Source: Nitrospira sp. MA-1 (GTDB lineage: Bacteria; Nitrospirota; Nitrospiria; Nitrospirales; UBA8639). From it: a stretch of DNA of 64,000 nucleotides. Shown here in pieces: positions 1 to 64,000 of this stretch (positions are counted from its first letter, which is position 1; every line of letters starts with the position of its first letter). The position numbers and the translations under genes are program-made. Location of the stretch: positions 186,001 through 250,000 of the forward strand of contig JAQJDB010000006.1 in NCBI GenBank assembly GCA_032139905.1. Direction: 5' to 3'. Below the pieces are notes generated by a model that was not told where the DNA came from, made no database searches, and worked only from the letters and a program-made list of their open reading frames with translations.

Positions 1-464
1 TCATCATCTTCATTTCGTGCCCACAGATGATAAAAGTCTTCCATCAAGTCATCGCGTAAATTTGGTGAAAATGTCCTAGGGTCCTTTGAAAGGTATACAT
101 CATGTAAGTATTTCATGAAAGGACCAATCTTCAACTTTTCGCGTGGGTCGTCAGTTGCTTGAATCAAGACCCGGTCAAAAAAATAGTCAGAAGCCCACTG
201 CGATAATCCACAGAGTTTTTTTAAAAAACCTTTGAGCTGTGTATCTTTTTCCTCATCAGTTATGTGAGGCGTCTCTTTCTGTGTCCCTTCGTAGAGGCCA
301 TAAATGAATTCCTGTTGGCGTATTCCCGAACCGTCATATGCTGAAAAAATTTCAGATCGTTTGTCGTAGATAGTGTGTAAGAAATTATCCAGGCTGCAGG
401 CAGAGCAAACCAAATCGCTGTTCTCAGGTCCGTTACATCCGTTATGCTTATAGGGGCAGGGCAT
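1..464 (-). CDS. Unidentified protein with N-terminal Cys cluster, cut by left edge
   Basis: An open frame of 154 codons runs from ATG at 462-464 off the left edge. An AAGGA sequence about nine bases upstream and an in-frame stop at 504-506 support this start. The N-terminus has Cys at residues 3, 10, 20 and 23 (CPYKHNGC, then CSAC), which resembles a small zinc ribbon. The rest is polar and mostly helical in character, with no membrane segment and no motif I recognise. It is divergent from the SnoaL-like gene to its right. The function is unknown and the C-terminal part lies outside the window. Confidence 0.6.
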   Translation of the reverse strand, partial: MPCPYKHNGCNGPENSDLVCSACSLDNFLHTIYDKRSEIFSAYDGSGIRQQEFIYGLYEGTQKETPHITDEEKDTQLKGFLKKLCGLSQWASDYFFDRVLIQATDDPREKLKIGPFMKYLHDVYLSKDPRTFSPNLRDDLMEDFYHLWARNEDD

Positions 465-797
465 GTGAAATCTCGTCCTTGTCTGCTCTTTGCGGATCAG
501 ATGTTAAAAAATGCATTGATGGATTGGATGACGCCCAAGCTGCCTCAAGAGGGTATCTTAATTTACCTATTCAATCAAAATTTTCTGATAACTTTTACTC
601 CACTCAGGACACCTGAGCCATTGACCGGTTCAGGCTATCGTGGCAAATTATTTCGCCTGGATTCGTTATTGTGCATGTGTGGGGTTGAGAATATTTCATT
701 GTTGGATTTGGGTATACGGATTCATTGGAGGCGGACGTTTGATGACAAGGTTGCACCTGCTCCACATACACAAGTCATCTCATGTTGTGAAACGCAT
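465..797. other. Intergenic region between divergent genes
   Basis: No gene is supported here. The frame of the following SnoaL-like gene stays open upstream to 444, but the residues it would add look non-coding and overlap the start of the minus-strand gene. Promoters for both flanking genes should lie here, but I see no clear -35/-10 pair. Confidence 0.4.
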
Positions 798-1160
798 ATG
801 ACACCAAGTGCAATTGTTCGAGCATGGGTAGAGGCATTCAATCGGGCCGATGCCGAGGCACTCGCCGGCTTTTACACTGAAGACGCGGTGAATCATCAGG
901 TGGCGAATGACCAGGTTGTGGGTCGGGCGGCTATTCACAAGATGTTCGAGGAGGAATTTGCAAAGGCGGAGATGTGCTGCATCGTTGAACGCATTTTTGA
1001 AATCGATGACTGGGCCATACTTGAGTGGCGGGACCCGCTTGGGTTGCGGGGATGCGGATTCTTTCAGGTGCTGGATGATAAGATTGTCTTCCAACGCGGG
1101 TATTGGGACAAGCTGTCATTTCTGCGTCTACATGGTTTGCCCATTCCTGACAAGCTATGA
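798..1160 (+). CDS. SnoaL/NTF2-like domain protein
   Basis: A 120-residue protein. It has the alpha+beta cone pattern of the SnoaL/NTF2-like superfamily: an N-terminal helix with AWVEAFNRAD, then FYTEDAVNHQ, an interrupted helix around GRAAIHKMFEEEF, and a terminal sheet with WAILEWRDP and a Phe-rich end. Proteins of this kind bind or isomerise small hydrophobic molecules, but the family is too diverse to name a substrate. I chose the ATG at 798 because the domain starts directly after it; the frame is open further upstream without domain-like sequence. The ribosome binding site is weak. Confidence 0.75.
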   Translation: MTPSAIVRAWVEAFNRADAEALAGFYTEDAVNHQVANDQVVGRAAIHKMFEEEFAKAEMCCIVERIFEIDDWAILEWRDPLGLRGCGFFQVLDDKIVFQRGYWDKLSFLRLHGLPIPDKL

Positions 1161-1275
1161 ATGTCAGAATCCTGCCCTTTCGCATATCGTTGCATGGAAC
1201 GTCTTGCCGTGCATTATGCCCAGGATACCGATGTTATGCGTGCATAATTTCTTAATAATATGAGGTGTCGACATT

Positions 1276-1854
1276 GTGAATCATGAACATCCCTCTTCGA
1301 GCACGTTGGGACGGGGCGCCACCGGTGTGATTACGCATCGTGTGCGGGACGGTCAACAAGAGGGCTATGACGCCTGGTTGAACGAAATCGGTCCGCTATG
1401 CAGAAGCTACCCGGGCCACCTGGATTTGCAGATTATCCGTCCGATTCCCGGACTCACAGCAACCTATACGGTCATCATCCGGTTTGATACCAGGGAACAC
1501 CTCCAGGAATGGATGAGTTCACAGGATCGCAAACGACTCATCGAACAGGTGCGATCGCTCCTTGCTCAAGATGATGATTTTTTCATACGCAGTGGTTTGG
1601 ATTTTTGGTTCACGCCCGAAGGCGCGAGAGCGAAGGTACCTGTCCGCTGGAAACAGTTTCTCGTGACATGGTCCGCCATTTATCCCTTGGTGCTTGTCAT
1701 TCCGCTGGTCGTTGCCTTGGTGCTTCGGCAATTGGGCGTACCTTACAATCATTATCTGGACTTGCTGTTTAGCACCGGTTTCGTGGTATGGGTCATGGTC
1801 TATCTTGTTATGCCGCACTACACCAAACTGATCCAACGCTGGTTGTTTACCTGA
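1276..1854 (+). CDS. Antibiotic biosynthesis monooxygenase (ABM)-domain protein with membrane anchor
   Basis: A 192-residue protein. Residues about 15-105 form an ABM-type ferredoxin-like fold (VITHRVRDGQQEGYDAWL, a central YPGHLDLQII strand, FDTREHLQEWMSS). Residues about 130-150 and 160-180 are two hydrophobic segments, so the ABM domain should sit on one side of the inner membrane. Similar proteins with ABM plus C-terminal helices are known (COG3224-like) but without an assigned reaction. The start is GTG at 1276, preceded by GAGGT at a suitable distance; a nearby ATG at 1283 is out of frame. No operon partner is evident. Confidence 0.75.
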   Translation: MNHEHPSSSTLGRGATGVITHRVRDGQQEGYDAWLNEIGPLCRSYPGHLDLQIIRPIPGLTATYTVIIRFDTREHLQEWMSSQDRKRLIEQVRSLLAQDDDFFIRSGLDFWFTPEGARAKVPVRWKQFLVTWSAIYPLVLVIPLVVALVLRQLGVPYNHYLDLLFSTGFVVWVMVYLVMPHYTKLIQRWLFT

Positions 1855-2132
1855 TTTCGATGAATCTACGTTTCACAAATAGCTGCAGTGGACAGGCATC
1901 ACCGGAATCCCCTTACCCTGCTTGACATATTTCCTTTTATAACTAAAGGTCCCTCTCTGAATTATGGCAGAGTGCGATAGGAGGTTTTTGTTCGTTGGTC
2001 CTGAGGTGTGGATTCCGATGCCACAGAGGCATTTGCTGCTCGGGGACCAGACCGGTAGACTCATACGGAAGCAGTTAATCCATCGTGAGGCAGCTGGATA
2101 TTTATTTCAGCTTGGAATCAGGAGGCACATCG

Positions 2133-2603
2133 ATGCGCAAGAAAATTATTGGTCAGGTTCAACAAGGAACCGAACCGCCAGGAGACTGGTTGAATGTGGA
2201 GGAGCTTGCGGAGGTGGAAATCACCTCGGAGGACGCCGCTTATCCCATTGAGGCAGCGTTGGTGTCGGGTGGAACCACGGGATGGCGTGCCGCAGGGCTC
2301 GGGAAGCAGACGATTCGCCTGCTCTTCGCCTCTCCGCAACCGCTCCAGAGGATCTGGCTAGACTTCGTGGAAACGCGCATCGGGCGCACGCAAGAGTACG
2401 TCCTGCGTTGGTCGCCGGATGGCGGGCAATCGTTCCGGGAAATCGTGCGCCAGCAGTGGAACTTCAGTCCCGAAGGGGCAACCCGCCAGACGGAAGACCA
2501 CCACGTTGACCTTCCGGCGGTCACGGTGCTTGAGTTGAGCATCATCCCGGACACCAGTGGGGGACCTGCCCTCGCGTCGTTGTCGCAGTTGCGGTTGGCC
2601 TAA
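2133..2603 (+). CDS. Putative discoidin (F5/8 type C)-like galactose-binding fold protein
   Basis: A 156-residue protein. The frame is open from 2085, but a strong AGGAGG at 2120-2125 places the start at ATG 2133. Alternating strands, a Trp-rich core (GWRAAGLGKQTIRLLF, then PQPLQRIWLDFVE) and a late strand (VTVLELSIIPD) look like a galactose-binding jelly roll of the F5/8 type C class. It has no signal peptide, so it probably acts in the cytoplasm. The fold call is by eye, and no ligand can be named. The gene stands alone. Confidence 0.55.
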   Translation: MRKKIIGQVQQGTEPPGDWLNVEELAEVEITSEDAAYPIEAALVSGGTTGWRAAGLGKQTIRLLFASPQPLQRIWLDFVETRIGRTQEYVLRWSPDGGQSFREIVRQQWNFSPEGATRQTEDHHVDLPAVTVLELSIIPDTSGGPALASLSQLRLA

Positions 2604-3221
2604 CTCTTGGCTAAACCGATTTTCAAAGCCTGATTCGCGGCAATGAGAAACTACGAGAACTGCCGGCTTTTCTGTCAATGAAATCCGGCGAATTTATCGG
2701 CATTTCTCCAGGAATCAGAAATGTTTACGGATGCAGTGATAAACCATCCCACCTGATTTTGGCCTAATTCATCTGAGAAATCTCCCTCCCCGGTATAAAT
2801 CAGATTGAGTTCCACCATGCACCCATTGGTTGGATGATGTCTATTCAAAATTACAATTCATTTCATGCCGCATGAGATCTCCAGCGTCATCATCCTCAAT
2901 GGAAACGTAAAATATCTTTTGATGGTTAAAACTTAACCTCCTCAGAAACAGAGGGACCCAAGTTTTTCTGAAAGGGACTGTTGAATATTATAAAAAATTC
3001 GCCGCTTCATCAGCTTAGGAGTCAACGAGGCTCACCAGAGAAAAATGGTGGAGTGTTCAAAAAGGCCCGTCCAGCAAGGCCGCAGCGGCTTGGACGAGCG
3101 GAGCGTACGGAGGAGTACGTGAGCACGGCGAAGGGGCGAGAACGCCGCTGGCGGCCTTTTTCAACATTCCCTGGAAATTGGAGAGATCGGGTATGAGTTG
3201 GGAAGCAGGCCGTGGGAAGGG
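2604..3221. other. Long intergenic region with one repeat-like element
   Basis: 618 bases without a supportable gene between the discoidin-like gene and the convergent 3' end of the metal efflux operon. The only structured element is the inverted-end sequence at 3054-3166. Short open frames crossing it have no protein-like composition. Confidence 0.6.
3054..3166. repeat. 113-bp intergenic element with inverted ends
   Basis: The ends read TGTTCAAAAAGGCC and GGCCTTTTTCAACA, which are inverted repeats matching at 13 of 14 positions. The interior is GC-rich and has short stems (for example GCCG-CTGG-CGGC followed by CTTTTT near the right end). On the opposite strand the left end reads as GGCC pairs followed by five T residues, so the element could end transcription in both directions. 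It lies between two convergent transcription units. The structure resembles small non-autonomous or REP/MITE-like elements. I saw no second copy in this window. Confidence 0.6.
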
Positions 3222-6200
3222 TTAAGGATGCTCGCTTCTATGAGGAGCGTCCTGGTCGATGAGTTCCGGTTCTTCCGGATTGAGTTGGGGTCGGGACCGT
3301 TTCTTAGAGTACTGACTGGTCAATTGGTACAAAATGGGAACAACGAATAGAATAAGAAAGGTGGCGGTTAACATGCCGCCCACAACCACACGGGCCAACG
3401 GTTTTTGAGCTTCCGAACCGATACCGCTTGCGAGCGCGGCGGGAACTAACCCCAGCGCGGCTCCCAGAGTGGCCATTAACACCGGTCGCATCTGCAACTC
3501 GGCTCCTGAAAGTATCGCCTCCTTGAGGGGGATGCCGTTTCGTTCCAACTCCCGGATACTGGAGACGATTAAGACGCCGCCCAGAATGGCGATCCCCAAT
3601 GTGGAAATAAATCCTACGGCAGCGGAAATGCTAAAGGGCGTATGAGTCAGGACCAGAGAGAGGACCCCCCCGATCATGGCAAAGGGAACGGTGGCGAGCA
3701 CGATGAAGGCGTACCGGAATGAGCCAAACGTGAGGTACAGCAAAAAGAGAATCAGGATCATGGTCAGGGGCACGACAATCATCAGGCGTTGTTGTTCCTT
3801 GACCAATTGATCATATTGCCCCGCCCATTCGAGATGATATCCTTCCGGAAGTTGAATTTTTTCCTGTAAATGCCGTTGGGCTTCTCGAATCGTGCTTACC
3901 AGATCCCGGTCACGGATGCTGAACATAATGGGAATATATCGCTCGTGATTTTCCCGATAAATCATAAATGCGCCGGTCTGTCGAACAATCGTGGATAATT
4001 GTTTGAGCGGAATGCCGACCCCTTCAGGCGAACTGACCTGGATCTGCCCAATGGTGGTTTCGTCCTGTCGATATTGGGGAAGAAATCGAACCACTAAATC
4101 AAATCGTCGGTCCCCTTCAATCACTTCCGTGACGGCTTCCCCACCGATGGCAGCCTGAACTACGGCATTCACATCGCCGACTTGTATGCCGTAACGGGCG
4201 CAGGCTTGCCGGTCAACTTGAATCAGGAGGTTGGGTTGTCCCATGGTCCGGTTGATGCTGAGTTCCTTCACTCCGCGGATATTTTTGAGTTCACCCTCTA
4301 CTTTCTCCGCAAGGGATTGAAGTTCTGTGAGGTTGTGACCGTACAGCTTGATTGAGTTTTCGCTCTTCACGCCCGACATGGCTTCTTCCACGCTGTCTTG
4401 GATGAGTTGGGAGAAGTTAACCTTGAGGCCGGGGATCGTCTCAAGACGGCCCTCAATTTCTTCCATCAGGCCTTCCTTGGTCAGGCCGGGGCGCCATTCA
4501 TCCCGGGGTTTGAGATTGACGTAATATTCCACATTGAAAAAACTTTCGGGGTCTGTGCCATCATCCGGGCGTCCGAGTTGTGAGACTGCGGTAGCGACTT
4601 CTGGGGATTCCATAAACATGTTTCGCATACGGCTGGCCAAGGCGGCGGCATCTTCAAACCGGATATCGATCGGCATGCGAATCCGCACCCAGAGGTTCCC
4701 TTCCTCTAACGCCGGCATGAATTCTCCACCCATGAAGTTGAGTGCTAAAACGGTGACCAGCAAGAGCATACCCACCGCACCTAGTACCGGCTTTTGATGA
4801 TGAAGTCCCCAACGAAGAGCGGTCAGGTAGCTCTGTCTGAGCATCGAAACCAGCTTGGGTTCCTTTTCGCGCATGGGTCCATTGAGCAGGAATGAACACA
4901 TGGCCGGGGCGAGGGTACAGGCCAGCAGCAGCGAACCAGCCAGGGCCAGGCCATAGGTAATGGACATAGGCGCAAAAATTTTCCCAGGGACCCCTGTCAT
5001 GGTGAAAAGAGGAATGAACGCCACCACGATAATCACCGTCGAAAATAAGATCGGTCGTCCTACATGACGGGCGGCCCTGGCAATGAGTTGAGGAGGGGTG
5101 ACGCCGGGTTTGGCATGGTGGCACATGTAATAGAAAATACTTTCGACCATGACCAGGGGAGCATCGACGATAATCCCGAAATCAATCGCACCCAGAGAAA
5201 TGAGATTCGCGGATTGTCCCATGATGGCCATGGCCGAAAAGGTGAACAGCAGAGCAAGGGGAATCGTACAGGCGACGATCAGGGCGGTCCGGAAATGTCC
5301 CAGGAAAAAGAGGAGAACGAGGAGCACCAATACCATCCCGTTGATTAATATGTGCACCACGGTCTCAATGACGGTGTTAATCATGACGGTCCGGTCATAA
5401 ATGGTTTTGATTTGAACGCCGGGGGGAAGTTTCTTTTGGTTTAATTCCTGGACCTTTTGATTGAGCCGTTCCAGGGTAGGGAGCGCCTGGGTGTCCCGTT
5501 GTAAAAGGATCACCCCTTCCAGAGTGTCCTCCACCTCGTTAATGCCGACTTGTCCTAAACGGATCGCGGTGCCAATGGATACTTTCCCAAGATTTTCAAT
5601 GAAGATGGGAGTGCCGTCCTTGACTGCCACGACGACTTTGGCGACATCATCCAGACTGTCGATAAATCCTACTCCCCTGACATTGTAACTTTGGGGTCCC
5701 AAGGCCAAATAACTCCCACCAACATTGGCATTGCTATTGGCGAGGGCGGCTTTGATCTGAGCAAGAGTGACCCCATAGGTGAGAAGGGCTCCGGGATCCA
5801 GGTCTACGTGATATTCTTTTGTGGTGCCGCCAAACGCCGTCACATCAATAATCCCGGGCACCTGTTTGAATGCACGCCGGACCTGCCAATCCTGGATAGT
5901 TTTGAGGTCGGTGAGCGAATAGCCGTCACCTACTAATTCATATCGATAAATTTCTGCGATGGCCCACCAGGGTGAGAGTTCGGGTTTGACGCCATCGGGC
6001 AGATCAACGGAATGGAGCCGATTCAGCACTTCTTGGCGCACGCCATACCAATTGGTGCCAAATTCAAAATAGACCTTGAGTTCACTTAATCCAAACAGAG
6101 ACAAGGAACGCACATTGGTAAGGCCGGGAATGCCCTGGAGAGCCGTTTCAATGGGGATGGTGATGATTCGCTCCATTTCCTCGGCTGACCATCCCGATTT

Positions 6201-6356
6201 TTGAGATATGACTTCGACAAAGGGTGGCGAGGGATCCGGGTAGGCGACCACGTCAAGGATATGAAAGGCATAGAGTCCTCCGAAGAGGAGGAAGATCCCG
6301 AATGTGCAGACCAGAGCACGTTGGACGAGTGACAGCTCGACAAGTCTGCCGATCAT
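3222..6356 (-). CDS. Heavy-metal efflux RND transporter (CusA/CzcA family)
   Basis: 1044 residues, the usual length for the inner-membrane pump of a tripartite HME-RND system, which drives export by proton import. One membrane helix lies near residues 12-32, followed by a large periplasmic domain, five helices at about 335-500, a second periplasmic domain and five helices at about 860-1010. Helix 4 carries DFGIIVDAPLVMVE near residue 390; the two Asp and the Glu match the proton-relay residues of CzcA, but the usual Gly-Ala after the second Asp is Ala-Pro here. It is the last gene of an operon whose reading frames overlap by 4 bp (ATGA) with the adaptor gene. The substrate is most likely a divalent or monovalent metal; which one cannot be read from the sequence. 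Confidence 0.93.
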   Translation of the reverse strand: MIGRLVELSLVQRALVCTFGIFLLFGGLYAFHILDVVAYPDPSPPFVEVISQKSGWSAEEMERIITIPIETALQGIPGLTNVRSLSLFGLSELKVYFEFGTNWYGVRQEVLNRLHSVDLPDGVKPELSPWWAIAEIYRYELVGDGYSLTDLKTIQDWQVRRAFKQVPGIIDVTAFGGTTKEYHVDLDPGALLTYGVTLAQIKAALANSNANVGGSYLALGPQSYNVRGVGFIDSLDDVAKVVVAVKDGTPIFIENLGKVSIGTAIRLGQVGINEVEDTLEGVILLQRDTQALPTLERLNQKVQELNQKKLPPGVQIKTIYDRTVMINTVIETVVHILINGMVLVLLVLLFFLGHFRTALIVACTIPLALLFTFSAMAIMGQSANLISLGAIDFGIIVDAPLVMVESIFYYMCHHAKPGVTPPQLIARAARHVGRPILFSTVIIVVAFIPLFTMTGVPGKIFAPMSITYGLALAGSLLLACTLAPAMCSFLLNGPMREKEPKLVSMLRQSYLTALRWGLHHQKPVLGAVGMLLLVTVLALNFMGGEFMPALEEGNLWVRIRMPIDIRFEDAAALASRMRNMFMESPEVATAVSQLGRPDDGTDPESFFNVEYYVNLKPRDEWRPGLTKEGLMEEIEGRLETIPGLKVNFSQLIQDSVEEAMSGVKSENSIKLYGHNLTELQSLAEKVEGELKNIRGVKELSINRTMGQPNLLIQVDRQACARYGIQVGDVNAVVQAAIGGEAVTEVIEGDRRFDLVVRFLPQYRQDETTIGQIQVSSPEGVGIPLKQLSTIVRQTGAFMIYRENHERYIPIMFSIRDRDLVSTIREAQRHLQEKIQLPEGYHLEWAGQYDQLVKEQQRLMIVVPLTMILILFLLYLTFGSFRYAFIVLATVPFAMIGGVLSLVLTHTPFSISAAVGFISTLGIAILGGVLIVSSIRELERNGIPLKEAILSGAELQMRPVLMATLGAALGLVPAALASGIGSEAQKPLARVVVGGMLTATFLILFVVPILYQLTSQYSKKRSRPQLNPEEPELIDQDAPHRSEHP

Positions 6357-7570
6357 GATGTCGGAGGAGAAGGGGTGGCAAGGTGTTCCGAGGACAATCC
6401 CTCGTCCTCGACATTCATATCCTGGCCTTTGAGAAGTACGGCCCCTTTGACCACGATCCTTTCGCCTGCCTCAAGGCCGTGGAGGACGGACATGTGGCCT
6501 GAGGAGGGGAATCCGGTTTTAATTGGACGCTTCAGGTAATGCTTGTTTCTATCCGCGACATAGACATACATCTCCCCGTCAATTTCCAGCACCGCTTCTT
6601 GAGGAATAAGTGGATAGGGGAAACTCTCGCTCAGTTTGACATTCAAACGAGCAAACATCCCCGGTTTGAGTTTGCGATCGCTATTGTTGACGACTGCTCG
6701 TATTTTAATGGTCCGGGTTGTCTGATCCACGACATCCCCGATGGCCGAGATGGTGGCGGGAAATGCCATCTCGGGATACGCTTCGACGGTTACCGTCGCT
6801 TGTTGTTTAATTTTCACAAGTCCCAGGTCTCGTTCGTAAACATCCGCGATGACTTGCACGGTGTTTAAATCCGCTACAGTAAAAAGCACTTGATTGGGAT
6901 CCCCGCTGACCGATTGTCCCGGGGTTACGGCCCGGTCCACGATGGTGCCTGAAAGGGGGCTTCGGATTTGATAGATGGATGTAATCGTCTGGTCGGCTAT
7001 GGGTTTATCGAGTTCTTCTTTGGAAACCTGAAGGGCCAGGAGTTTTTCCCGGGCTCTCCTGAATTCGGCCTTGGCCTTGACGTAATCGTTTTCGGCTTGC
7101 TTTAAATCTTTTTGCGGGAGCGCTTTGATTTCATACAGGTCTTTGGCCAACCCGTAGGATCGTTGTGCGTAGGATAAATCAGAATGTTCTTTGATGAATT
7201 CCGAATATGCGGAAGCAATTTCCGGGCTTTCAATGGCGACCAGGAGTTCTCCTGCTTTCACAAAAGCTCCTAATTGTCCATGGATTTTTTGTACCCGACC
7301 GATCAGGGCTGAAGAGACCTTTGAATATCGATCCTCTCCATAGGAGACTTTCCCTGCTAAGGACAACACGGGGTGGGAAGGGCCAACGGTCACTAGGGCT
7401 GTGACGATTTGGGTCTCAGGTGTTGAGGGTGCGTGAATGGCCTTGCCCATTTTTGTAAATGTCGTGTCTGTTGTCGCGGAGGTTTCTGATGGGCTTTCCT
7501 GGCTGCAGGCGATCCCACTGAGGGTCAGGATGAACAGAACACACCGGAATACACAAGGTACGGTTGTCAT
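6353..7570 (-). CDS. Periplasmic adaptor (membrane fusion) subunit of metal efflux system
   Basis: 405 residues of the CusB/CzcB adaptor type, bridging the RND pump and the outer-membrane channel. An N-terminal hydrophobic signal ends in GIAC at residues 19-22, a weak lipobox that may anchor it to the inner membrane. Then come a barrel-sandwich half (residues about 75-110, GRVQKIHGQLGAFVKAGE), an alpha-helical hairpin (about 115-190), the second lipoyl half (SPLSGTIVDRAVTPGQSV), a beta-barrel and a C-terminal membrane-proximal domain (KTGFPSSGHMSVLHGLEAGE). It overlaps both neighbours by 4 bp, so the three subunits are translationally coupled. No His- or Met-rich metal-binding extension is evident. 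Confidence 0.92.
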   Translation of the reverse strand: MTTVPCVFRCVLFILTLSGIACSQESPSETSATTDTTFTKMGKAIHAPSTPETQIVTALVTVGPSHPVLSLAGKVSYGEDRYSKVSSALIGRVQKIHGQLGAFVKAGELLVAIESPEIASAYSEFIKEHSDLSYAQRSYGLAKDLYEIKALPQKDLKQAENDYVKAKAEFRRAREKLLALQVSKEELDKPIADQTITSIYQIRSPLSGTIVDRAVTPGQSVSGDPNQVLFTVADLNTVQVIADVYERDLGLVKIKQQATVTVEAYPEMAFPATISAIGDVVDQTTRTIKIRAVVNNSDRKLKPGMFARLNVKLSESFPYPLIPQEAVLEIDGEMYVYVADRNKHYLKRPIKTGFPSSGHMSVLHGLEAGERIVVKGAVLLKGQDMNVEDEGLSSEHLATPSPPTS

Positions 7571-8880
7571 AAAATGTCCTGGCCGGCAGCCCGTTCCAAG
7601 AGAAACAAGTTTCGTTGGTATTCAAACAGGGCTTCCAAATAGTTTTGAAGAATGGTCTGTGAGGTGCGGGCGGCATCGAGCAAATCTATCAGCGTCACTC
7701 CACCCTTTTGATAGGCTTTTTCGAGAATGGAGAATGTGGTTTTGGCATCGTCCAGTACTCCCGCCTGATAGGCCTCCACCAGGCGTTGGGATTGGATTAA
7801 ATTCCGGAAATTCACTTCAATCTCATTTTGTACTTCCAGGGTCGTCTTGTGAAGATCGACTTGCGCGACTTGAATGGCGATTTCGGCCTGAGCAATGCCT
7901 CCCTGATTGCGGTCAAAGACCGGGAGGGGCACTTCCAGATTGAGGCTATACAATTGTTGGTTGCTCCCACCTTGTGGTCCCTGCATGGTGAACGCGCCTC
8001 CGACAATGGGATCGGGAATCCTCAGTGATTTGGCCAATTTTAAATTGGCCTGTTGCTGGGAAAGGACGAACCGTCTGGCTTGAAGGTCCGGACGTTTGTT
8101 CAACGCCTCCGTCCGAAGTTTTTCCATATCAGGTGTGACCCGTTTATAAATAAGGTCGGAGGTTAACACCAGATCCGTTGTGGGGGGGAAGGCCAGGAGT
8201 AGTCGGAGGTCGGCGAGTGCGGTTTGGACCTCCTGCGTATATTTGATGACCTGTGCTCCGAAATCTACTGCTTGGAGGCGCAGACGAATGAGATCTACTT
8301 CGGCAATGAAGCCTTTTTTAAAACGTAATTCCCCAATTGTTAAGATCCGATGAAACCGCTCTTGATTATCTTTCGCGAGATCAAGACGCCGGGATGCCAA
8401 TTGGACCTGGTAATATGTGTCTTTCAGTGTGAGCGTCAGTTGACGAATGGCATCCGTGAATGTTGCCTCTGAAGCCTGGATGCCATAGCCCGCGCTTTCC
8501 ATCCGATAGCCCCTTTTCCCGGCAAGCAAAAACATCTGTTCCAGCTGAGGAGTAATATAGCGAGTGCCTTCAAATGTTTGCTTACTGGTAAATGCGCCTC
8601 CTCCATAGAGCAAAAATGTTGGGTTGGGGAAAAGTTTCGCTGTGATGGCGATTCCCTTGGCATTGTCAATGCCGTACTTGGTCATCAAGAGATCAAGATT
8701 TTTTTCCAAGAACAAGGTTAAGGAATCGTCCAAGCTCAAGGTCACCGTGGTGGGAGCTGTGCCTGATGCCTGCTTTGAAGCTTTGATTAAATCCGGTTGC
8801 GCCCATGCAGTTACGAATAGGCACCCCCCCATGACCACCGTAAGAAACAGGCAGTGGATGAAACGTATGAGGAATGTCAT
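7567..8880 (-). CDS. TolC-family outer-membrane efflux protein (CzcC/CusC-like)
   Basis: 437 residues with an N-terminal Sec signal (hydrophobic run about residues 8-26, ending AWA) followed by two internally similar outer-membrane efflux protein domains with long coiled-coil helices. The pattern VTLSLDDSLTLFLEKNLDL at the start and KGGVTLIDLLDAARTS near the end is typical of TolC/CzcC channels. It is the first gene of the efflux operon, followed by the adaptor with a 4-bp overlap. The operon promoter should lie in 8881-9000, but I see no metal-regulator gene next to it. Confidence 0.92.
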   Translation of the reverse strand: MTFLIRFIHCLFLTVVMGGCLFVTAWAQPDLIKASKQASGTAPTTVTLSLDDSLTLFLEKNLDLLMTKYGIDNAKGIAITAKLFPNPTFLLYGGGAFTSKQTFEGTRYITPQLEQMFLLAGKRGYRMESAGYGIQASEATFTDAIRQLTLTLKDTYYQVQLASRRLDLAKDNQERFHRILTIGELRFKKGFIAEVDLIRLRLQAVDFGAQVIKYTQEVQTALADLRLLLAFPPTTDLVLTSDLIYKRVTPDMEKLRTEALNKRPDLQARRFVLSQQQANLKLAKSLRIPDPIVGGAFTMQGPQGGSNQQLYSLNLEVPLPVFDRNQGGIAQAEIAIQVAQVDLHKTTLEVQNEIEVNFRNLIQSQRLVEAYQAGVLDDAKTTFSILEKAYQKGGVTLIDLLDAARTSQTILQNYLEALFEYQRNLFLLERAAGQDIL

Positions 8881-9491
8881 GTTGTTGGCTGGAAATGATA
8901 ATCCGTTGACGTGTGGATCACCATGAAGGGGAGGAGAGTGGAGAACAAAAGCTACTCAATGGCAACTTTTCCTTCCGCATTTTATATCCCGGGAACCGGT
9001 GGTGGGAGAAGAGATCCCAGGAAAAAAAGGAGCTTACCATATCGCCCTGGAACCCCTGAGAGCAAGATGATAATTCCACCGATGTCGGAAAATTTTGCCG
9101 TAGATACGCCTAACATTTCCCCATCCCCCGTACCTTCCTTTGGAATAAGAATAGCTCCCTGTAAAAAAGACCTTTACGGGGTCTTCATAAATTTAACCTT
9201 GCAAGAGGTATTCCATGAATTAGTTTCAGTGGCAAAGAGTGCGCTTACGAAAACCTCTATAGTAAACAACAGGTTTAAGCCGATTACAGTTGAAATGAAG
9301 GGGTTCAGGTTGGAGCAGGAAGGAACTCCAGGGAAGGGCTGTTCCGGAAAGGGACAAGCTGTCATCTCCCTGGTCAGTGGGGTCAAGCGTGACGATGAGT
9401 GGTTAACTCATCCTCACACTTCTTGGGATACCTTGTAACTGGGAAGGGGTTCACTCCCGCAAGTGGAATGGATCGTTTGTGCGAATAATTT
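8881..9491. other. Intergenic region upstream of efflux operon
   Basis: 611 bases between the efflux operon start and the 3' end of the next minus-strand gene. A plus-strand open frame from 8911 to 9438 has no recognisable domain, no convincing ribosome binding site and a low-complexity N-terminus, so I do not call it. No RNA structure or regulator site is clear. Confidence 0.45.
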
Positions 9492-10694
9492 TCATTTAGC
9501 AATGGTGATGCTGGGGACATTCCCGCGTGGGGCATCGGTGACGGTCATTTGAAACAATTGATACAGCAGGCGGAACGACTCTTGATTCCATGATCGCTTC
9601 TCCTCATCAACGATGGAATAATAATGTCCCTCATGTGTGACGGAAAGTTTGGCATTGGGGCGTTCAATAGTGGATTCGATTATGTCCAAGACCCGGACCG
9701 GATTTTCTGAGACGATTCCCGTTCCTGGATCAGGATCCACATGATACTCCGGCTCATTCGCGATGGATCGACCCAGAAAATTGAGAATGCCGTGAAAACT
9801 CCGGAGCCGAAAGGCCCCTTGTATCGGGTATTCGCCTCCAGGATTGTCGGGTCGGATATCGACCAGGATATCGTTCGGCGGCCAACGATCCGCCTTGGCC
9901 TGCAGAGCCAATCGCTCTCTATTGGAAATGGTGGTGGGGTCGTAGTTCGTAATCACGGTATGCCCGATCGACCGTTTTTGAATGGTAAAGATCTGCTTAT
10001 CCGCATCCACAATGACGCGATAGTTATTTTCCAGAGTTTGGAAGTCTCCGGCAGAAAAGGAGGATAAAGGCAGGGTCCATTCCCGGTCATATACCAAGGG
10101 TTCTATATAGAGCTGATTGTTGTCCTGTAAACGGGAAAGATGAAGGACGATCTGTCGAAATTTGGGATATCCGATCTGATCCGCAGGTCGATTATAGTAG
10201 GCGGTTTCCTGATTGTTTGTGGTCGTACGGATTTCCCCTGCCATAAGCCGGAGGAGTAAATCAATGTCGACCCCTTGTCTTAGCAGGAGGGTCAATTTTC
10301 CTTCCCGGAGAGGAGTGAGGAGGCGTTGGGTAAAATCTTCTCCTTCAATGGGACTAATGGTAAACGTGGGGTTTTCAGCGATGCTGCCCCCAAAGATGGG
10401 CGCCAAGGCAAATCCGCCATCTAATCCACCTAGTGGCGGGGTAGCCCCAGCGTGAAATTGATAATTAAAGGTGGCGGCAATACTGGAAATGGCTGTGAAA
10501 TGCACCGGTTGATGATGATGGGATCTGGCAATATTGAGGAGCAATTGTTCGACCAGGGATCTGGTTACCGAATGGTCATACGCAATGACCACATGTTCCA
10601 GAGCTTTCGGAGAAAAGCAGCCAGATAGCATGAAAGGCAGACTCCAGACTATGAGGCAGGCCAAAAAAGAGCTTCGCCTTTGTTCTTTTTTCAC
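9492..10694 (-). CDS. Unidentified lipoprotein
   Basis: 400 residues. The N-terminus is a lipoprotein signal: basic residues, a hydrophobic stretch at about 10-22 and the lipobox LSGC with Cys at 26, so the mature protein should be lipid-anchored in the envelope. The rest is a mixed alpha/beta soluble domain with no motif I recognise; a segment around residues 140-330 alternates Leu-rich strands with charged loops. It stands alone, about 600 bp from the efflux operon and 340 bp from mgtE. No function is proposed. Confidence 0.7.
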   Translation of the reverse strand: MKKEQRRSSFLACLIVWSLPFMLSGCFSPKALEHVVIAYDHSVTRSLVEQLLLNIARSHHHQPVHFTAISSIAATFNYQFHAGATPPLGGLDGGFALAPIFGGSIAENPTFTISPIEGEDFTQRLLTPLREGKLTLLLRQGVDIDLLLRLMAGEIRTTTNNQETAYYNRPADQIGYPKFRQIVLHLSRLQDNNQLYIEPLVYDREWTLPLSSFSAGDFQTLENNYRVIVDADKQIFTIQKRSIGHTVITNYDPTTISNRERLALQAKADRWPPNDILVDIRPDNPGGEYPIQGAFRLRSFHGILNFLGRSIANEPEYHVDPDPGTGIVSENPVRVLDIIESTIERPNAKLSVTHEGHYYSIVDEEKRSWNQESFRLLYQLFQMTVTDAPRGNVPSITIAK

Positions 10695-11038
10695 GGTGTC
10701 CTGTTCTTTAAAACACGTGGGGGTTTTTCTCTGTATGTTGATCCTTACGACACATCGAAGGATCTTTCCTGTCGGTGTTGTGCTTGGAAATGATGTTTGG
10801 ATGAGAAATTTCTCTGCCCGTCCCTGAGCGTTGCATCACTCCGGTGTAACCAGAATTCCTGTAATGCGAGAGTAGCAAAGCCGCGGTTTCTGTCAAGGGA
10901 AGAAGGCGTGCCGATTCTGAATTCGCATCACCTAGACTGCCTTTCCTTGAAAGGAGGTGTCTTCATCCCGGATAGTTATTTTCCGGCGATCCTGCTTTCA
11001 AACCATGACCTTATTTCTCATAATTCCCTGATTACCAG
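10695..11038. other. Intergenic region
   Basis: 344 bases between the 5' end of the lipoprotein gene and the 3' end of mgtE. No gene, tRNA or clear terminator is seen. The lipoprotein promoter must lie here; no convincing -35/-10 pair was found by eye. Confidence 0.4.
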
Positions 11039-12343
11039 TTAACCCAAAAGGCTGGAAAAAATCGTGGCCAGTCCCAAAAAACTAAAAAATCCTGCCACAT
11101 CGGTTACGGTGGTTAAGATGATTGATGAGGATTGAGCCGGATCTTGTTTCAGGGATCGAAGAATGATGGGAATGATTGCTCCGGAAAACCCGGCCATGAC
11201 CATGGAGATGATCATAGAGACACCGATGACCATGGTTAATCCCCAGGAATGGCTCCAGAAAAATACGGCGGTACACGTCGTTGCGGCCACAGCCACACCA
11301 TTGGCCAAAGCGACATAGGACTCTTTTAGGGTTACGCGGAGCCACTGGGAAGGACGGATATCCCGTAACGCTAACCCACGCATGACCACCGCGAGCGCTT
11401 GAGCTCCCGTATTTCCTGATTGCCCCGCTACGACGGGGAGCAGGACGGCCAGGGCCGTAAATTGCGCAATCGTATTCTCGAACAACCCTACAACAAACGC
11501 CGCTAGAAATGCTGTGAGCAGATTAATTTGTAGCCAGGGAAGACGTTTCCGGATGGCGAATCCCGGCGGCGACAGGGCTCGTTCGTCCTTGCTGGCACCC
11601 ACCATGGTTTGCATGCTTATGGTGGCCTCTTCCTTTTCAACCTGAATGATATCTTGACTGCTAATGACCCCGAGCAGGCGGCCGTCCAAATCGGTGACTG
11701 GAATAGTCAGCACTTTCCATTCGTTACAGACCTCCACAACCTGTTCCTGATTTTCCAGGGGATGAATGGTGGGTATTTCTCGCTTCATCAAGACGGCCAG
11801 ATTTTTCTTTGGAGAGGCTAAAAATAGATTTCTGAGGGATAGAACGCCCACGAGGACCTGGCTGCGATCAATAATGTAGATTTCATTGAGATGCTGGGTG
11901 TCATGGGTGCGAACCTGTCGGATGGCTTCCTCGACGGTCAGGTCTTCCGGGAGGGCAAAGAATTTGACATCCATGAGCATGCCGACCGAATCCTCCGAAT
12001 ACTCCATGAATGGTCCAATGTCGGCGGAGACATGCTGGGGTAAGGCATCCAAAATGGCTAGACGAACCTCATCAGGCATTCGCTGGAGGAGAGAAGCGGC
12101 CAAGGCGGGTTGGAGGTGAGGAAGCGCACTCAGGAGTAACGGTTGTGGAACGATTTCGAGCAGGTCAGCGGCCAATGAGGGTGACATGACCGAGAGAATC
12201 TTTGCGATCAAGGGGGGGGGGAGATCGGCAAGTATGGGGATCACCTCCGGGGGATCATAGGACTCAAACACATGGGCGGCTTCATCCGGGAATTTGGCAA
12301 TAAAAGCCTGATGCATCTGTTCAGTCGTTGCAGGTGTCGTCAT
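11039..12343 (-). CDS. mgtE: Magnesium transporter MgtE
   Basis: 434 residues from the ATG at 12341-12343, chosen because it overlaps the stop of the preceding gene (ATGA) and because the residues upstream of it look unrelated. The order is that of MgtE: an N-terminal superhelical domain of short helices (about 10-125), a CBS pair (about 130-250), a connecting helix, and a five-helix channel domain from about 270 to the end. The signature VVAGQSGNTGAQALAV lies near residue 305, and TDVAGFFSFLG near 415 holds the conserved pore Asp. The protein is a gated Mg2+ channel in the inner membrane; the cytoplasmic N and CBS domains sense Mg2+. It follows an MgtE-N/CBS half-protein and a channel-like gene in one transcript. 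Confidence 0.93.
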   Translation of the reverse strand: MTTPATTEQMHQAFIAKFPDEAAHVFESYDPPEVIPILADLPPPLIAKILSVMSPSLAADLLEIVPQPLLLSALPHLQPALAASLLQRMPDEVRLAILDALPQHVSADIGPFMEYSEDSVGMLMDVKFFALPEDLTVEEAIRQVRTHDTQHLNEIYIIDRSQVLVGVLSLRNLFLASPKKNLAVLMKREIPTIHPLENQEQVVEVCNEWKVLTIPVTDLDGRLLGVISSQDIIQVEKEEATISMQTMVGASKDERALSPPGFAIRKRLPWLQINLLTAFLAAFVVGLFENTIAQFTALAVLLPVVAGQSGNTGAQALAVVMRGLALRDIRPSQWLRVTLKESYVALANGVAVAATTCTAVFFWSHSWGLTMVIGVSMIISMVMAGFSGAIIPIILRSLKQDPAQSSSIILTTVTDVAGFFSFLGLATIFSSLLG

Positions 12344-13203
12344 GGTGTGTCCTGTTCTTTCTGGGGAGAATTTGGCGGTGTGGATGTGCTCAGGGCGTCT
12401 CCCAAGGCGGTCATTAGTCCGATTCCGGACAGGGAATAGGCTTCCCATAACTGGAGGAGCGCGTCGGAGAGAAAAGCCGGTTGATACTCAGCAGATCGTG
12501 ACAGGAGAAATTTTCTCAATGTTCGATGTCGCAGAGCGCCAATAAAGGTATGGTCTTGATCGATGACCGGAAGGCTGTCGTATTGAGCCCATGCGGGGTG
12601 GGCGACAATATCGAGGGCATTGGCCGAGGCCGGAATTGTTTTCACGTTCTGCTGCATGATGGAAGATACTGTGGTCGCAGGTTCGGCTCCAAGCAACTCT
12701 TTCATGAGGATGACTCCCCGTAATTTTGTTTGATGATCGATGATGTATAGATAGTAGATGGCTTGGCCGACAGTTTGAGTCGTCCGCTGTAAGGCCTTCG
12801 CCACGGTGATGTCTGGGGGAAACGTCAGGACATGCGGGTCGGCGAGGCTGCCGGCGGTATAATCGGGTAAATTGATTGATCGACGAAGATGTGCTCCGAT
12901 GGCCGGGTCAACCTGATCTAACAGAGCGGCTTGCGTAGATGAGTCATACTGTCGAAGCACTGCCCGTGCCGAATGGGCGGATAATCGTCCGAGTATGCCC
13001 GCGCTGGTTGCTGGTGGGTACTGTTTGAGAATTTCGGCTGTTGGGCCGGGAAGACAATACTCCAGGAAATCGGCGATATGTTGAGGCTCCATGGTGTGCA
13101 GTATTTCTCCCGCTGACTGAGCCGGAAGTTCCTCCACGTATCGTGCCGCCTCTGATGGATGTTCCCGGATAAAGGTTTGCCGAAGCTGTTGGGCCAAATT
13201 CAT
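12340..13203 (-). CDS. MgtE N-domain/CBS protein without channel domain
   Basis: 287 residues. Residues about 1-120 repeat the MgtE N-domain pattern (HPSEAARYVEELPAQSAGEIL, then ADFLEYCLPGPTAEIL). Residues about 125-245 look like a CBS pair (GSLADPHVLTFPPDITVAKAL, VIDQDHTFIGALR). There is no hydrophobic pore region; the C-terminal about 50 residues are amphipathic. It therefore corresponds to the cytoplasmic sensor half of MgtE. The stop overlaps the start of mgtE by 4 bp, so the two are made together, and a heteromeric sensor role is plausible but inferred. The upstream channel-like gene ends 4 bp before its start. Confidence 0.85.
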   Translation of the reverse strand: MNLAQQLRQTFIREHPSEAARYVEELPAQSAGEILHTMEPQHIADFLEYCLPGPTAEILKQYPPATSAGILGRLSAHSARAVLRQYDSSTQAALLDQVDPAIGAHLRRSINLPDYTAGSLADPHVLTFPPDITVAKALQRTTQTVGQAIYYLYIIDHQTKLRGVILMKELLGAEPATTVSSIMQQNVKTIPASANALDIVAHPAWAQYDSLPVIDQDHTFIGALRHRTLRKFLLSRSAEYQPAFLSDALLQLWEAYSLSGIGLMTALGDALSTSTPPNSPQKEQDTP

Positions 13204-13207
13204 CGGG

Positions 13208-14041
13208 TTACTCCTCTTTTGGAGAAAGAATGCTGGTGACCTCGGTAAATTGTGCGGCAGGAATCACGACCCGTCCTTTCGCCGTATCCAGGACAACGAC
13301 CATGGGGGTTATGGCTGTGACGGTGCCCGTGTAGGGTCCGACCTGAATAATTTCTCCTAATCGGACAATGGGTTGAATGTAATGGGCGGCAATCAGATTT
13401 TTCACAGCTGAACGAGAACCGATTCCAAAAGATAATGCGGCCCCGGCAATGAGTCCGGCTATGAGAATGACGATGATTTGGTTAAGCAGTGACGTGTCAA
13501 TCCCCAACTCATTGATAGCCGTCACCAGAACAAGCAGGGTGGCGGCGATATAAACCGTTTGCGCGATAATGGTGCCTTGCCGGATACCAGAAGAATCGCA
13601 TGCGACAGAGATGAGATCCCGCACAAAGTTTGTGGCCAGAAGGCCCAGAACAAGAATTAGTGTAGCCATGCCAATTTTGGGTAGATAGTGGACCAGTCCG
13701 GTTAACGTTTCGGACAAGAGGGCTAGACTTAATGCTTCGGTGGCTGAAATCAGAAAGAGGAGAAAGACCAGCCAAAATCCCAGAAGACCGATAATTTGTG
13801 AAATTGTTTTTTGGCTGCCGATTTTTTTGAGCAGCGATAGAACACCCGTGCCGCTCAGTAGACGATCGACGCCGATCATATGCAGCACCCGGCTCGTTCC
13901 TGCTTCAACGATTTTTCCCAATAAGATTCCCAGTCCTAACAACATCAAGGCTCCCAGGCTTTTGGGGAGATAGGCCATAAACAGTTTGAAACTGTATTCA
14001 AATGATTCCTGAAGGGTTGCGGTCCAAAGGGTGATATCCAC
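13208..14041 (-). CDS. Mechanosensitive-channel-like membrane protein (conserved TM helix / MscS type)
   Basis: 277 residues from a GTG at 14039-14041, preceded by a perfect AAGGAGGT. An upstream ATG at 14095 would place that ribosome binding site inside the gene. Four or five hydrophobic helices (about residues 22-45, 70-100, 115-135, 150-170, 185-210) include the repeated conserved-TM-helix pattern. The end of the membrane part (ALSFGIGSRSAVKNLIAAHY) and a following beta-domain (GEIIQVGPYTGTVTAITPMV) resemble the MscS pore helix and middle domain. It is the second gene of the mgtE operon, so a role in ion or osmotic balance is likely. Confidence 0.8.
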   Translation of the reverse strand: MDITLWTATLQESFEYSFKLFMAYLPKSLGALMLLGLGILLGKIVEAGTSRVLHMIGVDRLLSGTGVLSLLKKIGSQKTISQIIGLLGFWLVFLLFLISATEALSLALLSETLTGLVHYLPKIGMATLILVLGLLATNFVRDLISVACDSSGIRQGTIIAQTVYIAATLLVLVTAINELGIDTSLLNQIIVILIAGLIAGAALSFGIGSRSAVKNLIAAHYIQPIVRLGEIIQVGPYTGTVTAITPMVVVLDTAKGRVVIPAAQFTEVTSILSPKEE

Positions 14042-14264
14042 GGGAATGACCTCCTTAGAAATAAATAAGCAGAAACAGGGTCTACATTTCGACAAAGAAC
14101 TAGGCGGGCAGAGAGACGGAATTCCTTATTGCCCCTGCTGGATCGATGAATTTCACGGTGTGTTCAATCATCATGAGAGGGAATGTCCTCCCTGGGGTGG
14201 CATTCGGCGTTGTGAGCCCGCCTCTTATTCCGTGTGGTTTCCTTTTCTCCTCTGCCCTCAACCA

Positions 14265-14741
14265 TTAATTGAGGGGGAGGTGAGAAGGTTCCGGGTTCTC
14301 AGGTGTCTCTCCCGATGCGGCTGGCGCGTTCAACGGAGAGTCCCCGAGAGGTTCGGGTTCAATTAAAGAAGGTGAGGGGTGGTCCGGTTCGGAAGCCTGC
14401 CGTGTGAGTTTGTTGACTTTAATGACCGGTGGGTCAGTCACGAAGGGTTCATATTGCTTGACGTCCAACGTGACAGAGTCCTGTTCCTCCACAAGTAAAT
14501 CAATCTCCGGAACCTGTTTTTGAAAGGTGGCCAGGATGGTGCCGTTTTTCGTGGTGACCGTCATTAACAATCGGTCCTGCTGGCGTTCCTTATGCGTGAC
14601 CGTCCCGGTCAGGGGATGAACTGTTTCCTGAAGAAACTGGGGTAGGTAGGGTTGAGCGTATCGGGAGACAAGAACCGGTGCCCCTAAACCCAATCCTATT
14701 CCTAAGACAAACACCGCCATGTAGACCATCAAGGATTTCAT
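14265..14741 (-). CDS. Membrane-anchored protein of unknown function
   Basis: 158 residues. A single N-terminal hydrophobic segment (about residues 5-26) is either an uncleaved anchor or a signal. A short beta-rich domain (TGTVTHKERQQDRLLMTV, then strands to VIKVNKL) could be an OB-like fold. The C-terminal 45 residues are rich in Pro, Glu and Ser and probably disordered. It lies 223 bp upstream of the mgtE operon on the same strand and may be transcribed with it. I do not recognise a family. Confidence 0.65.
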   Translation of the reverse strand: MKSLMVYMAVFVLGIGLGLGAPVLVSRYAQPYLPQFLQETVHPLTGTVTHKERQQDRLLMTVTTKNGTILATFQKQVPEIDLLVEEQDSVTLDVKQYEPFVTDPPVIKVNKLTRQASEPDHPSPSLIEPEPLGDSPLNAPAASGETPENPEPSHLPLN

Positions 14742-15194
14742 AAATATATTCTCCTGAGTTGCAAAAGAATTTGTGAGCTCTACCTAATTCAGGCCAAAAA
14801 TCAGGTGAAGAGCGTTGGACCTCGCCAAAAATGAAAGACTCGCAGCCACACAGGGTGCCTCCGGTTCTGTCGCATGGACCTTTCCTGGCCTGTTGACGTG
14901 TAATGGCCGTTTTTCAATTTTTGGGGAAATCGCGGCTGGCGCCTGGATCGTTATCTGTTAAGTGTTCGTGGGGCAACATAGAAAGAATGATTGCAACACT
15001 GTATGGTGCGAGGTGATCCGGTTGTAAGGTCGTCTTTTTGGGAGACATAAGTCGTCTGTTTGTTCATTCTAGCAATGCTATGAGAGCTTCTCAAACACCG
15101 TGTGGGCAAGATGAAGACAGCATGCAAGAGGAATTATATTCAGATATATCTTAACGCTTTCGAAAACCTTCCTATCCGATTGACGATTGGGGCA
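14742..15194. other. Intergenic region
   Basis: 453 bases between the small membrane-anchored gene and the 3' end of mscS. A plus-strand open frame at 15102-15362 is antisense to mscS over most of its length and is not a gene. No RNA gene or repeat is seen. Confidence 0.4.
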
Positions 15195-16076
15195 TTATGT
15201 CCCGGTCGATACGATGGGCAAGGGTATGGGGGTTCGGAGGTGAAGGTCCCTTTGAGGGAAAGGAATTTCCACACCATTCTTCCGAAATTTCTTGACGATG
15301 GCGCAATTTATATCGGATTGAACCTGCCTCCTGCCTTGGGGATCTTCCACCCAGGCTGTTAATCGCATGTTCCAGGCGGAATCTCCGAAACCCATAAGCC
15401 AGGCCTTTGGCTCCGGGTGCGGTAACACCATAGGGTTTTCTTTTGCTGCTTCCAAAAGTGACATGATCACCTTGTCTAAATCTGAATTGTAAGAGACTCC
15501 CACCTCAATCTCCAAACGGGTTTTCGGGTCACCGTGCGACCAATTGATAACCGTGGAAGAGATAAATTCGGAGTTGGGAACGACGATCGCCACGTTGTTC
15601 AGAGAACGAATAGTGGTGGATCGAATGTTGATTTCTGCCACATCTCCCTCAGTGTTTCCCACGGTGATCCGGTCCCCAATTTGGATATGTTGTTCGAATA
15701 GCAACATGAGTCCCGCGATGAAATTGGACGTCAGGTTTTGCAGGCCGAATCCGATTCCGACGGAGAGAAATCCAAAAATGACGACAAGGCCGCTCAGGTC
15801 GACGCCGATGACTTGAAATGCAATCACGGTCCCGATAAGTAGCAGGAAATATTGAATAATCCGGGTTAAGGTGTATTGTGTCGCCTTGGGCATCTTCGAG
15901 CGTTTGAGTAATTGGTTGCTGAGAAAACGTCGTATCAGGGTGTTGATTATCATAAACCCACCCATGATGAACGCAAAGAAGGCCAGAGACGAGAGGGTAA
16001 TCGGGGTCTGGTTGACGGTAAATAATGGATAGGTGAAAAAGTGATCCAATGCGTTCAGGACCGTTGAAAGATCCAT
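15195..16076 (-). CDS. mscS: Small-conductance mechanosensitive channel MscS
   Basis: 293 residues, matching the size of E. coli MscS. Three helices (about residues 25-50, 68-88, 92-128) end in the pore-lining TM3, which has the Gly/Ala-patterned GIGFGLQNLTSNFIAG. The MscS beta-domain follows (IQIGDRITVGNTEGDVAEI, IVVPNSEFISSTVINWS), then the alpha/beta C-terminal domain ending in IPFPQRDLHL, a conserved signature. The channel opens under membrane tension on osmotic downshock. It is transcribed alone, with about 580 bp of apparently empty DNA upstream. Confidence 0.92.
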   Translation of the reverse strand: MDLSTVLNALDHFFTYPLFTVNQTPITLSSLAFFAFIMGGFMIINTLIRRFLSNQLLKRSKMPKATQYTLTRIIQYFLLLIGTVIAFQVIGVDLSGLVVIFGFLSVGIGFGLQNLTSNFIAGLMLLFEQHIQIGDRITVGNTEGDVAEINIRSTTIRSLNNVAIVVPNSEFISSTVINWSHGDPKTRLEIEVGVSYNSDLDKVIMSLLEAAKENPMVLPHPEPKAWLMGFGDSAWNMRLTAWVEDPQGRRQVQSDINCAIVKKFRKNGVEIPFPQRDLHLRTPIPLPIVSTGT

Positions 16077-16653
16077 GGTTGTGCTCCTTTGAGGCGGTAT
16101 GGATATACTGCCAGGTTGTTATTGAAGAAACTCTTTTAGGGGGGCATGGCCGTGTTGGATTAGATGAATAAACCAGAAAAATGTCAGAAAAGATAGAGGT
16201 GAAGAAAGCGGAAGGAAGAGCTTGTGACAGATGAAGTCTGCCACTTGAGATGAAAGGCTTGCGAGGGGACAAGGAAGTGTAACTCAGTGGTAAGGCCCCA
16301 TGAGACTAAAGAAAGGCCAGATAGAACAGATTCTGAAGTAGTCAAAATAAGTGAGACACTTGTTTAGGGGAAACTTCAACCCGAACAGGGTGAGATGTGA
16401 GACGGACACAACAAATTTTTTATGAAAAGAGATAGATAGTTGGTGAGAGCGTGACCAGAGAACATCAGGCACGGAGTCGAGAAGTGCCACTCAGACACAT
16501 GTGCCCAAAATTTTACAATGTTTTATACGGTTAAGCTGTTCAGGGAGTGAGTGTGGTAATCAAAGGAAGGACCAGGCGGCTGTGTGTCATTAAAAAAAAC
16601 TAGGCGGAATAGAAGGGACATCATTGATGATGGCTTAGATGCGAGTACCCAGA
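16077..16653. other. Intergenic region
   Basis: 577 bases without a supportable gene. An open minus-strand frame at 16284-16490 is Phe/Ser-rich with no family resemblance. No hairpin followed by a T-run is obvious. Confidence 0.4.
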
Positions 16654-16971
16654 TTAGGCGTCGATGTAATCAACCCAGGTTTCTTTTTCTGCCAGGTATG
16701 CCTGGCCTTTGAAATTGAGGCGGGTGCGCATGGCGGAAAATCCCAATTCACGAAGTTGATCTGTAATGTCCTTCAGTGTTTCCTGCACGGTTCGATAGAC
16801 TTGTGACTGGAGATTCAGCGCTTCGTACATGACTGTTCCCGAGTATCCGCGTTCCACCCGTTTAATTGGGATCATTCGGTTGAAATATCGGTCACTAGGG
16901 TCCATGCCCTCCAATTGATGCTTTTCGACGACGGCATTTTTGACTCGAAAGGATAAGGGAAGCGATGTCAT
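16654..16971 (-). CDS. Small conserved-looking protein of unknown function
   Basis: 105 residues, soluble, with balanced coding composition. The first half is beta-like (LPLSFRVKNAVVEKHQLEG), and the second half holds an amphipathic helix (QVYRTVQETLKDITDQLREL) and a strand pair ending KETWVDYIDA. It is divergent from pgsA across a 170-bp gap. I recognise no family, and a role cannot be inferred from the neighbours. Confidence 0.6.
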   Translation of the reverse strand: MTSLPLSFRVKNAVVEKHQLEGMDPSDRYFNRMIPIKRVERGYSGTVMYEALNLQSQVYRTVQETLKDITDQLRELGFSAMRTRLNFKGQAYLAEKETWVDYIDA

Positions 16972-17141
16972 GTGCTCTAGCTCCGGCTTAACGATAGGGT
17001 ATAGGTGTTTTTCTTTCTATAGAAACGGATTATAGGCTGCCTCGATGGGGGTCGCAAGCGTGGTTGACTTCCCTCAGAATCCCAACGTACCCTTCCCTAC
17101 GTTTGGGAAAAATTCGTTTGCGAGAAAGGGGTTGTGGCGAA

Positions 17142-17714
17142 ATGCTCCGCGAGTCATCGGGTGCCGACATTCCAATCAACCTTCCCAACAGTCTCACCGT
17201 CCTTCGGATTCTCCTTGTTCCTGTCTTCGTTGGGTTTTTGCTCTACGAATACTATGATTATGCCCTGGTGACATTGTTAGTCGCGGCATTGACCGATGGG
17301 CTGGATGGGGCAATAGCCCGTATCACCGATCAGCGCACTCGCCTCGGCGAGTATCTCGATCCTCTGGCTGACAAATTACTCCTCATGTCGGCCATTGTGA
17401 CCTTATCTGTGCTCCACTTCATCCCTGTCTGGGCAGTAATTCTTGTGGTGAGTCGCGACGCCATTCTCCTCACGGGGACCATATTGGCTAATTTAACCGA
17501 AATCGACATCGATATTACTCCCACCTGGTTGGGAAAGGGTACCACCTTTGCACAAATTTGCTATGTCATCATGGTGATTCTCTTTGCGACCGGGCGTGTT
17601 CCTTCCGAAAGCATCATTCCTTTTCTTTCCGTAATGGTCATCCTGACAACCGGTTCTGGAGTGCATTATCTATTTCGGGGTATTCAACGGCTCAATTCTT
17701 CAGGCAAGAAATAA
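17142..17714 (+). CDS. pgsA: CDP-diacylglycerol--glycerol-3-phosphate 3-phosphatidyltransferase
   Basis: 190 residues from the ATG at 17142; the frame is open to 17064, but that extension does not look like protein and would be unusual for the family. The enzyme makes phosphatidylglycerophosphate, the committed step to phosphatidylglycerol. The CDP-alcohol phosphotransferase signature D-x2-D-G-x2-A-R-x8-G-x3-D-x3-D is complete (TDGLDGAIAR, then GEYLDPLADK). Several hydrophobic helices make it an inner-membrane protein. The N-terminus (INLPNSLTVLRILLVPVF) is typical of PgsA. The next gene begins 20 bp downstream. Confidence 0.93.
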   Translation: MLRESSGADIPINLPNSLTVLRILLVPVFVGFLLYEYYDYALVTLLVAALTDGLDGAIARITDQRTRLGEYLDPLADKLLLMSAIVTLSVLHFIPVWAVILVVSRDAILLTGTILANLTEIDIDITPTWLGKGTTFAQICYVIMVILFATGRVPSESIIPFLSVMVILTTGSGVHYLFRGIQRLNSSGKK

Positions 17715-17734
17715 GAGTACACGGGAGAATACAG

Positions 17735-19552
17735 GTGAATCGAGAGCGTGTCGGCCTACAGCTGGTGGATGCGAAAGTGATCTCTTCCGATGATCTGTCT
17801 CAGGCGCTTGATATTCAGCAGGGAGAAGGAGGGCGCCTCGGGAGCATTCTGGTTCGGATGGGAGTTCTGTCTGAATCCACTTTATTAGAGTTTCTCAGCC
17901 AGCACTATGGAGTTGCCACCGTAGAATTGTCTACGTGCTCAATTGATGGAAGTCTTCGCGGGTTGGTTCCTTATGACGTTGTCTGCCGGCACCTCGTTTT
18001 ACCGGTGCGGAAAACCACTTCACGCCTGAGTCTGGCTATGGCCGACCCTACGAATGCCTCTTTGCTCGATGATTTGCGATTTCGGACAGGGCTGCACATC
18101 ATTCCCATGGTAGCTACTGAGTCGGATTTACGGACAGCGATCTCCCATATGTATTCCCAGGCTCCAGATGGATCTTTCTCAACCACGGAACCTCTGCAAA
18201 AAGATGAACAGGGTAATTTGACAAACCGCGGAGATAGCGACCGGATGTCACCCAATTCGATGGGGAAGCCTGCCGGCCCTGTCTGTGCCTCTCCGAACGG
18301 GTTGAATGGTGAAGAAAGATCGAGCCTTCTTCAGGGCAATGCAGAGATGTCTCGTGTGAAGCGTCATATCAAAATTGATAAAGATTCTTCAGCTGTGGAG
18401 GTTGTAAATGGTCTTGTTCAGCAGGCCATTGGAATGGAGGCGAGTGATATTCATATTGAGCCGATGGAGACCATGATCCGGGTTCGTTTTCGATTGGATG
18501 GTGTCTTGTGCCCGATTCAAAATCTGCCTAAAGATCTTCATCAGGCATTACTTGCCAGAGTGAAAATTCTTTCCGATCTGGATATTGCGGAGCGTCGGTT
18601 ACCCCAAGATGGACGGATGAAGGTGGAGGGCTTTCCCCACGTCGATATTCGAGTAGCAATTCTGCCGTGTTTGTTTGGGGAAAAAGCGGTTCTGCGTCTT
18701 CTGAATCAGTCAGGGCTTGCATTGCATTTGACCAATATCGGGCTCAATCAGCCTGATTTAGATCGGGTCACGACGGCCCTGGAAAATCCCTATGGGATGA
18801 TCCTGGTGACAGGGCCTACGGGGAGCGGAAAGACGACAACCCTTTATAGCGCGTTACAATTTCTGAACACTCCCCAGATGAATATTGTCACTGTCGAAGA
18901 TCCTGTGGAATACCAAATCCAGGGCATCAATCAGATGCAAATTCATGAAGAGATTGGATTGAATTTTGCCGCCGGATTGCGTGCTTTTCTGCGGCAGGAT
19001 CCTGACGTCATGATGGTGGGGGAAATTCGTGATCGGGAAACCGCGCAAATCGCGATTCAGGCTTCTCTGACTGGCCATCGAGTTCTTTCGACCCTGCATA
19101 CCATGAATGCCCCAGGGGCGATTGCCCGCCTCATCGATATGAGCATTGAGCCGTTTTTGGTGTCTTCCGCCGTTTCGCTCATTGTGGGTCAACGATTAGT
19201 ACGGAAAATTTGTGATCATTGTCGGGAGCCGGATACGGTATCCCAATTTCAGCTGCGGGAACTGGGGATTGATGAGAATGAGTTTGGTGCGGTTCAAGCA
19301 ATGAAAGGGCGTGGGTGTGCGTCCTGCCACCTGACTGGATTTAAAGGACGTATGGCCTTATTTGAGACCTTGCCTATTTTTGAAGGGCTCCATGAAAAAA
19401 TTTTGGCCCGAGTATCGACGAATGACTTGATTGCCTGTGCGATAAGCGAAGGATTTCGCACACTTAGACAGGCGGGGATGGCGGCTGTTCAAGGTGGCTT
19501 GACCACTGTCGGCGAAGTATTTTCTGAAACGAGGTCTGATGCTTTTGTGTAA
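17735..19552 (+). CDS. Type II secretion / type IV pilus assembly ATPase (GspE/PilB family)
   Basis: 605 residues from a GTG at 17735, preceded by GGGAG. An earlier in-frame ATG at 17558 would overlap pgsA by more than 150 bp and is rejected. An N-terminal MshEN domain (about 1-130) is followed by a low-complexity linker and the hexameric ATPase domain. Walker A GPTGSGKTTTLY is near residue 360. The Asp box, Walker B (DPDVMMVGEIRD) and His box (GHRVLSTLHT) follow. A Zn site CxxC near residue 493 and CxxC near 528 marks the GspE/PilB extension type. It powers assembly of pilus or pseudopilus fibres. PilT- and PilC-like genes follow directly, so a type IV pilus is the more likely system, although no pilin gene is present here. 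Confidence 0.9.
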   Translation: MNRERVGLQLVDAKVISSDDLSQALDIQQGEGGRLGSILVRMGVLSESTLLEFLSQHYGVATVELSTCSIDGSLRGLVPYDVVCRHLVLPVRKTTSRLSLAMADPTNASLLDDLRFRTGLHIIPMVATESDLRTAISHMYSQAPDGSFSTTEPLQKDEQGNLTNRGDSDRMSPNSMGKPAGPVCASPNGLNGEERSSLLQGNAEMSRVKRHIKIDKDSSAVEVVNGLVQQAIGMEASDIHIEPMETMIRVRFRLDGVLCPIQNLPKDLHQALLARVKILSDLDIAERRLPQDGRMKVEGFPHVDIRVAILPCLFGEKAVLRLLNQSGLALHLTNIGLNQPDLDRVTTALENPYGMILVTGPTGSGKTTTLYSALQFLNTPQMNIVTVEDPVEYQIQGINQMQIHEEIGLNFAAGLRAFLRQDPDVMMVGEIRDRETAQIAIQASLTGHRVLSTLHTMNAPGAIARLIDMSIEPFLVSSAVSLIVGQRLVRKICDHCREPDTVSQFQLRELGIDENEFGAVQAMKGRGCASCHLTGFKGRMALFETLPIFEGLHEKILARVSTNDLIACAISEGFRTLRQAGMAAVQGGLTTVGEVFSETRSDAFV

Positions 19553-19576
19553 TTATCCCAGTAGACCGGTCGACTA

Positions 19577-20689
19577 ATGGAATTGACTGTACTTCTAGAT
19601 GAATTATGCCGCCAGGGTGGATCCGATTTGCACCTGGTCTCCGGTAGTGTGCCCCGACTTCGAGTGGACGGGCATTTACGTCCTATGGAGTTTCCAGTAT
19701 TGGTCAGCCAGGACATTTCCCGGTTAACAGCGAGTCTGTTGACGGAAGCACAACATCATCAGGTTATGGAGGCCGGAGAGTGGGATGGAGCATACAGCGT
19801 TCCCGCTATTGGTCGGTTTCGGGTCCATGTCTATACCCAGCGGGGATCCTTGGCCCTGGCCATTCGGGCAGTATCCGTTGAGATTCCGACGTTTGTAGCA
19901 TTAGGCCTTCCGCCTATTGTTGAGGAGCTGATGAGGAAGCCCCAAGGGCTGATTTTGGTAACCGGGCCGACGGGAAGCGGAAAAAGTACGACATTGGCCT
20001 CAATGCTAGATCATATTAATGAGGAGCGGCGTGCTCATATTATTTCGTTGGAAGATCCCATTGAGATTCTCCATGCACACAAAAAGAGCCTGGTGTCTCA
20101 AATGGAAGTCGGATCCGATGTCCGCGATTTCCAATCCGCCTTGAAAGGCATCTTACGGCAGGATCCCGATGTGGTGTTTTTGGGAGAATTGCGAGATCTA
20201 GAGACCATTCAGGCGGCCCTTACAATGGCCGAAACCGGTCATCTGACGGTGGCCACATTGCACACGAATTCTGCAATTCACACACTGACACGATTGGTCT
20301 CGGTGTTTCCCCCACACCAGCAACAAGAAATTCGCATTCAGTTATCGATGGTTCTGGAAGGTATTCTGTCTCAGAGGCTCCTGCCTCGCTCCGAAGGAAA
20401 GGGCCGAGTCCTGGCTTTGGAAATTCTGATTTCCTCCCCGGCCATTCGGAACCTGATTCGGGAAGACAAGATTCATCAAATGTATTCCATGATGCAGACG
20501 GGGCAAGCCCAATATGGCATGCAGACCATGAATCAAGCTCTAGCCGACTTAGCTGGCCAGGGAGTGATATCCTCTGAGCTGGCTATGGGACTCACAACAC
20601 TTCCCGATGAGTTATCAAAGTTATTAGAACGCACGGGCCGGGATCGGTCTGGGGGGATGTCGTTGGCCAGGTTGCGCAATCGGATGTAG
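19577..20689 (+). CDS. pilT: Pilus retraction ATPase PilT-like
   Basis: 370 residues. A PilT-type N-domain with DELCRQGGSDLHL is followed by Walker A GPTGSGKSTTLA near residue 130, an Asp-box segment (SLEDPIE), Walker B (DPDVVFLGELRD) and a His box (GHLTVATLHTNSA). The C-terminal AIRNLIRE is the retraction-specific AIRNLIRE motif of PilT, which separates it from assembly ATPases. It hydrolyses ATP to depolymerise type IV pili, giving twitching or DNA uptake. It sits between the GspE/PilB and PilC/GspF genes. PilU is the alternative, less likely given the motif. Confidence 0.9.
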   Translation: MELTVLLDELCRQGGSDLHLVSGSVPRLRVDGHLRPMEFPVLVSQDISRLTASLLTEAQHHQVMEAGEWDGAYSVPAIGRFRVHVYTQRGSLALAIRAVSVEIPTFVALGLPPIVEELMRKPQGLILVTGPTGSGKSTTLASMLDHINEERRAHIISLEDPIEILHAHKKSLVSQMEVGSDVRDFQSALKGILRQDPDVVFLGELRDLETIQAALTMAETGHLTVATLHTNSAIHTLTRLVSVFPPHQQQEIRIQLSMVLEGILSQRLLPRSEGKGRVLALEILISSPAIRNLIREDKIHQMYSMMQTGQAQYGMQTMNQALADLAGQGVISSELAMGLTTLPDELSKLLERTGRDRSGGMSLARLRNRM

Positions 20690-20743
20690 ATGTCAATGAT
20701 TGCTTTTTGGATCTTCTTCAGAGAAAGCGAGCATTAATTCGAA

Positions 20744-21976
20744 ATGCCGAGATTTGAATATCGTGCGAAAAACTTGAAAGGACAGGCAGTTCATGGGGAA
20801 GTGTTGGCTGGCACTTCCAGTGAGGCCTTACAACTCCTTCGTAGGCAGGCCGTTTTGGTGACCAGTCTCCAGGAAAAAGTCGAAAAGGTATTCAATCTCA
20901 GTTGCCTGGTGACCGGCTGGAACCGTCAGGGGACTTGGCGAGCCGTGAGAAGTAAAGAATTGGTGGTCTTTACCCATCAATTGGCAACCTTGATTCGAGC
21001 GGGAGTGCCTCTTTTGGAATGCCTGGATATTCTTTCCACAGAAGCTGAAAGCCCGACCTTGCAACAGGTTGTCAAGCATATTCGAGAGGATGTGGAGGGG
21101 GGAACCTTGTTGGCTCATGCTTTAAAGCGCCATCCAACCGTCTTCCCTGAATTTTATCGGAGTATGGTTGAAGTGGGGGAGACGACGGGTCGTTTGGATG
21201 AAAGTTTGACCCAACTTGCCGTGTATCTTGGTAAGCAGGCTCAGTTACGGGCGAAAATTTTTTCTGGCTTAGCCTATCCGGCTTTGCTCGTAACTGTCGC
21301 GATGATTGTCCTGGTCTTTTTGCTGATTTGGGTTGTCCCTCTTTTTTCTGGCTTATTCCAAGATATGGGTGAATCCCTTCCCTGGTTGACGCAAGTGGTG
21401 ATTGACGTGGCTGAAGGGGTTAGAGATTACTTTTTTCTGTTGACGATTTTCGTGGGAAGTTTAGTAATGGGTATCCGGTGGATGCTGAAAAATCCGAAAA
21501 GTCGGCAGGCCTTTGATGGGTGGGTCTTACGGGTCCCTCTTCTAGGATCCGTGATCCAAAAGGCGGCAACGGTGCGCTTTTCCAGGACCTTAGGGTTTTT
21601 AGTCCGTCGTGGGGTCCCGTTGTTGTCTGCCTTGGGTGTGGCAGGAACGGTGACCGGTAATAAGGTTTTTGAGCAAAGTATCAAGCTGGCGACTACAGCA
21701 GTTCAAGATGGAATGCCCATTTCCGAGGCCTTGAGGGCACGCCAGGTTTTCCCGCCCATGGTTCCCCAAATGCTCAAAGTGGGAGAATCAACCGGTTCAA
21801 TTGATGTTATGCTGGAAAAAATTGCGGATTTCTTTGAGCAAGAGGTCGATCGAACGGTAGCCACTTTAACGTCGGTGTTGGAGCCGTTTATTATCTTGGT
21901 CGTGGGCTGTGGGATTGCTCTTGTCGTGGTGGCCATGTATCTTCCCATTTTTTCCATCGGATCAGTTATTGGATAA
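20744..21976 (+). CDS. Inner-membrane pilus/T2SS platform protein (PilC/GspF family)
   Basis: 410 residues with the family's two tandem T2SSF domains. Each has the signature pattern (FTHQLATLIRAGVPLLECL near residue 65; FSRTLGFLVRRGVPLLSAL near 280). Three hydrophobic helices lie at about 175-200, 225-245 and 380-405. The N-terminal FEYRAKNLKGQAVHGEVLAG is typical. It anchors the assembly and retraction ATPases to the membrane. It completes the three-gene ATPase-platform set; ispE follows 18 bp later and is probably co-transcribed. Confidence 0.92.
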   Translation: MPRFEYRAKNLKGQAVHGEVLAGTSSEALQLLRRQAVLVTSLQEKVEKVFNLSCLVTGWNRQGTWRAVRSKELVVFTHQLATLIRAGVPLLECLDILSTEAESPTLQQVVKHIREDVEGGTLLAHALKRHPTVFPEFYRSMVEVGETTGRLDESLTQLAVYLGKQAQLRAKIFSGLAYPALLVTVAMIVLVFLLIWVVPLFSGLFQDMGESLPWLTQVVIDVAEGVRDYFFLLTIFVGSLVMGIRWMLKNPKSRQAFDGWVLRVPLLGSVIQKAATVRFSRTLGFLVRRGVPLLSALGVAGTVTGNKVFEQSIKLATTAVQDGMPISEALRARQVFPPMVPQMLKVGESTGSIDVMLEKIADFFEQEVDRTVATLTSVLEPFIILVVGCGIALVVVAMYLPIFSIGSVIG

Positions 21977-21994
21977 ATCTGAAGGTATTTCGTC

Positions 21995-22942
21995 GTGAGT
22001 GGGAGTGCTATGTCAGTTACTGAGATCGTTGTGAGGGCGCCGGCAAAAGTGAATCTATTGATTCGGGTATTGGATCAATTGCCCAATGGGTATCATGATT
22101 TGTGGTCTCTCATGCATACGGTCGATGTCTTTGATCTCCTCCGAATCAGACTTCACTCTGATCGGGAGGGCCTTGCCTTGACGTGTGGAGATGCCCCGTT
22201 GCCCTTGGATAAGGGAAATCTAGTTTATCGGGCGGCTGAATTGGTCCTTCAGCGGGCTGAAAAGACTGTAGGGGTTGATATTGAGCTAACCAAAGTCATT
22301 CCCTTGTCGGCTGGTCTTGGAGGTGGGAGTAGTGATGCCGCCGCCACTTTGTATGGCCTCGCTCACTTGCTGGGGTTGAATTGGACTTTATCTGACTTGT
22401 GTGAGGCGGGTGCAACACTCGGAAGTGATATTCCCTTTTTTTTTAGAGCACCTTGTGCAGTGGTTCGGGGGTGGGGCCAGGATGTGGTGGCCTGTTCCAT
22501 CCAAGGTGAACGGTGGGTGGTTCTTGTCAATCCCGGCTTTCCTATTCAGACAAAATGGGCATATAAGCAGTTAGCCTCTCAACGGGATACTGTTCGTCCT
22601 TTAGATGACTCTACAAAGAAGATAGATCGTGAATTGAGCCTATCCTGGGAGGAAGTGATCGGGATAATGGAGAATGATTTTGAGGCGCCCTTGTTCCCGT
22701 TTTATCCCATTTTGGGATTTATTAAAGATACTTTGCTTTCCTTTGGGGCTCAAGCCGCACTATTATCAGGTAGTGGGGCCACCGTGTTTGGTGTTTTCCA
22801 CACTCAAGAGGAAGCTCGGCACGCTTCCACCCGGTTGCGCCGTGATACTAGTTGGCGGATCTTTGATATCCCGATGGGATCGACGGATTTACCCCATGAC
22901 GTAATCCATGTTGGCTCTTCTTCTCAGGCTTCCAAAATGTAA
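21995..22942 (+). CDS. ispE: 4-diphosphocytidyl-2-C-methyl-D-erythritol kinase
   Basis: 315 residues of the GHMP kinase family. It phosphorylates CDP-methylerythritol in the non-mevalonate isoprenoid route. Motifs include APAKVNLLIRVLD near the start, the ATP loop PLSAGLGGGSSDAAATL around residues 105-121, and the C-terminal LLSGSGATVFGVF. The start is GTG at 21995 with AAGGT upstream; ATG at 22010 is an equally possible start and would remove five residues. It follows the pilus gene by 18 bp, while a separate promoter appears before the next gene, prs. Confidence 0.93.
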   Translation: MSGSAMSVTEIVVRAPAKVNLLIRVLDQLPNGYHDLWSLMHTVDVFDLLRIRLHSDREGLALTCGDAPLPLDKGNLVYRAAELVLQRAEKTVGVDIELTKVIPLSAGLGGGSSDAAATLYGLAHLLGLNWTLSDLCEAGATLGSDIPFFFRAPCAVVRGWGQDVVACSIQGERWVVLVNPGFPIQTKWAYKQLASQRDTVRPLDDSTKKIDRELSLSWEEVIGIMENDFEAPLFPFYPILGFIKDTLLSFGAQAALLSGSGATVFGVFHTQEEARHASTRLRRDTSWRIFDIPMGSTDLPHDVIHVGSSSQASKM

Positions 22943-22952
22943 ATTCTGTGAT

Positions 22953-22981
22953 TTGAGTTGACAAGCCGCCGATTGTAGAAT
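22953..22981 (+). promoter_or_regulatory. Candidate sigma70 promoter for prs
   Basis: TTGAGT at 22953-22958 and TAGAAT at 22976-22981 are separated by 17 bases. This lies about 70 bp before the prs start and after the ispE stop. A TTGACA at 22958 has no suitably spaced -10. Confidence 0.5.
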
Positions 22982-23053
22982 TACCTTTGCTCTGCTTTTT
23001 TCCGGAATATCTGCTACGGTTCAGGTTCACCTAGGCAAGTTGAGACTACCACC

Positions 23054-23995
23054 ATGCTCCGAGATTTAAAATTGATCACGGGTAACTCCAACCTTGCGTT
23101 GGCCAGAGAAATTTCCCAGTATATTGGGCAGGATTTGAGTCAGGCGACGGTTACGACTTTTAGTGATGGGGAGATTAGGGTTCGAATTGATGAGAATGTG
23201 CGGGGAGGGGATGTCTTTCTCATTCAATCCTGCTGCCACCCGGTGAATACCTCGATCATGGAGTTGCTGCTTCTGATCGATGCGGTCAAACGATCATCCG
23301 CATCCAGGATTACAGCGGTCATTCCTTATTACGGATATGGGAGACAAGATCGAAAAGATCAACCCCGAGTGCCCATTAGTGCCAAATTAATTGCGGATTT
23401 GATTACGGCCGCCGGCGCAAATCGCATTTTGACTATGGACCTTCATGCCGGACCTATTCAAGGATTCTTCAATATTCCTGTTGATCACCTTTATGCAATG
23501 CCTGTGATGTTGGACTACATTAAAAAGCAAAATGTTTCCGATTTGGTGATCGTTTCCCCTGATGCTGGAGGAGTCGAGCGGGCGAGAGCATTTGCCAAAC
23601 GACTGAATTCCTCCCTCGCGATTATTGATAAGCGGCGAGAATTGCCGAATCAGGCTGAAGTGATGAACATTATTGGTGATGTGCAGGATAAACACGCGTT
23701 ATTGTTTGATGACATGATTGATACGGCCGGAACCATTGTTCAAACGGCTCAAACCTGTATGGATAATGGAGCTCTGTCGGCTTGGGCTGGGAGTACTCAT
23801 GCAGTCCTGTCTGGTCCCGCTCTGGAGCGGTTGCAATCGTCTTGCCTTCGGGAGGTTATGGTGACGAACACCATTCCTTTGAATGGAAAGGATCAGCAAT
23901 GTCCAAAGTTGAAGACCCTCTCGGTTGCTCCTTTGTTGGGTGAGGCGATTTTGAGGATTCATCGTGAAGAATCGGTGACGTCCTTGTTTGTGTAA
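23054..23995 (+). CDS. prs: Ribose-phosphate pyrophosphokinase
   Basis: 313 residues, the standard length of class I PRPP synthase, which makes PRPP from ribose 5-phosphate and ATP for nucleotide, His and Trp synthesis. Conserved parts are visible: [52 protein letters not shown] with the flexible-loop Arg/Lys, [12 protein letters not shown], and the PRPP loop [11 protein letters not shown] candidate promoter lies just upstream. rplY follows within 50 bp, the common prs-rplY-pth order. Confidence 0.96.
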
Positions 23996-24043
23996 TTAGC
24001 TAAGGAATTGTTCTTTTACTCCATTTTAGAAGAGGTCAAGACG

Positions 24044-24742
24044 ATGAAATATGAACTTGAAGTAGAAAAACGGGATCAGGCTGGAAAAGGCGTGGCGAGG
24101 CAATTGCGGCGACAAGGGAAAATTCCCGGAGTCCTTTATGGAGGGGGAAAGTCTGAATTTGTGGCCATGGACCATAAGACAGCCAGAAGTCTGGTGATTT
24201 CTCAGGTTGGCCATACTGGGTTGCTGACTGTTCGGATTTCCGGGGCACAAGAACGGATAGCGGTACTCCAAGACCACCAAATTGACCCTATTACCGGGGC
24301 AATTCTACACGTGGATCTCCTTGAAGTTTCGATGAAAAAGGTCATTCGCGTCAAAGTTCCGGTGACGGTTATCGGAGAAGTCCCTCTTGGTGTGAAAGAG
24401 GGGGGTATATTGCATCAGGTTTTGCGCGAATTACATATTGAGTGTTTGCCGGATCAAATTCCAGATCATATTGAAATTGATGCCTCCGGATTCGGGATCG
24501 GTGATGGTGTGTATGTCAAAGAAGTTGCAGTTCCCGCAGGTATCAAGATTTTGGATGACGAGGATCTCATGGTTGCCCATGTAGCCACGAAGATGTCTGA
24601 GGCGAAGCTAGAGTCCCTTCTGGCCCGTGAGGCGGCTGAGGGAGGGGCTCCTGTTGCCACTGCAGAAAAAGCCGCGGTTGAAGGTGCGGCCGCTGGGGCT
24701 GTGGCGGCGTCAGATAGTAAATCGAAAGAAGGCAAGAAGTAA
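24044..24742 (+). CDS. rplY: 50S ribosomal protein L25/general stress protein Ctc
   Basis: 232 residues from ATG 24044, with AGAGGT upstream; the frame opens earlier at 24008, but the family N-terminus (YELEVEKRDQAGKGVARQLR) starts here. The N-terminal L25 domain binds 5S rRNA (GKIPGVLYGGGK). The C-terminal TL5 domain follows (RELHIECLPDQIPDHIEID). An Ala/Glu-rich tail of about 40 residues ending in Lys is common in Ctc proteins. It is followed by pth 3 bp downstream, an old conserved pair. Confidence 0.95.
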   Translation: MKYELEVEKRDQAGKGVARQLRRQGKIPGVLYGGGKSEFVAMDHKTARSLVISQVGHTGLLTVRISGAQERIAVLQDHQIDPITGAILHVDLLEVSMKKVIRVKVPVTVIGEVPLGVKEGGILHQVLRELHIECLPDQIPDHIEIDASGFGIGDGVYVKEVAVPAGIKILDDEDLMVAHVATKMSEAKLESLLAREAAEGGAPVATAEKAAVEGAAAGAVAASDSKSKEGKK

Positions 24743-24745
24743 CCC

Positions 24746-25324
24746 TTGCATCTGGTGGTGGGACTTGGGAATCCCGGAGAGTCGTACAAACACACGCGAC
24801 ACAACATTGGCTGGATGGTTCTTGAACAGGCGGCGGATCGGTGGAATGTGGCTTTGGCCAAACAGGAGCATGGGTTTTTAGGAAAAGGTGAGATTAAGGG
24901 CCATCCGGTTTTGCTTCTTCTTCCCATGGCGTGGATGAATCAAACTGGGGTGGTGATTCGGTCAGTCATTCAGGATTTGTCTCAGGAATCGCCTAATCTT
25001 ATTGTTGTACATGATGATCTGGACTTATCTCTGGGAGCGATCAAGATCAAAACCCGAGGGGGCGCAGGTGGCCATAATGGTCTGCGGTCGGTTTTATCGT
25101 GCGTGGGGACAGAAGAATTTTCCAGGGTCAAGGTTGGAATAGGGCGTCCTCAGAATAATGACAGCCTTGCGAATTTTGTACTCTCACCGTTTTTATCAGA
25201 AGAGTGGGAAAAAATTACCTCAATTCTTCCGAAGGCCATTGATTCGTTGGAATGCCTGATTTGTGAGGGGCCAGACATTGCCATGAATCGATTTCATGTG
25301 CGATCTTCTGAGGAGGGTCTGTAA
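24746..25324 (+). CDS. pth: Peptidyl-tRNA hydrolase
   Basis: 192 residues. It releases tRNA from stalled peptidyl-tRNA in the cytoplasm. The N-terminus VVGLGNPGESYKHTRHNIG contains the catalytic His (in TRHN); the Asn and Asp sites (PMAWMNQTG, VVHDDLDL) and GGAGGHNGLRS are intact. The start is TTG at 24746, three bases after the rplY stop; no ATG or GTG is available before the conserved VVGLGNPG. The weak start and tight spacing suggest translational coupling to rplY. Confidence 0.95.
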   Translation: MHLVVGLGNPGESYKHTRHNIGWMVLEQAADRWNVALAKQEHGFLGKGEIKGHPVLLLLPMAWMNQTGVVIRSVIQDLSQESPNLIVVHDDLDLSLGAIKIKTRGGAGGHNGLRSVLSCVGTEEFSRVKVGIGRPQNNDSLANFVLSPFLSEEWEKITSILPKAIDSLECLICEGPDIAMNRFHVRSSEEGL

Positions 25325-25369
25325 GTATTCGTGGATTGGTCAGTTTTCCTGGCAACAGCCCTACTTTAC

Positions 25370-25397
25370 TTGAAAATTTGTATCAAGTTTTTAGTAT
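25370..25397 (+). promoter_or_regulatory. Candidate promoter before rpsF
   Basis: TTGAAA at 25370-25375 and TAGTAT at 25392-25397 are separated by 16 bases. A second possible -35 (TTGACA at 25430-25435) lies closer to rpsF but has only a poor -10 (TAGCTT after 18 bases). The 210-bp gap between pth and rpsF makes a promoter here likely; which one is used is unsure. Confidence 0.35.
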
Positions 25398-25534
25398 GTG
25401 ATTGTTCGGATTCTTTTCCAGATAAGAGTTTGACACTCCAATTTACCCTATGGTAGCTTGAGTCCCCTTTTGTGGTACAACACGATTATTCTGCCTGAAA
25501 ACTAGAAAAATACTGTCAGAGGGAAAGGTTATGT

Positions 25535-25894
25535 ATGAAACTGTATGAATCACTGTGTATTCTTCGTCCCGTTCAAGCAGAAACAGAAAATGAGCGAGTG
25601 ATTGAAAAAATGAAGGAAGTCCTAGGTCAGGCTGGGGCCACTATTTTAAATTTCGATAATAGCGGGAAGAAAAAATTGGCCTACGATATTCAACACGAAC
25701 GGAAGGGGACCTATATCACGGTTCAATTCGAAGGCCCTCCTACCGTTGTATTTGAGTTGGAGCGCTTTCAGCGTATGGAAGATCAGGTAATGAAGTTTAT
25801 GACCGTACGGCTGAACCCAAGTGATTTGGTTGCCGTCGCTGAAACGGAAGCTGAAGCAAGTGGAGAGGATGCTGGAGATGGTGGGATTCAATAA
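25535..25894 (+). CDS. rpsF: 30S ribosomal protein S6
   Basis: 119 residues with the S6 ferredoxin-like fold: MKLYESLCILRP at the start, KKKLAYDIQHERKGTYI in the middle and FQRMEDQVMKFMTVRL near the end. The Glu/Ala-rich C-terminal tail is usual. It is the first gene of rpsF-ssb-rpsR, and its 3' end overlaps the start of ssb by 17 bp. Confidence 0.95.
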   Translation: MKLYESLCILRPVQAETENERVIEKMKEVLGQAGATILNFDNSGKKKLAYDIQHERKGTYITVQFEGPPTVVFELERFQRMEDQVMKFMTVRLNPSDLVAVAETEAEASGEDAGDGGIQ

Positions 25895-26288
25895 AGTCAT
25901 TTTGATTGGAAATCTGACCAGAGATCCTGAGCTTCGGTATACACCCAGCGGCACTCCTGTGGTTAATTTCCCGTTAGCGGTGAATCGCCGATACCGTCAG
26001 GGCGATGAGCCAAAAGAAGAGGTCTGTTATGTTGATATTGTCGTGTTCGGGCGACAGGCCGAACATTGTGGGCAGTACCTCAATAAAGGTGACGGGGCCA
26101 TCGTTGATGGTCGTCTACAACAACGGCGATGGGAAACGGACGACGGGCAGAAGCGAAGCAAACATGAAGTGGTAGCTCAAACAGTAACGTTCTTGCCGAA
26201 AAAGTCATCCTCCGGTAGCTCTGGGTCAGGAGTTTCTGAGGAGTCTCCCTATGATTCGGAAGAGTATTATCCTGACCCAATGCCCTAA
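25878..26288 (+). CDS. ssb: Single-stranded DNA-binding protein
   Basis: 136 residues from ATG 25878, inside the end of rpsF; this matches the family N-terminus ([20 protein letters not shown]). The OB-fold spans residues 1-105 with conserved [10 protein letters not shown] and [13 protein letters not shown] short Gly/Ser linker and an acidic end ([10 protein letters not shown]) follow. The tail lacks the usual final Ile-Pro-Phe that binds partner proteins. SSB coats single-stranded DNA in replication, repair and recombination. Confidence 0.94.
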
Positions 26289-26311
26289 TTTTTAGCCGAG
26301 GAGAGGTTTCT

Positions 26312-26539
26312 GTGGAAAAAGGAAGATTGTTTCAGCGGAAAAGAGTGTGCCGCTTTTGCTTCGATAAAACACCATTGGATTACAAGGATGCAAATCTATT
26401 GAGGAATTTCCTCACGGAACGCGGACGCATTATTCCTCGTCGGACATCTGGAAATTGCTTGCGGCATCAAAGGAAATTAACCCAAGCGATTAAGCGTGCC
26501 AGGCATGTTGCTATCCTTTCATTTGCAGAAGAACACTGA
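26312..26539 (+). CDS. rpsR: 30S ribosomal protein S18
   Basis: 75 residues from a GTG start at 26312 with GAGAGG upstream. It has the S18 core ([36 protein letters not shown]). The CRFC pair near residue 13 and another Cys in GNCLRH suggest the zinc-binding (C+) form. It follows ssb in the conserved rpsF-ssb-rpsR order. No rplI follows; yceD comes next instead. Confidence 0.95.
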
Positions 26540-26595
26540 GGTCAACAGTTTTCTTTGATATGGGGCAGTAGAGGGTAGAGTGACGGGGTTGTGAA

Positions 26596-27216
26596 ATGTC
26601 GATAATTTTCAATCTACTGGATGTGCCCCCGGCTGGGCTTCAAATTCATCATGAGGTAGAGCCATCGGCCTTATCGTTATCCAGTTATGAGGGAAGCCCA
26701 ATTGGTAGCTTAAGCTGTCATGGAGAGTTGTTTTTGACTGGGGAGCTATCAGCATATTTTCAAGGTAAAATTAGTGGAAGGATGGCCAGGGAATGTGTTC
26801 GTTGCCTCGATCAATTTGAAGAAGATCTGTCATTATCGTGCGAGGTTGAATTTAAAAAAGCGGTGAAAGCGGTAAAAGTGATCGTGCCGCACAGGGATAA
26901 AGGCAAAGGAGTGAAGGGGGGCGATAAACCCGTCGAGGAAGATGCCAACGAGGAGGATGTTTACCCTATTTCAGGAAATGAAATCGACCTCCTTCCAGCT
27001 ATTCGAGAGCAAGTCATTCTTGCTAGCCCTCTCCAGTCCTTGTGCAATAAAAATTGTCTCGGGTTGTGCCAGGTATGTGGGAATAATTTAAATGATGGCA
27101 TTTGTGGGTGTTGTACCCCGGTTACAGACTCAGACCCGGTGCCAAATTTCCAGCAAACAATATCAAAAAAAAATCCATCCAAGCGCTCTCCCGCTTCCGT
27201 TCGAAGGGGATCGTGA
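26596..27216 (+). CDS. YceD/DUF177 family protein
   Basis: 206 residues. DUF177 proteins are almost always encoded just before rpmF, as here, and have been linked to 23S rRNA or ribosome accumulation. The family core RECVRCLDQFEEDLSLSCEVEF is present near residue 72, and a C-terminal Cys-rich part (CNKNCLGLCQVCG, then ICGC) probably binds zinc. A charged Lys/Asp/Glu linker lies in the middle. rpmF starts 38 bp downstream. Confidence 0.88.
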   Translation: MSIIFNLLDVPPAGLQIHHEVEPSALSLSSYEGSPIGSLSCHGELFLTGELSAYFQGKISGRMARECVRCLDQFEEDLSLSCEVEFKKAVKAVKVIVPHRDKGKGVKGGDKPVEEDANEEDVYPISGNEIDLLPAIREQVILASPLQSLCNKNCLGLCQVCGNNLNDGICGCCTPVTDSDPVPNFQQTISKKNPSKRSPASVRRGS

Positions 27217-27254
27217 AGGCATCAGTCACCTCTTAATTGAAAAGTTGGACTATT

Positions 27255-27437
27255 ATGGCAAATCCCAAACACAAAATTTCTAAAGCCCGACGGGATAAAC
27301 GGCGATCCCATCTCAAGCTCAGCCCGCCTAATTTGTCTACGTGCCCTCAATGTCATGAGCCCAAGCCATCTCATACGACATGCCTGAATTGTGGGACCTA
27401 TAAAGGGATCGCCATTATTTCGGTTGAAGAGGGATAA
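27255..27437 (+). CDS. rpmF: 50S ribosomal protein L32
   Basis: 60 residues from ATG 27255 (MANPKHKISKARRDKRRS, the family start); an earlier in-frame ATG at 27237 would add six unrelated residues. CPQCHEPKPSH and CLNCGTYKG form the four-Cys zinc site. It lies between yceD and plsX, the common ribosome/lipid junction. Confidence 0.96.
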   Translation: MANPKHKISKARRDKRRSHLKLSPPNLSTCPQCHEPKPSHTTCLNCGTYKGIAIISVEEG

Positions 27438-27482
27438 ACGGCATTTTTCTTCTCGAGCCAGTCATCTTTTAGCACCAAACCC

Positions 27483-28478
27483 ATGAAAATAGCCGTGGAC
27501 GCGATGGGGGGGGATCATGGATTATCTCCCAATGTCGAAGGAGCCATACAGGCTACAAGGGAATCCTCTCTCTCGATTATCCTGGTCGGAGACGAACCAT
27601 CTCTCCAATCTCATCTGGACAAACTCGGCGGTACCAAAGCCGGCATTGAAATTTTTCATGCCCCACAAGTCGTGGATATGCATGAGTCTCCAGCGTTGAT
27701 TGCCAGAAAAAAACGAGATTCTTCCATATGGAAAGCCACAGAATTAGTTAAAAATAAACAGGCCGATGCGTTGGTGTCTGCAGGAAATACCGGTGCCACC
27801 ATGGTGTCAGCGTTTTTTCTTTTGGGATTGATTCAAGGGGTTGAACGCCCCGCAATCGCCGCGACATTGCCGACTCGCCAGGGCAAGGCAATCATGTTGG
27901 ATGTCGGTGCCACTGTTGATTGTACCGCCAAACAACTCTTCCAGTTTGGAATCATGGGGCATGAATATGGGAGGCATCTCCTAGGAAATGATCGTCCACG
28001 GGTAGGGCTATTAAGTATTGGAGAAGAAGATACAAAAGGGAATGAGGTTACAAAAGAAACCTTTAAATTGTTGAAGGATAGCCCCATTAATTTCATTGGT
28101 AATGTTGAAGGGCGGGATGTCTATAGTGGGAATGCCGATGTCATTGTGACGGATGGATTTATTGGCAATGTAGCCTTGAAAATTTCTGAAGGGTTGGCGG
28201 ATGCGATAAAAAAAATGCTGATGAAAGAAATTGCCCAGTCAGCTCTTGGTCGGCTTTCCTATCTGTTTGTGGCCGGACCCCTTCTGCGGTTACGGCGAAA
28301 AACCGATTATGCCGAATTTGGCGGAGCTCCTCTTTTGGGGGTTGAAGGTATCAGTATGATCTGTCATGGTCGTTCCTCATCGAAGGCGATTAAAAATGCG
28401 ATTCTTCGAGCCCAGTCTTTGGCGGAAGGTGGTTTGATTGAGGAAATCCGAGGCGATATTGCACATGGGTGCAGGTGA
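27483..28478 (+). CDS. plsX: Phosphate acyltransferase PlsX
   Basis: 331 residues. It converts acyl-ACP and phosphate to acyl-phosphate at the start of phospholipid synthesis. The N-terminal IAVDAMGGDHGLSPNVEGA is diagnostic. Other conserved blocks are ALVSAGNTGATM, RPAIAATLPT, GEEDTKGNE, and YAEFGGAPLLGVEG near the end. It leads the fatty-acid synthesis operon; fabH begins 21 bp later. Confidence 0.96.
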   Translation: MKIAVDAMGGDHGLSPNVEGAIQATRESSLSIILVGDEPSLQSHLDKLGGTKAGIEIFHAPQVVDMHESPALIARKKRDSSIWKATELVKNKQADALVSAGNTGATMVSAFFLLGLIQGVERPAIAATLPTRQGKAIMLDVGATVDCTAKQLFQFGIMGHEYGRHLLGNDRPRVGLLSIGEEDTKGNEVTKETFKLLKDSPINFIGNVEGRDVYSGNADVIVTDGFIGNVALKISEGLADAIKKMLMKEIAQSALGRLSYLFVAGPLLRLRRKTDYAEFGGAPLLGVEGISMICHGRSSSKAIKNAILRAQSLAEGGLIEEIRGDIAHGCR

Positions 28479-28499
28479 ATTAAAATAGGTGTCTCAAGG

Positions 28500-29474
28500 A
28501 TGAAGAGCTTGATTCTAGGGACAGGGGCGTATGTTCCCAAACGAGTCTTAACCAATGCGGATTTAGAGCGCATGGTTGACACTTCGGATACCTGGATTAC
28601 CGAACGAACAGGGATCAGGGAGCGCCGCGTGGTTGAGCCAGGGCAGGCCTGTTCCGATTTGGCTGTTGAGGCGGCCCAGCGAGCGTTAATGGCCGCTGAT
28701 GTGGCGGCATCGGAAATCGACCTGATCCTTTTAGCCACTTGCACAGGGGATTCCCCCCTTCCTTCCACAGCCTGTCTTATCCAGCATCGGTTAGGAGCCC
28801 ATCGGGCAGCGGCTTGCGATATTTCTGCCGCCTGTTGCGGGTTTATTTATGCGTTGGCTATTGCAGATGCCTATGTGAAAAGTGGGATGCGGCACGTATT
28901 GGTCATTGGTTCCGAAGTCATGTCAGCGATAACCGATTGGACCGATCGTAATACGTGCGTCTTATTTGGTGATGGGGCTGGGGCGGTGGTAGTCGGTCAA
29001 GGCACCGAAGGTTCGGGGATCCTTTCCACGCATTTGCATGCCAATGGCGGACTTTCGGATATGATTCAGGTGCCTGGAGGCGGATCGCGGGAACCGGCAT
29101 CCAAAGAGGTTCTTGAAGAAAAGCGGTGTTTTATAAAAATGAAGGGTAATGAAACCTTTAAAATTGCTGTCAAATCAATGGAAGAGGCCACCAAAGAGGC
29201 ATTAGAGGCCAATAAATTGGAAATAGGCGATATCGATCTCTTCATTCCTCATCAGGCTAATATGCGGATTTTGAATGCCGTGGGCCAACGATTGGGGTTG
29301 GCTCGAGAAAAGTTGATGATAAATTTAGATCGATTTGGTAATACCTCTGCAGCATCCATTCCGTTGGCGCTCGATCAAGCTGTCCAGGAGGGGAGAATTC
29401 ATAAAGGGAGTGTGGTGCTCTTGGCAGCATTTGGTGCAGGTCTGACTTGGGCGTCAACTGTAATTCGTTGGTAA
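28500..29474 (+). CDS. fabH: Beta-ketoacyl-ACP synthase III
   Basis: 324 residues. It starts fatty acid synthesis by condensing acetyl-CoA with malonyl-ACP. The Cys-His-Asn triad is visible: Cys in ISAACCGFIYAL near residue 113, His in FIPHQANMRI, and Asn in DRFGNTSAASIP. The N-terminus (LILGTGAYVPKRVLTN, TGIRERRVV) is typical. It sits between plsX and the enoyl reductase gene in the fab cluster. Confidence 0.96.
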   Translation: MKSLILGTGAYVPKRVLTNADLERMVDTSDTWITERTGIRERRVVEPGQACSDLAVEAAQRALMAADVAASEIDLILLATCTGDSPLPSTACLIQHRLGAHRAAACDISAACCGFIYALAIADAYVKSGMRHVLVIGSEVMSAITDWTDRNTCVLFGDGAGAVVVGQGTEGSGILSTHLHANGGLSDMIQVPGGGSREPASKEVLEEKRCFIKMKGNETFKIAVKSMEEATKEALEANKLEIGDIDLFIPHQANMRILNAVGQRLGLAREKLMINLDRFGNTSAASIPLALDQAVQEGRIHKGSVVLLAAFGAGLTWASTVIRW

Positions 29475-29595
29475 TGTGATTGTCGGCAGGTATCTCTTTC
29501 CTGAATGAGATTCTTGCTAAAAAGCAGGGGAAGAATCTGAGGCTTCCAACAAGAGCAAACCAAAAGATTTGAAAGGTTATAACGAGAGGGGAATT

Positions 29596-30411
29596 ATGTC
29601 TGGAACGACCTCATGGGGTGAAAATGATTGGGCGCTGATTCTGGGAGCTTCTAGCGGTTTCGGAGAGGCGGCCGCATTGGAGTTGGCCAATTTAGGGTTG
29701 AATATCTGTGGGGTGCATCTTGATCGAAAATCAACACAGCCGAATGCGGAGCGTATTGCTTCCCAGATTCGTTCAATCGGGCGAGAGGTTCTATTTTTTA
29801 ACGTCAATGCAGCAGATCCTGAAAAGCGTGCCGACATTTTGAAAGCGCTGAAGCAACGTGCGGAAGAATCGGGGAAGCCGATTTGTGTGCGGGTGTTGTT
29901 ACATTCGTTAGCTTTTGGAACACTGAAGCCGTATATTGCTGAATCCCATGCGGAAGCCATTAATAAAGCGCAGATGGATATGACGTTGGATGTCATGGCC
30001 AACAGTCTGGTGTATTGGACCCAGGATTTAGTGGCACAAAAATTTTTGGGATCAGGGAGTCGAATCTTCTCCATGACCAGTGCCGGAGGGGCACGAGTCT
30101 GGCGAACGTATGGAGCGGTTTCCGCTGCAAAGTCCGCCCTGGAGTCACACACCAGACAATTGGCTCTGGAGCTCGCTCCTCTGGGTATCACCGTCAACTC
30201 GCTGATGGCCGGTGTCACGGATACTCCGGCTTTGCGTAAAATACCCGGTTCTGATGAAATGCTGACATTAGCCAAACGGAAAAACCCTTCAAATCGACTG
30301 ACCACGACCCAGGATGTCGCCGATGCGCTAGGATTGTTAAGTCATCCGAAAGCTCATTGGATCACTGGAAATGTGATTTGTGTGGATGGTGGAGAGTTTA
30401 TTGTTGATTAG
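29596..30411 (+). CDS. Enoyl-ACP reductase-like short-chain dehydrogenase (FabL/FabI type)
   Basis: 271 residues from ATG 29596, preceded by GAGAGGGG; the frame opens at 29569. The NAD(P) site is GASSGFGEA near residue 18, closer to the classical SDR glycine pattern than to E. coli FabI. The active-site spacing is Tyr-x6-Lys (YGAVSAAK), the mark of enoyl-ACP reductases rather than ketoreductases (Tyr-x3-Lys). A later TDTPALRKIPG resembles the substrate loop of Bacillus FabL (enoyl reductase III). It lies between fabH and fabD, where it would do the last reduction of each elongation round. FabI annotation is possible; FabL-like is my preferred reading. Confidence 0.8.
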   Translation: MSGTTSWGENDWALILGASSGFGEAAALELANLGLNICGVHLDRKSTQPNAERIASQIRSIGREVLFFNVNAADPEKRADILKALKQRAEESGKPICVRVLLHSLAFGTLKPYIAESHAEAINKAQMDMTLDVMANSLVYWTQDLVAQKFLGSGSRIFSMTSAGGARVWRTYGAVSAAKSALESHTRQLALELAPLGITVNSLMAGVTDTPALRKIPGSDEMLTLAKRKNPSNRLTTTQDVADALGLLSHPKAHWITGNVICVDGGEFIVD

Positions 30412-30485
30412 TTCCAGGAAGTGAGGGGAGCCACGTAGGGGACTGCTCATGAGTCATGGAATTTTTTAGAGAGTGAGCGAAAAGG

Positions 30486-31421
30486 ATGATGCCAGTTTTT
30501 GGTTTTTTGTTTCCTGGACAAGGCTCGCAGTCAATTGGCATGGGCAAGCCTCTTTTTGATAGTAGCCCTTCGGTTCAGGCCCTCTACAAGGAAGCCGCCG
30601 ATATCTTGGGATATGATGTCGGTGGATTGTGTTTTGAGGGACCGTCGGAGCAACTCAATCAAACTGAATATACGCAGCCGGCATTGCTGGTGACGAGTCT
30701 CGCTGCGTTTCAACTGGTCCGTGAAGGTCCCCTTCTTCCCGCTGCAGTTGCCGGTCATAGCTTGGGCGAATATACCGCATTAGTGGCGGCAGGCGCGCTG
30801 GAATTTCGAGAAGCGGTTAATTTGGTGCAGAAGCGCGGACGTTATATGGCGGAAGCTGTGGCTCCTGGAAGCGGGTTAGTTGCCGCGATCTTAGGCCTGT
30901 CAGAAAAGGACGTCCGAAGCGTCTGTCAAGAAGCAGAATCTGTGGGTGTTGTGGCTCCGGCCAATTTCAATTCTCCAGGCCAAACGGTTATTGCCGGAGA
31001 AAAAGCGGCAGTGGAACATGCTGCAGAATTGGCTAAAGCACGTGGAGCGAAGCGGGTGATGCCACTTCCGGTCAGCGTTCCGGTTCATACCCCATTGATG
31101 CAGGTGGCTGCTGACAGATTGAAAAAAGATATTGATTCTTTAAAGTGGTCTGATTTAAATGTACCGTTGGTGAATAATGTGGAAGCCAAAGCCCTGGTAT
31201 CAGCGGGAGAGGTTCGTGAGTCCCTTGTTCGACAATTACCTTCCCCCGTACGGTGGCAGGAAACCATTCAGGTCATGGCCCTGATGGGCATCACGCATTT
31301 CGTGGAAATCGGTCCAGGGAAAGTCTTGACGGGTCTAGTCAAGCGCATTGTTCCAGAGGCTACCACGTGGAATGTAATGGATCAGGAATCCTACGCTCAC
31401 GTTCTGTCGCACTGTTCGTAA
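30486..31421 (+). CDS. fabD: Malonyl-CoA--ACP transacylase
   Basis: 311 residues. It loads malonate onto ACP. FLFPGQGSQSIGMGK opens the protein; the catalytic Ser lies in GHSLGEYTALVAAG near residue 92, the conserved Arg in QKRGRYMAEA, and the catalytic His in PVSVPVHTPLM. ATG at 30486 is followed by a second ATG, so the true start could be one codon later. It follows the enoyl reductase gene and precedes fabG. Confidence 0.95.
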   Translation: MMPVFGFLFPGQGSQSIGMGKPLFDSSPSVQALYKEAADILGYDVGGLCFEGPSEQLNQTEYTQPALLVTSLAAFQLVREGPLLPAAVAGHSLGEYTALVAAGALEFREAVNLVQKRGRYMAEAVAPGSGLVAAILGLSEKDVRSVCQEAESVGVVAPANFNSPGQTVIAGEKAAVEHAAELAKARGAKRVMPLPVSVPVHTPLMQVAADRLKKDIDSLKWSDLNVPLVNNVEAKALVSAGEVRESLVRQLPSPVRWQETIQVMALMGITHFVEIGPGKVLTGLVKRIVPEATTWNVMDQESYAHVLSHCS

Positions 31422-31458
31422 AGACAAACTGGGCCAAATTTTCAAGAAGGATTTGAGA

Positions 31459-32205
31459 ATGTTGTTGACGGAAAAAATTGCTGTGGTAACGGGTGGTGCC
31501 CAAGGAATCGGGCAGGCGATTGCGACAACATTGGCCAGAGAAGGGGCTGATGTCGTGGTTGCCGATCTTGATGCTGAACGTTGTCAAGAAACCGTGGATC
31601 TTGTCCAACAATCCGGTCGTAAAGCGTTGGCGGTTTCGGTCAATGTTGGCGAATGGGAGCAGGCTAAGGGAATGATGGATCGCGTCCTCAAAGAATGGGG
31701 GCGAGTGGATATCCTGGTGAATAACGCAGGCATTACGCGAGATGGTTTGTTAATGCGGATGAAAGAAGAGGATTGGCATGCTGTCCTGCAGGTCAATTTG
31801 ACCGGCACATTTTTCTGTGCAAAGGCCGTTCTGCCTTCCATGAGCAAGCAACGAAGTGGTCGAATAGTCAATATTGCTTCCATTGTCGGAGCGATAGGGA
31901 ACATGGGCCAGGCCAACTATGCAGCGTCCAAAGCGGGAGTGATTGGTCTCACCAAAACAATTGCCCGGGAGTATGCCAGTCGGAATATTACCGTCAATGC
32001 CGTGGCACCGGGCTTTATTGATACCGCTATGACCCAACATCTTTCGCCAGAAATTAAAGAGGGGTTACTGAATCAAATTCCATTAAAGCGGTTAGGGCAA
32101 CCTTCGGATGTTGCCGATGCGGTGTGCTTTCTGAGTTCAGAGAAGGCCGGGTATATTAGCGGTCATGTGTTACATGTGAATGGCGGGATGCATATGGCGT
32201 CCTAA
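31459..32205 (+). CDS. fabG: 3-oxoacyl-ACP reductase
   Basis: 248 residues from ATG 31459 with AAGAAGG eight bases upstream. The NADPH-binding [12 protein letters not shown], the NNAG motif ([15 protein letters not shown]), the catalytic Ser (NIASIVG) and Tyr-x3-Lys (NYAASKAG) are complete, as is PGFIDTAMT. It reduces beta-ketoacyl-ACP in the cytoplasm. fabD lies upstream and acpP downstream. Confidence 0.95.
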
Positions 32206-32264
32206 GCCCATGCGCAACAGGATGTGTCTCATTCGATAAACTTTGCAATGAGGAGGAGCCAACA

Positions 32265-32495
32265 ATGGCAGTTGAAGAGCGTGTTAAAAAAATTATTGTG
32301 GAACAATTAGGTGTGGAGGAAGATGATGTGGTCCCTGAGGCCAAGTTTGTGGAAGATCTTGGAGCCGATTCCCTGGATACGGTGGAATTGGTGATGGCTT
32401 TAGAGGAAGAGTTTGAAATCGAAATTCCGGATGAAGATGCAGAAAAAATTCAAACGGTCTCGGCAGCCATTGAATTTATTAAGGAAAAAGTCTGA
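32265..32495 (+). CDS. acpP: Acyl carrier protein
   Basis: 76 residues, strongly acidic, with the phosphopantetheine site [14 protein letters not shown] (Ser 36). It carries growing acyl chains for the surrounding Fab enzymes. A good AGGAGG lies upstream of ATG 32265, fitting its high expression. fabF follows after 121 bp. Confidence 0.97.
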
Positions 32496-32616
32496 GAAGG
32501 ACATTGATCGCTGTGCGAAATTGCGGTTCACCCATGGTTGATTGTGGGGGGCGAGGGGGTAAAATCTTAGATTCAGTTTCGGGGTTTTCCAACGATGATG
32601 TGTACGGAGTTCCTCT

Positions 32617-33870
32617 ATGAGTGAATGGACGCCACGACGAGTGGTTGTGACAGGATTGGGATTGGTCACCCCGTTGGATATTGGTGTATCCAATACATGG
32701 GAGAAACTATGTAAAGGCCAATCCGGGATCGGGCCGATTACCCGATTTGATGCAAGCCAGTATTCCGTGCAGATTGCGGGGGAGGTCAAGAACTTTGATC
32801 CCTCGACGTTCATTGAGAAAAAAGAAATTAAAAAGATGGATACCTTTATCCATTTTGCCATTGCAGCCAGTCAGGAGGCAGTGGATGATGCCAAGCTTGT
32901 CGTAAATCCGGATGAGGCGGATCGTGTGGGGGTCTATATTGGAGCAGGTATCGGGGGTCTTCCGGCCATTGAGCATTATCATAAGGTGTTGCTGGAGCGC
33001 GGTCCGGACCGGGTTTCGCCATTTTTTATCCCGATGGTCATTATTAATTTGGCCTCAGGGCAGGTAGCGATTCGTTTTGGTGCCAAGGGTCCGAATGCCT
33101 GTACGGTCACGGCCTGTGCCACAGGGAATCATTGTATCGGAGATGGATTTCGACTGATTCAGCGGGGAGAGGCCGATGTCATGCTGGTTGGAGGAGCGGA
33201 ATCAACCATTTGCCCGACAGCGGTCGCTGGGTTTGCCGCGGCAAAGGCGTTGTCCAGGAGAAATGAAGAACCGAAACGGGCTAGTCGGCCTTTTGATAAA
33301 GACCGTGACGGATTTGTCATTGGCGAAGGTGCCGGTGTCTTAATCTTAGAGGAATTGGAGCACGCCAAATCTCGTGGTGCGCGTATCTATGCCGAAGTGA
33401 TCGGCTATGCCATGAATAGCGATGCCTTTCATATAACCGCTCCACCAGACGATGGTGCGGGTGCGGTGACTTGTATGGAGCGTGCGATTCAGGATGCGGG
33501 GATCGCGAAAGAATCTGTGGGATATATTAATGCCCATGCCACATCCACCTTTGCCGATCGGATTGAAACGCAGGTCATCAAAAAAGTCTTTGGGGATCTG
33601 GCCTATTCCATTCCTGTAGGTTCTACCAAGTCCATGACCGGCCACCTATTGGGAGCTGCCGGAGGAATTGAAGCGGTTTTTTCTATCATGGCCATGCACC
33701 AGGGCGTCATTCCTCCAACCATCAATTTGGAGACGCCAGACCCCGAATGTGACTTGGATTATATTCCGACTCATGCCAGATCCTGTACTGTTGATGTCGC
33801 CATTTCTAATGCATTTGGATTTGGTGGTGTCAATGCCTGTTTGGTCTTCCGGCGTTGGAAAGGCGAATAG
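32617..33870 (+). CDS. fabF: Beta-ketoacyl-ACP synthase II
   Basis: 417 residues. It elongates acyl-ACP with malonyl-ACP. The catalytic Cys is in [13 protein letters not shown] near residue 168; the first active-site His is in [14 protein letters not shown], and the Lys/second His are in [15 protein letters not shown]. The C-terminal [15 protein letters not shown] fits. Two positions differ slightly from the commonest bacterial consensus (NAHGTSTP, FGGTNA), within family variation. It closes the fab cluster before rnc. Confidence 0.95.
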
Positions 33871-34040
33871 GCAGCATTGCCCCTTTCTGATTGGATAGTT
33901 TCGAGAGATGTGCCTCTCCAGAGTTTCAGTATCTATTGCCCCAATCTCGCCACAAAAAATATGATATACTGCACTGTTTTGGTCAAAAATAAGAGAAAAA
34001 CGATCATGCCTGTCAACATTAGCATTTCTTTGTAGGTCTC

Positions 34041-34811
34041 GTGGCTGCTCTTGCATTTGAAGACCTTCAAGAATCCTTGGAGTATGTCTTTAAGCAGCAG
34101 GCTTTGCTGTGTGAGGCTCTCACCCACCGTTCATACTCTCAAACTCAACCCCAGGCGGTGAGCCCCCACAATGAACGATTAGAATTTTTAGGGGATGCGG
34201 TGCTGGGATTGATTGTGAGTGAAAGTCTTGCCGCGATGTTCCCAAGTGGCACAGAAGGCGAACTCTCCAAGATTAAAGCGAGATTGATTAGCCGATCTAC
34301 TCTCTCGAAAGCGGCGAGTCGTCTCCGGTTGGGACAGTGGTTACGATTGGGTCGGGGGGAGGAAGCCTCAAAGGGTCGAGAAAAAATATCGCTATTAGCC
34401 AATGTCCTTGAAGCGATCATTGGGGCGGTGTATCTTGATGGAGGGTTGGAGCCTGCAAGAGCATTTATTCAAAAAGTTTTGACCACGGAATTTTCTTCCT
34501 TAGAGAACAGTCCTGTGTCATCAGCCGGGTGGGATGGGAAAAGCCGTCTGCAAGAATGGACGCATAAACAATTTGGGGTAAGTCCGCAGTATCGACTTGT
34601 TCAGGAATCAGGTCCTGACCATCAGAAGGTCTTTGCTGTCACGGTGGAAATTCAAGGGAAAATTATGGGACAGGGAGAAGGACGGACAAAAAAAGAAGCC
34701 GAACAATGTGCGGCAGCGAAAGCGCTCGCCCAGTCTGAGATTCATGTTTCAGGCGAGCTTGGTCATCCAATCAAGAAATTCAACAGATTAGCCATGGAGG
34801 AGGAATTATGA
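34041..34811 (+). CDS. rnc: Ribonuclease III
   Basis: 256 residues from GTG 34041 (AGGT upstream). It cleaves double-stranded RNA in rRNA and mRNA processing. The RNase III signature NERLEFLGDAVLGLIVSE near residue 46 contains the catalytic Glu/Asp, and the second metal-binding stretch (LANVLEAIIGAVYLDGG) is intact. The C-terminal dsRNA-binding domain (SRLQEWTHKQFG, KKEAEQCAAAKAL) is complete. fabF lies upstream, the usual fab-rnc order. Its end overlaps the cyclophilin start by 4 bp. Confidence 0.95.
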   Translation: MAALAFEDLQESLEYVFKQQALLCEALTHRSYSQTQPQAVSPHNERLEFLGDAVLGLIVSESLAAMFPSGTEGELSKIKARLISRSTLSKAASRLRLGQWLRLGRGEEASKGREKISLLANVLEAIIGAVYLDGGLEPARAFIQKVLTTEFSSLENSPVSSAGWDGKSRLQEWTHKQFGVSPQYRLVQESGPDHQKVFAVTVEIQGKIMGQGEGRTKKEAEQCAAAKALAQSEIHVSGELGHPIKKFNRLAMEEEL

Positions 34812-35434
34812 GGGTTGTGTTGCAGCCACGGACTTTAGCGAGTGCTCTACGTCAGCTCATGATGGTGATCGGACTGTCCACCATTGTCACCGCAGGTGGT
34901 TCTCTTGTCCCAACCGGGGCGGCTGCGGAAGAACCATCGAATGCTGATACCAAGGCACCTCACGTATTGATCAAAACGAAATTTGGTGAAATGGAAGCCG
35001 TGTTATTTCCCGACTTAGCACCCAAGCATGTGGAAAGCTTTCTCAAATTAGTCAAGTCAGGGTTTTATAACGGAACCATTTTCCATCGGATCATTCCTGG
35101 ATTTATGGTTCAAGGGGGGGATCCTTTGACCAAAGATCCAGCCAACCGCAGCCGGTTTGGAACCGGTGGACCGGGCTATACGGTTCCAGCAGAATTTAAC
35201 CGGGTTGCTCACGAAAAGGGTATTCTCTCCGCGGCGCGCACGGCAGACCCCAATAGTGCGGGATCCCAGTTTTTCCTCATGGTGGATAAGGCCCCCCATC
35301 TGGATGGCCAGTACACCGTGTTTGGTGAAGTGGTAAAAGGCCTTGAAGTGCTTGATACAATTGTGGGCCAGCCCCGCGACTTGAAGGATAATCCACTAGA
35401 GCGGATTGAAATGACGATAGATGTGATGCCGTAA
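34808..35434 (+). CDS. Secreted cyclophilin-type peptidyl-prolyl isomerase
   Basis: 208 residues. An N-terminal hydrophobic signal (about residues 15-40, ending GAAAEE) sends it to the periplasm. The cyclophilin domain spans about 50-205: FHRIIPGFMVQGGDP, SAGSQFFLMVDKAPHLDGQYTVFGEV. The catalytic Arg is in FHRI, and the usual Trp is replaced by Tyr in DGQYTVFG, as in many bacterial cyclophilins. It is translationally coupled to rnc (ATGA). The role is folding of exported proteins. Confidence 0.92.
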   Translation: MRVVLQPRTLASALRQLMMVIGLSTIVTAGGSLVPTGAAAEEPSNADTKAPHVLIKTKFGEMEAVLFPDLAPKHVESFLKLVKSGFYNGTIFHRIIPGFMVQGGDPLTKDPANRSRFGTGGPGYTVPAEFNRVAHEKGILSAARTADPNSAGSQFFLMVDKAPHLDGQYTVFGEVVKGLEVLDTIVGQPRDLKDNPLERIEMTIDVMP

Positions 35435-35475
35435 CTCGGCAGAGGAAAGCCGGAAATGTTGATGAAACGTGCCGA

Positions 35476-36147
35476 TCAGCTGACGGGTTCTGTCGAAGGG
35501 GGGTCTGGTGCGTAATCAAATCCACTGGGAATAATGATGCGCCCTCCCGCCCCGGTTTGGCGGGCGAGTTGTTCTGCTACATCGGGATGGCGTTCCCGGA
35601 TATAGCCGAGTAATCCATGTAAAAATCGATGGGACCGAAGCCCTGATCCGGAAAATTCCTGGATGAAGATATGAGCCTGGTCTAAGACGTTGGTGACCAA
35701 ATGAGATTCTAAGGGTTGGCGTTCGCCGAAGACCTTAAATTCCTTTCGTAATTCTTCACCGAAAGCGGGTATTCCCGAATCTGGTATCTGGATCAGGCTG
35801 AAACTTCGCCTGAGGCTTTGGAGGCCTTCCAATACCTCGGCGTCCTGTGCGTCACGCCGGTCCTGGAAAAAGCGATAAGCCAAGGCCTCAAAGACATAAA
35901 ATATTTCAGTCGCCCGTTCACCCCCGAGATCCAATAATTGTCGGTAGAACCCCCGACGTTCGAGTTCAAACCGGTTCCCCACTCGTTTTTGCTGGTAGTC
36001 ATCATTGCTCTCAAGAAAGACGCAGGAAGTCGGGCAACTGATATTCGTGATGCGGTTGGTGCCGCAACATTGGCTGCAAATCATTCCTCCAAGGGCGGGA
36101 CACGTCCGTTTCCCTTTACGTTGATGACAATAGAGGCACTTACTCAT
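35476..36147 (-). CDS. Zinc-ribbon protein of unknown function
   Basis: 223 residues from ATG 36145-36147, which overlaps the stop of the upstream propeller gene by 8 bp. The N-terminal 45 residues hold many Cys (CLYC, CPALGGMICSQCCG, CPTSC), a treble-clef or zinc-ribbon pattern. The remainder is helical and charged and ends in a Pro-rich tail. It could be a nucleic-acid or protein-binding factor, but I recognise no family. It faces the cyclophilin gene tail to tail. Confidence 0.7.
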   Translation of the reverse strand: MSKCLYCHQRKGKRTCPALGGMICSQCCGTNRITNISCPTSCVFLESNDDYQQKRVGNRFELERRGFYRQLLDLGGERATEIFYVFEALAYRFFQDRRDAQDAEVLEGLQSLRRSFSLIQIPDSGIPAFGEELRKEFKVFGERQPLESHLVTNVLDQAHIFIQEFSGSGLRSHRFLHGLLGYIRERHPDVAEQLARQTGAGGRIIIPSGFDYAPDPPSTEPVS

Positions 36148-37117
36148 TTGCCGCATCTTTCTTAAGCCAGCCCAGTCCATAATCAGACCAAGATCGGGTT
36201 TTTTTGTTGGGGTTATCGTTAGAGGGACGCTCAAGACCATTAATTTCGGCGCCGTTTACATACAGGTAGGGGACCATGATCACATGATTGACACGGTCGA
36301 CCCCGATCCCCGAAGGGGACAACAAAAACTCGGCAATCACCTCTTTTTTGTGATTGGCCAGGATTCGCCAGACTTTCCCTACCGTGAGGTCAGACACATA
36401 CATGGTGCCGTATTTATCGAAATCAATACCGTCTAAATTATAGAACCCACCAGTAAAAAAAGTATTGGCGAACAGCTCCTGAATCGTCCCGTGTTCATCA
36501 ATCTCAAAGATCTTCCCATCCTCCCATCCAACCCCCACCACATGCCCATTCCTGGGATGAATGGTGAGGCCACGTGGGTGTGACAGGCTCTCATCCTGGG
36601 CAAAGACCGTCACGGTATGATCGTGGGCGGCTTCATCAATGTGATAGATGGTATTGGAGTCGGAATCAGAGACATACAGCCCGCCTAGAGGATCCGCAGC
36701 CAGCCCGGCAAGTGATTGACTGTGGAATTGTGCGAAGGAAATAGTGTGAAGCGTTTCTCCGGTGTTTTTGTCAAATCCTCGGACCGCATCCAGGTCAGCC
36801 ACATAAAGAGTTGCGCCCACCAGAGCCATTCCTTTGGGTGAGTTCAGGATAACCGACTTTTGCCCACCTTGGATGAAATGGAGATCAATCATCTTTCCCT
36901 CAGGGGTCACTTTACTGATAAAACCTTTATTTTCGCGTGTCCCGGGGTCTCCGTTGGCATTGGCGATGAAATAGACCTGCCCTTCATCGGCAATCATGCT
37001 TTGCGGGAACGCTAAATTCGCCACCTCCTCGGCATAAACAGCAGTCCAGCAACTCAGCACCAACATACTAGTGAGGATCGCATTCCTGAAAGAAGCAGCA
37101 AGGCAATATGGGTTCAT
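36140..37117 (-). CDS. Exported NHL/SMP-30-like beta-propeller protein
   Basis: 325 residues from ATG 37115-37117, the start of a clear Sec signal (hydrophobic residues about 12-30, ending AVYAEE). The frame opens further upstream, but that part lacks family resemblance. Repeated blade motifs include SPKGMALVGATLYVADLD, AADPLGGLYVSDSDSNTIY, HPRGLTIHPRNGHVVGVGW and GIDFDKYGTMYVSDL. NHL/SMP-30-like propellers act as binding scaffolds or lactonases; neither can be chosen here. It is divergent from folD and coupled to the zinc-ribbon gene downstream. Confidence 0.82.
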   Translation of the reverse strand: MNPYCLAASFRNAILTSMLVLSCWTAVYAEEVANLAFPQSMIADEGQVYFIANANGDPGTRENKGFISKVTPEGKMIDLHFIQGGQKSVILNSPKGMALVGATLYVADLDAVRGFDKNTGETLHTISFAQFHSQSLAGLAADPLGGLYVSDSDSNTIYHIDEAAHDHTVTVFAQDESLSHPRGLTIHPRNGHVVGVGWEDGKIFEIDEHGTIQELFANTFFTGGFYNLDGIDFDKYGTMYVSDLTVGKVWRILANHKKEVIAEFLLSPSGIGVDRVNHVIMVPYLYVNGAEINGLERPSNDNPNKKTRSWSDYGLGWLKKDAANE

Positions 37118-37327
37118 GGAAATAACCGAACTTTCGCTGAGACGATGAGGACGATCAGAGCGACAAGGGATGTGGTTAGAGGAAAACCTGAAGGGGCATG
37201 GTAAGTGAGGTTTTTGTAGGGTGTCAAGGAATGGTGAGGAAGCCATTTCGTTGACGAAGATTTTCCCTGCCTGATATCGTAAATCACCGCTCATAGCGGT
37301 TTGACCATTTTATTTGAAGGAGTCAAC

Positions 37328-38185
37328 GTGCCAGCACAGATCATTGATGGCAAAGCATTAGCCCAGGCGATTCGAGAGGGCATTGCTGAAGACGTTCGCC
37401 TTTTCGAAAAAGATACCGGAATCAAGCCCGGATTAGCCGCAGTATTGGTAGGAGATGATCCGGCATCGGCCGTCTATGTGCGGAACAAGAGAATTGCCTG
37501 TGAAAAGGCCGGACTCTATCCTCAGGAACATCTTTTGCCGGCATCGACCCCCCAAGAATCATTATTGAAGCTGGTTCATCAGCTCAATGCCGATCCCCAG
37601 ATCCATGGCATTCTGGTCCAGCTTCCCCTTCCTTCGGGCATGGACAGTCAAGCGATTTTGCACGCCGTCTCTCCGGAGAAGGATGTGGATGGATTTCATC
37701 CGGTCAATGTCGGGCGTTTAGTGACCGGCGACCCAGGGTTTATCCCCTGTACCCCAAAAGGGGTCATTCAGATGATCGATTCGACCGGACAGGATATTGC
37801 CGGGAAACGTGTCGTGGTTATTGGCCGGAGTAATATTGTGGGAAAACCGGTGGCTATGTTGCTCTTGCACCGACATGCCACTGTCACCATCTGTCATTCC
37901 CGGACCAAAGATCTCCCCGGGGTGGTTCGGGAAGCGGACATCGTGATTGCGGCCATCGGGAAACCGCTTTTCGTCACCCCAGACATGGTGAAAGAGGGGG
38001 CGATCGTCATTGATGTGGGGATCAATCGATTAGCCGATGGAAAATTAGTCGGGGATGTGGATTTTGGTCGGGTGAAGGAGCGAGCCGGATGGATTACACC
38101 CGTTCCCGGTGGCGTTGGCCCGATGACGATCGCTATGCTGCTTCAGAACACGGTGGAATCCGCGAAGCGGGTTGCTGGCAAATAA
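37328..38185 (+). CDS. folD: Methylenetetrahydrofolate dehydrogenase/cyclohydrolase FolD
   Basis: 285 residues from GTG 37328 with GAAGGAG upstream; the frame extends back to 37301 with a less likely start. It interconverts methylene-, methenyl- and formyl-THF. Conserved parts are [13 protein letters not shown] with the catalytic Lys, [30 protein letters not shown], the NADP site [14 protein letters not shown], and [11 protein letters not shown]. panB follows 31 bp later; both serve one-carbon/folate-dependent chemistry. Confidence 0.95.
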
Positions 38186-38216
38186 CCCTCACTGCATACA
38201 AAAGAAATCGGCACAC

Positions 38217-39005
38217 ATGACGATTCCCGAATTTGTCCAACAGAAGAAACAGGGTAAAAAGCTCACGGTCGTCACGGCCTACGATGCGCTGTTTACCCGG
38301 GTTGTGGAGCAAGCCGGGCTTGACGTCATTCTGGTTGGAGATTCCCTTGGCATGGTCGTGCAAGGCAAGCCCAACACCTTATCAGTGACCATGGAAGACA
38401 TGCTCTATCACACGCGGCTGGTGGCTCAGGCTGCCCAACGGGCGCTGGTGATTGGGGACATGCCGTTTATGTCCTACCAGGCCAGCGTGGAAGATGCCGT
38501 GCGGAATGCGGGGCGTTTTCTGCAAGCGGGGGCGGCTGCTGTGAAACTTGAGGGTGGTGCGCCAGTGGTCGATCGGGTGGAGGCCATGACCCGGTTTGGT
38601 ATTCCCGTCATGGGTCACCTGGGCATGACCCCACAATCGGTCAATCAATCTGGCGGATATTCAGTTAAGGGCAAGGCGCAGGAAGAAGCGGAAACGATTG
38701 TGAGCGATGCCAAGGCCCTTGAGGCTGCGGGGGCATTTGCGGTGGTGTTGGAATGCATGCCAATCGGGCTGGCGCAAAGTATTACCGAAGCCCTTTCTAT
38801 TCCGACCATTGGCATTGGCGCCGGGCAGGGATGTGATGGACAGGTGCTGGTGCTCTACGACCTGTTGGGCCTCTTCGATGACTTCGTCCCCAAATTTGTC
38901 AAACCGTATGCCCATCTGAAGGCGGACGCCCTACAGGCGCTCCGGCGCTATAAAGAAGAAGTTGAATGCGGAAAATTCCCCACCGACGCTGAAAGTTATC
39001 ATTAA
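38217..39005 (+). CDS. panB: Ketopantoate hydroxymethyltransferase
   Basis: 262 residues. It transfers a one-carbon unit from methylene-THF to ketoisovalerate, the first step to pantothenate and CoA. Conserved blocks are VTAYDALFTRVVEQAG, LVGDSLGMVVQG, DMPFMSYQ, VKLEGGAPV, PVMGHLGMTPQSVNQ, VLECMP and IGIGAGQGCDGQVLV. ATG 38217 begins the family N-terminus (TIPEFVQQKKQGK). A degenerate second copy of its 3' end lies at 41998-42098, about 3 kb downstream, so the locus has been rearranged; this copy appears intact. Confidence 0.95.
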   Translation: MTIPEFVQQKKQGKKLTVVTAYDALFTRVVEQAGLDVILVGDSLGMVVQGKPNTLSVTMEDMLYHTRLVAQAAQRALVIGDMPFMSYQASVEDAVRNAGRFLQAGAAAVKLEGGAPVVDRVEAMTRFGIPVMGHLGMTPQSVNQSGGYSVKGKAQEEAETIVSDAKALEAAGAFAVVLECMPIGLAQSITEALSIPTIGIGAGQGCDGQVLVLYDLLGLFDDFVPKFVKPYAHLKADALQALRRYKEEVECGKFPTDAESYH

Positions 39006-39605
39006 ATAAATTAATTTTTTCACCCCCTTCTCTTCAAGGTTTTCCGGGGGAACAAATTTACCTATTCCCTACCCTTAATGCTTCCAGAACAACCGCTCTC
39101 CATAAGCCTGGCAAGATAGCCTTCGGTTCCGACTCATCCTCATCGCGTGCCATCAATCTTATCTTTCATTTTTTCACCCCAAACTCCCCATCTAGAATTC
39201 CCCAATTCACCAAACCCAAGAGACATGGTCAAAAAGAGAAGCCAAAGAACACAGGCAACTTGACTTAACTCGCCAGTTCACCAAAAATCTCCCCACGACC
39301 ATTCTAAAGCGTTCGATTGGCGCTTGGTGTCCTGCGGGATCGGCAAGCGTTCGCAGTCGTATAGATGGACAAACCATTCATCAGGTGGTGGGATGCTGAT
39401 CCGAATAATATGCCCTAGGACATGCCCGTATGAACAGCCATTGACTGAAACCGCAGAGATTGCCGCTTATTTTCAGAAGAGTCGATGAGAGGTTAAATGG
39501 ACAGGAAATCACAGATTCGCACCGTACGTGGATGAACTTAATTATTGTTAGCCTGAAAGGTTCTGAAGCGCACTGTTTGGAGGCTACTGCTTGAATTACA
39601 TCATG
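39006..39605. other. Intergenic, probably decayed DNA downstream of panB
   Basis: 600 bases with no supportable gene. Short stretches read like protein but are broken by stops in every frame. A CCCCC/GGGGG inverted pair just after panB has an 18-base loop and no T-run, so it is a poor terminator. Confidence 0.4.
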
Positions 39606-40195
39606 ATGCCAAATTCGAAAGTGGGAGAGGACGCATGCCATCAATTCCTAGTCTGCCTCGCAGAGGCCACAGCAGAAATTCCAGACCAATAGATGCTGCT
39701 TCCGATTCCTGGCCAAGCGAACCCGATCTACCGAGAACGCGTGTACTGCTATGAGCTGTATCATCAATTGAGAGTAGTTACCGGTGATACCTTTGGGTAT
39801 TCGCTTGGAGGACAAGTTGACAAGGCAGTGCACCCGATTCTAAGTAAAGCTGATTTGGGCAAAACCAAGCCGGATTTACTAGTACACAAGTCTGGCGGAA
39901 TGGACGACAACTTGATCGTTATGGAAGTGAAACCCGTGAATGCAAAGCCTAGGGATATCAGAAATGACTTCCAAAAATGACATCCTTTGTCCGTGAAGGT
40001 CGATACTATCTGGCTGTTTATCTGGTCTATGGCGACAATAATAAGGAGTGAGAGAAATTTAGAAAGAAGCTTATGCGACAGGTGCAAAAGCCAGAAGGAG
40101 ATCAAATTGCCCTTCAGGATATTTGCCTTTATTGGCATCAATCTTCAGGGGGCCGTGCCATAAAAACACCCCGGTGTCCAAGCGAAAAACCGTGA
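39606..40195 (+). pseudogene. Broken PD-(D/E)xK nuclease-like gene
   Basis: Three segments of one protein can be read. From ATG 39606, KVGEDACHQFLVCLAEATAE runs to a TAG at 39690-39692. The same frame continues as GQANPIYRERVYCYELYHQ to KPDLLVHKSGGMDDN and VMEVKPVNAKPRDI, then ends at TGA 39976-39980. A one-base shift in an A-run there restores TSFVREGRYYLAVYLVYGDN, which hits another TGA at 40049-40051; the frame then stays open to 40193-40195. The PD and ExK residues (KPDLLV, MEVK) fit the restriction-nuclease-like superfamily. The gene is inactive unless the stops are sequencing errors. The exact family and end are unsure; the last 120 bp overlap an opposing open frame. Confidence 0.7.
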
Positions 40196-40358
40196 CCTGC
40201 GGACGCGTATCGCTGGTGATATGCCACAAAGCATCTCGCATGGCGGAGACATCTCGTTCCGGCTTTTTAACAGGACGGCTGCTTAAATGCTTGGCAAAAT
40301 ATGCTCTCCGGCGCTCACAGATAACGAGATAGAAGCTATCGTTGTTTTCTCTGGCGAA
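40071..40358 (-). pseudogene. Possible 3' remnant of an unidentified gene
   Basis: A minus-strand frame is open for 95 codons to TAA at 40071-40073, with an in-frame stop at 40359-40361 and no plausible start. Its reading has protein-like composition: NNDSFYLVICERRRAYFAKH, then TVFRLDTGVFLWHGPLKID and GQFDLLLAFAPVA before the stop. It overlaps the last 125 bp of the nuclease-like pseudogene on the other strand, so one of the two readings there is accidental. I recognise no family. Confidence 0.35.
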
Positions 40359-40361
40359 TTA

Positions 40362-40997
40362 CCTTATAGAAAACGAGCTTAATGGAATTTTCAACTGATG
40401 CCTAATTCTGGACGCCTCTGTGCACTTGCAAAGGGACAAACATTATAAAAAGAATAGCCATCCTGGCATGGTAACAATCCTGTGTTCGAATCACATTCAG
40501 GAGGTCGACAAACTCTGCGGGGGGGATTTGAAGTCTCTATTATTCAATTGTGCCGCGTTTTTGGGTAAGTGTGTGAGCAAAAGATGTGAAAACTTTATTA
40601 CCCCTAAGGCCTTTTTGATTGTTTTGTTCTGAAATTTGCCAAACCCTATCTGCAAATATATTAAATGTGCCGCTGTTTCCCAACGAAATTTTTGGGGTAA
40701 AGCTCTTTTGAGGCCAAGCTCTTGCCTGTTCAAGTCCGTGGAAATTTTCTGGCATTGTGGTCATTGAGTACTATGTAATGCTTGTTTGTCGTGGGGCAGG
40801 TGATTTTTGAACAAAGCGATGAGAGCTATGGATGATTAAGAAATCAGAATTAGCAAGGCCGGTTATGTCTAGCTTTTCTTTAGAGGAAAGCACCGGATAG
40901 CTATGCTTGTCGGTTTTCTCCGCCCTTCGGGCTCGGGTGCTCATGAACTCAACGGATAGGCGAAAGGTCAATCATTTCAACTAAGGAGATTGTGCGT
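40362..40997. other. Intergenic, AT-rich decayed region
   Basis: About 640 bases with only short, unconvincing frames. A TTCGAAT loop with a 4-bp stem near 40490 resembles a tRNA T-arm, but no other tRNA parts surround it. The ribosome binding site of the next gene (AAGGAG at 40983-40988) lies at its end. Confidence 0.4.
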
Positions 40998-41711
40998 ATG
41001 CCTGGAATGTTCAAGTCCCCCAATAAAGCCGAGGATAATATTCTTTCTGATTTGGGCCCGCTATATCATAATTATTCGTTCTTTGGGGTAAATAATGTTC
41101 AGTTGCCAGGTATCTACGAATTAAATCAACAAGCAAAAGCACCGATTATCATCGCCTATATTGCTTATGCTATTGCTAAATCTAAAAAACATGCCTTAGA
41201 CCGCGTATCTTTATCAGAGCTGTTTTGCGCGGATGGTTTTTACGCTATGGTTGCCTCCAGGCTGGGCTGTAATAGAAGCATTGGCATCGATAACGATAGG
41301 GATAAGCATTTTGAACATGCTAATGTGATAGCCGAACGACTGAATCTTCATGGCGTAGAATTTGAGAAAGAAGAGATCACGCCAAATTCAAAATTCATTT
41401 CAACAGATGTCGTGGTAAATGTGGGAGGTCTTTATCATGTCGATGCCCCCGATAAAATATTGGACCTATCATACGGGATGGCAAATAAATACCTAATAGT
41501 TCAGAGTGTTGTTTCTTTAAAAACAGAGAGTGAAGATTATTTTGAAGCTCCGGCCCCAGGTTGGACATGGGGAAACAGATATAGTCGAAAATCGTTTGAT
41601 AAAATGATCAAGAAAATCTGCCCAAAAATCATCGACCAGCATTTCAATGAGCTTGAAGGCAATAATAGACTTGAAGACAGAGGAAGTGTGTATTATTTGA
41701 TTGAAAAATAG
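40998..41711 (+). CDS. Putative SAM-dependent methyltransferase
   Basis: 237 residues from ATG 40998, nine bases after AAGGAG; an in-frame GTG at 40992 is less likely. The Rossmann-type SAM site is ELFCADGFYAMVASRLG near residue 74 followed by IGIDNDRDKHFEHAN. A later TDVVVNVGGLYHVDAPDKIL fits motif IV/post-I of class I methyltransferases. The glycine loop (FCADGFY) is unlike the usual GxGxG. The coding sequence is more AT-rich than the housekeeping genes around it, which fits acquisition. The substrate is unknown. It lies alone inside the decayed stretch. Confidence 0.7.
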   Translation: MPGMFKSPNKAEDNILSDLGPLYHNYSFFGVNNVQLPGIYELNQQAKAPIIIAYIAYAIAKSKKHALDRVSLSELFCADGFYAMVASRLGCNRSIGIDNDRDKHFEHANVIAERLNLHGVEFEKEEITPNSKFISTDVVVNVGGLYHVDAPDKILDLSYGMANKYLIVQSVVSLKTESEDYFEAPAPGWTWGNRYSRKSFDKMIKKICPKIIDQHFNELEGNNRLEDRGSVYYLIEK

Positions 41712-41997
41712 GTTTATGTAATGAAAGCATCTAAATTGGTCACAACGTTTAGATGAGAGCCACGCCACGTGTTGCCGCACTTGAGTCGTAAGAGTTCTTA
41801 GTGCATATCTCAACTTTGAAGGGAAACTTCAATCCATCCTACCAAGGGCTCTTATCAAGGGTTTGGCAACGAAGAGCTTCAATCCACTGCTCAAATCAAA
41901 TTCAGAAGGTCGAGAGCTCCGTGTCGAGATCACAGATCAGGACTAAATAATTCTCCAGGGCTTGAGGATTGGTCTTGGTTTTCAACGACTGGTTCGG

Positions 41998-42098
41998 CCT
42001 ATTCAATGACTGGAATCTCTGAATTTGTTAACCCCTATGCCCATTCTAAAGGCGGATGCCTTGCAGGCTCTCCGGCGGTATAAAGAAGAAGTTAAATC
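41998..42098 (+). pseudogene. Degenerate second copy of the 3' end of panB
   Basis: The stretch matches panB 38866-38967 closely. It begins GCCTATTCAATGACT against GCCTCTTCGATGACT in panB and continues through the segments for KFVKPYAH and KADALQALRRYKEEV. The last 45 bases differ at only a few third positions, but an extra base after the PYAH codons breaks the frame. The coding-like pattern of changes suggests it diverged while or after being a real panB tail. Its origin (tandem duplication, or the old tail displaced by an insertion) is inferred. Confidence 0.75.
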
Positions 42099-42167
42099 CC
42101 TTGAGGGTATATTTCCCGCTGCCTGCGGCGTAATAAACTATTCGTCTGAGCGAGTACATTCATAATG

Positions 42168-42198
42168 CCCCGTCCGCTTGCGGCGGGGATCATTTTTT
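42168..42198 (+). terminator. Probable rho-independent terminator
   Basis: CCCCGTCCGC and GCGGCGGGG form a nine-pair stem with one bulged T and a two-base TT between the arms (the real loop would open one more pair). Six T residues follow at 42193-42198. It lies just behind the panB remnant and may be the ancestral panB terminator. Confidence 0.55.
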
Positions 42199-42231
42199 GC
42201 GGCAAATTTTCAACGGTCGGTAAATGTGTTC

Positions 42232-43191
42232 ATGAAAAATATGTTGAAGGAATATGCCCTGAAAGTGCTGAAGAGTCTTCCAGCCAGGTTCTCACTGTCT
42301 GTGAATTGGAATTCGACCGAGGGCTATATGCTGGGGTATGCCAAGGAGATTTTGCGTACATTGGAAAATGACCAAAGCGTAACGACTCGCCAGGATGCCA
42401 TCACGGGCCTTCGACAACTCAGTCTGGAGGAATTCGGACTGGTGTTGCTGTCCATGCCCGACCCTGAGTACCCCAAGCTTTCACGACTTCTTCCTGCCAT
42501 GGCGAGTAATGAGGTGCAGCGAAACTGGACGGGGAACCATGGAGTCGAATTGCTCAAGCAAACAACAGCGTTCGTGCGTGCATTGAGTTACAACTACACA
42601 CGAGTGACCGGGCGGTCTCTGGATGATGCCACTATCTTGGATTTTGGATGTGGGTATGGCCGTATCGCGCAATTGCTCTATTACTTCACCGCCGAGGAAA
42701 AAGTCTTCGGGGTCGATCCCTGGGAACAGTCCATTGAACTTTGCCGGGAGTCGGGTCTCAGTACAAACTTCATGGTATCCGACTACCTCCCTGTGTCCTT
42801 GCCGGTCGGGACGGTGAAGTTTAATCTCATTTATGCCTTCTCCGTGTTCACCCACCTGTCTCAAAGGGCGATGAGCGCGTCGTTGAACACCTTGCGGAAG
42901 TACCTTGCGGATGATGGCATGTTAGCCATTACTATTCGCCCTGTCGAAAACTGGGAGCATGACCCTCACACATCATCCGCGCAGAAAGCGGCCCTAGCCG
43001 TTCGACATCGGGAGGAGGGCTTTGCTTTCAACCCCCACAACCGGGCACCGATTGATGGTGACGTGACCTATGGGGATTCCTCGTTGACTCTGGAGTGGAT
43101 TACCTCGACTTTTCCAGAGTGGACGATCAAAGCGACTGATCGGTGTTTGAGCGATCGTCTTCAGCGGTATGTCTTTCTGGTGCCGCGCTGA
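42232..43191 (+). CDS. Class I SAM-dependent methyltransferase
   Basis: 319 residues from ATG 42232; the frame is open to 42178 across the terminator hairpin, so the shorter form is preferred. The SAM motif is ILDFGCGYGRIAQLL near residue 135, followed by FGVDPWEQSIELCRE and a post-motif FNLIYAFSVFTHLSQRAM typical of methyltransferase families 11/25. About 130 helical residues precede the catalytic domain. The C-terminal part (LTLEWITSTFPEWTI) is a late strand pair. The substrate is unknown. It stands alone upstream of pheA with a 146-bp gap. Confidence 0.82.
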   Translation: MKNMLKEYALKVLKSLPARFSLSVNWNSTEGYMLGYAKEILRTLENDQSVTTRQDAITGLRQLSLEEFGLVLLSMPDPEYPKLSRLLPAMASNEVQRNWTGNHGVELLKQTTAFVRALSYNYTRVTGRSLDDATILDFGCGYGRIAQLLYYFTAEEKVFGVDPWEQSIELCRESGLSTNFMVSDYLPVSLPVGTVKFNLIYAFSVFTHLSQRAMSASLNTLRKYLADDGMLAITIRPVENWEHDPHTSSAQKAALAVRHREEGFAFNPHNRAPIDGDVTYGDSSLTLEWITSTFPEWTIKATDRCLSDRLQRYVFLVPR

Positions 43192-43337
43192 TCGGGGAAG
43201 CTCCTGCGTTTGTGGCTGGAAAATGTGGCTCTGGGTATATAGGAAAGCCGCAAGTTGAAAGGGGAAAACGCTTGCTTGCCACAGCATGGTATTCCTTGTA
43301 TGCTCCTGCCTAAATTGCAGATTTTCCAGGATAAAGG

Positions 43338-44429
43338 ATGAGTCTCATGGAGCTTCCAGAAGATATGCAACAATGCCGGCAGGAGATCGACCGGCTTGAT
43401 GACGACATTCTTAATATATTGAATGAGCGATCTCAATATGTCATTAAAATCGGGCATCTGAAAAAACAACAGGATTCGTCTGCCCATCTTCACACGCCCG
43501 GTCGGGAAGCGGCGATCGTGGAACGGTTGATGCGCAAAAACCCAGGACCGTTTCCCAGTGAAGCCCTTCGTCATCTTTACCGGGAGATTATGTCGGCGTC
43601 TCTCTCTCTGGAGGGAACCCAAACGGTCGCCTATTTGGGGCCTCCTGCCACGTTTACACATCTGGCTGCCATGCGAAAGTTTGGAGGATCGGCCGACTAT
43701 GTATCGGTCAATAGCATCAAAGATGTGTTTGATGAAGTGGAACGCGGACGTATGCGGTTTGGCGTGGTTCCCATAGAAAACTCGACGGAAGGGGTGGTCA
43801 ATCATACGTTAGATTTGTTCGTAGACTCACCTCTGTTGATTTATGGTGAAGTGATGCTGGAAGTGTCCCATCACTTTCTTTCTAAGGCGGAAAAAATAGA
43901 TGAGATCAAGACGGTCTATTCTCATCCGCATGCCATTGCCCAATGTCGAAACTGGCTCGAAACCAACTTGCCTTCGGTGAATTTTGCGGAAGAGCCCAGT
44001 ACGGCTCGGGCCGCTGAGCGGGCGGTGAATGATCCAACTGCAGGGGCCATTGCCTCCGAATTGGCAGCTCAGTTGTATGGATTGAACATTCTGCGATCAC
44101 GAATTGAAGATAATATTAATAATTTCACCAGGTTCCTCATTTTATCCCAAAAGGGAGCTGAGCCAACCGGCCGGGATAAAACGTCGATCATTGTCTCGGC
44201 CAAAGACCGGGTTGGAGCCCTGTATGATCTGATCCGCCCGTTTTCATCCCACGGCATTAGTATGACCAAAATTGAATCACGGCCGACCAGACGAAAAGTC
44301 TGGGAATATCTGTTTTATATGGATTTGGAAGGTCATCAGGACGATGATCGCCTCAAGAAGGCCCTGGAGGAAGTCCGGTCACGTTGTTTGATGATGAAGG
44401 TTCTGGGGTCTTATTCTTCGCATCAGTAA
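43338..44429 (+). CDS. pheA: Bifunctional chorismate mutase/prephenate dehydratase
   Basis: 363 residues. It makes phenylpyruvate from chorismate. An AroQ-type mutase domain (residues about 8-90: EIDRLDDDILNILNERSQYV) is fused to the dehydratase domain (about 95-275: VAYLGPPATFTHLAA, VPIENSTEGVVNHTLD, NFTRFLIL with the catalytic Thr). A C-terminal ACT domain (about 285-355) has GALYDLIRPF and KIESRP, the Phe feedback site. ATG at 43338 or 43347 could be the start; the AAAGGA at 43333 fits the second better. It heads the aromatic cluster. Confidence 0.95.
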   Translation: MSLMELPEDMQQCRQEIDRLDDDILNILNERSQYVIKIGHLKKQQDSSAHLHTPGREAAIVERLMRKNPGPFPSEALRHLYREIMSASLSLEGTQTVAYLGPPATFTHLAAMRKFGGSADYVSVNSIKDVFDEVERGRMRFGVVPIENSTEGVVNHTLDLFVDSPLLIYGEVMLEVSHHFLSKAEKIDEIKTVYSHPHAIAQCRNWLETNLPSVNFAEEPSTARAAERAVNDPTAGAIASELAAQLYGLNILRSRIEDNINNFTRFLILSQKGAEPTGRDKTSIIVSAKDRVGALYDLIRPFSSHGISMTKIESRPTRRKVWEYLFYMDLEGHQDDDRLKKALEEVRSRCLMMKVLGSYSSHQ

Positions 44430-44565
44430 GGTTTGATGCTCGCTGTTTGTCCTTGAGGAATGGAGATCGGGGAAGGGGCTTCCGCAAACGTTCGTCCCAG
44501 GCCCAGGTAGACGTGAAATTTTCTGGATTTTTCCTTCATGTTCACAAGAGAAAGAATGTAAGCCC

Positions 44566-45651
44566 ATGCCATTGCATGTCCATCCCACAATTGCCTCGTT
44601 AACACCGTATTCTCCAGGGAAACCCTTGGATGAATTGGAGCGGGAACTGGGAATTACCCAGGCAATTAAACTGGCATCTAATGAAAATCCTTGGGGTCCT
44701 TCCCCGAACGCGCTGCAGGTCCTGGCGGAGGCAGCAGCCTCGCTTCACCGGTATCCGGATGGCGGGGCTCACTACCTTCGGCAGGCATTGGGCGAGCGGT
44801 TGAAATTTCCCGAGGATCAGGTTCTGGTGGGCAATGGGTCAGATGAAATCATCAGTCTTTTAGTCCGCGCATTTCTCTCACCGGGTGATGAAGCGGTAAT
44901 GGCCGATCTGACCTTTGTGATGTACAAGCTTTCTGTGTTGGGAGGGCATGGTGTGCCGGTAGAGGTGCCTTTGAAAAATTGGGCCCACGATGTGGCGGCC
45001 ATGGTTGACGCGGTTACTGATCGCACACGGCTCTTTTTTCTCTGCAATCCGAACAACCCAACGGGTACCATGCTGACGGCAAGGGAAATTGACGGATTTC
45101 TCTCCAGGCTTCCTGATCATGTGGTCGTCGTATTTGATGAGGCGTACTATGAGTACGTACGACATCCCGATTTTCCGGACAGCTTGCAGTATGTTCGTGA
45201 AGGGCGGCCGGTTGTGGTACTACGGACGTTTTCGAAAATTTATGGATTGGCAGGATTGCGCGTGGGATATGGGTTGACGACCAAAGAAATTGCAGGATAT
45301 GTGAATCGGGTTCGCCCCCCGTTCAACGTGAATAGCTTGGCTCAAGAAGCCGCACGAGCAGCTCTTTCGGATGACGACCATGTGGCGAAAAGCCGGGCCA
45401 TGAATGAAGCCGAAATGACGTTTCTGGAAGAAGGACTAACCACCATGGGCTTAGAGCCCGTTCCCAGTCAAGCCAACTTTTTGTATTTCAATGCAGGGAT
45501 TGACGGAAAACTTGCGTATGAGGCGTTGCTTCGAGAGGGCGTGATCGTTCGGCATATTCGTGGGCCAATGCTCCGGGTGACCATTGGCCAACCGTCCGAA
45601 AACCGTCGTTTCCTTGACTCTCTGACTCGAGTCCTCTCCACAGTGTTGTAG
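44566..45651 (+). CDS. hisC: Histidinol-phosphate/aromatic aminotransferase
   Basis: 361 residues, a fold-type I PLP enzyme of the HisC group. KLASNENPWGPSP opens the substrate site, CNPNNPTGTMLT and VVFDEAYYEYV bind PLP, and the Schiff-base Lys is in RTFSKIYGLAGLRVGYG. HisC enzymes often also transaminate phenylpyruvate or prephenate. Its place between pheA and aroF suggests it serves Phe/Tyr synthesis as well as, or instead of, histidine synthesis; this is inference from context. Confidence 0.92.
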   Translation: MPLHVHPTIASLTPYSPGKPLDELERELGITQAIKLASNENPWGPSPNALQVLAEAAASLHRYPDGGAHYLRQALGERLKFPEDQVLVGNGSDEIISLLVRAFLSPGDEAVMADLTFVMYKLSVLGGHGVPVEVPLKNWAHDVAAMVDAVTDRTRLFFLCNPNNPTGTMLTAREIDGFLSRLPDHVVVVFDEAYYEYVRHPDFPDSLQYVREGRPVVVLRTFSKIYGLAGLRVGYGLTTKEIAGYVNRVRPPFNVNSLAQEAARAALSDDDHVAKSRAMNEAEMTFLEEGLTTMGLEPVPSQANFLYFNAGIDGKLAYEALLREGVIVRHIRGPMLRVTIGQPSENRRFLDSLTRVLSTVL

Positions 45652-45672
45652 TGCAAGGATTCTGATTCATTT

Positions 45673-46686
45673 ATGGTTATTGTCTTAAAACCTGAAGCCA
45701 CTGATCAGGATATTGATCACTTGATCGATCGTCTTCGTTCGTTGGGGATGACCACTCAAATCACGAAGGGGAAAGAACGGACCATAGTGGCAGTGCTCGG
45801 CGATGACCGGGTGTTACAAGGACAACCATTGAGCGTGTTTTCCGGTGTGGAAAGCGTGACTCCCATTCTGGCTCCTTGGAAGTTAGTGAGCCGTGAATTT
45901 CAAAAACAGGATTCTGTCATTGACGTGGCCGGCGTGAAAGTTGGGGGAAGCCAGATCGTGGTTATGGCTGGTCCCTGTGCGGTGGAGAAATTAGAAATTA
46001 CGGTTGGTATCGCTCAAGAAGTCGCGAAGGCAGGCGCCCGCATTTTACGGGGCGGAGCGTATAAGCCTCGCACGTCGCCTTATTCCTTTCAGGGTTTGGG
46101 ACAGGAAGGATTGGATTTTTTGGCTGCAGCTAGGCAACAAACGGGTCTTCCTGTTGTGAGTGAAATATTGGATGCACGTGACCTCGGACATTTTTTAGAA
46201 AAAGCGGATGTGATCCAAATTGGCGCCCGGAATATGCAGAATTTTGAACTCTTAAAAGAGGTTGGCGCCTATGACAAACCCGTCTTATTGAAGCGTGGGC
46301 TGTCGGCCACGATTAAAGAGTTACTCTTATCCGCGGAGTATATTATGTCCCGTGGCAATCGGAATGTCATGCTGTGTGAAAGAGGGATTCGCACCTTTGA
46401 GACTCAGTATCGCAATACGCTTGATCTGAGTGCGATACCCACTTTAAAGGAAATGACTCACCTGCCGGTCATTGTGGATCCGAGTCACGCAACGGGCAAT
46501 TGGAAACTTGTGGCTCCTATGGCTAAAGCGGCGATTGCGGCTGGTGCTGACGGCTTGTTGATTGAAGTGCATTCCAATCCGGAATGTGCCTTGTGCGACG
46601 GAGAGGAATCGCTGAAGCCCAGCCGGTTTACCGAACTCATGAATGATTTACAAAAGGTGGCGCAGGCTGTCGGTCGTGAACTTTGA
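45673..46686 (+). CDS. aroF: 3-deoxy-7-phosphoheptulonate (DAHP) synthase
   Basis: 337 residues of the type I-beta form, with an N-terminal ferredoxin-like/ACT-type regulatory domain of about 70 residues ([20 protein letters not shown]) and a TIM-barrel domain. The metal site is seen as AGPCAVE (Cys), [10 protein letters not shown] (His) and [13 protein letters not shown] (Asp). [16 protein letters not shown] is a family signature. It condenses PEP and erythrose 4-phosphate, the first shikimate-pathway step. The regulatory domain allows feedback by Tyr or Phe in homologues. It starts 21 bp after hisC. Confidence 0.95.
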
Positions 46687-46723
46687 TTCTCCTCTTGTGA
46701 ATCCGACACTTTTGCCTTCCATC

Positions 46724-47611
46724 ATGTCGACTGTCCATTCAGAACCCCTCTTTCAACACGTGACCATTATCGGGATAGGCCTGCTCGGCGGCTCTCTCGG
46801 CCTTGCGCTGAAGAAACAGGGCTTAGCCAAGACGGTCGTGGGGATCGGTCGTCGACAAGAAAATCTTGATTTAGCCGTTCAAATGGGTGCCATTGACCAA
46901 TTTTTTCTGGAGCCTCATGATGCAGTGAGCCACTCGGATTTAATTGTCCTGGCCACTCCTGTCGAGACCTATCTCCCACAAATTGACCTGTGGGGAAAAG
47001 ATCTAGCTCCGTCCGCAATCGTGAGTGATGTGGGGAGCGTGAAGGGTCAACTGGTCTCAAAAGTTGAAGCCCGGTTGCTTCCTTCGACGTTTTTTGTCGG
47101 CGCTCATCCGATTGCCGGAAAGGAAAAATCTGGAGTGGCTCACGCCGACTCGCATTTATTTCAAGACGCTCGATGTATTCTGACTCCGACTTCCCATACG
47201 AATGCCCATGCTCTGGAAAGAGTTCGGCATCTTTGGGAGACTGTTGGATCCGTGGTGTCGTCTATGGATCCCATGGACCATGATTGGGTTTTCGGTGCGG
47301 TGAGTCATTTGCCTCATATCGCAGCCTTTTCTCTTATGCACACCTTGGAAGCGTTGCAGGGACGAACGTCACAGGCTGGGGACTTGCTGAATTTTTCCGG
47401 CGGAGGGTTGCGCGATACCACCAGGATTGCCGCCAGTTCGCCTGAAATGTGGCGGGATATTTGTGTCGCCAATCATGAGAATTTGGTGGAGATGGTGGAT
47501 CAGTATATTCAACAGTTACAAGGTTTTCGTGAAAAGTTGAGTAAACGGGATGCAGATGGATTGTACGATGCGATTGCCAGGGCAAAAGCCTCGCGAGAGC
47601 GGTTGATATGA
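46724..47611 (+). CDS. tyrA: Prephenate dehydrogenase
   Basis: 295 residues from ATG 46724; GTG at 46697 is an alternative and no start has a good ribosome binding site. The NAD site IIGIGLLGGSLGLAL is at about residue 15, followed by the catalytic region (FVGAHPIAGKEKSGVAHA) and the second His block (DHDWVFGAVSHLPHIAAF). It converts prephenate to 4-hydroxyphenylpyruvate for tyrosine. No ACT domain is present. Its last codons overlap the aroA start by 4 bp. Confidence 0.93.
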   Translation: MSTVHSEPLFQHVTIIGIGLLGGSLGLALKKQGLAKTVVGIGRRQENLDLAVQMGAIDQFFLEPHDAVSHSDLIVLATPVETYLPQIDLWGKDLAPSAIVSDVGSVKGQLVSKVEARLLPSTFFVGAHPIAGKEKSGVAHADSHLFQDARCILTPTSHTNAHALERVRHLWETVGSVVSSMDPMDHDWVFGAVSHLPHIAAFSLMHTLEALQGRTSQAGDLLNFSGGGLRDTTRIAASSPEMWRDICVANHENLVEMVDQYIQQLQGFREKLSKRDADGLYDAIARAKASRERLI

Positions 47612-48903
47612 ATCAGTTCACAATTCTTCCAACTACAAAACCTCTTCGTGGCAGAGTGTCGGTGCCAGGGGACAAATCCATCACGCATCGTGCCCTCATT
47701 TTTGGAGCTTTGGCGCAGGGCCAGACACGTATTACAGGCTACTCTAAAGGAGAGGATTGCCTGAATACCCTTAGTGCGATACGTGCTTTAGGCGCTGATG
47801 TGCAGGAAACCCCCGAGGCAGTTGAGGTGACCGGCAAAGGGCTCTGGGGGCTGCAGGAACCGTCGAATGTGTTGGATTGTGGAAATTCCGGGACGGGTTT
47901 GCGCTTACTAGCTGGCGTCTTAGCCGGGCAAAATTTCTTTTCCGTTCTCACGGGTGATGCCTCTTTGAGAAGTCGTCCGATGGGCCGGGTGGTCACACCT
48001 CTTCGTCAAATGGGGGCTGTTATCTCGGGAAGACATGGTGGTGAGTTGGCTCCTTTGGCTATTCAAGGGAACGGACTCAAGGCGATTCTCTACGAATCTC
48101 CTGTCGCCAGTGCGCAAATAAAATCGTGCGTCCTGTTGGCCGGGCTCTTTGCCGAAGGGACGACCATTGTGAAGGAGCCTAGACGATCCCGAGATCACAC
48201 GGAGCGTCTTCTGGACTATTTGGGAGTCTCCCTCCAGGTTGATGGGTGCACCGTGCAGCTTCAAGGTCGACCCTCTTTTGATGGAAAACCGATTGCGGTT
48301 CCCGGAGATATCTCGGCTGCGGCCTTTTTCATGGTTGCCGCATCGATCGTTCCCGATTCGGATATCTTACTCACTGATATAGGGTTGAATCCCGAACGAA
48401 CTGGTATTCTGGATATTCTCCTCGAGATGGGGGCTGATATCACTATTGTCAATCAACGTGAAATATCGGGGGAACCGGTAGGTGATATCCGTGTGAGGTC
48501 TGCTCCGCTGAGGGGAATGATCGTTGGGCCTGAACTCATTCCCAAAACGATTGATGAATTGCCTATATTGTGCGTGGCTGCCGCTTTGGCCCATGGCCAG
48601 ACACGCATTACCGGAGCACAAGAACTTCGGGTGAAGGAGACCGATCGTATTCGAGCTATGGCGACCGAATTATCGCGTCTCCACGTTGAGGTGGAGGAAC
48701 AGCCGGATGGTTTAATCATCAATGGAGGTTCCCCTCTCAAGGGTGCGATTTGTCAGAGCTATGGCGATCATCGGGTGGTGATGTCATTGGCCATTTGCGG
48801 ATTAGTGGCAGAGTCTCCGGTTACCATTGAGGATGTGGCTTGCGTTGAAACCTCCTTCCCGGGCTTTAAAGATAAGCTGTTGGATTTATTGACAAATTCT
48901 TAG
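47608..48903 (+). CDS. aroA: 3-phosphoshikimate 1-carboxyvinyltransferase (EPSP synthase)
   Basis: 431 residues. It forms EPSP from shikimate 3-phosphate and PEP. The blocks VPGDKSITHRALIFGALA, LDCGNSGTGLRLLAGVLAG, EPRRSRDHTERLL, RVKETDRIRAMATEL and YGDHRVVMSLAI are all present. The last Ala in LAGVLAG and the GNSGT pattern belong to the general family; class I versus II sensitivity is not decided here. It is coupled to tyrA (ATGA overlap), and cmk follows after 67 bp, a frequent aroA-cmk-rpsA order. Confidence 0.96.
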   Translation: MNQFTILPTTKPLRGRVSVPGDKSITHRALIFGALAQGQTRITGYSKGEDCLNTLSAIRALGADVQETPEAVEVTGKGLWGLQEPSNVLDCGNSGTGLRLLAGVLAGQNFFSVLTGDASLRSRPMGRVVTPLRQMGAVISGRHGGELAPLAIQGNGLKAILYESPVASAQIKSCVLLAGLFAEGTTIVKEPRRSRDHTERLLDYLGVSLQVDGCTVQLQGRPSFDGKPIAVPGDISAAAFFMVAASIVPDSDILLTDIGLNPERTGILDILLEMGADITIVNQREISGEPVGDIRVRSAPLRGMIVGPELIPKTIDELPILCVAAALAHGQTRITGAQELRVKETDRIRAMATELSRLHVEVEEQPDGLIINGGSPLKGAICQSYGDHRVVMSLAICGLVAESPVTIEDVACVETSFPGFKDKLLDLLTNS

Positions 48904-48970
48904 CGACCATTATAATGCTCCAGAAATTAGTTGGTAAGAGGAGAATAGGGCCGTTCAACGTCATCGGTTA

Positions 48971-49630
48971 ATGATCACTATTGACGGTCCAGCGGGAGTC
49001 GGGAAAAGCACTGTGGCCAAGTGTTTGGCTACACGTCTCGGATATGTTTACCTGGATACGGGTGCTTTATATCGGGCCATTGCCTGGAAAGTTCAGGAAG
49101 ACCAAATAGACCCGAACAATACTGCTCACATCCAAGGACTTCTTGCACGGACAGATCTGCGACTGATGCTGAGTGGGGATGGCCTTTCCGTTTGGGTTGA
49201 TGGGCAGGCCATTAATCAGGAGGCCATCAGAACTCCAGCCATTAGCCAATTGGCTTCCTGCGTTGCGGCAATTCGATCAGTCAGGGACTGGTTACTCCCG
49301 ATTCAGCGAAAAATTGGTGGTGAAGTTGGCGTTATCGCTGAAGGAAGGGATATGGGGACACGGGTGTTCCCAAGTGCTGATGTGAAGTTTTTTCTTGATG
49401 CGGAATTGGAGGTTCGAGCAAACCGGCGCCAACAAGAATTGTGTCAAAAAGGGAAAGCCGTTGATCTGGAGACGGTGCGAGACGCCATGGCCGTCCGAGA
49501 TGATCGTGACCGGACCAGAACGGTTGATCCGTTACGGCCGGCGCCTGAGGCGATCATGATCGACACCTCTCGACAATCTGTTGAAGAAGTTGTTGGACGT
49601 ATGATGCAAATCATTGTGGATCGTTTGTGA
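48971..49630 (+). CDS. cmk: Cytidylate kinase
   Basis: 219 residues. It phosphorylates CMP and dCMP. The P-loop is ITIDGPAGVGKSTVAKCLA near the N-terminus, followed by YLDTGALYRAIAW, EGRDMGTRVFPSADVKFFLDA and the lid region RDDRDRTRTVDPL. It overlaps plsC by 4 bp and precedes rpsA, the conserved cmk-rpsA neighbourhood. Confidence 0.96.
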   Translation: MITIDGPAGVGKSTVAKCLATRLGYVYLDTGALYRAIAWKVQEDQIDPNNTAHIQGLLARTDLRLMLSGDGLSVWVDGQAINQEAIRTPAISQLASCVAAIRSVRDWLLPIQRKIGGEVGVIAEGRDMGTRVFPSADVKFFLDAELEVRANRRQQELCQKGKAVDLETVRDAMAVRDDRDRTRTVDPLRPAPEAIMIDTSRQSVEEVVGRMMQIIVDRL

Positions 49631-50292
49631 GTGGAGCGGCTTACGGGCTGTTATGGATCCTGTTTAATGGGTTGGCTCGACTCCTGTTTCGATTTAGGAC
49701 AGAGGGTTTCCAACACTTTCCCAGGACAGGCGGAATCATCGTTGCGGCTAACCATGCCAGCTACCTTGATATTCCCCTGTTAGGGTGCGCGATTCCGCGG
49801 CGCGTTTTTTTTTTAGGGAGAGCGAGTTTATTCCCCAATCGCTACATGAATTGGGCCTTGCAAAAGCTTGGCTGGATCCCACTGAAAACCCACAAACTGG
49901 ACAGGAAGGCCTTTGGACAGGCACTCTCTCACTTGCAAGCAGGTGAACCCGTAGTTATTTTCCCTGAGGGAACAAGGACGGAGGACGGGGCCTTGCAAAT
50001 CGGGAAGCCTGGACTAGGCTATTTGGTGGCTGAATCAAATTGCCAGGTGATTCCTGTTTATATTTCTGGTACCTTTACAGTTCTTCCCATCCGGGCAAGA
50101 TGGCCACGGTTGTTTCCGTTAAGGGTCAGCTTTGGGAAACCATTGAAATTTTGTAAAAAAGATGATGGGGAGAGTGCCAAATCATTTTATGAAGACGTAT
50201 CGGTAACTGTGATGGATCATATTGCTCAATTGGGTGGCGTTCCCTCTCCGACCCGGCAGGCGTATGAGACAGATTTAAGAAGTAAATTGTGA
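49627..50292 (+). CDS. plsC: 1-acyl-sn-glycerol-3-phosphate acyltransferase
   Basis: 221 residues from a GTG overlapping the cmk stop (GTGA). The acyltransferase motifs I-IV are visible: NHASYLDIP (HX4D), FLGRASLF, FPEGTRTEDG and VIPVYISG. A hydrophobic N-terminal segment binds the inner membrane. It adds the second acyl chain to make phosphatidic acid, downstream of PlsX-derived acyl groups. Confidence 0.92.
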   Translation: MSGAAYGLLWILFNGLARLLFRFRTEGFQHFPRTGGIIVAANHASYLDIPLLGCAIPRRVFFLGRASLFPNRYMNWALQKLGWIPLKTHKLDRKAFGQALSHLQAGEPVVIFPEGTRTEDGALQIGKPGLGYLVAESNCQVIPVYISGTFTVLPIRARWPRLFPLRVSFGKPLKFCKKDDGESAKSFYEDVSVTVMDHIAQLGGVPSPTRQAYETDLRSKL

Positions 50293-50352
50293 GACTAATC
50301 ATGGCAATAACCATTTAACCCGCCAAACTCTGCTGGAGGTATCAAAAGTCGG

Positions 50353-52056
50353 ATGAATACTCTTACTCAACAACCTGAAAAAATGGATCGCGAAACCCTT
50401 GCCGCATTATACGATGAAACGTTTAAAAATATTGAAGAAGGAACGATAACCGAAGGCAGGGTCATTGATATCCAGCGAGATCGAGTGGTGGTGGATATTG
50501 GCTATAAGTCTGAAGGTATGATTCCTGCCGACCAATTCTCTCCGGAAGAGTTGGAACAGTTGGCGGTCAATGATCCGGTTCAAGTGTATATCGAGCAATG
50601 CGAAGATGCGGATGGTAATTTGCTCCTCTCCAAAGAAAAAGCTGACAAAATGAAGGTTTGGGAGGATTTGGAAGTTGCCCACAAAGATGAAAAGCAAGTG
50701 CAGGGGAAAGTCATTTCGCGTATTAAGGGCGGCATGATCGTTGATATTGGGGTGAAGGCCTTTTTGCCAGGATCGCAAATTGACTTGACACCAGTCAGAG
50801 ACCTGGATGGTCTGGTCGGGAAAACGTATAACTTTAAAATTATTAAGATTAATCATCGTCGGGGAAATGTGGTGGTCTCCCGACGGGCTCTTCTAGAAGA
50901 AACCCGTGACAAACGAAGACAATCGACTTTGTCTACGTTGTCTGAAGGGCAGTTGATTGAAGGGACCGTGAAGAACATAACGGATTATGGAGCTTTCTTG
51001 GATTTGGGTGGCATCGATGGTCTGCTGCATATCACCGATATTTCCTGGGGCCGTGTGGGGCATCCCTCAGACATGTTCTCCATTGGAGATCGTGTTGAAG
51101 TCTTAGTATTGAAATACGACCGGGAAACGGGTCGTATCTCCCTGGGTGTTAAGCAGAAATCTCCAGACCCCTGGACTAAAGTTGAAGAAAAGTATCCGTC
51201 AAGAAGTCGCGTGAATGGTAGGGTTGTGAGCCTGACCGATTATGGGGCATTCGTCGAGTTGGAGCCAGGGGTTGAAGGTTTGGTCCATGTGTCGGAAATG
51301 TCTTGGACTCATGAAGTTCGCCATCCCTCAAAGGTGGTCTCCGTGGGCGATACAATTGAGGCTCAAGTGCTTCATGTTGACCAACATAGCCGGAAAATTT
51401 CTCTTGGAATGAAGCAAACGGCTCCTAACCCTTGGGATATCATTGAGGACAAGTACCCGGAAGGTACAGAGATTGAGGGTAAAGTAAAAAGCGTGACCGA
51501 CTTTGGTGCCTTTGTAGGTTTGGACGAAGGTGTCGATGGCCTGATCCATATTTCTGATATGTCGTGGACGAAGCATATCAAACATCCTTCGGAACTGTTC
51601 AAGAAGGGACAATCGGTTAAAGCCATTATTTTGAAAATTGATAAAGAAAAAGAGCGGTTATCCTTGGGGTATAAGCAGCTGATCTCGGACCCATGGGTCT
51701 CTGATATTCCTCAGCAATATCATGTTGGGGAGGTCACTTCCGGCAAAGTTTCAAAAATCGCTGACTTTGGTGTATTCGTGGAATTAGATGGCGGGGTAGA
51801 AGGGTTAATTCATATCAGTGAGATCGGGCCGGATGTGCAGGAGCGACTCGAGGAAAAGTTTGCTGTTGGTCAGGATGTCTCCGCAAAAATCGTCAAGGTT
51901 GACTGTGATGATCGGAAAATTGCGTTAAGTCTTTGGGAGCATTTGAAGGATCTGGAGCAAAGTGAGGTTGAAGAGTTTAATAGCTCTCAAGGTAGTGTGG
52001 ACCAGAGCTTTGGGCGCGTTGTCCAAAAGAAAGATCAAGGGGATGAGGGCGAATAG
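50353..52056 (+). CDS. rpsA: 30S ribosomal protein S1
   Basis: 567 residues with six S1 RNA-binding domains. The two N-terminal ones (starting near residues 35 and 115: EGRVIDIQRDRVVVDIG, GKVISRIKGGMIVDIGVKA) bind the ribosome. The four later ones share the DYGAF/DFGAFV signature (near residues 210, 295, 380 and 467) and bind mRNA. A Glu/Ser-rich tail ends the protein. It recruits mRNAs to the 30S subunit. It follows plsC by 60 bp. Confidence 0.95.
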   Translation: MNTLTQQPEKMDRETLAALYDETFKNIEEGTITEGRVIDIQRDRVVVDIGYKSEGMIPADQFSPEELEQLAVNDPVQVYIEQCEDADGNLLLSKEKADKMKVWEDLEVAHKDEKQVQGKVISRIKGGMIVDIGVKAFLPGSQIDLTPVRDLDGLVGKTYNFKIIKINHRRGNVVVSRRALLEETRDKRRQSTLSTLSEGQLIEGTVKNITDYGAFLDLGGIDGLLHITDISWGRVGHPSDMFSIGDRVEVLVLKYDRETGRISLGVKQKSPDPWTKVEEKYPSRSRVNGRVVSLTDYGAFVELEPGVEGLVHVSEMSWTHEVRHPSKVVSVGDTIEAQVLHVDQHSRKISLGMKQTAPNPWDIIEDKYPEGTEIEGKVKSVTDFGAFVGLDEGVDGLIHISDMSWTKHIKHPSELFKKGQSVKAIILKIDKEKERLSLGYKQLISDPWVSDIPQQYHVGEVTSGKVSKIADFGVFVELDGGVEGLIHISEIGPDVQERLEEKFAVGQDVSAKIVKVDCDDRKIALSLWEHLKDLEQSEVEEFNSSQGSVDQSFGRVVQKKDQGDEGE

Positions 52057-52119
52057 GCATCATGGGCAGAATGATTGGATGAATATGGGGCTTCTTCAGG
52101 ATGGCCAATCCCGAATACT

Positions 52120-52998
52120 ATGAGTAATGGGTATCCACGATGGAAACGGGTTCTGTGGATGATTCTCGGAGGCCTTGTCCTGTTTAGTATTGGGAAAAGC
52201 CTAATTCCTGAGTTATTGTTAGCAGGTAAGGACGGTGTGGCCATTGTTCGGGTTGAGGGTCCCATTCTTGATTCGTTTCAGACTGTCGAGGAATTGAAGA
52301 AATTTGCTGACGATCCTTTGGTCAAAGCGATCGTGGTGAGAATTGATAGTCCTGGTGGGGGCGTGGCGCCTTCCCAAGAAATTTACAATGCCGTCAAGAG
52401 AGTAAGAAAAGAAAAGAATAAAACGGTGATCGCCTCCATGGGCACGGTGGCGGCTTCCGGAGGCTATTACATTGCGGTGGCCACCGATCGCATTCTGGCT
52501 AACCCTGGGACTTTAACGGGAAGCATTGGCGTCATTATGCAATTGGCGAATTTCCACGAGTTGCTGGAAAAAATCGGCGTCAAAAATTTTGTAGTCAAAA
52601 GTGGAAAATATAAAGATATTGGCTCTCCTTTTCGGCCCATGAATGATGAAGATCGCAAGGTATTGGAGTTGGTGATGAATGATGTCCATCGTCAATTTAT
52701 TGATGCTGTGGCCGAGGGGCGGTCTCTGGATGTGGCGGAAGTTGAGCAGTTAGCCGATGGGCGAGTCTTTACGGGGCAACAGGCTAAGTCCATCTTATTA
52801 GTTGATGATATTGGCGATCTGCACGATGCCATTAAGTTAGCTGGCGAATTAGGCGGGATTGAGGGGGAGCCACGGGTTGTGGAGGTGAGCAAGCCGTTTT
52901 CATTCAGGGATTTACTTGAAAACACATTCCTTGGAAGCGTTCGCACCTTTGCCACGACTCATTTTTCCACCCCTTTGATGTACCTTTGGGTTTCCTGA
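52120..52998 (+). CDS. sppA: Signal peptide peptidase SppA (36K type)
   Basis: 292 residues from ATG 52120; a start at 52075 would add 15 residues, and neither has a strong ribosome binding site. One N-terminal membrane helix (about residues 8-28) anchors it with the protease domain outside. The catalytic Ser is in GTVAASGGYYIA and the catalytic Lys in KSGKYKDIGSPFR; the substrate groove has VRIDSPGGGVAPSQEI. It degrades leftover signal peptides. It lies between rpsA and the HU/IHF gene. Confidence 0.92.
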   Translation: MSNGYPRWKRVLWMILGGLVLFSIGKSLIPELLLAGKDGVAIVRVEGPILDSFQTVEELKKFADDPLVKAIVVRIDSPGGGVAPSQEIYNAVKRVRKEKNKTVIASMGTVAASGGYYIAVATDRILANPGTLTGSIGVIMQLANFHELLEKIGVKNFVVKSGKYKDIGSPFRPMNDEDRKVLELVMNDVHRQFIDAVAEGRSLDVAEVEQLADGRVFTGQQAKSILLVDDIGDLHDAIKLAGELGGIEGEPRVVEVSKPFSFRDLLENTFLGSVRTFATTHFSTPLMYLWVS

Positions 52999-53098
52999 TC
53001 CGGACAAGCAAGATGAATCAAGTACATCAATTGAGGAGTTATACTCATTCGCAAGAATCAAGTGTTGAAAAGCGAGTCTCTCTGAGAAGGAGGATCGG

Positions 53099-53392
53099 AT
53101 GACAAAAGCGGATCTCATCGAAAAGTTGGCGGAAAAGGCTCCCCAATTGAGTCGAAGACAAGCCGAGTTAGTGGTCAATACCATTTTTGATTCTATCCGT
53201 GATTCCTTAAAGCGTGGAGAAAAAACAGAAATTCGCGGGTTTGGAAGTTTTCGTCTCAGGCACCGCCAGACCAAAGAAGGGCGTAACCCCAAAACCGGGG
53301 AATCGGTGTCTGTCCCAGAAAAGCGCATGCCATTTTTTAAAGCCGGCAAAGAGATCAAAGAATTATTAAACCCTGAATTACCCTCTGTTTAA
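53099..53392 (+). CDS. HU/IHF-family DNA-binding protein
   Basis: 97 residues with a perfect AAGGAGG before the ATG. TKADLIEKLAEKAPQLSRRQAE and the family signature FGSFRLRHRQTKEGRNPKTGE lead to the DNA-bending arm with its Pro tip. The ending VPEKRMPFFKAGKEIKELLN resembles IHF-alpha/beta more than HU. The position behind rpsA (or sppA) matches ihfB in many bacteria, so IHF-beta-like is the best call. The PCP_red gene starts three bases later. Confidence 0.9.
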   Translation: MTKADLIEKLAEKAPQLSRRQAELVVNTIFDSIRDSLKRGEKTEIRGFGSFRLRHRQTKEGRNPKTGESVSVPEKRMPFFKAGKEIKELLNPELPSV

Positions 53393-53395
53393 AAC

Positions 53396-54382
53396 ATGTC
53401 TACTGCCGAGCCATCTGAAACTGAGCAAGAAATTCCCTGGACTGAAGAGGCTTCCTCTAGACTGGAACGCGCGCCTTTGTTCCTGAGAGGCATGGTGCGC
53501 CGTCTGGCAGAAAAAAAGGCCAAAGAATTAGGGTATGTAGAAATTACGGCGGAAATTCTAGACCAATTTAAGCAGCAAATGATGGGTTCGATGGGGGGCG
53601 CGGCAGGCATGACTCAGGCTGTCGAAGATATGGCTCAAGGCAAACTCCCCTGGACCGCAGAGGCGCGGAAGCGACTTGAGGCGGTACCAGAGTTCATGCG
53701 AAGCATGATTGGCAGGATTGCTGAAGATGTGGCCAAAGAACGTGGCCATATGGAAGTGAATGTGGAATTATTTGAAAAGGTTGAGGCCTTAGGTGATTTT
53801 CCGCTCGAGAAGAGCGTGCCTATGGAATGGACCGATGAAGCTTTGGCTTTGTTGAATAAACGCATTGAGGATTCACCTCCGATTGCCATGGAATTTGTGA
53901 CGGATATGTTAAAGCGGGACGCTGAGGATTTAGCCCGTGAGCAAGGGATCGTGAAGATTGATACCGAGACTTTGATTCGTCTTTGGGAGGCTCCGCCCAC
54001 TCAGGTGGCATGGACGGATGAGGCCTGGAAGCGTCTTCATACCTCACCTGATTTTGTCCGGAGCGGTATTCGAAAAGCTGCGGAACGCCGTGCGAGAAAA
54101 CTCGGGTTAAATACTATCGATTCTGAACACCTCACCACCTTTAGAAATGAAGCGATGATGAAAGCCGTCAAGCGGATTCGAAGTTTTGGCTATCAGGAAC
54201 TGACCTTTGATGCGTTTGGTGATGCCATGCAAAAAGTTAAACGACTAAAGGGGAATGAGCAGGCGGAACATCGTTTGGATGAGATCAGGGATTATATGAA
54301 GAAAAAGCCCGATGTAGGTTTATTGGGTGATGAACTGATGACCCGCTTCCGGAAATTTTTAAAAGGAGAAGGGAAGCTGTAA
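53396..54382 (+). CDS. Four-repeat PCP_red (protochlorophyllide reductase 57-kDa-like) domain protein
   Basis: 328 residues containing four copies of a roughly 50-residue helical unit that begins with a WT-x-E/D-A signature, at Trp 15, about 86, about 144 and about 206 (PWTEEASSRLERAP, PWTAEARKRLEAVP, EWTDEALALLNKR, AWTDEAWKRLHTSP). Each continues with a charged amphipathic pair and an ending like AEKKAKELGYVEIT. This is the PCP_red unit otherwise known from the end of the light-independent protochlorophyllide reductase subunit BchB. No catalytic domain or Cys ligand is present, so it is not a reductase. It lies 3 bp after the HU/IHF gene and is surely co-transcribed. The function is unknown. 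Confidence 0.8.
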   Translation: MSTAEPSETEQEIPWTEEASSRLERAPLFLRGMVRRLAEKKAKELGYVEITAEILDQFKQQMMGSMGGAAGMTQAVEDMAQGKLPWTAEARKRLEAVPEFMRSMIGRIAEDVAKERGHMEVNVELFEKVEALGDFPLEKSVPMEWTDEALALLNKRIEDSPPIAMEFVTDMLKRDAEDLAREQGIVKIDTETLIRLWEAPPTQVAWTDEAWKRLHTSPDFVRSGIRKAAERRARKLGLNTIDSEHLTTFRNEAMMKAVKRIRSFGYQELTFDAFGDAMQKVKRLKGNEQAEHRLDEIRDYMKKKPDVGLLGDELMTRFRKFLKGEGKL

Positions 54383-54445
54383 CTGGTTTTGATCCTTCCT
54401 GTTTTAGTTGTGACGCTTGGAAATCATCCGGAAATTGCCCTCTTC

Positions 54446-55069
54446 TTACTTCCCCTGAGCCCCTTCTTTCGCAAGTTGATCGACAAGATCATTTTCTGGA
54501 TTCCCGGAGTGAGCCTTCACTTTGACCCAATGAATAGAGATGCCTGATTCGATGACCGTCCGAGCGTAGGCTTCGGTAAACGGCAGTTTGGTGCGCCAGG
54601 CTCCGGTTACCCAACTTTCCAATCCTTGGTAATCAAAGTAGATCGTCATTTCTGTAATCCCTTGGGATTGACACCATTTGACAGCTTTGAGGATGGCAAG
54701 AATTTCACCAGCGACATTTCGGTGGTTCATGGCAGATCGCGGAATGTCGTTCCCCTTGTCCCGATAAATTTCTACACCATTTTTTTTGGCCAGTAACCCC
54801 CATCCCAGTCGAAGAGAGCCATCTTTTTGTGTGAAGCAGGATCCATCTACCCAAACTTCTATCGTCGAAGGCGATGTTGTTTCTGCTGCAACTGGCTTGT
54901 TCTTGATTGGTTCACTGCTTAAACGAAAAGAAAGAAATGCTTCAGCTTCTGCTCGGGTGGGGAAAGCTTTATATTCGGCTCCTGGAAAATGATGTACTTG
55001 GGCACGGCAGGCATCCCAACTCTCAAAAATTCCTTTTGTGCGTCCGCGGCGAACGGCATAGAATTTCAT
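54446..55069 (-). CDS. rnhA: Ribonuclease H1 with N-terminal viroplasmin-like domain
   Basis: 207 residues. Residues 1-45 are the hybrid-binding/caulimovirus viroplasmin-like domain (KFYAVRRGRTKGIFESWDAC, YKAFPTRAEAEAFL). After a linker, the RNase H domain has the metal-binding residues Asp (VWVDGSCF), Glu (NVAGEILAIL), Asp (IYFDYQGLESW) and a C-terminal Asp (NDLVDQLAKEG). It removes RNA from RNA-DNA hybrids. It is convergent with the PCP_red gene. Confidence 0.93.
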   Translation of the reverse strand: MKFYAVRRGRTKGIFESWDACRAQVHHFPGAEYKAFPTRAEAEAFLSFRLSSEPIKNKPVAAETTSPSTIEVWVDGSCFTQKDGSLRLGWGLLAKKNGVEIYRDKGNDIPRSAMNHRNVAGEILAILKAVKWCQSQGITEMTIYFDYQGLESWVTGAWRTKLPFTEAYARTVIESGISIHWVKVKAHSGNPENDLVDQLAKEGAQGK

Positions 55070-55162
55070 GAAGGCTTAGCGTGTGGTGCATTCACAACGT
55101 AGATCTTTTTGCTACGAATACTGTTGACCGGGTATTTCTCATAACGATTGTTTCTTAATTTT

Positions 55163-56350
55163 CTACTGTCTGACTCCGCCTTGTAGTGCTTTTATTCTAT
55201 TTTTAGCCAAGTCAACTTTTGTCGCTTCCTCTGGATTGTTCCCCGCCAGTATCAAGAAAGTTTCATATTCTTGAATGGCGCGTTTGGGGTTATGGGATTC
55301 GTAAGCCTCAGCCAAATTGAATCGGGCCTGAGCATAGTTTGGCTGCAAGGCCAAAGCCTTTTCATAGGTTTCGATAGCCTTGGGTAATTTTCCAAGTTCC
55401 GTCAGGACTGAGCCGTAACTATTTAGGATGACTGCTGAGTATGGCTGGATGGTCAGGGCCTGCTCTAATGTAGTTGTGGCTTCTGTAAGTCTACCCATGC
55501 TTCGTAAGGCCAACCCAAGACGATGGTGGGCTTCCGCCAACTGTTTCGGATCAGATAATCCATATTGAATAGCTTTTTGATAAGCGTCCAAGGCTATTTC
55601 TGGCTGCTTGTTGCCGCACGACGCAAATAGGGCGATCTCCCCTCTGGCAAATTGCTGAAGTCCTAAAAATTCCTTTTCCGATTCTGATTGTCCACTTGGG
55701 TTTGGGGGTTCTTTCTCCGAGGAATCCGGATCTTTAATATAGGAGAGAAATTTTGAATGACTGCCATCTAAAAGCGTTTCATAGGGATCAAGAACGAAAA
55801 CTGCCATGACCAGTTGGTCCTGTTTCCCATTGGTGTGTCGCATGAAATATTGATGGGTGGTCGTGGCTTCTCCCGTCCGGTGTAGAGTGCCAGAATCGGG
55901 TGTTTGCTCTTTTAAGAGTTGGGAAGAATGAAAAAAGAATTCACGAGCCGGGGGTAATTGCGCCAGAGTATGACGGAGGGTCGGATAATCTTCTAAGGAA
56001 AGGCCAAGCGGGAATACGGTGATGACCCCCACAAGGGTCTGGTCTTCATTGAACATGAACCATTGTGCTTGTTTGTTGGGTGATGCAGTTTCACGAAAGA
56101 TTTCCTTGCCTCCGCCCCATGGAGATCCCTGCATCCCTGGTTGCAGCCAAGTCCTTTGAGCCTCTGCTTTGGTTTGGCACAAAGTGGCCTTTCCTAAGAG
56201 ATTGAGGTCGCTTTCCGAAGGCGGAAGGTTCGAGGGAGGTGGGGTGCTGGCGCAATGTGGGAGTAAGCAAAAAAGCGCAATCGCTTTGAAGGAAATTGCC
56301 GGCTTTTTGCGGAGTCGATTGTGATGGTTGATCGATTTTACCATTATCAC
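55163..56350 (-). CDS. TPR-repeat protein, probably exported
   Basis: 395 residues. An N-terminal hydrophobic stretch (about residues 19-31) ends in HCAS, a possible but weak lipoprotein or signal site. Residues about 45-220 form an unidentified domain (QTKAEAQRTWLQPGM, TLVGVITVFPLGLS). At least four TPR units follow (about 240-385: LAEAHHRLGLALRSMGRL, AVILNSYGSVLTELGKL, AQARFNLAEAYESHNP). TPR proteins serve as assembly scaffolds. The first codon could be ATG 56350 or 56344. No operon partner is evident. Confidence 0.75.
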   Translation of the reverse strand: MIMVKSINHHNRLRKKPAISFKAIALFCLLPHCASTPPPSNLPPSESDLNLLGKATLCQTKAEAQRTWLQPGMQGSPWGGGKEIFRETASPNKQAQWFMFNEDQTLVGVITVFPLGLSLEDYPTLRHTLAQLPPAREFFFHSSQLLKEQTPDSGTLHRTGEATTTHQYFMRHTNGKQDQLVMAVFVLDPYETLLDGSHSKFLSYIKDPDSSEKEPPNPSGQSESEKEFLGLQQFARGEIALFASCGNKQPEIALDAYQKAIQYGLSDPKQLAEAHHRLGLALRSMGRLTEATTTLEQALTIQPYSAVILNSYGSVLTELGKLPKAIETYEKALALQPNYAQARFNLAEAYESHNPKRAIQEYETFLILAGNNPEEATKVDLAKNRIKALQGGVRQ

Positions 56351-56523
56351 CGTCTCTTGGGGATGGATGGTCGATTGGTTGAAGGGAAGGGTGACTTGGG
56401 TGCTAGAGTCCGAATTTAATTGTGAGTGACAAATGCGGAATCAAGAAGGTCTCCATCCTACTTGCGATGGCGCGACTCACAACTATGCCGAAAAGGAATT
56501 GATTCAGAAAAGTTGCAATACCA

Positions 56524-56598
56524 TGGTGGGCGATACTGGGATCGAACCAGTGGCCTCTTCCGTGTGAAGGAAGCGCTCTTCCACTGAGCTAATCGCCC
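56524..56598 (-). tRNA. tRNA-Val (CAC)
   Basis: On the minus strand a full cloverleaf reads GGGCGATT...ATCGCCC, discriminator A and encoded CCA. The anticodon arm is CTTCC-TTCACAC-GGAAG, giving anticodon CAC for codon GTG. The D-arm (AGCTCAGTGGAAGAGC) and T-arm (CACTGGTTCGATCCCAGTA) are regular. Confidence 0.95.
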
Positions 56599-56665
56599 GC
56601 GGGAGGCAATTTATCACAATGCTAGGAAGGGAGCAACGAATTCCGAGGGGGCGGCATTGCTTTTC

Positions 56666-56695
56666 TTGACGGTTGGAGAAAGTGTGGAGTAGGCT
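56666..56695 (+). promoter_or_regulatory. Possible promoter before pup
   Basis: TTGACG at 56666-56671 is followed after 18 bases by TAGGCT at 56690-56695, about 40 bp before the pup start. The -10 is poor, so this is tentative. Confidence 0.3.
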
Positions 56696-56735
56696 GAAGA
56701 GAGGGGTTTCATAGACTTGACCAAGGAGGTGCACC

Positions 56736-56939
56736 ATGGACAAGCAAGAGCGGAAAAATGAATCTCGAAAACCGAGCTCTCCAAAAGAATCAGAGGATGT
56801 TCGAGCAGATCCGAGTGTTGCGGAAACCGGCCAGCGCTTAAAAGAAGAAATGGATGAGCTGGTTGATGAAATTGATAAAGTGTTAGAAGAGAATGCAGCT
56901 GAATTTGTCAAAAACTATGTACAAAAAGGTGGGGAATAG
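56736..56939 (+). CDS. pup: Prokaryotic ubiquitin-like protein Pup
   Basis: 67 residues with a perfect AAGGAGGT six bases before the ATG. The N-terminal half is polar and disordered (Lys, Glu, Ser). The C-terminal half has the Pup helix pattern MDELVDEIDKVLEEN and the end FVKNYVQKGGE. Pup is attached by its C-terminal Glu to Lys of target proteins by PafA, and the tagged protein goes to the proteasome ATPase. Since the last residue is already Glu, no deamidation by Dop would be required. No proteasome, pafA or dop gene is in this window; the gene lies between tRNA-Val (opposite strand) and rel. Confidence 0.88.
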   Translation: MDKQERKNESRKPSSPKESEDVRADPSVAETGQRLKEEMDELVDEIDKVLEENAAEFVKNYVQKGGE

Positions 56940-57271
56940 ATGCGTAAGATTCGTTGACTTCTAAAATCATTACCTGCCCTCTTCTACTCGCCAGACATTC
57001 TAGAGCCATTGCTGTTCCCTGTTTCTTTTATCGTCATTTCTGAGTGAGGCTCTCAGGCCTCTCAACTACTCGCATATTATTATTGCTGGTTCGGTGCGAT
57101 GAATCCGCTCTTGGATGATGTATCTCTTAAGTGAGGGCAATTGCACCTCTTTCTTTTATTCCGCCGAGGGCGGATCGCCGCATCTGGAATGAAAAAACAG
57201 CATTTTTCTCTCTTTTTTGTTATGATTCATTGACAATGCCGTGAGACACTTTGATGAAGGACTGAAAAAAA
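56940..57271. other. Intergenic region upstream of rel
   Basis: 332 bases without a gene. A short perfect hairpin (TCCGCC-GAG-GGCGGA at 57160-57174) has no T-run. An extended -10 like TGTTATGAT at 57218-57226 could start the rel transcript; no good -35 accompanies it. Confidence 0.4.
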
Positions 57272-59446
57272 ATGGGCGCGACGCACTTGACGGATATTGA
57301 ACAGCTTATGGATCAGGTAAAAGCCTATTATCCTGAGGCTGATACCAACTTTATCAGACGAGCTTATGACTATTCTGCGAAAGCGCATGATGGTCAGACT
57401 CGACAAACCGGTGAACCCTATGTTCAGCATCCGTTAGCAGTCGCTGGGATTTTAACTTTTCTAAAATTGGACGTTCCCGCGATTGTTGCTGGGCTATTAC
57501 ATGACACTCTCGAAGATACCGTAGCGACCAGAGCCGAGTTAGAAAAAGAATTTGGAAGTGACGTGGCTCGTTTAGTCGAGGGTGTGACAAAAATCGGGCA
57601 AATTCCTTTTAAAACTGATGAAGAGAAGCAAGCGGAAAATTTCCGTAAAATGGTTCTCTCTATGGCCGATGATATTCGAGTGGTGTTTATCAAATTAGCG
57701 GACCGACTGCATAATATGCAGACCCTTGAAGCCTTATCGGACGAGAGACGAAAAAAAATTGCGCAAGAAACCATGGAAATTTATGCGCCTCTAGCCAATC
57801 GACTTGGTATGAGTTGGATTAAACAGCAGCTAGAGGATCTGTGTTTCCAGTATTTGGAACCGGATGCCTGGTCTCATTTGAAGTTACGTTTGGCCAAAAA
57901 GGATGAGGAGCGACAGGAATATATTCAATCCCTGATTCACCTGGCTCAGCAGGCACTCTTGAGCGTCGGACTGCCGGGACAGATTGATGGGCGACCCAAG
58001 CATCTCTTTAGCATTTATCAGAAAATGGAGCGCCGGTCGGTATCTTTTGATGAAATTTTTGATTTGACGGCTGTTCGCATTGTGACGGATACCAAAATGA
58101 ATTGTTACGCCATATTGGGCTTGCTGCATTCCATTTGGCCTCCCGTCCCTGGTCGCTTTAAAGACTACGTCGCGACTCCACGTTCAAACTTATATCAATC
58201 GTTGCATACGACGGTGGTAGGCCCACAAGGCGAGTATGTGGAATTCCAAATTCGGACGGCGGATATGCATCGAATTAATGAATACGGTGTAGCAGCCCAT
58301 TGGTTGTATAAGGAACCAGGGAAAGTTGGCGGACGGGACGAACAGGTGTTCAGTTGGCTCAGGCAGTTTGTGGAATGGCATAAGGACCTTGCCGATAACC
58401 GTCAGTTTATGGATTCGGTTAAGTTGGATTTATTCCATGACGTGGTGTTTGTGTTTACCCCAACAGGGGAAGTGCGGGAGATTCCTGTCGGGGCCACCCC
58501 TTTAGACTTTGCATATGCGATTCATACGGAAATCGGAGATCATTGTGTCGGGGCAAAAATTAATGGGAAATTAGTTCCACTTCGTTATCAGTTAAGCAGT
58601 GGGGATATGGTAGAAATTCTAACTTCCCCGTCGCAGGTGCCTCATCGCGGGTGGCTGAAATTTGTCCGAACTTCACGGGCTAAAACCAAAATCAAGCATT
58701 GGTTTAAGGTTGAAGAGCAAAAGCGGGCACTGGAACTTGGTCGACGTTTGTTGGAACAAGAATTTCGGCGACACAATCTTCCCGTCGCGCAATCGTTAAA
58801 ATCGGAACGCCTCTCGTCAATGGCTAAGGCAAAGGGCAGTGAAACGGTGGACGAATTAATTCGGCAGGTTGGATTTGGCCGGTTGTCCCCGGATCAAATT
58901 GTCAGTCATTTTTACGAAGGGGCTGAACAAGGGCCTTCGCCTTCCCCGAAAGGTGTCCCTCTCTTCCCTCAGCAAAAAATGCCAGGTCTCCTTCGGGAGG
59001 GATCTGTAAAGTTTGGGGGAACCAAAGACGTCTTGATGCAACTTTCCAAGTGTTGTAAGCCTGTTCCCGGTGAGCCGATTCGTGGATACATTACTCGTGG
59101 GAGGGGATTGACTATTCATGCGATCGATTGTCCGAACTTTCAGTCATTAGAATGGGATCACAATCGATTGGTGGAGGTTGAGTGGGATTCGGAGCTTGAT
59201 GGCACCCATTCAGTGGAAGTGTCAGTTTTAACCCTGGATCGAACGGGAGTCTTGGCTAAGGTTTCCGCTGGAATTTCTCAGTGTCAAGCCAACATTACCA
59301 GGGCAGAGATTTCTACCAGGGAGGATAGAAAAGCCGTGTTAGATTTTGTCATCGAAGTTAAAAATACTGCACACCTTGAACTTATACTACAAGAGATCCA
59401 ACGGGTTGACGGCATTCTTTCTGCCAAGCGGGTGAGAGGGTGGTAA
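57272..59446 (+). CDS. rel: Bifunctional (p)ppGpp synthetase/hydrolase (Rel/SpoT)
   Basis: 724 residues, standard length. The HD hydrolase domain (about 25-190) is intact: AHDGQTRQTGEPYVQHP and HDTLEDT. The synthetase domain (about 235-350) has the RFKD motif typical of bifunctional enzymes, not the EFDD of RelA, plus SLHTTVVGPQGEYVEFQIRT. TGS (about 385-450: VFVFTPTGEVREIP), helical, zinc-finger-like (CCKPVPG) and ACT (about 650-724) domains follow. It controls the stringent response in the cytoplasm. It appears to be transcribed alone. Confidence 0.95.
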   Translation: MGATHLTDIEQLMDQVKAYYPEADTNFIRRAYDYSAKAHDGQTRQTGEPYVQHPLAVAGILTFLKLDVPAIVAGLLHDTLEDTVATRAELEKEFGSDVARLVEGVTKIGQIPFKTDEEKQAENFRKMVLSMADDIRVVFIKLADRLHNMQTLEALSDERRKKIAQETMEIYAPLANRLGMSWIKQQLEDLCFQYLEPDAWSHLKLRLAKKDEERQEYIQSLIHLAQQALLSVGLPGQIDGRPKHLFSIYQKMERRSVSFDEIFDLTAVRIVTDTKMNCYAILGLLHSIWPPVPGRFKDYVATPRSNLYQSLHTTVVGPQGEYVEFQIRTADMHRINEYGVAAHWLYKEPGKVGGRDEQVFSWLRQFVEWHKDLADNRQFMDSVKLDLFHDVVFVFTPTGEVREIPVGATPLDFAYAIHTEIGDHCVGAKINGKLVPLRYQLSSGDMVEILTSPSQVPHRGWLKFVRTSRAKTKIKHWFKVEEQKRALELGRRLLEQEFRRHNLPVAQSLKSERLSSMAKAKGSETVDELIRQVGFGRLSPDQIVSHFYEGAEQGPSPSPKGVPLFPQQKMPGLLREGSVKFGGTKDVLMQLSKCCKPVPGEPIRGYITRGRGLTIHAIDCPNFQSLEWDHNRLVEVEWDSELDGTHSVEVSVLTLDRTGVLAKVSAGISQCQANITRAEISTREDRKAVLDFVIEVKNTAHLELILQEIQRVDGILSAKRVRGW

Positions 59447-59463
59447 GTGAATGGTAGGCGCAG

Positions 59464-60009
59464 TTAGGAGGGATTGAGGTTCTGGGAAGGCAGGGAAATT
59501 GTGAGTCGGCTTCCTGGTTGGAGTTGGAACTTTTCTGCTGTTCCGGCATTGAGTTCAAGGACCTGCCAGGACTGTTTGTACGAATAGTGGCGTGGGCAGT
59601 GGTCATCTACCCTCGTGCAAATTGGGACGTTTGCTTCAATGTGAATAATGGTTCCCTTTTGGTCCAGCCATAAAATATCCAGCGGGATTTTTGTGTTCTT
59701 CATCCAAAAGGTCCAATACCCCAATTCTGGGAAAATAAATAACATGCCATGATTTTCATCCATGGCGGTCCGATACATCAGTCCTTGAGCTCTTTTATCC
59801 AGCGTGTCTGCCACCTCGGCAAAAATAATTTCTCCATTGGGTGTCGCGATGTGAGCAAGGCCCTTTGCCTGTCGATCATTTATTTCCCCAAAAGCGTTTA
59901 AGTAAGATCCAATGATTAGCCCCATGCATAAGCAAGAAGGAATGACGACGATCCAAGTTAGAAATTTCGGCCGCTTTCTCTGCTGGCTTGGTAGGTGAGG
60001 GCGTTTCAT
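59464..60009 (-). CDS. DUF192 family exported protein
   Basis: 181 residues from ATG 60007-60009; the frame extends to 60114, but that part covers the strong promoter of the opposite tRNA-tuf unit, so the short form is right. One hydrophobic helix (about residues 18-38) is a signal or anchor. The DUF192 domain has LDKRAQGLMYRTAMDENHGML, FIFPELGYWTFWMKNTKIPL and the ending VLELNAGTAEKFQLQPG. The family's role is unknown. It is convergent with rel. Confidence 0.85.
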   Translation of the reverse strand: MKRPHLPSQQRKRPKFLTWIVVIPSCLCMGLIIGSYLNAFGEINDRQAKGLAHIATPNGEIIFAEVADTLDKRAQGLMYRTAMDENHGMLFIFPELGYWTFWMKNTKIPLDILWLDQKGTIIHIEANVPICTRVDDHCPRHYSYKQSWQVLELNAGTAEKFQLQPGSRLTISLPSQNLNPS

Positions 60010-60101
60010 GAGGAAATCCATTATTTCATGAATGTGGCTTGGGGAGAAAGGATTTGTCAAATAAGGCATTTTCCTGTCTGAAAAAATGCAGGACAAGGGT
60101 C

Positions 60102-60130
60102 TTGACCAGACCATATTTGGAAATTATAAT
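60102..60130 (+). promoter_or_regulatory. Sigma70 promoter of the tRNA-tuf transcription unit
   Basis: TTGACC at 60102-60107 and a perfect TATAAT at 60125-60130 are separated by 17 bases. It lies about 190 bp before tRNA-Tyr and faces the tRNA-Tyr/Gly/Thr-tuf cluster, which must be highly expressed. Confidence 0.8.
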
Positions 60131-60318
60131 GATTCGTTTACAAGAAGAGTGAATTTGTTCCGCTCCTGTTTTTAGAACAAAACGCGAATGTTGTTGTTGA
60201 TCTGTACATGCAGGGGCTAATTTCTGCCTTGTTTGTCTTCACTTCAAAAAGATCTTCATCAAATTCCATGATGTAATTCCAAAGCGGGTTAAGTAGAAGA
60301 CGGTCCTACTCATTCGAA

Positions 60319-60403
60319 GGGCAGGTACCCAAGCGGTCAACGGGGGCAGACTGTAAATCTGCTGCCATCGGCTTCCAAGGTTCGAACCCTTGCCTGCCCA
60401 CCA
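60319..60403 (+). tRNA. tRNA-Tyr (GTA)
   Basis: An 85-base type II tRNA with a long variable arm. The acceptor GGGCAGG pairs with CCTGCCC, followed by A and encoded CCA. The anticodon arm is CAGA-CTGTAAA-TCTG, anticodon GTA. It is the first of three tRNAs before tuf. Confidence 0.95.
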
Positions 60404-60494
60404 TGACCGAATGAAAAGGACGGGATCTAATGGTTACCTGGAAAATTTTTGTAGAAAGTGATGTTTTTGCAATATATAGGTATTAAACCAAGCT

Positions 60495-60569
60495 GCGGGC
60501 GTAGCTCAGTGGTAGAGTTCCAGCCTTCCAAGCTGGCTGTCGCGGGTTCAAATCCCGTCGCCCGCTCCA
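60495..60569 (+). tRNA. tRNA-Gly (TCC)
   Basis: GCGGGCG pairs with CGCCCGC, then T and encoded CCA. The anticodon arm CCAGC-CTTCCAA-GCTGG gives TCC. The D-arm and T-arm (CGCGGGTTCAAATCCCGTCG) are regular. Confidence 0.96.
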
Positions 60570-60638
60570 TTGTTACTGGGTGGGCTTAGATTTGTGTGCT
60601 TTTTTGAGGCGAAGATCTTTTCGAGTGAGTGGTGTAGA

Positions 60639-60714
60639 GCCCATGTAGCTCAGTTGGTAGAGCACGTCCTTGGTAAGGACGAGGTCACGCGTTCGATCCG
60701 CGTCGTGGGCTCCA
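60639..60714 (+). tRNA. tRNA-Thr (GGT)
   Basis: GCCCATG pairs with CGTGGGC (one T-G pair), followed by T and encoded CCA. The anticodon arm CGTCC-TTGGTAA-GGACG gives GGT. It ends 52 bp before the tuf start, the classical tRNA-Thr/tuf order. Confidence 0.96.
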
Positions 60715-60766
60715 GCAACGATAAAATTTTAAATTATTGCGTATAGCATTAAGGAAGAGGTAGGGC

Positions 60767-61972
60767 ATGGCGAAGGCGAAGTTTGAGCGGAAGAAGCCGC
60801 ATGTCAATGTGGGAACGATCGGGCATGTCGACCATGGCAAGACGACATTGACCTCGGCCTTGACGAAGGTGATGGGCGATACGGGGAAGGCCAAATTTAT
60901 TCCCTATGATGAGGTGGCCAAGGCGAGTGAGAGCCAGGGGCGACGGGATCCGACCAAAATTCTGACCATTGCCATCTCCCATGTGGAATATGAAACGGAT
61001 AATCGGCATTATGCGCACGTCGACTGCCCGGGGCATGCGGATTATGTGAAGAATATGATTACGGGGGCGGCGCAGATGGACGGCGCGATTTTGGTGGTGA
61101 GTGCCGCTGATGGGCCGATGCCGCAAACGCGGGAGCATATTTTGTTGGCGCGGCAGGTCGGGGTGCCCTTTATTGTGGTCTTTTTGAATAAAGCGGACAA
61201 GGTTGAAGATAAAGAGTTGTTGGAGTTGGTGGAATTGGAAGTGCGGGAGTTGCTCACGAAGTATGGCTTCCCGGGCGATGATGTGCCGGTGGTCATTGGG
61301 TCCGCGATCAAGGCGATTGAGGGGGATCAGAGTGAAGTGGGGGTCCCGTCGATTATGCGCTTATTGGAGGCCGTCGATAGCTATATCCCGACCCCGCAGC
61401 GGGCCATTGACAAGCCGTTTCTCATGCCGATTGAAGATGTCTTTACGATTAGCGGTCGGGGGACGGTGGTGACGGGCCGGGTGGAGCGCGGGGTGGTCAA
61501 GGTGGGGGATGAAATTGAGATTGTGGGGCTGAGGCCGACGCAGACGACGATTGTCACGGGCGTGGAAATGTTCCGGAAGGTGTTGGATGAGGGGCAGGCG
61601 GGTGACAATATTGGGGCGCTGTTGCGGGGTACGAAGAAAGAGGATGTGGAGCGGGGTATGGTGTTAGCCAAGCCGAAGAGTATTACGCCGCATACGAAAT
61701 TCAAAGCGGAAGTGTATATTTTGACGAAGGATGAGGGCGGGCGGCATACGCCGTTTTTTAATGGGTATCGTCCGCAGTTTTACTTCCGGACGACGGATGT
61801 CACGGGGGTGGTGCAATTAAACCCGGGGGTGGAGATGGTGATGCCGGGGGATAATGTGTCGTTTGAGGGGGAATTGATCTCCCCGATTGCCATGGAGCAA
61901 GGGGTGCGATTTGCAGTGCGAGAAGGGGGCCGAACGGTGGGAGCCGGGGTGGTCACGGAAATCGTCGCGTAA
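60767..61972 (+). CDS. tuf: Elongation factor Tu with atypical switch I
   Basis: 401 residues. It delivers aminoacyl-tRNA to the ribosome with GTP. The P-loop [35 protein letters not shown], the NKAD guanine site ([10 protein letters not shown]) and the beta-barrel domains 2 and 3 are standard. The switch I segment (residues 47-72) is not: it reads [21 protein letters not shown] where nearly all EF-Tu have EEKARGITI-NTA-HVE. It is five residues longer; a Thr aligned with the GTP-sensing Thr remains (residue 67), but the preceding Arg-Gly is Lys-Ile. Codon use is strongly skewed, as expected for a highly expressed gene. GGAAGAGGT precedes the ATG. Confidence 0.93.
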
Positions 61973-61990
61973 GAACATAGGGGTGTATCG

Positions 61991-62140
61991 ATGAGAGTCA
62001 TTATTTCTCTAGCGTGCGGAGATTGCAAACGTCGAAATTATTCGACAATGAAAAATAAGAAAAACGATCCAGATCGGTTGGAAGTTAAAAAATATTGCCG
62101 TTTTTGTCGAAAGCATAGCCCTCACAAAGAGGTGAAGTGA
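61991..62140 (+). CDS. rpmG: 50S ribosomal protein L33
   Basis: 49 residues, in the tuf-tRNA-Trp gap where rpmG normally lies. [19 protein letters not shown] and [15 protein letters not shown] contain two CxxC pairs, the zinc-binding form. ATG 61991 follows tuf by 18 bp. Confidence 0.95.
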
Positions 62141-62175
62141 TTGCTGGTATGGGTCTTAGGTTGCGTTCAGGTTGG

Positions 62176-62251
62176 AGGGGCATGGTGTCAACGGCTAGCA
62201 CGTCGGTCTCCAAAACCGAAAGTCCGGGTTCGAATCCCTGTGCCCCTGCCA
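62176..62251 (+). tRNA. tRNA-Trp (CCA)
   Basis: AGGGGCA pairs with TGCCCCT, followed by G and encoded CCA. The anticodon arm TCGGT-CTCCAAA-ACCGA gives CCA. It sits between rpmG and secE, its classical place. Confidence 0.95.
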
Positions 62252-62328
62252 TAATTGTCCGTGGATTTAATGTGCCTAATAAGAGACGTTTATTGTCGGG
62301 GTTTCGAAAAAGACTGAGAGGGTAGGTC

Positions 62329-62523
62329 GTGTTTAAGAAGGTATGGTTTTCCATTACAGAATTTATGTCTGACGTGCGTGGTGAACTTAAAAAAATTTCT
62401 TATCCTACTAAGTCTGAAACGATTGGATCGACCACGGTGGTTCTGTTGTTTTGCGTTATTATGTCTCTTTACCTCTCTGTGGTGGATTCATTTCTCGTTT
62501 GGTTAATTAGCCGGGTTATTTAG
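62329..62523 (+). CDS. secE: Preprotein translocase subunit SecE
   Basis: 64 residues from a GTG with AGGT upstream. The amphipathic start SDVRGELKKISYPTKSETIG (in pieces: ELKKISYP is the signature) precedes one membrane helix (about residues 32-58). SecE stabilises SecY in the translocon. The single-helix form is usual outside the Gammaproteobacteria. nusG follows 24 bp later. Confidence 0.94.
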   Translation: MFKKVWFSITEFMSDVRGELKKISYPTKSETIGSTTVVLLFCVIMSLYLSVVDSFLVWLISRVI

Positions 62524-62547
62524 TTTAGCATCTAAAGAAGGGAATTC

Positions 62548-63084
62548 ATGTCGAGTCATTGGTATGTCATTCACACCTATGCGGGATATGAGGGGCGAGT
62601 TCGAGCTGGAATAGTCGAGCGGGCGAATCAATTGGGTATGGCGGATTCGGTGGCGCAAGTCCTTGTTCCTACGGAGGATGTAGTGGAATTTAAAGAAGGA
62701 AAACGCCGGGCCTCCAAACGAAAATTCTTTCCCGGGTATGTTCTCCTTGAAGCGAACGGTCCGCTTGGGGATGAGGTTGTGGCTATGATTAAAGAGACCC
62801 CCAAGGTGACCGGTTTTATTGGAGGGGGAGCCAGGCCAATCCCGCTTGATCCAGAGGAGGTGTCCACGCTTTTAAAGCAGTTGGAGTCTGGCGTGACGGC
62901 TCCGAGGGAATTGGCGAATTTTTCAAAAGGGGACAATGTCAGAATTGTGGATGGCCCATTCTTGGGATTCAATGGATTAGTGGATGAGGTTGATCAGGAT
63001 CATGGTCGGGTAAAGGCGCTAGTCAGTATTTTTGGTCGATCAACCCCGGTGGAGTTGGCGTTTGCTCAAGTTGAGCGGGTTTAG
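62548..63084 (+). CDS. nusG: Transcription termination/antitermination protein NusG
   Basis: 178 residues. The NGN domain ([43 protein letters not shown]) is followed by a linker and the KOW domain ([19 protein letters not shown]). It binds RNA polymerase and links it to Rho or the ribosome. secE precedes it and rplK follows. Confidence 0.96.
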
Positions 63085-63149
63085 AAACAAGGGGAGTTTT
63101 CCTTTTTACTTTTAAGTATTACGCAAGTCGATGCAAGGTAGGTGAAGGC

Positions 63150-63575
63150 ATGGCCAAAGAAATAACTAGTCAAATTAAATTGCAGATTCCGGCTGGAAAA
63201 GCCAATCCTGCTCCTCCTGTTGGGCCATCTTTGGGGCAACATGGAGTAAACATTATGGAGTTTTGTAAACAGTTTAATGCTAGGACTCAGAAGCAGGAGG
63301 GAAGCATTATCCCTGTGGTCATTTCTGTTTATAAGGATAGAAGTTTTAGCTTCGTGACCAAGACTCCTCCGGCATCAGATTTACTGAAGAAGGCTGCCGG
63401 TATCATAAAGGGTTCAGGAATTCCGCATAAAAATAAAGTTGGGACAATCACTATGGCACAGCTAGAGGACATTGCTAAGTTGAAAGTAGAAGATTTAAAT
63501 GCCGGTGATATTCCAGCTGCGATGAATGTGATTGCAGGAACTGCGAGAAGTATGGGCATTACGGTTGAGGGGTAA
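63150..63575 (+). CDS. rplK: 50S ribosomal protein L11
   Basis: 141 residues, the standard length. [20 protein letters not shown] and [13 protein letters not shown] form the N-domain; the rRNA-binding C-domain has [14 protein letters not shown] and [13 protein letters not shown]. It forms the stringent-factor/EF-G binding site on the ribosome stalk base. Confidence 0.97.
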
Positions 63576-63611
63576 ATAATATTGTGAGGCTTTTAACAGA
63601 GGGTATGCGCC

Positions 63612-64000
63612 GTGGGAAAGAAATTTGAATCGGCTTTAGGGAAGGTAACAAAGGCCCTGTATTCGTTGGAGGAGGCGAGTGACCTGGTTAAGCAGGCTGC
63701 TTTTGCCAAATTTGATGAAACAGTAGAGCTGTCACTTTGCCTTGGGGTAGATCCCAAGCGCGCGGATCAGATGGTTCGCGGGACCACGGTCCTTCCTCAC
63801 GGAACGGGGAAAAAGGTCCGAATTTTAGTGATTGCAAAGGGAGAAAAAGAGCAGGAGGCCAGGGAAGCGGGGGCCGATTTTGTGGGGAGTGATGACCTTT
63901 TGCAGAAAATTCAAGATGGATGGCTTGATTTTGACTCCATGATTGCGACCCCGGACATGATGGGTGCTGTCGGAAGAATGGGGAAAGTTTTGGGCCCACG
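63612..64000 (+). CDS. rplA: 50S ribosomal protein L1, N-terminal part (runs off right edge)
   Basis: 129 codons from GTG 63612 to the window end. [39 protein letters not shown] and [15 protein letters not shown] are L1 core sequence; the visible end MGKVLGP is the conserved mid-protein motif. It follows rplK by 36 bp, the standard order. An ATG at 63604 is out of frame. Confidence 0.95.

Follow-up and report, generated by a model that had tools for sequence, protein, structure and literature searches.

The window, a 64,000-nucleotide stretch of the Nitrospira sp. MA-1 genome, contains on its plus strand a string of genes in the order aroA-cmk-plsC-rpsA-sppA-ihfB-PCP4, the last of which encodes a stand-alone protein composed of four PCP_red units and a conserved C-terminal tail. 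The upstream part of this housekeeping string, aroA-cmk-plsC (47608..50292), was named from the translations. It is followed by rpsA (50353..52056), the translation of which contains the repeats of ribosomal protein S1 and the order of which is kept in relatives, by sppA (52075..52998), identified as a signal peptide peptidase gene through a family profile match, and by ihfB (53099..53392), a gene of the HU/IHF family that scores 123.1 bits against the NCBIfam model of integration host factor beta, the cut-off of which is 115 bits. The order aroA-cmk-rpsA-ihfB is known from E. coli. Between the ihfB stop codon and the PCP4 start there are 3 nt, and the first-pass annotation was correct in placing PCP4 three bases behind a nucleoid-protein gene. 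Directly downstream of PCP4, on the minus strand (54446-55069), lies an RNase H gene, which also encodes a Cauli_VI domain at the N-terminus; it is found near PCP4 in some relatives only.

PCP4 (53396..54382) is a protein of 328 residues without Cys and with an acidic pI of 5.7. The Pfam PCP_red profile (PF08369) matches it in four stretches (E=2.8e-47, 158.9 bits). Units were also scored singly in the genome, and three of the four exceed the gathering cut-off of 32.5 bits: R1 (53432..53575, aa 13-60; 56.1 bits, E 2.2e-14), R2 (53645..53788, aa 84-131; 48.2 bits), which carries a GH(M/L)EVN motif, and R4 (54005..54148, aa 204-251; 50.2 bits). The acidic and most divergent unit, R3 (53822..53971, aa 143-192; 30.8 bits, E 1.6e-6), falls just under it. 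The observation of four PCP_red units directly 3' of ihfB is therefore confirmed, as is the WT-x-E/D-A motif that had been noticed at the start of the repeats and that opens each of the four units. Pairwise, the units share 17-20 identical residues. The most conserved unit, R4, with 25 of 48 positions invariant, is also the most basic, and together with the conserved, basic and helical tail (54149..54379) it forms a C-terminal part with pI values of 10.8 and 9.6. His118 in R2 is retained in 49 of 49 PCP4 orthologs, in the radical-SAM fusions and in 19 of the 21 rows of a wider set.

AlphaFold2 predicts for each unit a short strand, a helix, a long helix, a strand and a helix, in line with the helical protein suggested from the sequence. 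Confidence in the stand-alone model is modest (pLDDT 69, pTM 0.41); neither this model nor that of the fused protein described below places the units confidently relative to one another or to the enzyme. The best matches of the units in the PDB are two NMR structures of PCP_red domains, 2kru (probability 1.00, E 0.07, rmsd 1.0, target TM 0.77) and 2l09 (probability 1.00, E 0.2, target TM 0.70). A histone-like fold was considered because the units look like helix-strand-helix elements; it was set aside and is at most a lead, since Foldseek returned C-domains of AAA+ proteins (RuvBL) and very weak histone matches, none with E<0.3.

The neighbourhood of PCP4 was compared in 80 loci from Nitrospirota, most of them in metagenome-assembled genomes, the nearest record being that of Nitrospirales bacterium NPIRA06 with 98% identity. 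ihfB lies directly upstream of PCP4 in 60 of the 80 loci, in some with an overlap of 4-20 nt, and is absent in 14; six loci lack readable upstream sequence. On a maximum-likelihood tree of PCP4 the ihfB neighbour state is confined to Nitrospirales, with one apparent loss. The parsimonious reading, on a tree the root of which is not fixed, is that PCP4 was relocated behind ihfB in Nitrospirales, where it is probably expressed together with the rpsA-ihfB housekeeping genes. Two genomes labelled Nitrospinota (L077, L097) carry PCP4 genes that group within Nitrospirales on the tree and have the same ihfB neighbour; these genomes are probably mislabelled bins.

Outside Nitrospirales, PCP4 adjoins other genes that encode PCP_red proteins. 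In eight loci (L105-L110, L112, L113), which form one group of Manganitrophaceae/Troglogloeales type on the tree, the order is Usp-PCP_red, radical-SAM-PCP_red, PCP4 and a CopD-like membrane protein. In three others (L103, L104, L116) an Mrp ATPase gene is followed by PCP2z, which encodes a CxxC-rich PCP_red protein, by a haem-oxygenase-like gene (PF14518) and by PCP4. Loci taken from whole genomes repeat both the Usp/radical-SAM type (L152-L154, L161, L162) and the Mrp type (L155, L156). The haem-oxygenase-like partner is not a core part of the set in Nitrospirales, since a search of 41 relatives yielded distant matches only (at most 31% identity, in 15 of them) and the window genome yielded none.

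Gene fusions extend this picture. In three genomes of family f20 (L147, L148, L149) a single open reading frame of 706-730 aa joins a radical-SAM/SPASM enzyme with its own PCP_red unit to a C-terminal PCP4 part, which is 40-42% identical over about aa 15-324 and comprises units R2-R4 and the tail; the model of the fused protein has a mean pLDDT of 80 and a pTM of 0.59. Usp-PCP_red lies directly upstream of the fusion and protoporphyrinogen oxidase (TIGR00562; 290.7 bits against a cut-off of 97.85 in L147) directly downstream. In families f14 and f38, R4 and the tail are instead fused to Usp-PCP_red, followed by radical-SAM-PCP_red (L163, L164, L166, L167 and others), and L172 encodes a 199-aa version that ends in R4 and the tail. 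R4 plus tail recurs whether PCP4 stands alone, is fused to the radical-SAM enzyme or to Usp-PCP_red, or is short, and is thus the common denominator of the PCP4 forms. The fusions also show that the absence of a catalytic domain, pointed out in the first-pass annotation, holds for the polypeptide of the window but not for its relatives.

The window genome encodes 12 PCP_red units in five proteins (4+2+3+1+2). Besides PCP4 these are PCP2z (L118:6024-6839), which has two units and follows an Mrp/ApbC-type ATPase; Usp-PCP_red (L119), with two Usp domains, three units and a rubredoxin-like domain; radical-SAM-PCP_red, which follows it in L119, has one unit and precedes a CopD-like membrane protein; and the short PCP2b (L120), with two units, behind DUF420. 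The PCP2z family has an N-terminal CxxC...CxxC ribbon; in the window-genome copy a GCPFS motif also precedes the PCP_red units. Wherever a locus shows both PCP2z and the Mrp/ApbC-type ATPase, the two are adjacent. The separate PCP_red loci of the window genome (Mrp-PCP2z, Usp-radical-SAM-CopD-like, DUF420-PCP2b) are fragments of the strings seen in sister lineages. PCP_red occurs in 60 of 60 relatives. In a Nitrospirota sample of 296 genomes it was found in 165; almost all genomes of the class, taken to be Nitrospiria, have about 12 units, and genomes outside it usually have none to three. A PCP4 ortholog, as counted from the listing, is present in 113 of the 114 genomes of the class versus 11 of the 182 outside; plasmid-borne copies were not found. 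It is well supported that PCP4 belongs to a conserved multi-protein PCP_red set. A literature search found no paper on these PCP_red proteins.

The radical-SAM partner matches PF04055 and the SPASM profile PF13186, and its translation contains the CxxxCxxC motif (RCNLKCDHC). Its best family-model matches are AhbD and NirJ2, with 302-343 bits against 500 bits and thus under both equivalog cut-offs; among solved structures, those closest to it in fold are peptide-acting SPASM enzymes (PqqE, anSME, SuiB). An AhbC-like enzyme was not seen in the window genome.

Elsewhere, PCP_red has been recognised chiefly as an extra part of an enzyme of chlorophyll synthesis, where it belongs to a tetrapyrrole reductase subunit. 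A role in chlorophyll synthesis was rejected for these non-photosynthetic bacteria, since BchL was not found above the cut-off in the window genome or in any of 60 relatives, with Synechococcus as a positive control; the earlier suggestion of a role other than pigment synthesis is borne out to this extent. Against the model of subunit B of DPOR, the dark-operative protochlorophyllide reductase, PCP4 scores 104 versus 509 bits, and the match covers the C-terminal tail only and not the nitrogenase-like domain. For heme synthesis, the window genome encodes a HemY-type oxidase as well as a protein of the HemQ family. Ferrochelatase (TIGR00109, PF00762) was found neither in this genome, which is 99.98% complete, nor in the 19 genomes sampled from its family (f1), but it is present in most other genomes of the order; the insertion of iron during heme synthesis is unaccounted for. 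Of the 98 genomes searched, 89 have a HemQ-family protein and four have HemN above the cut-off. Since the standard last steps of heme synthesis are otherwise covered in most genomes, the set would need a special cofactor or insertion step as its object.

A candidate target lies beside the PCP_red genes themselves. In six families these genes adjoin those for a bd-like oxidase (PF01654), for c-type cytochromes that carry an EB_dh domain, or for both, and the neighbours are homologous across the families. In the window genome (f1; L120/L178) the string comprises DUF420, PCP2b, a bd-like oxidase, a second bd-like oxidase and two cytochromes; the loci of the other families are L160/L180 (f6), L172 (f19), L148 and L176 (f20), L171 (f29) and L170 (f36). 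One contig (G176:C60) combines within about 25 kb Usp-PCP_red, radical-SAM-PCP_red, CopD-like, PCP4, haem-oxygenase-like, PCP2z, Mrp, DUF420, thioredoxin-like, cytochrome and bd-like oxidase genes with a protoporphyrinogen-oxidase homolog. In Nitrospirales, PCP4 is far from the oxidase and only PCP2b is near it. A secreted-looking family of 250-300 aa also lies beside PCP_red/bd-like oxidase genes (L120:4646-5440, L158, L159, L176, L177, L180). The oxidase linked to PCP_red in the window genome is a homolog of the broad family of published bd-like oxidases. A canonical heme-copper oxidase is missing from most nitrite oxidisers of the Nitrospirales; these bacteria and the manganese oxidisers Ca. 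Manganitrophus are thought to respire via a poorly characterised bd-like oxidase (PMC6606698, PMC9040806, PMC10579370). For Nitrospira, a bd-like oxidase has been put forward as a novel terminal oxidase, or complex IV (PMC6606698); the same was proposed for Ca. Manganitrophus, with TO_1 (PMC9040806), and the heme b ligands are conserved in bd-like oxidases according to the Nitrospina paper (PMC3578206).

Based on the shared domain, membership in the set, the fusions, the gene order and the distribution, we propose, with about an even chance of being right, that PCP4 serves as a subunit without catalytic activity in a PCP_red system of Nitrospirota, and that this system acts on a heme-type tetrapyrrole cofactor for the bd-like terminal oxidase and its cytochromes. 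In biochemical terms PCP4 would most likely be the docking or substrate-holding subunit of a radical-SAM tetrapyrrole system. This would consist of the AhbD/NirJ-type radical-SAM/SPASM enzyme with its PCP_red tail, Usp-PCP_red with or without the rubredoxin-like domain, the Mrp/ApbC-type Fe-S carrier ATPase with its CxxC-PCP_red partner, the membrane proteins of CopD-like and DUF420 type and, in certain lineages, the haem-oxygenase-like protein. PCP4 would dock on the radical-SAM enzyme through its conserved basic R4 and tail, and the PCP_red units would hold or pass on a porphyrin or its protein carrier. A tetrapyrrole substrate is suggested by the kinship of the enzyme with AhbD/NirJ2, although below the cut-off, by the neighbouring protoporphyrinogen oxidase and by the known setting of PCP_red. 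The system would make or install the cofactor of the bd-like oxidase, its presumed target. Of the scaffold functions named in the first-pass annotation, association with heme is the one that agrees with this model. A more far-reaching version, in which the set is a previously undescribed pathway dedicated to making or installing a modified heme of the non-canonical bd-like oxidase and PCP_red a reusable module for handling or docking tetrapyrroles, is possible but doubtful.

Other functions of the set have to be weighed against this proposal. The Usp, rubredoxin-like and Mrp/ApbC-type Fe-S carrier proteins within the set, and the thioredoxin-like and haem-oxygenase-like neighbours, would suit the repair of Fe-S, iron or redox damage, in which they guard the oxygen-sensitive enzymes of aerobic lithotrophs, both radical-SAM and Fe-S ones, or rebuild them, PCP_red units serve as assembly adaptors and the link to the oxidase reflects oxygen management. 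We consider this unlikely, because the radical-SAM protein matches the heme enzymes AhbD/NirJ2 best, because protoporphyrinogen oxidase directly adjoins the f20 fusion and because PCP4 has no Cys. The same preference of the family scores for AhbD/NirJ2 over peptide maturases makes it improbable that the product of the enzyme is a modified peptide, or a modified side chain in a subunit of the oxidase or a cytochrome, with PCP_red as the substrate-recognition part, a function with which its solved fold relatives, its SPASM domain and the occurrence of PCP_red on several partners, as is seen with recognition domains, would be compatible.

Two further alternatives have very little probability. Co-expression with HU/IHF had been taken to suggest a chromosome-linked or stress role for PCP4, and the frequent and sometimes overlapping ihfB adjacency and the basic R4 and tail are features expected of such a protein. 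This role was rejected, since the 80 neighbourhoods and the tree restrict the adjacency to Nitrospirales, in which PCP4 trails aroA-cmk-rpsA-ihfB; elsewhere its neighbours are radical-SAM, Usp-PCP_red, Mrp, haem-oxygenase-like and CopD-like proteins, and in fusions its partners are radical-SAM or Usp proteins. The protein as a whole is acidic, its best folds are those of PCP_red with histone folds at a probability of about 0.1 only, and no nucleoid-associated or histone family in Pfam or NCBIfam matches it. Hardly more credible is a replacement of the missing ferrochelatase or of the step that decarboxylates coproheme in the standard pathway to heme, to which the lack of ferrochelatase throughout the sampled genomes of family f1 and the ability of AhbD to decarboxylate coproheme (PMC7242693) would point. 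In a PF00762 scan of 296 genomes, only some of those with the set lack ferrochelatase; it occurs together with the full PCP_red set in further families of this order and class. A function as sole coproheme decarboxylase or coproporphyrinogen dehydrogenase was likewise rejected, since the HemQ family or HemN, the two covered by the search, coexists with the set.

PCP4 and its set resemble several known systems in part. The IHF-related histones (PMC11390915) are likewise small helical proteins encoded beside an IHF-like gene, but they have histone folds and belong to other phyla, whereas PCP4 has PCP_red units and lacks ihfB in 14 of the 74 loci with readable upstream sequence, the link being limited to one order. 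In the published clusters of Nitrospirota bd-like oxidases the main texts that were searched mention no chlorophyll- or PCP-type protein, unlike the six families in which PCP_red genes adjoin the oxidase and/or c-type cytochrome/EB_dh genes; the class-wide set provides named candidates for the maturation of this poorly characterised enzyme. AhbD (heme b synthase) and NirJ2 are the models against which the radical-SAM/SPASM part of the fusion partner scores best, but the partner remains under both cut-offs, carries PCP_red and occurs in the window genome without a visible AhbC-like enzyme. Asr4154 of Nostoc (PDB 2l09, 62 aa, target TM 0.70) is also a stand-alone PCP_red protein without a catalytic domain, although it has one unit and stems from a phototroph. 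By sequence and fold PCP4 belongs to the same family as the PCP_red domain of BchB/ChlB (PDB 2kru, 2ynm, 3aek), from which it differs in its four tandem units, in the lack of the nitrogenase-like catalytic domain and in its occurrence in an order without BchL above the cut-off. With the class-wide set, PCP_red gains a second setting, beyond the chlorophyll-synthesis enzyme, in which its function can be learned.
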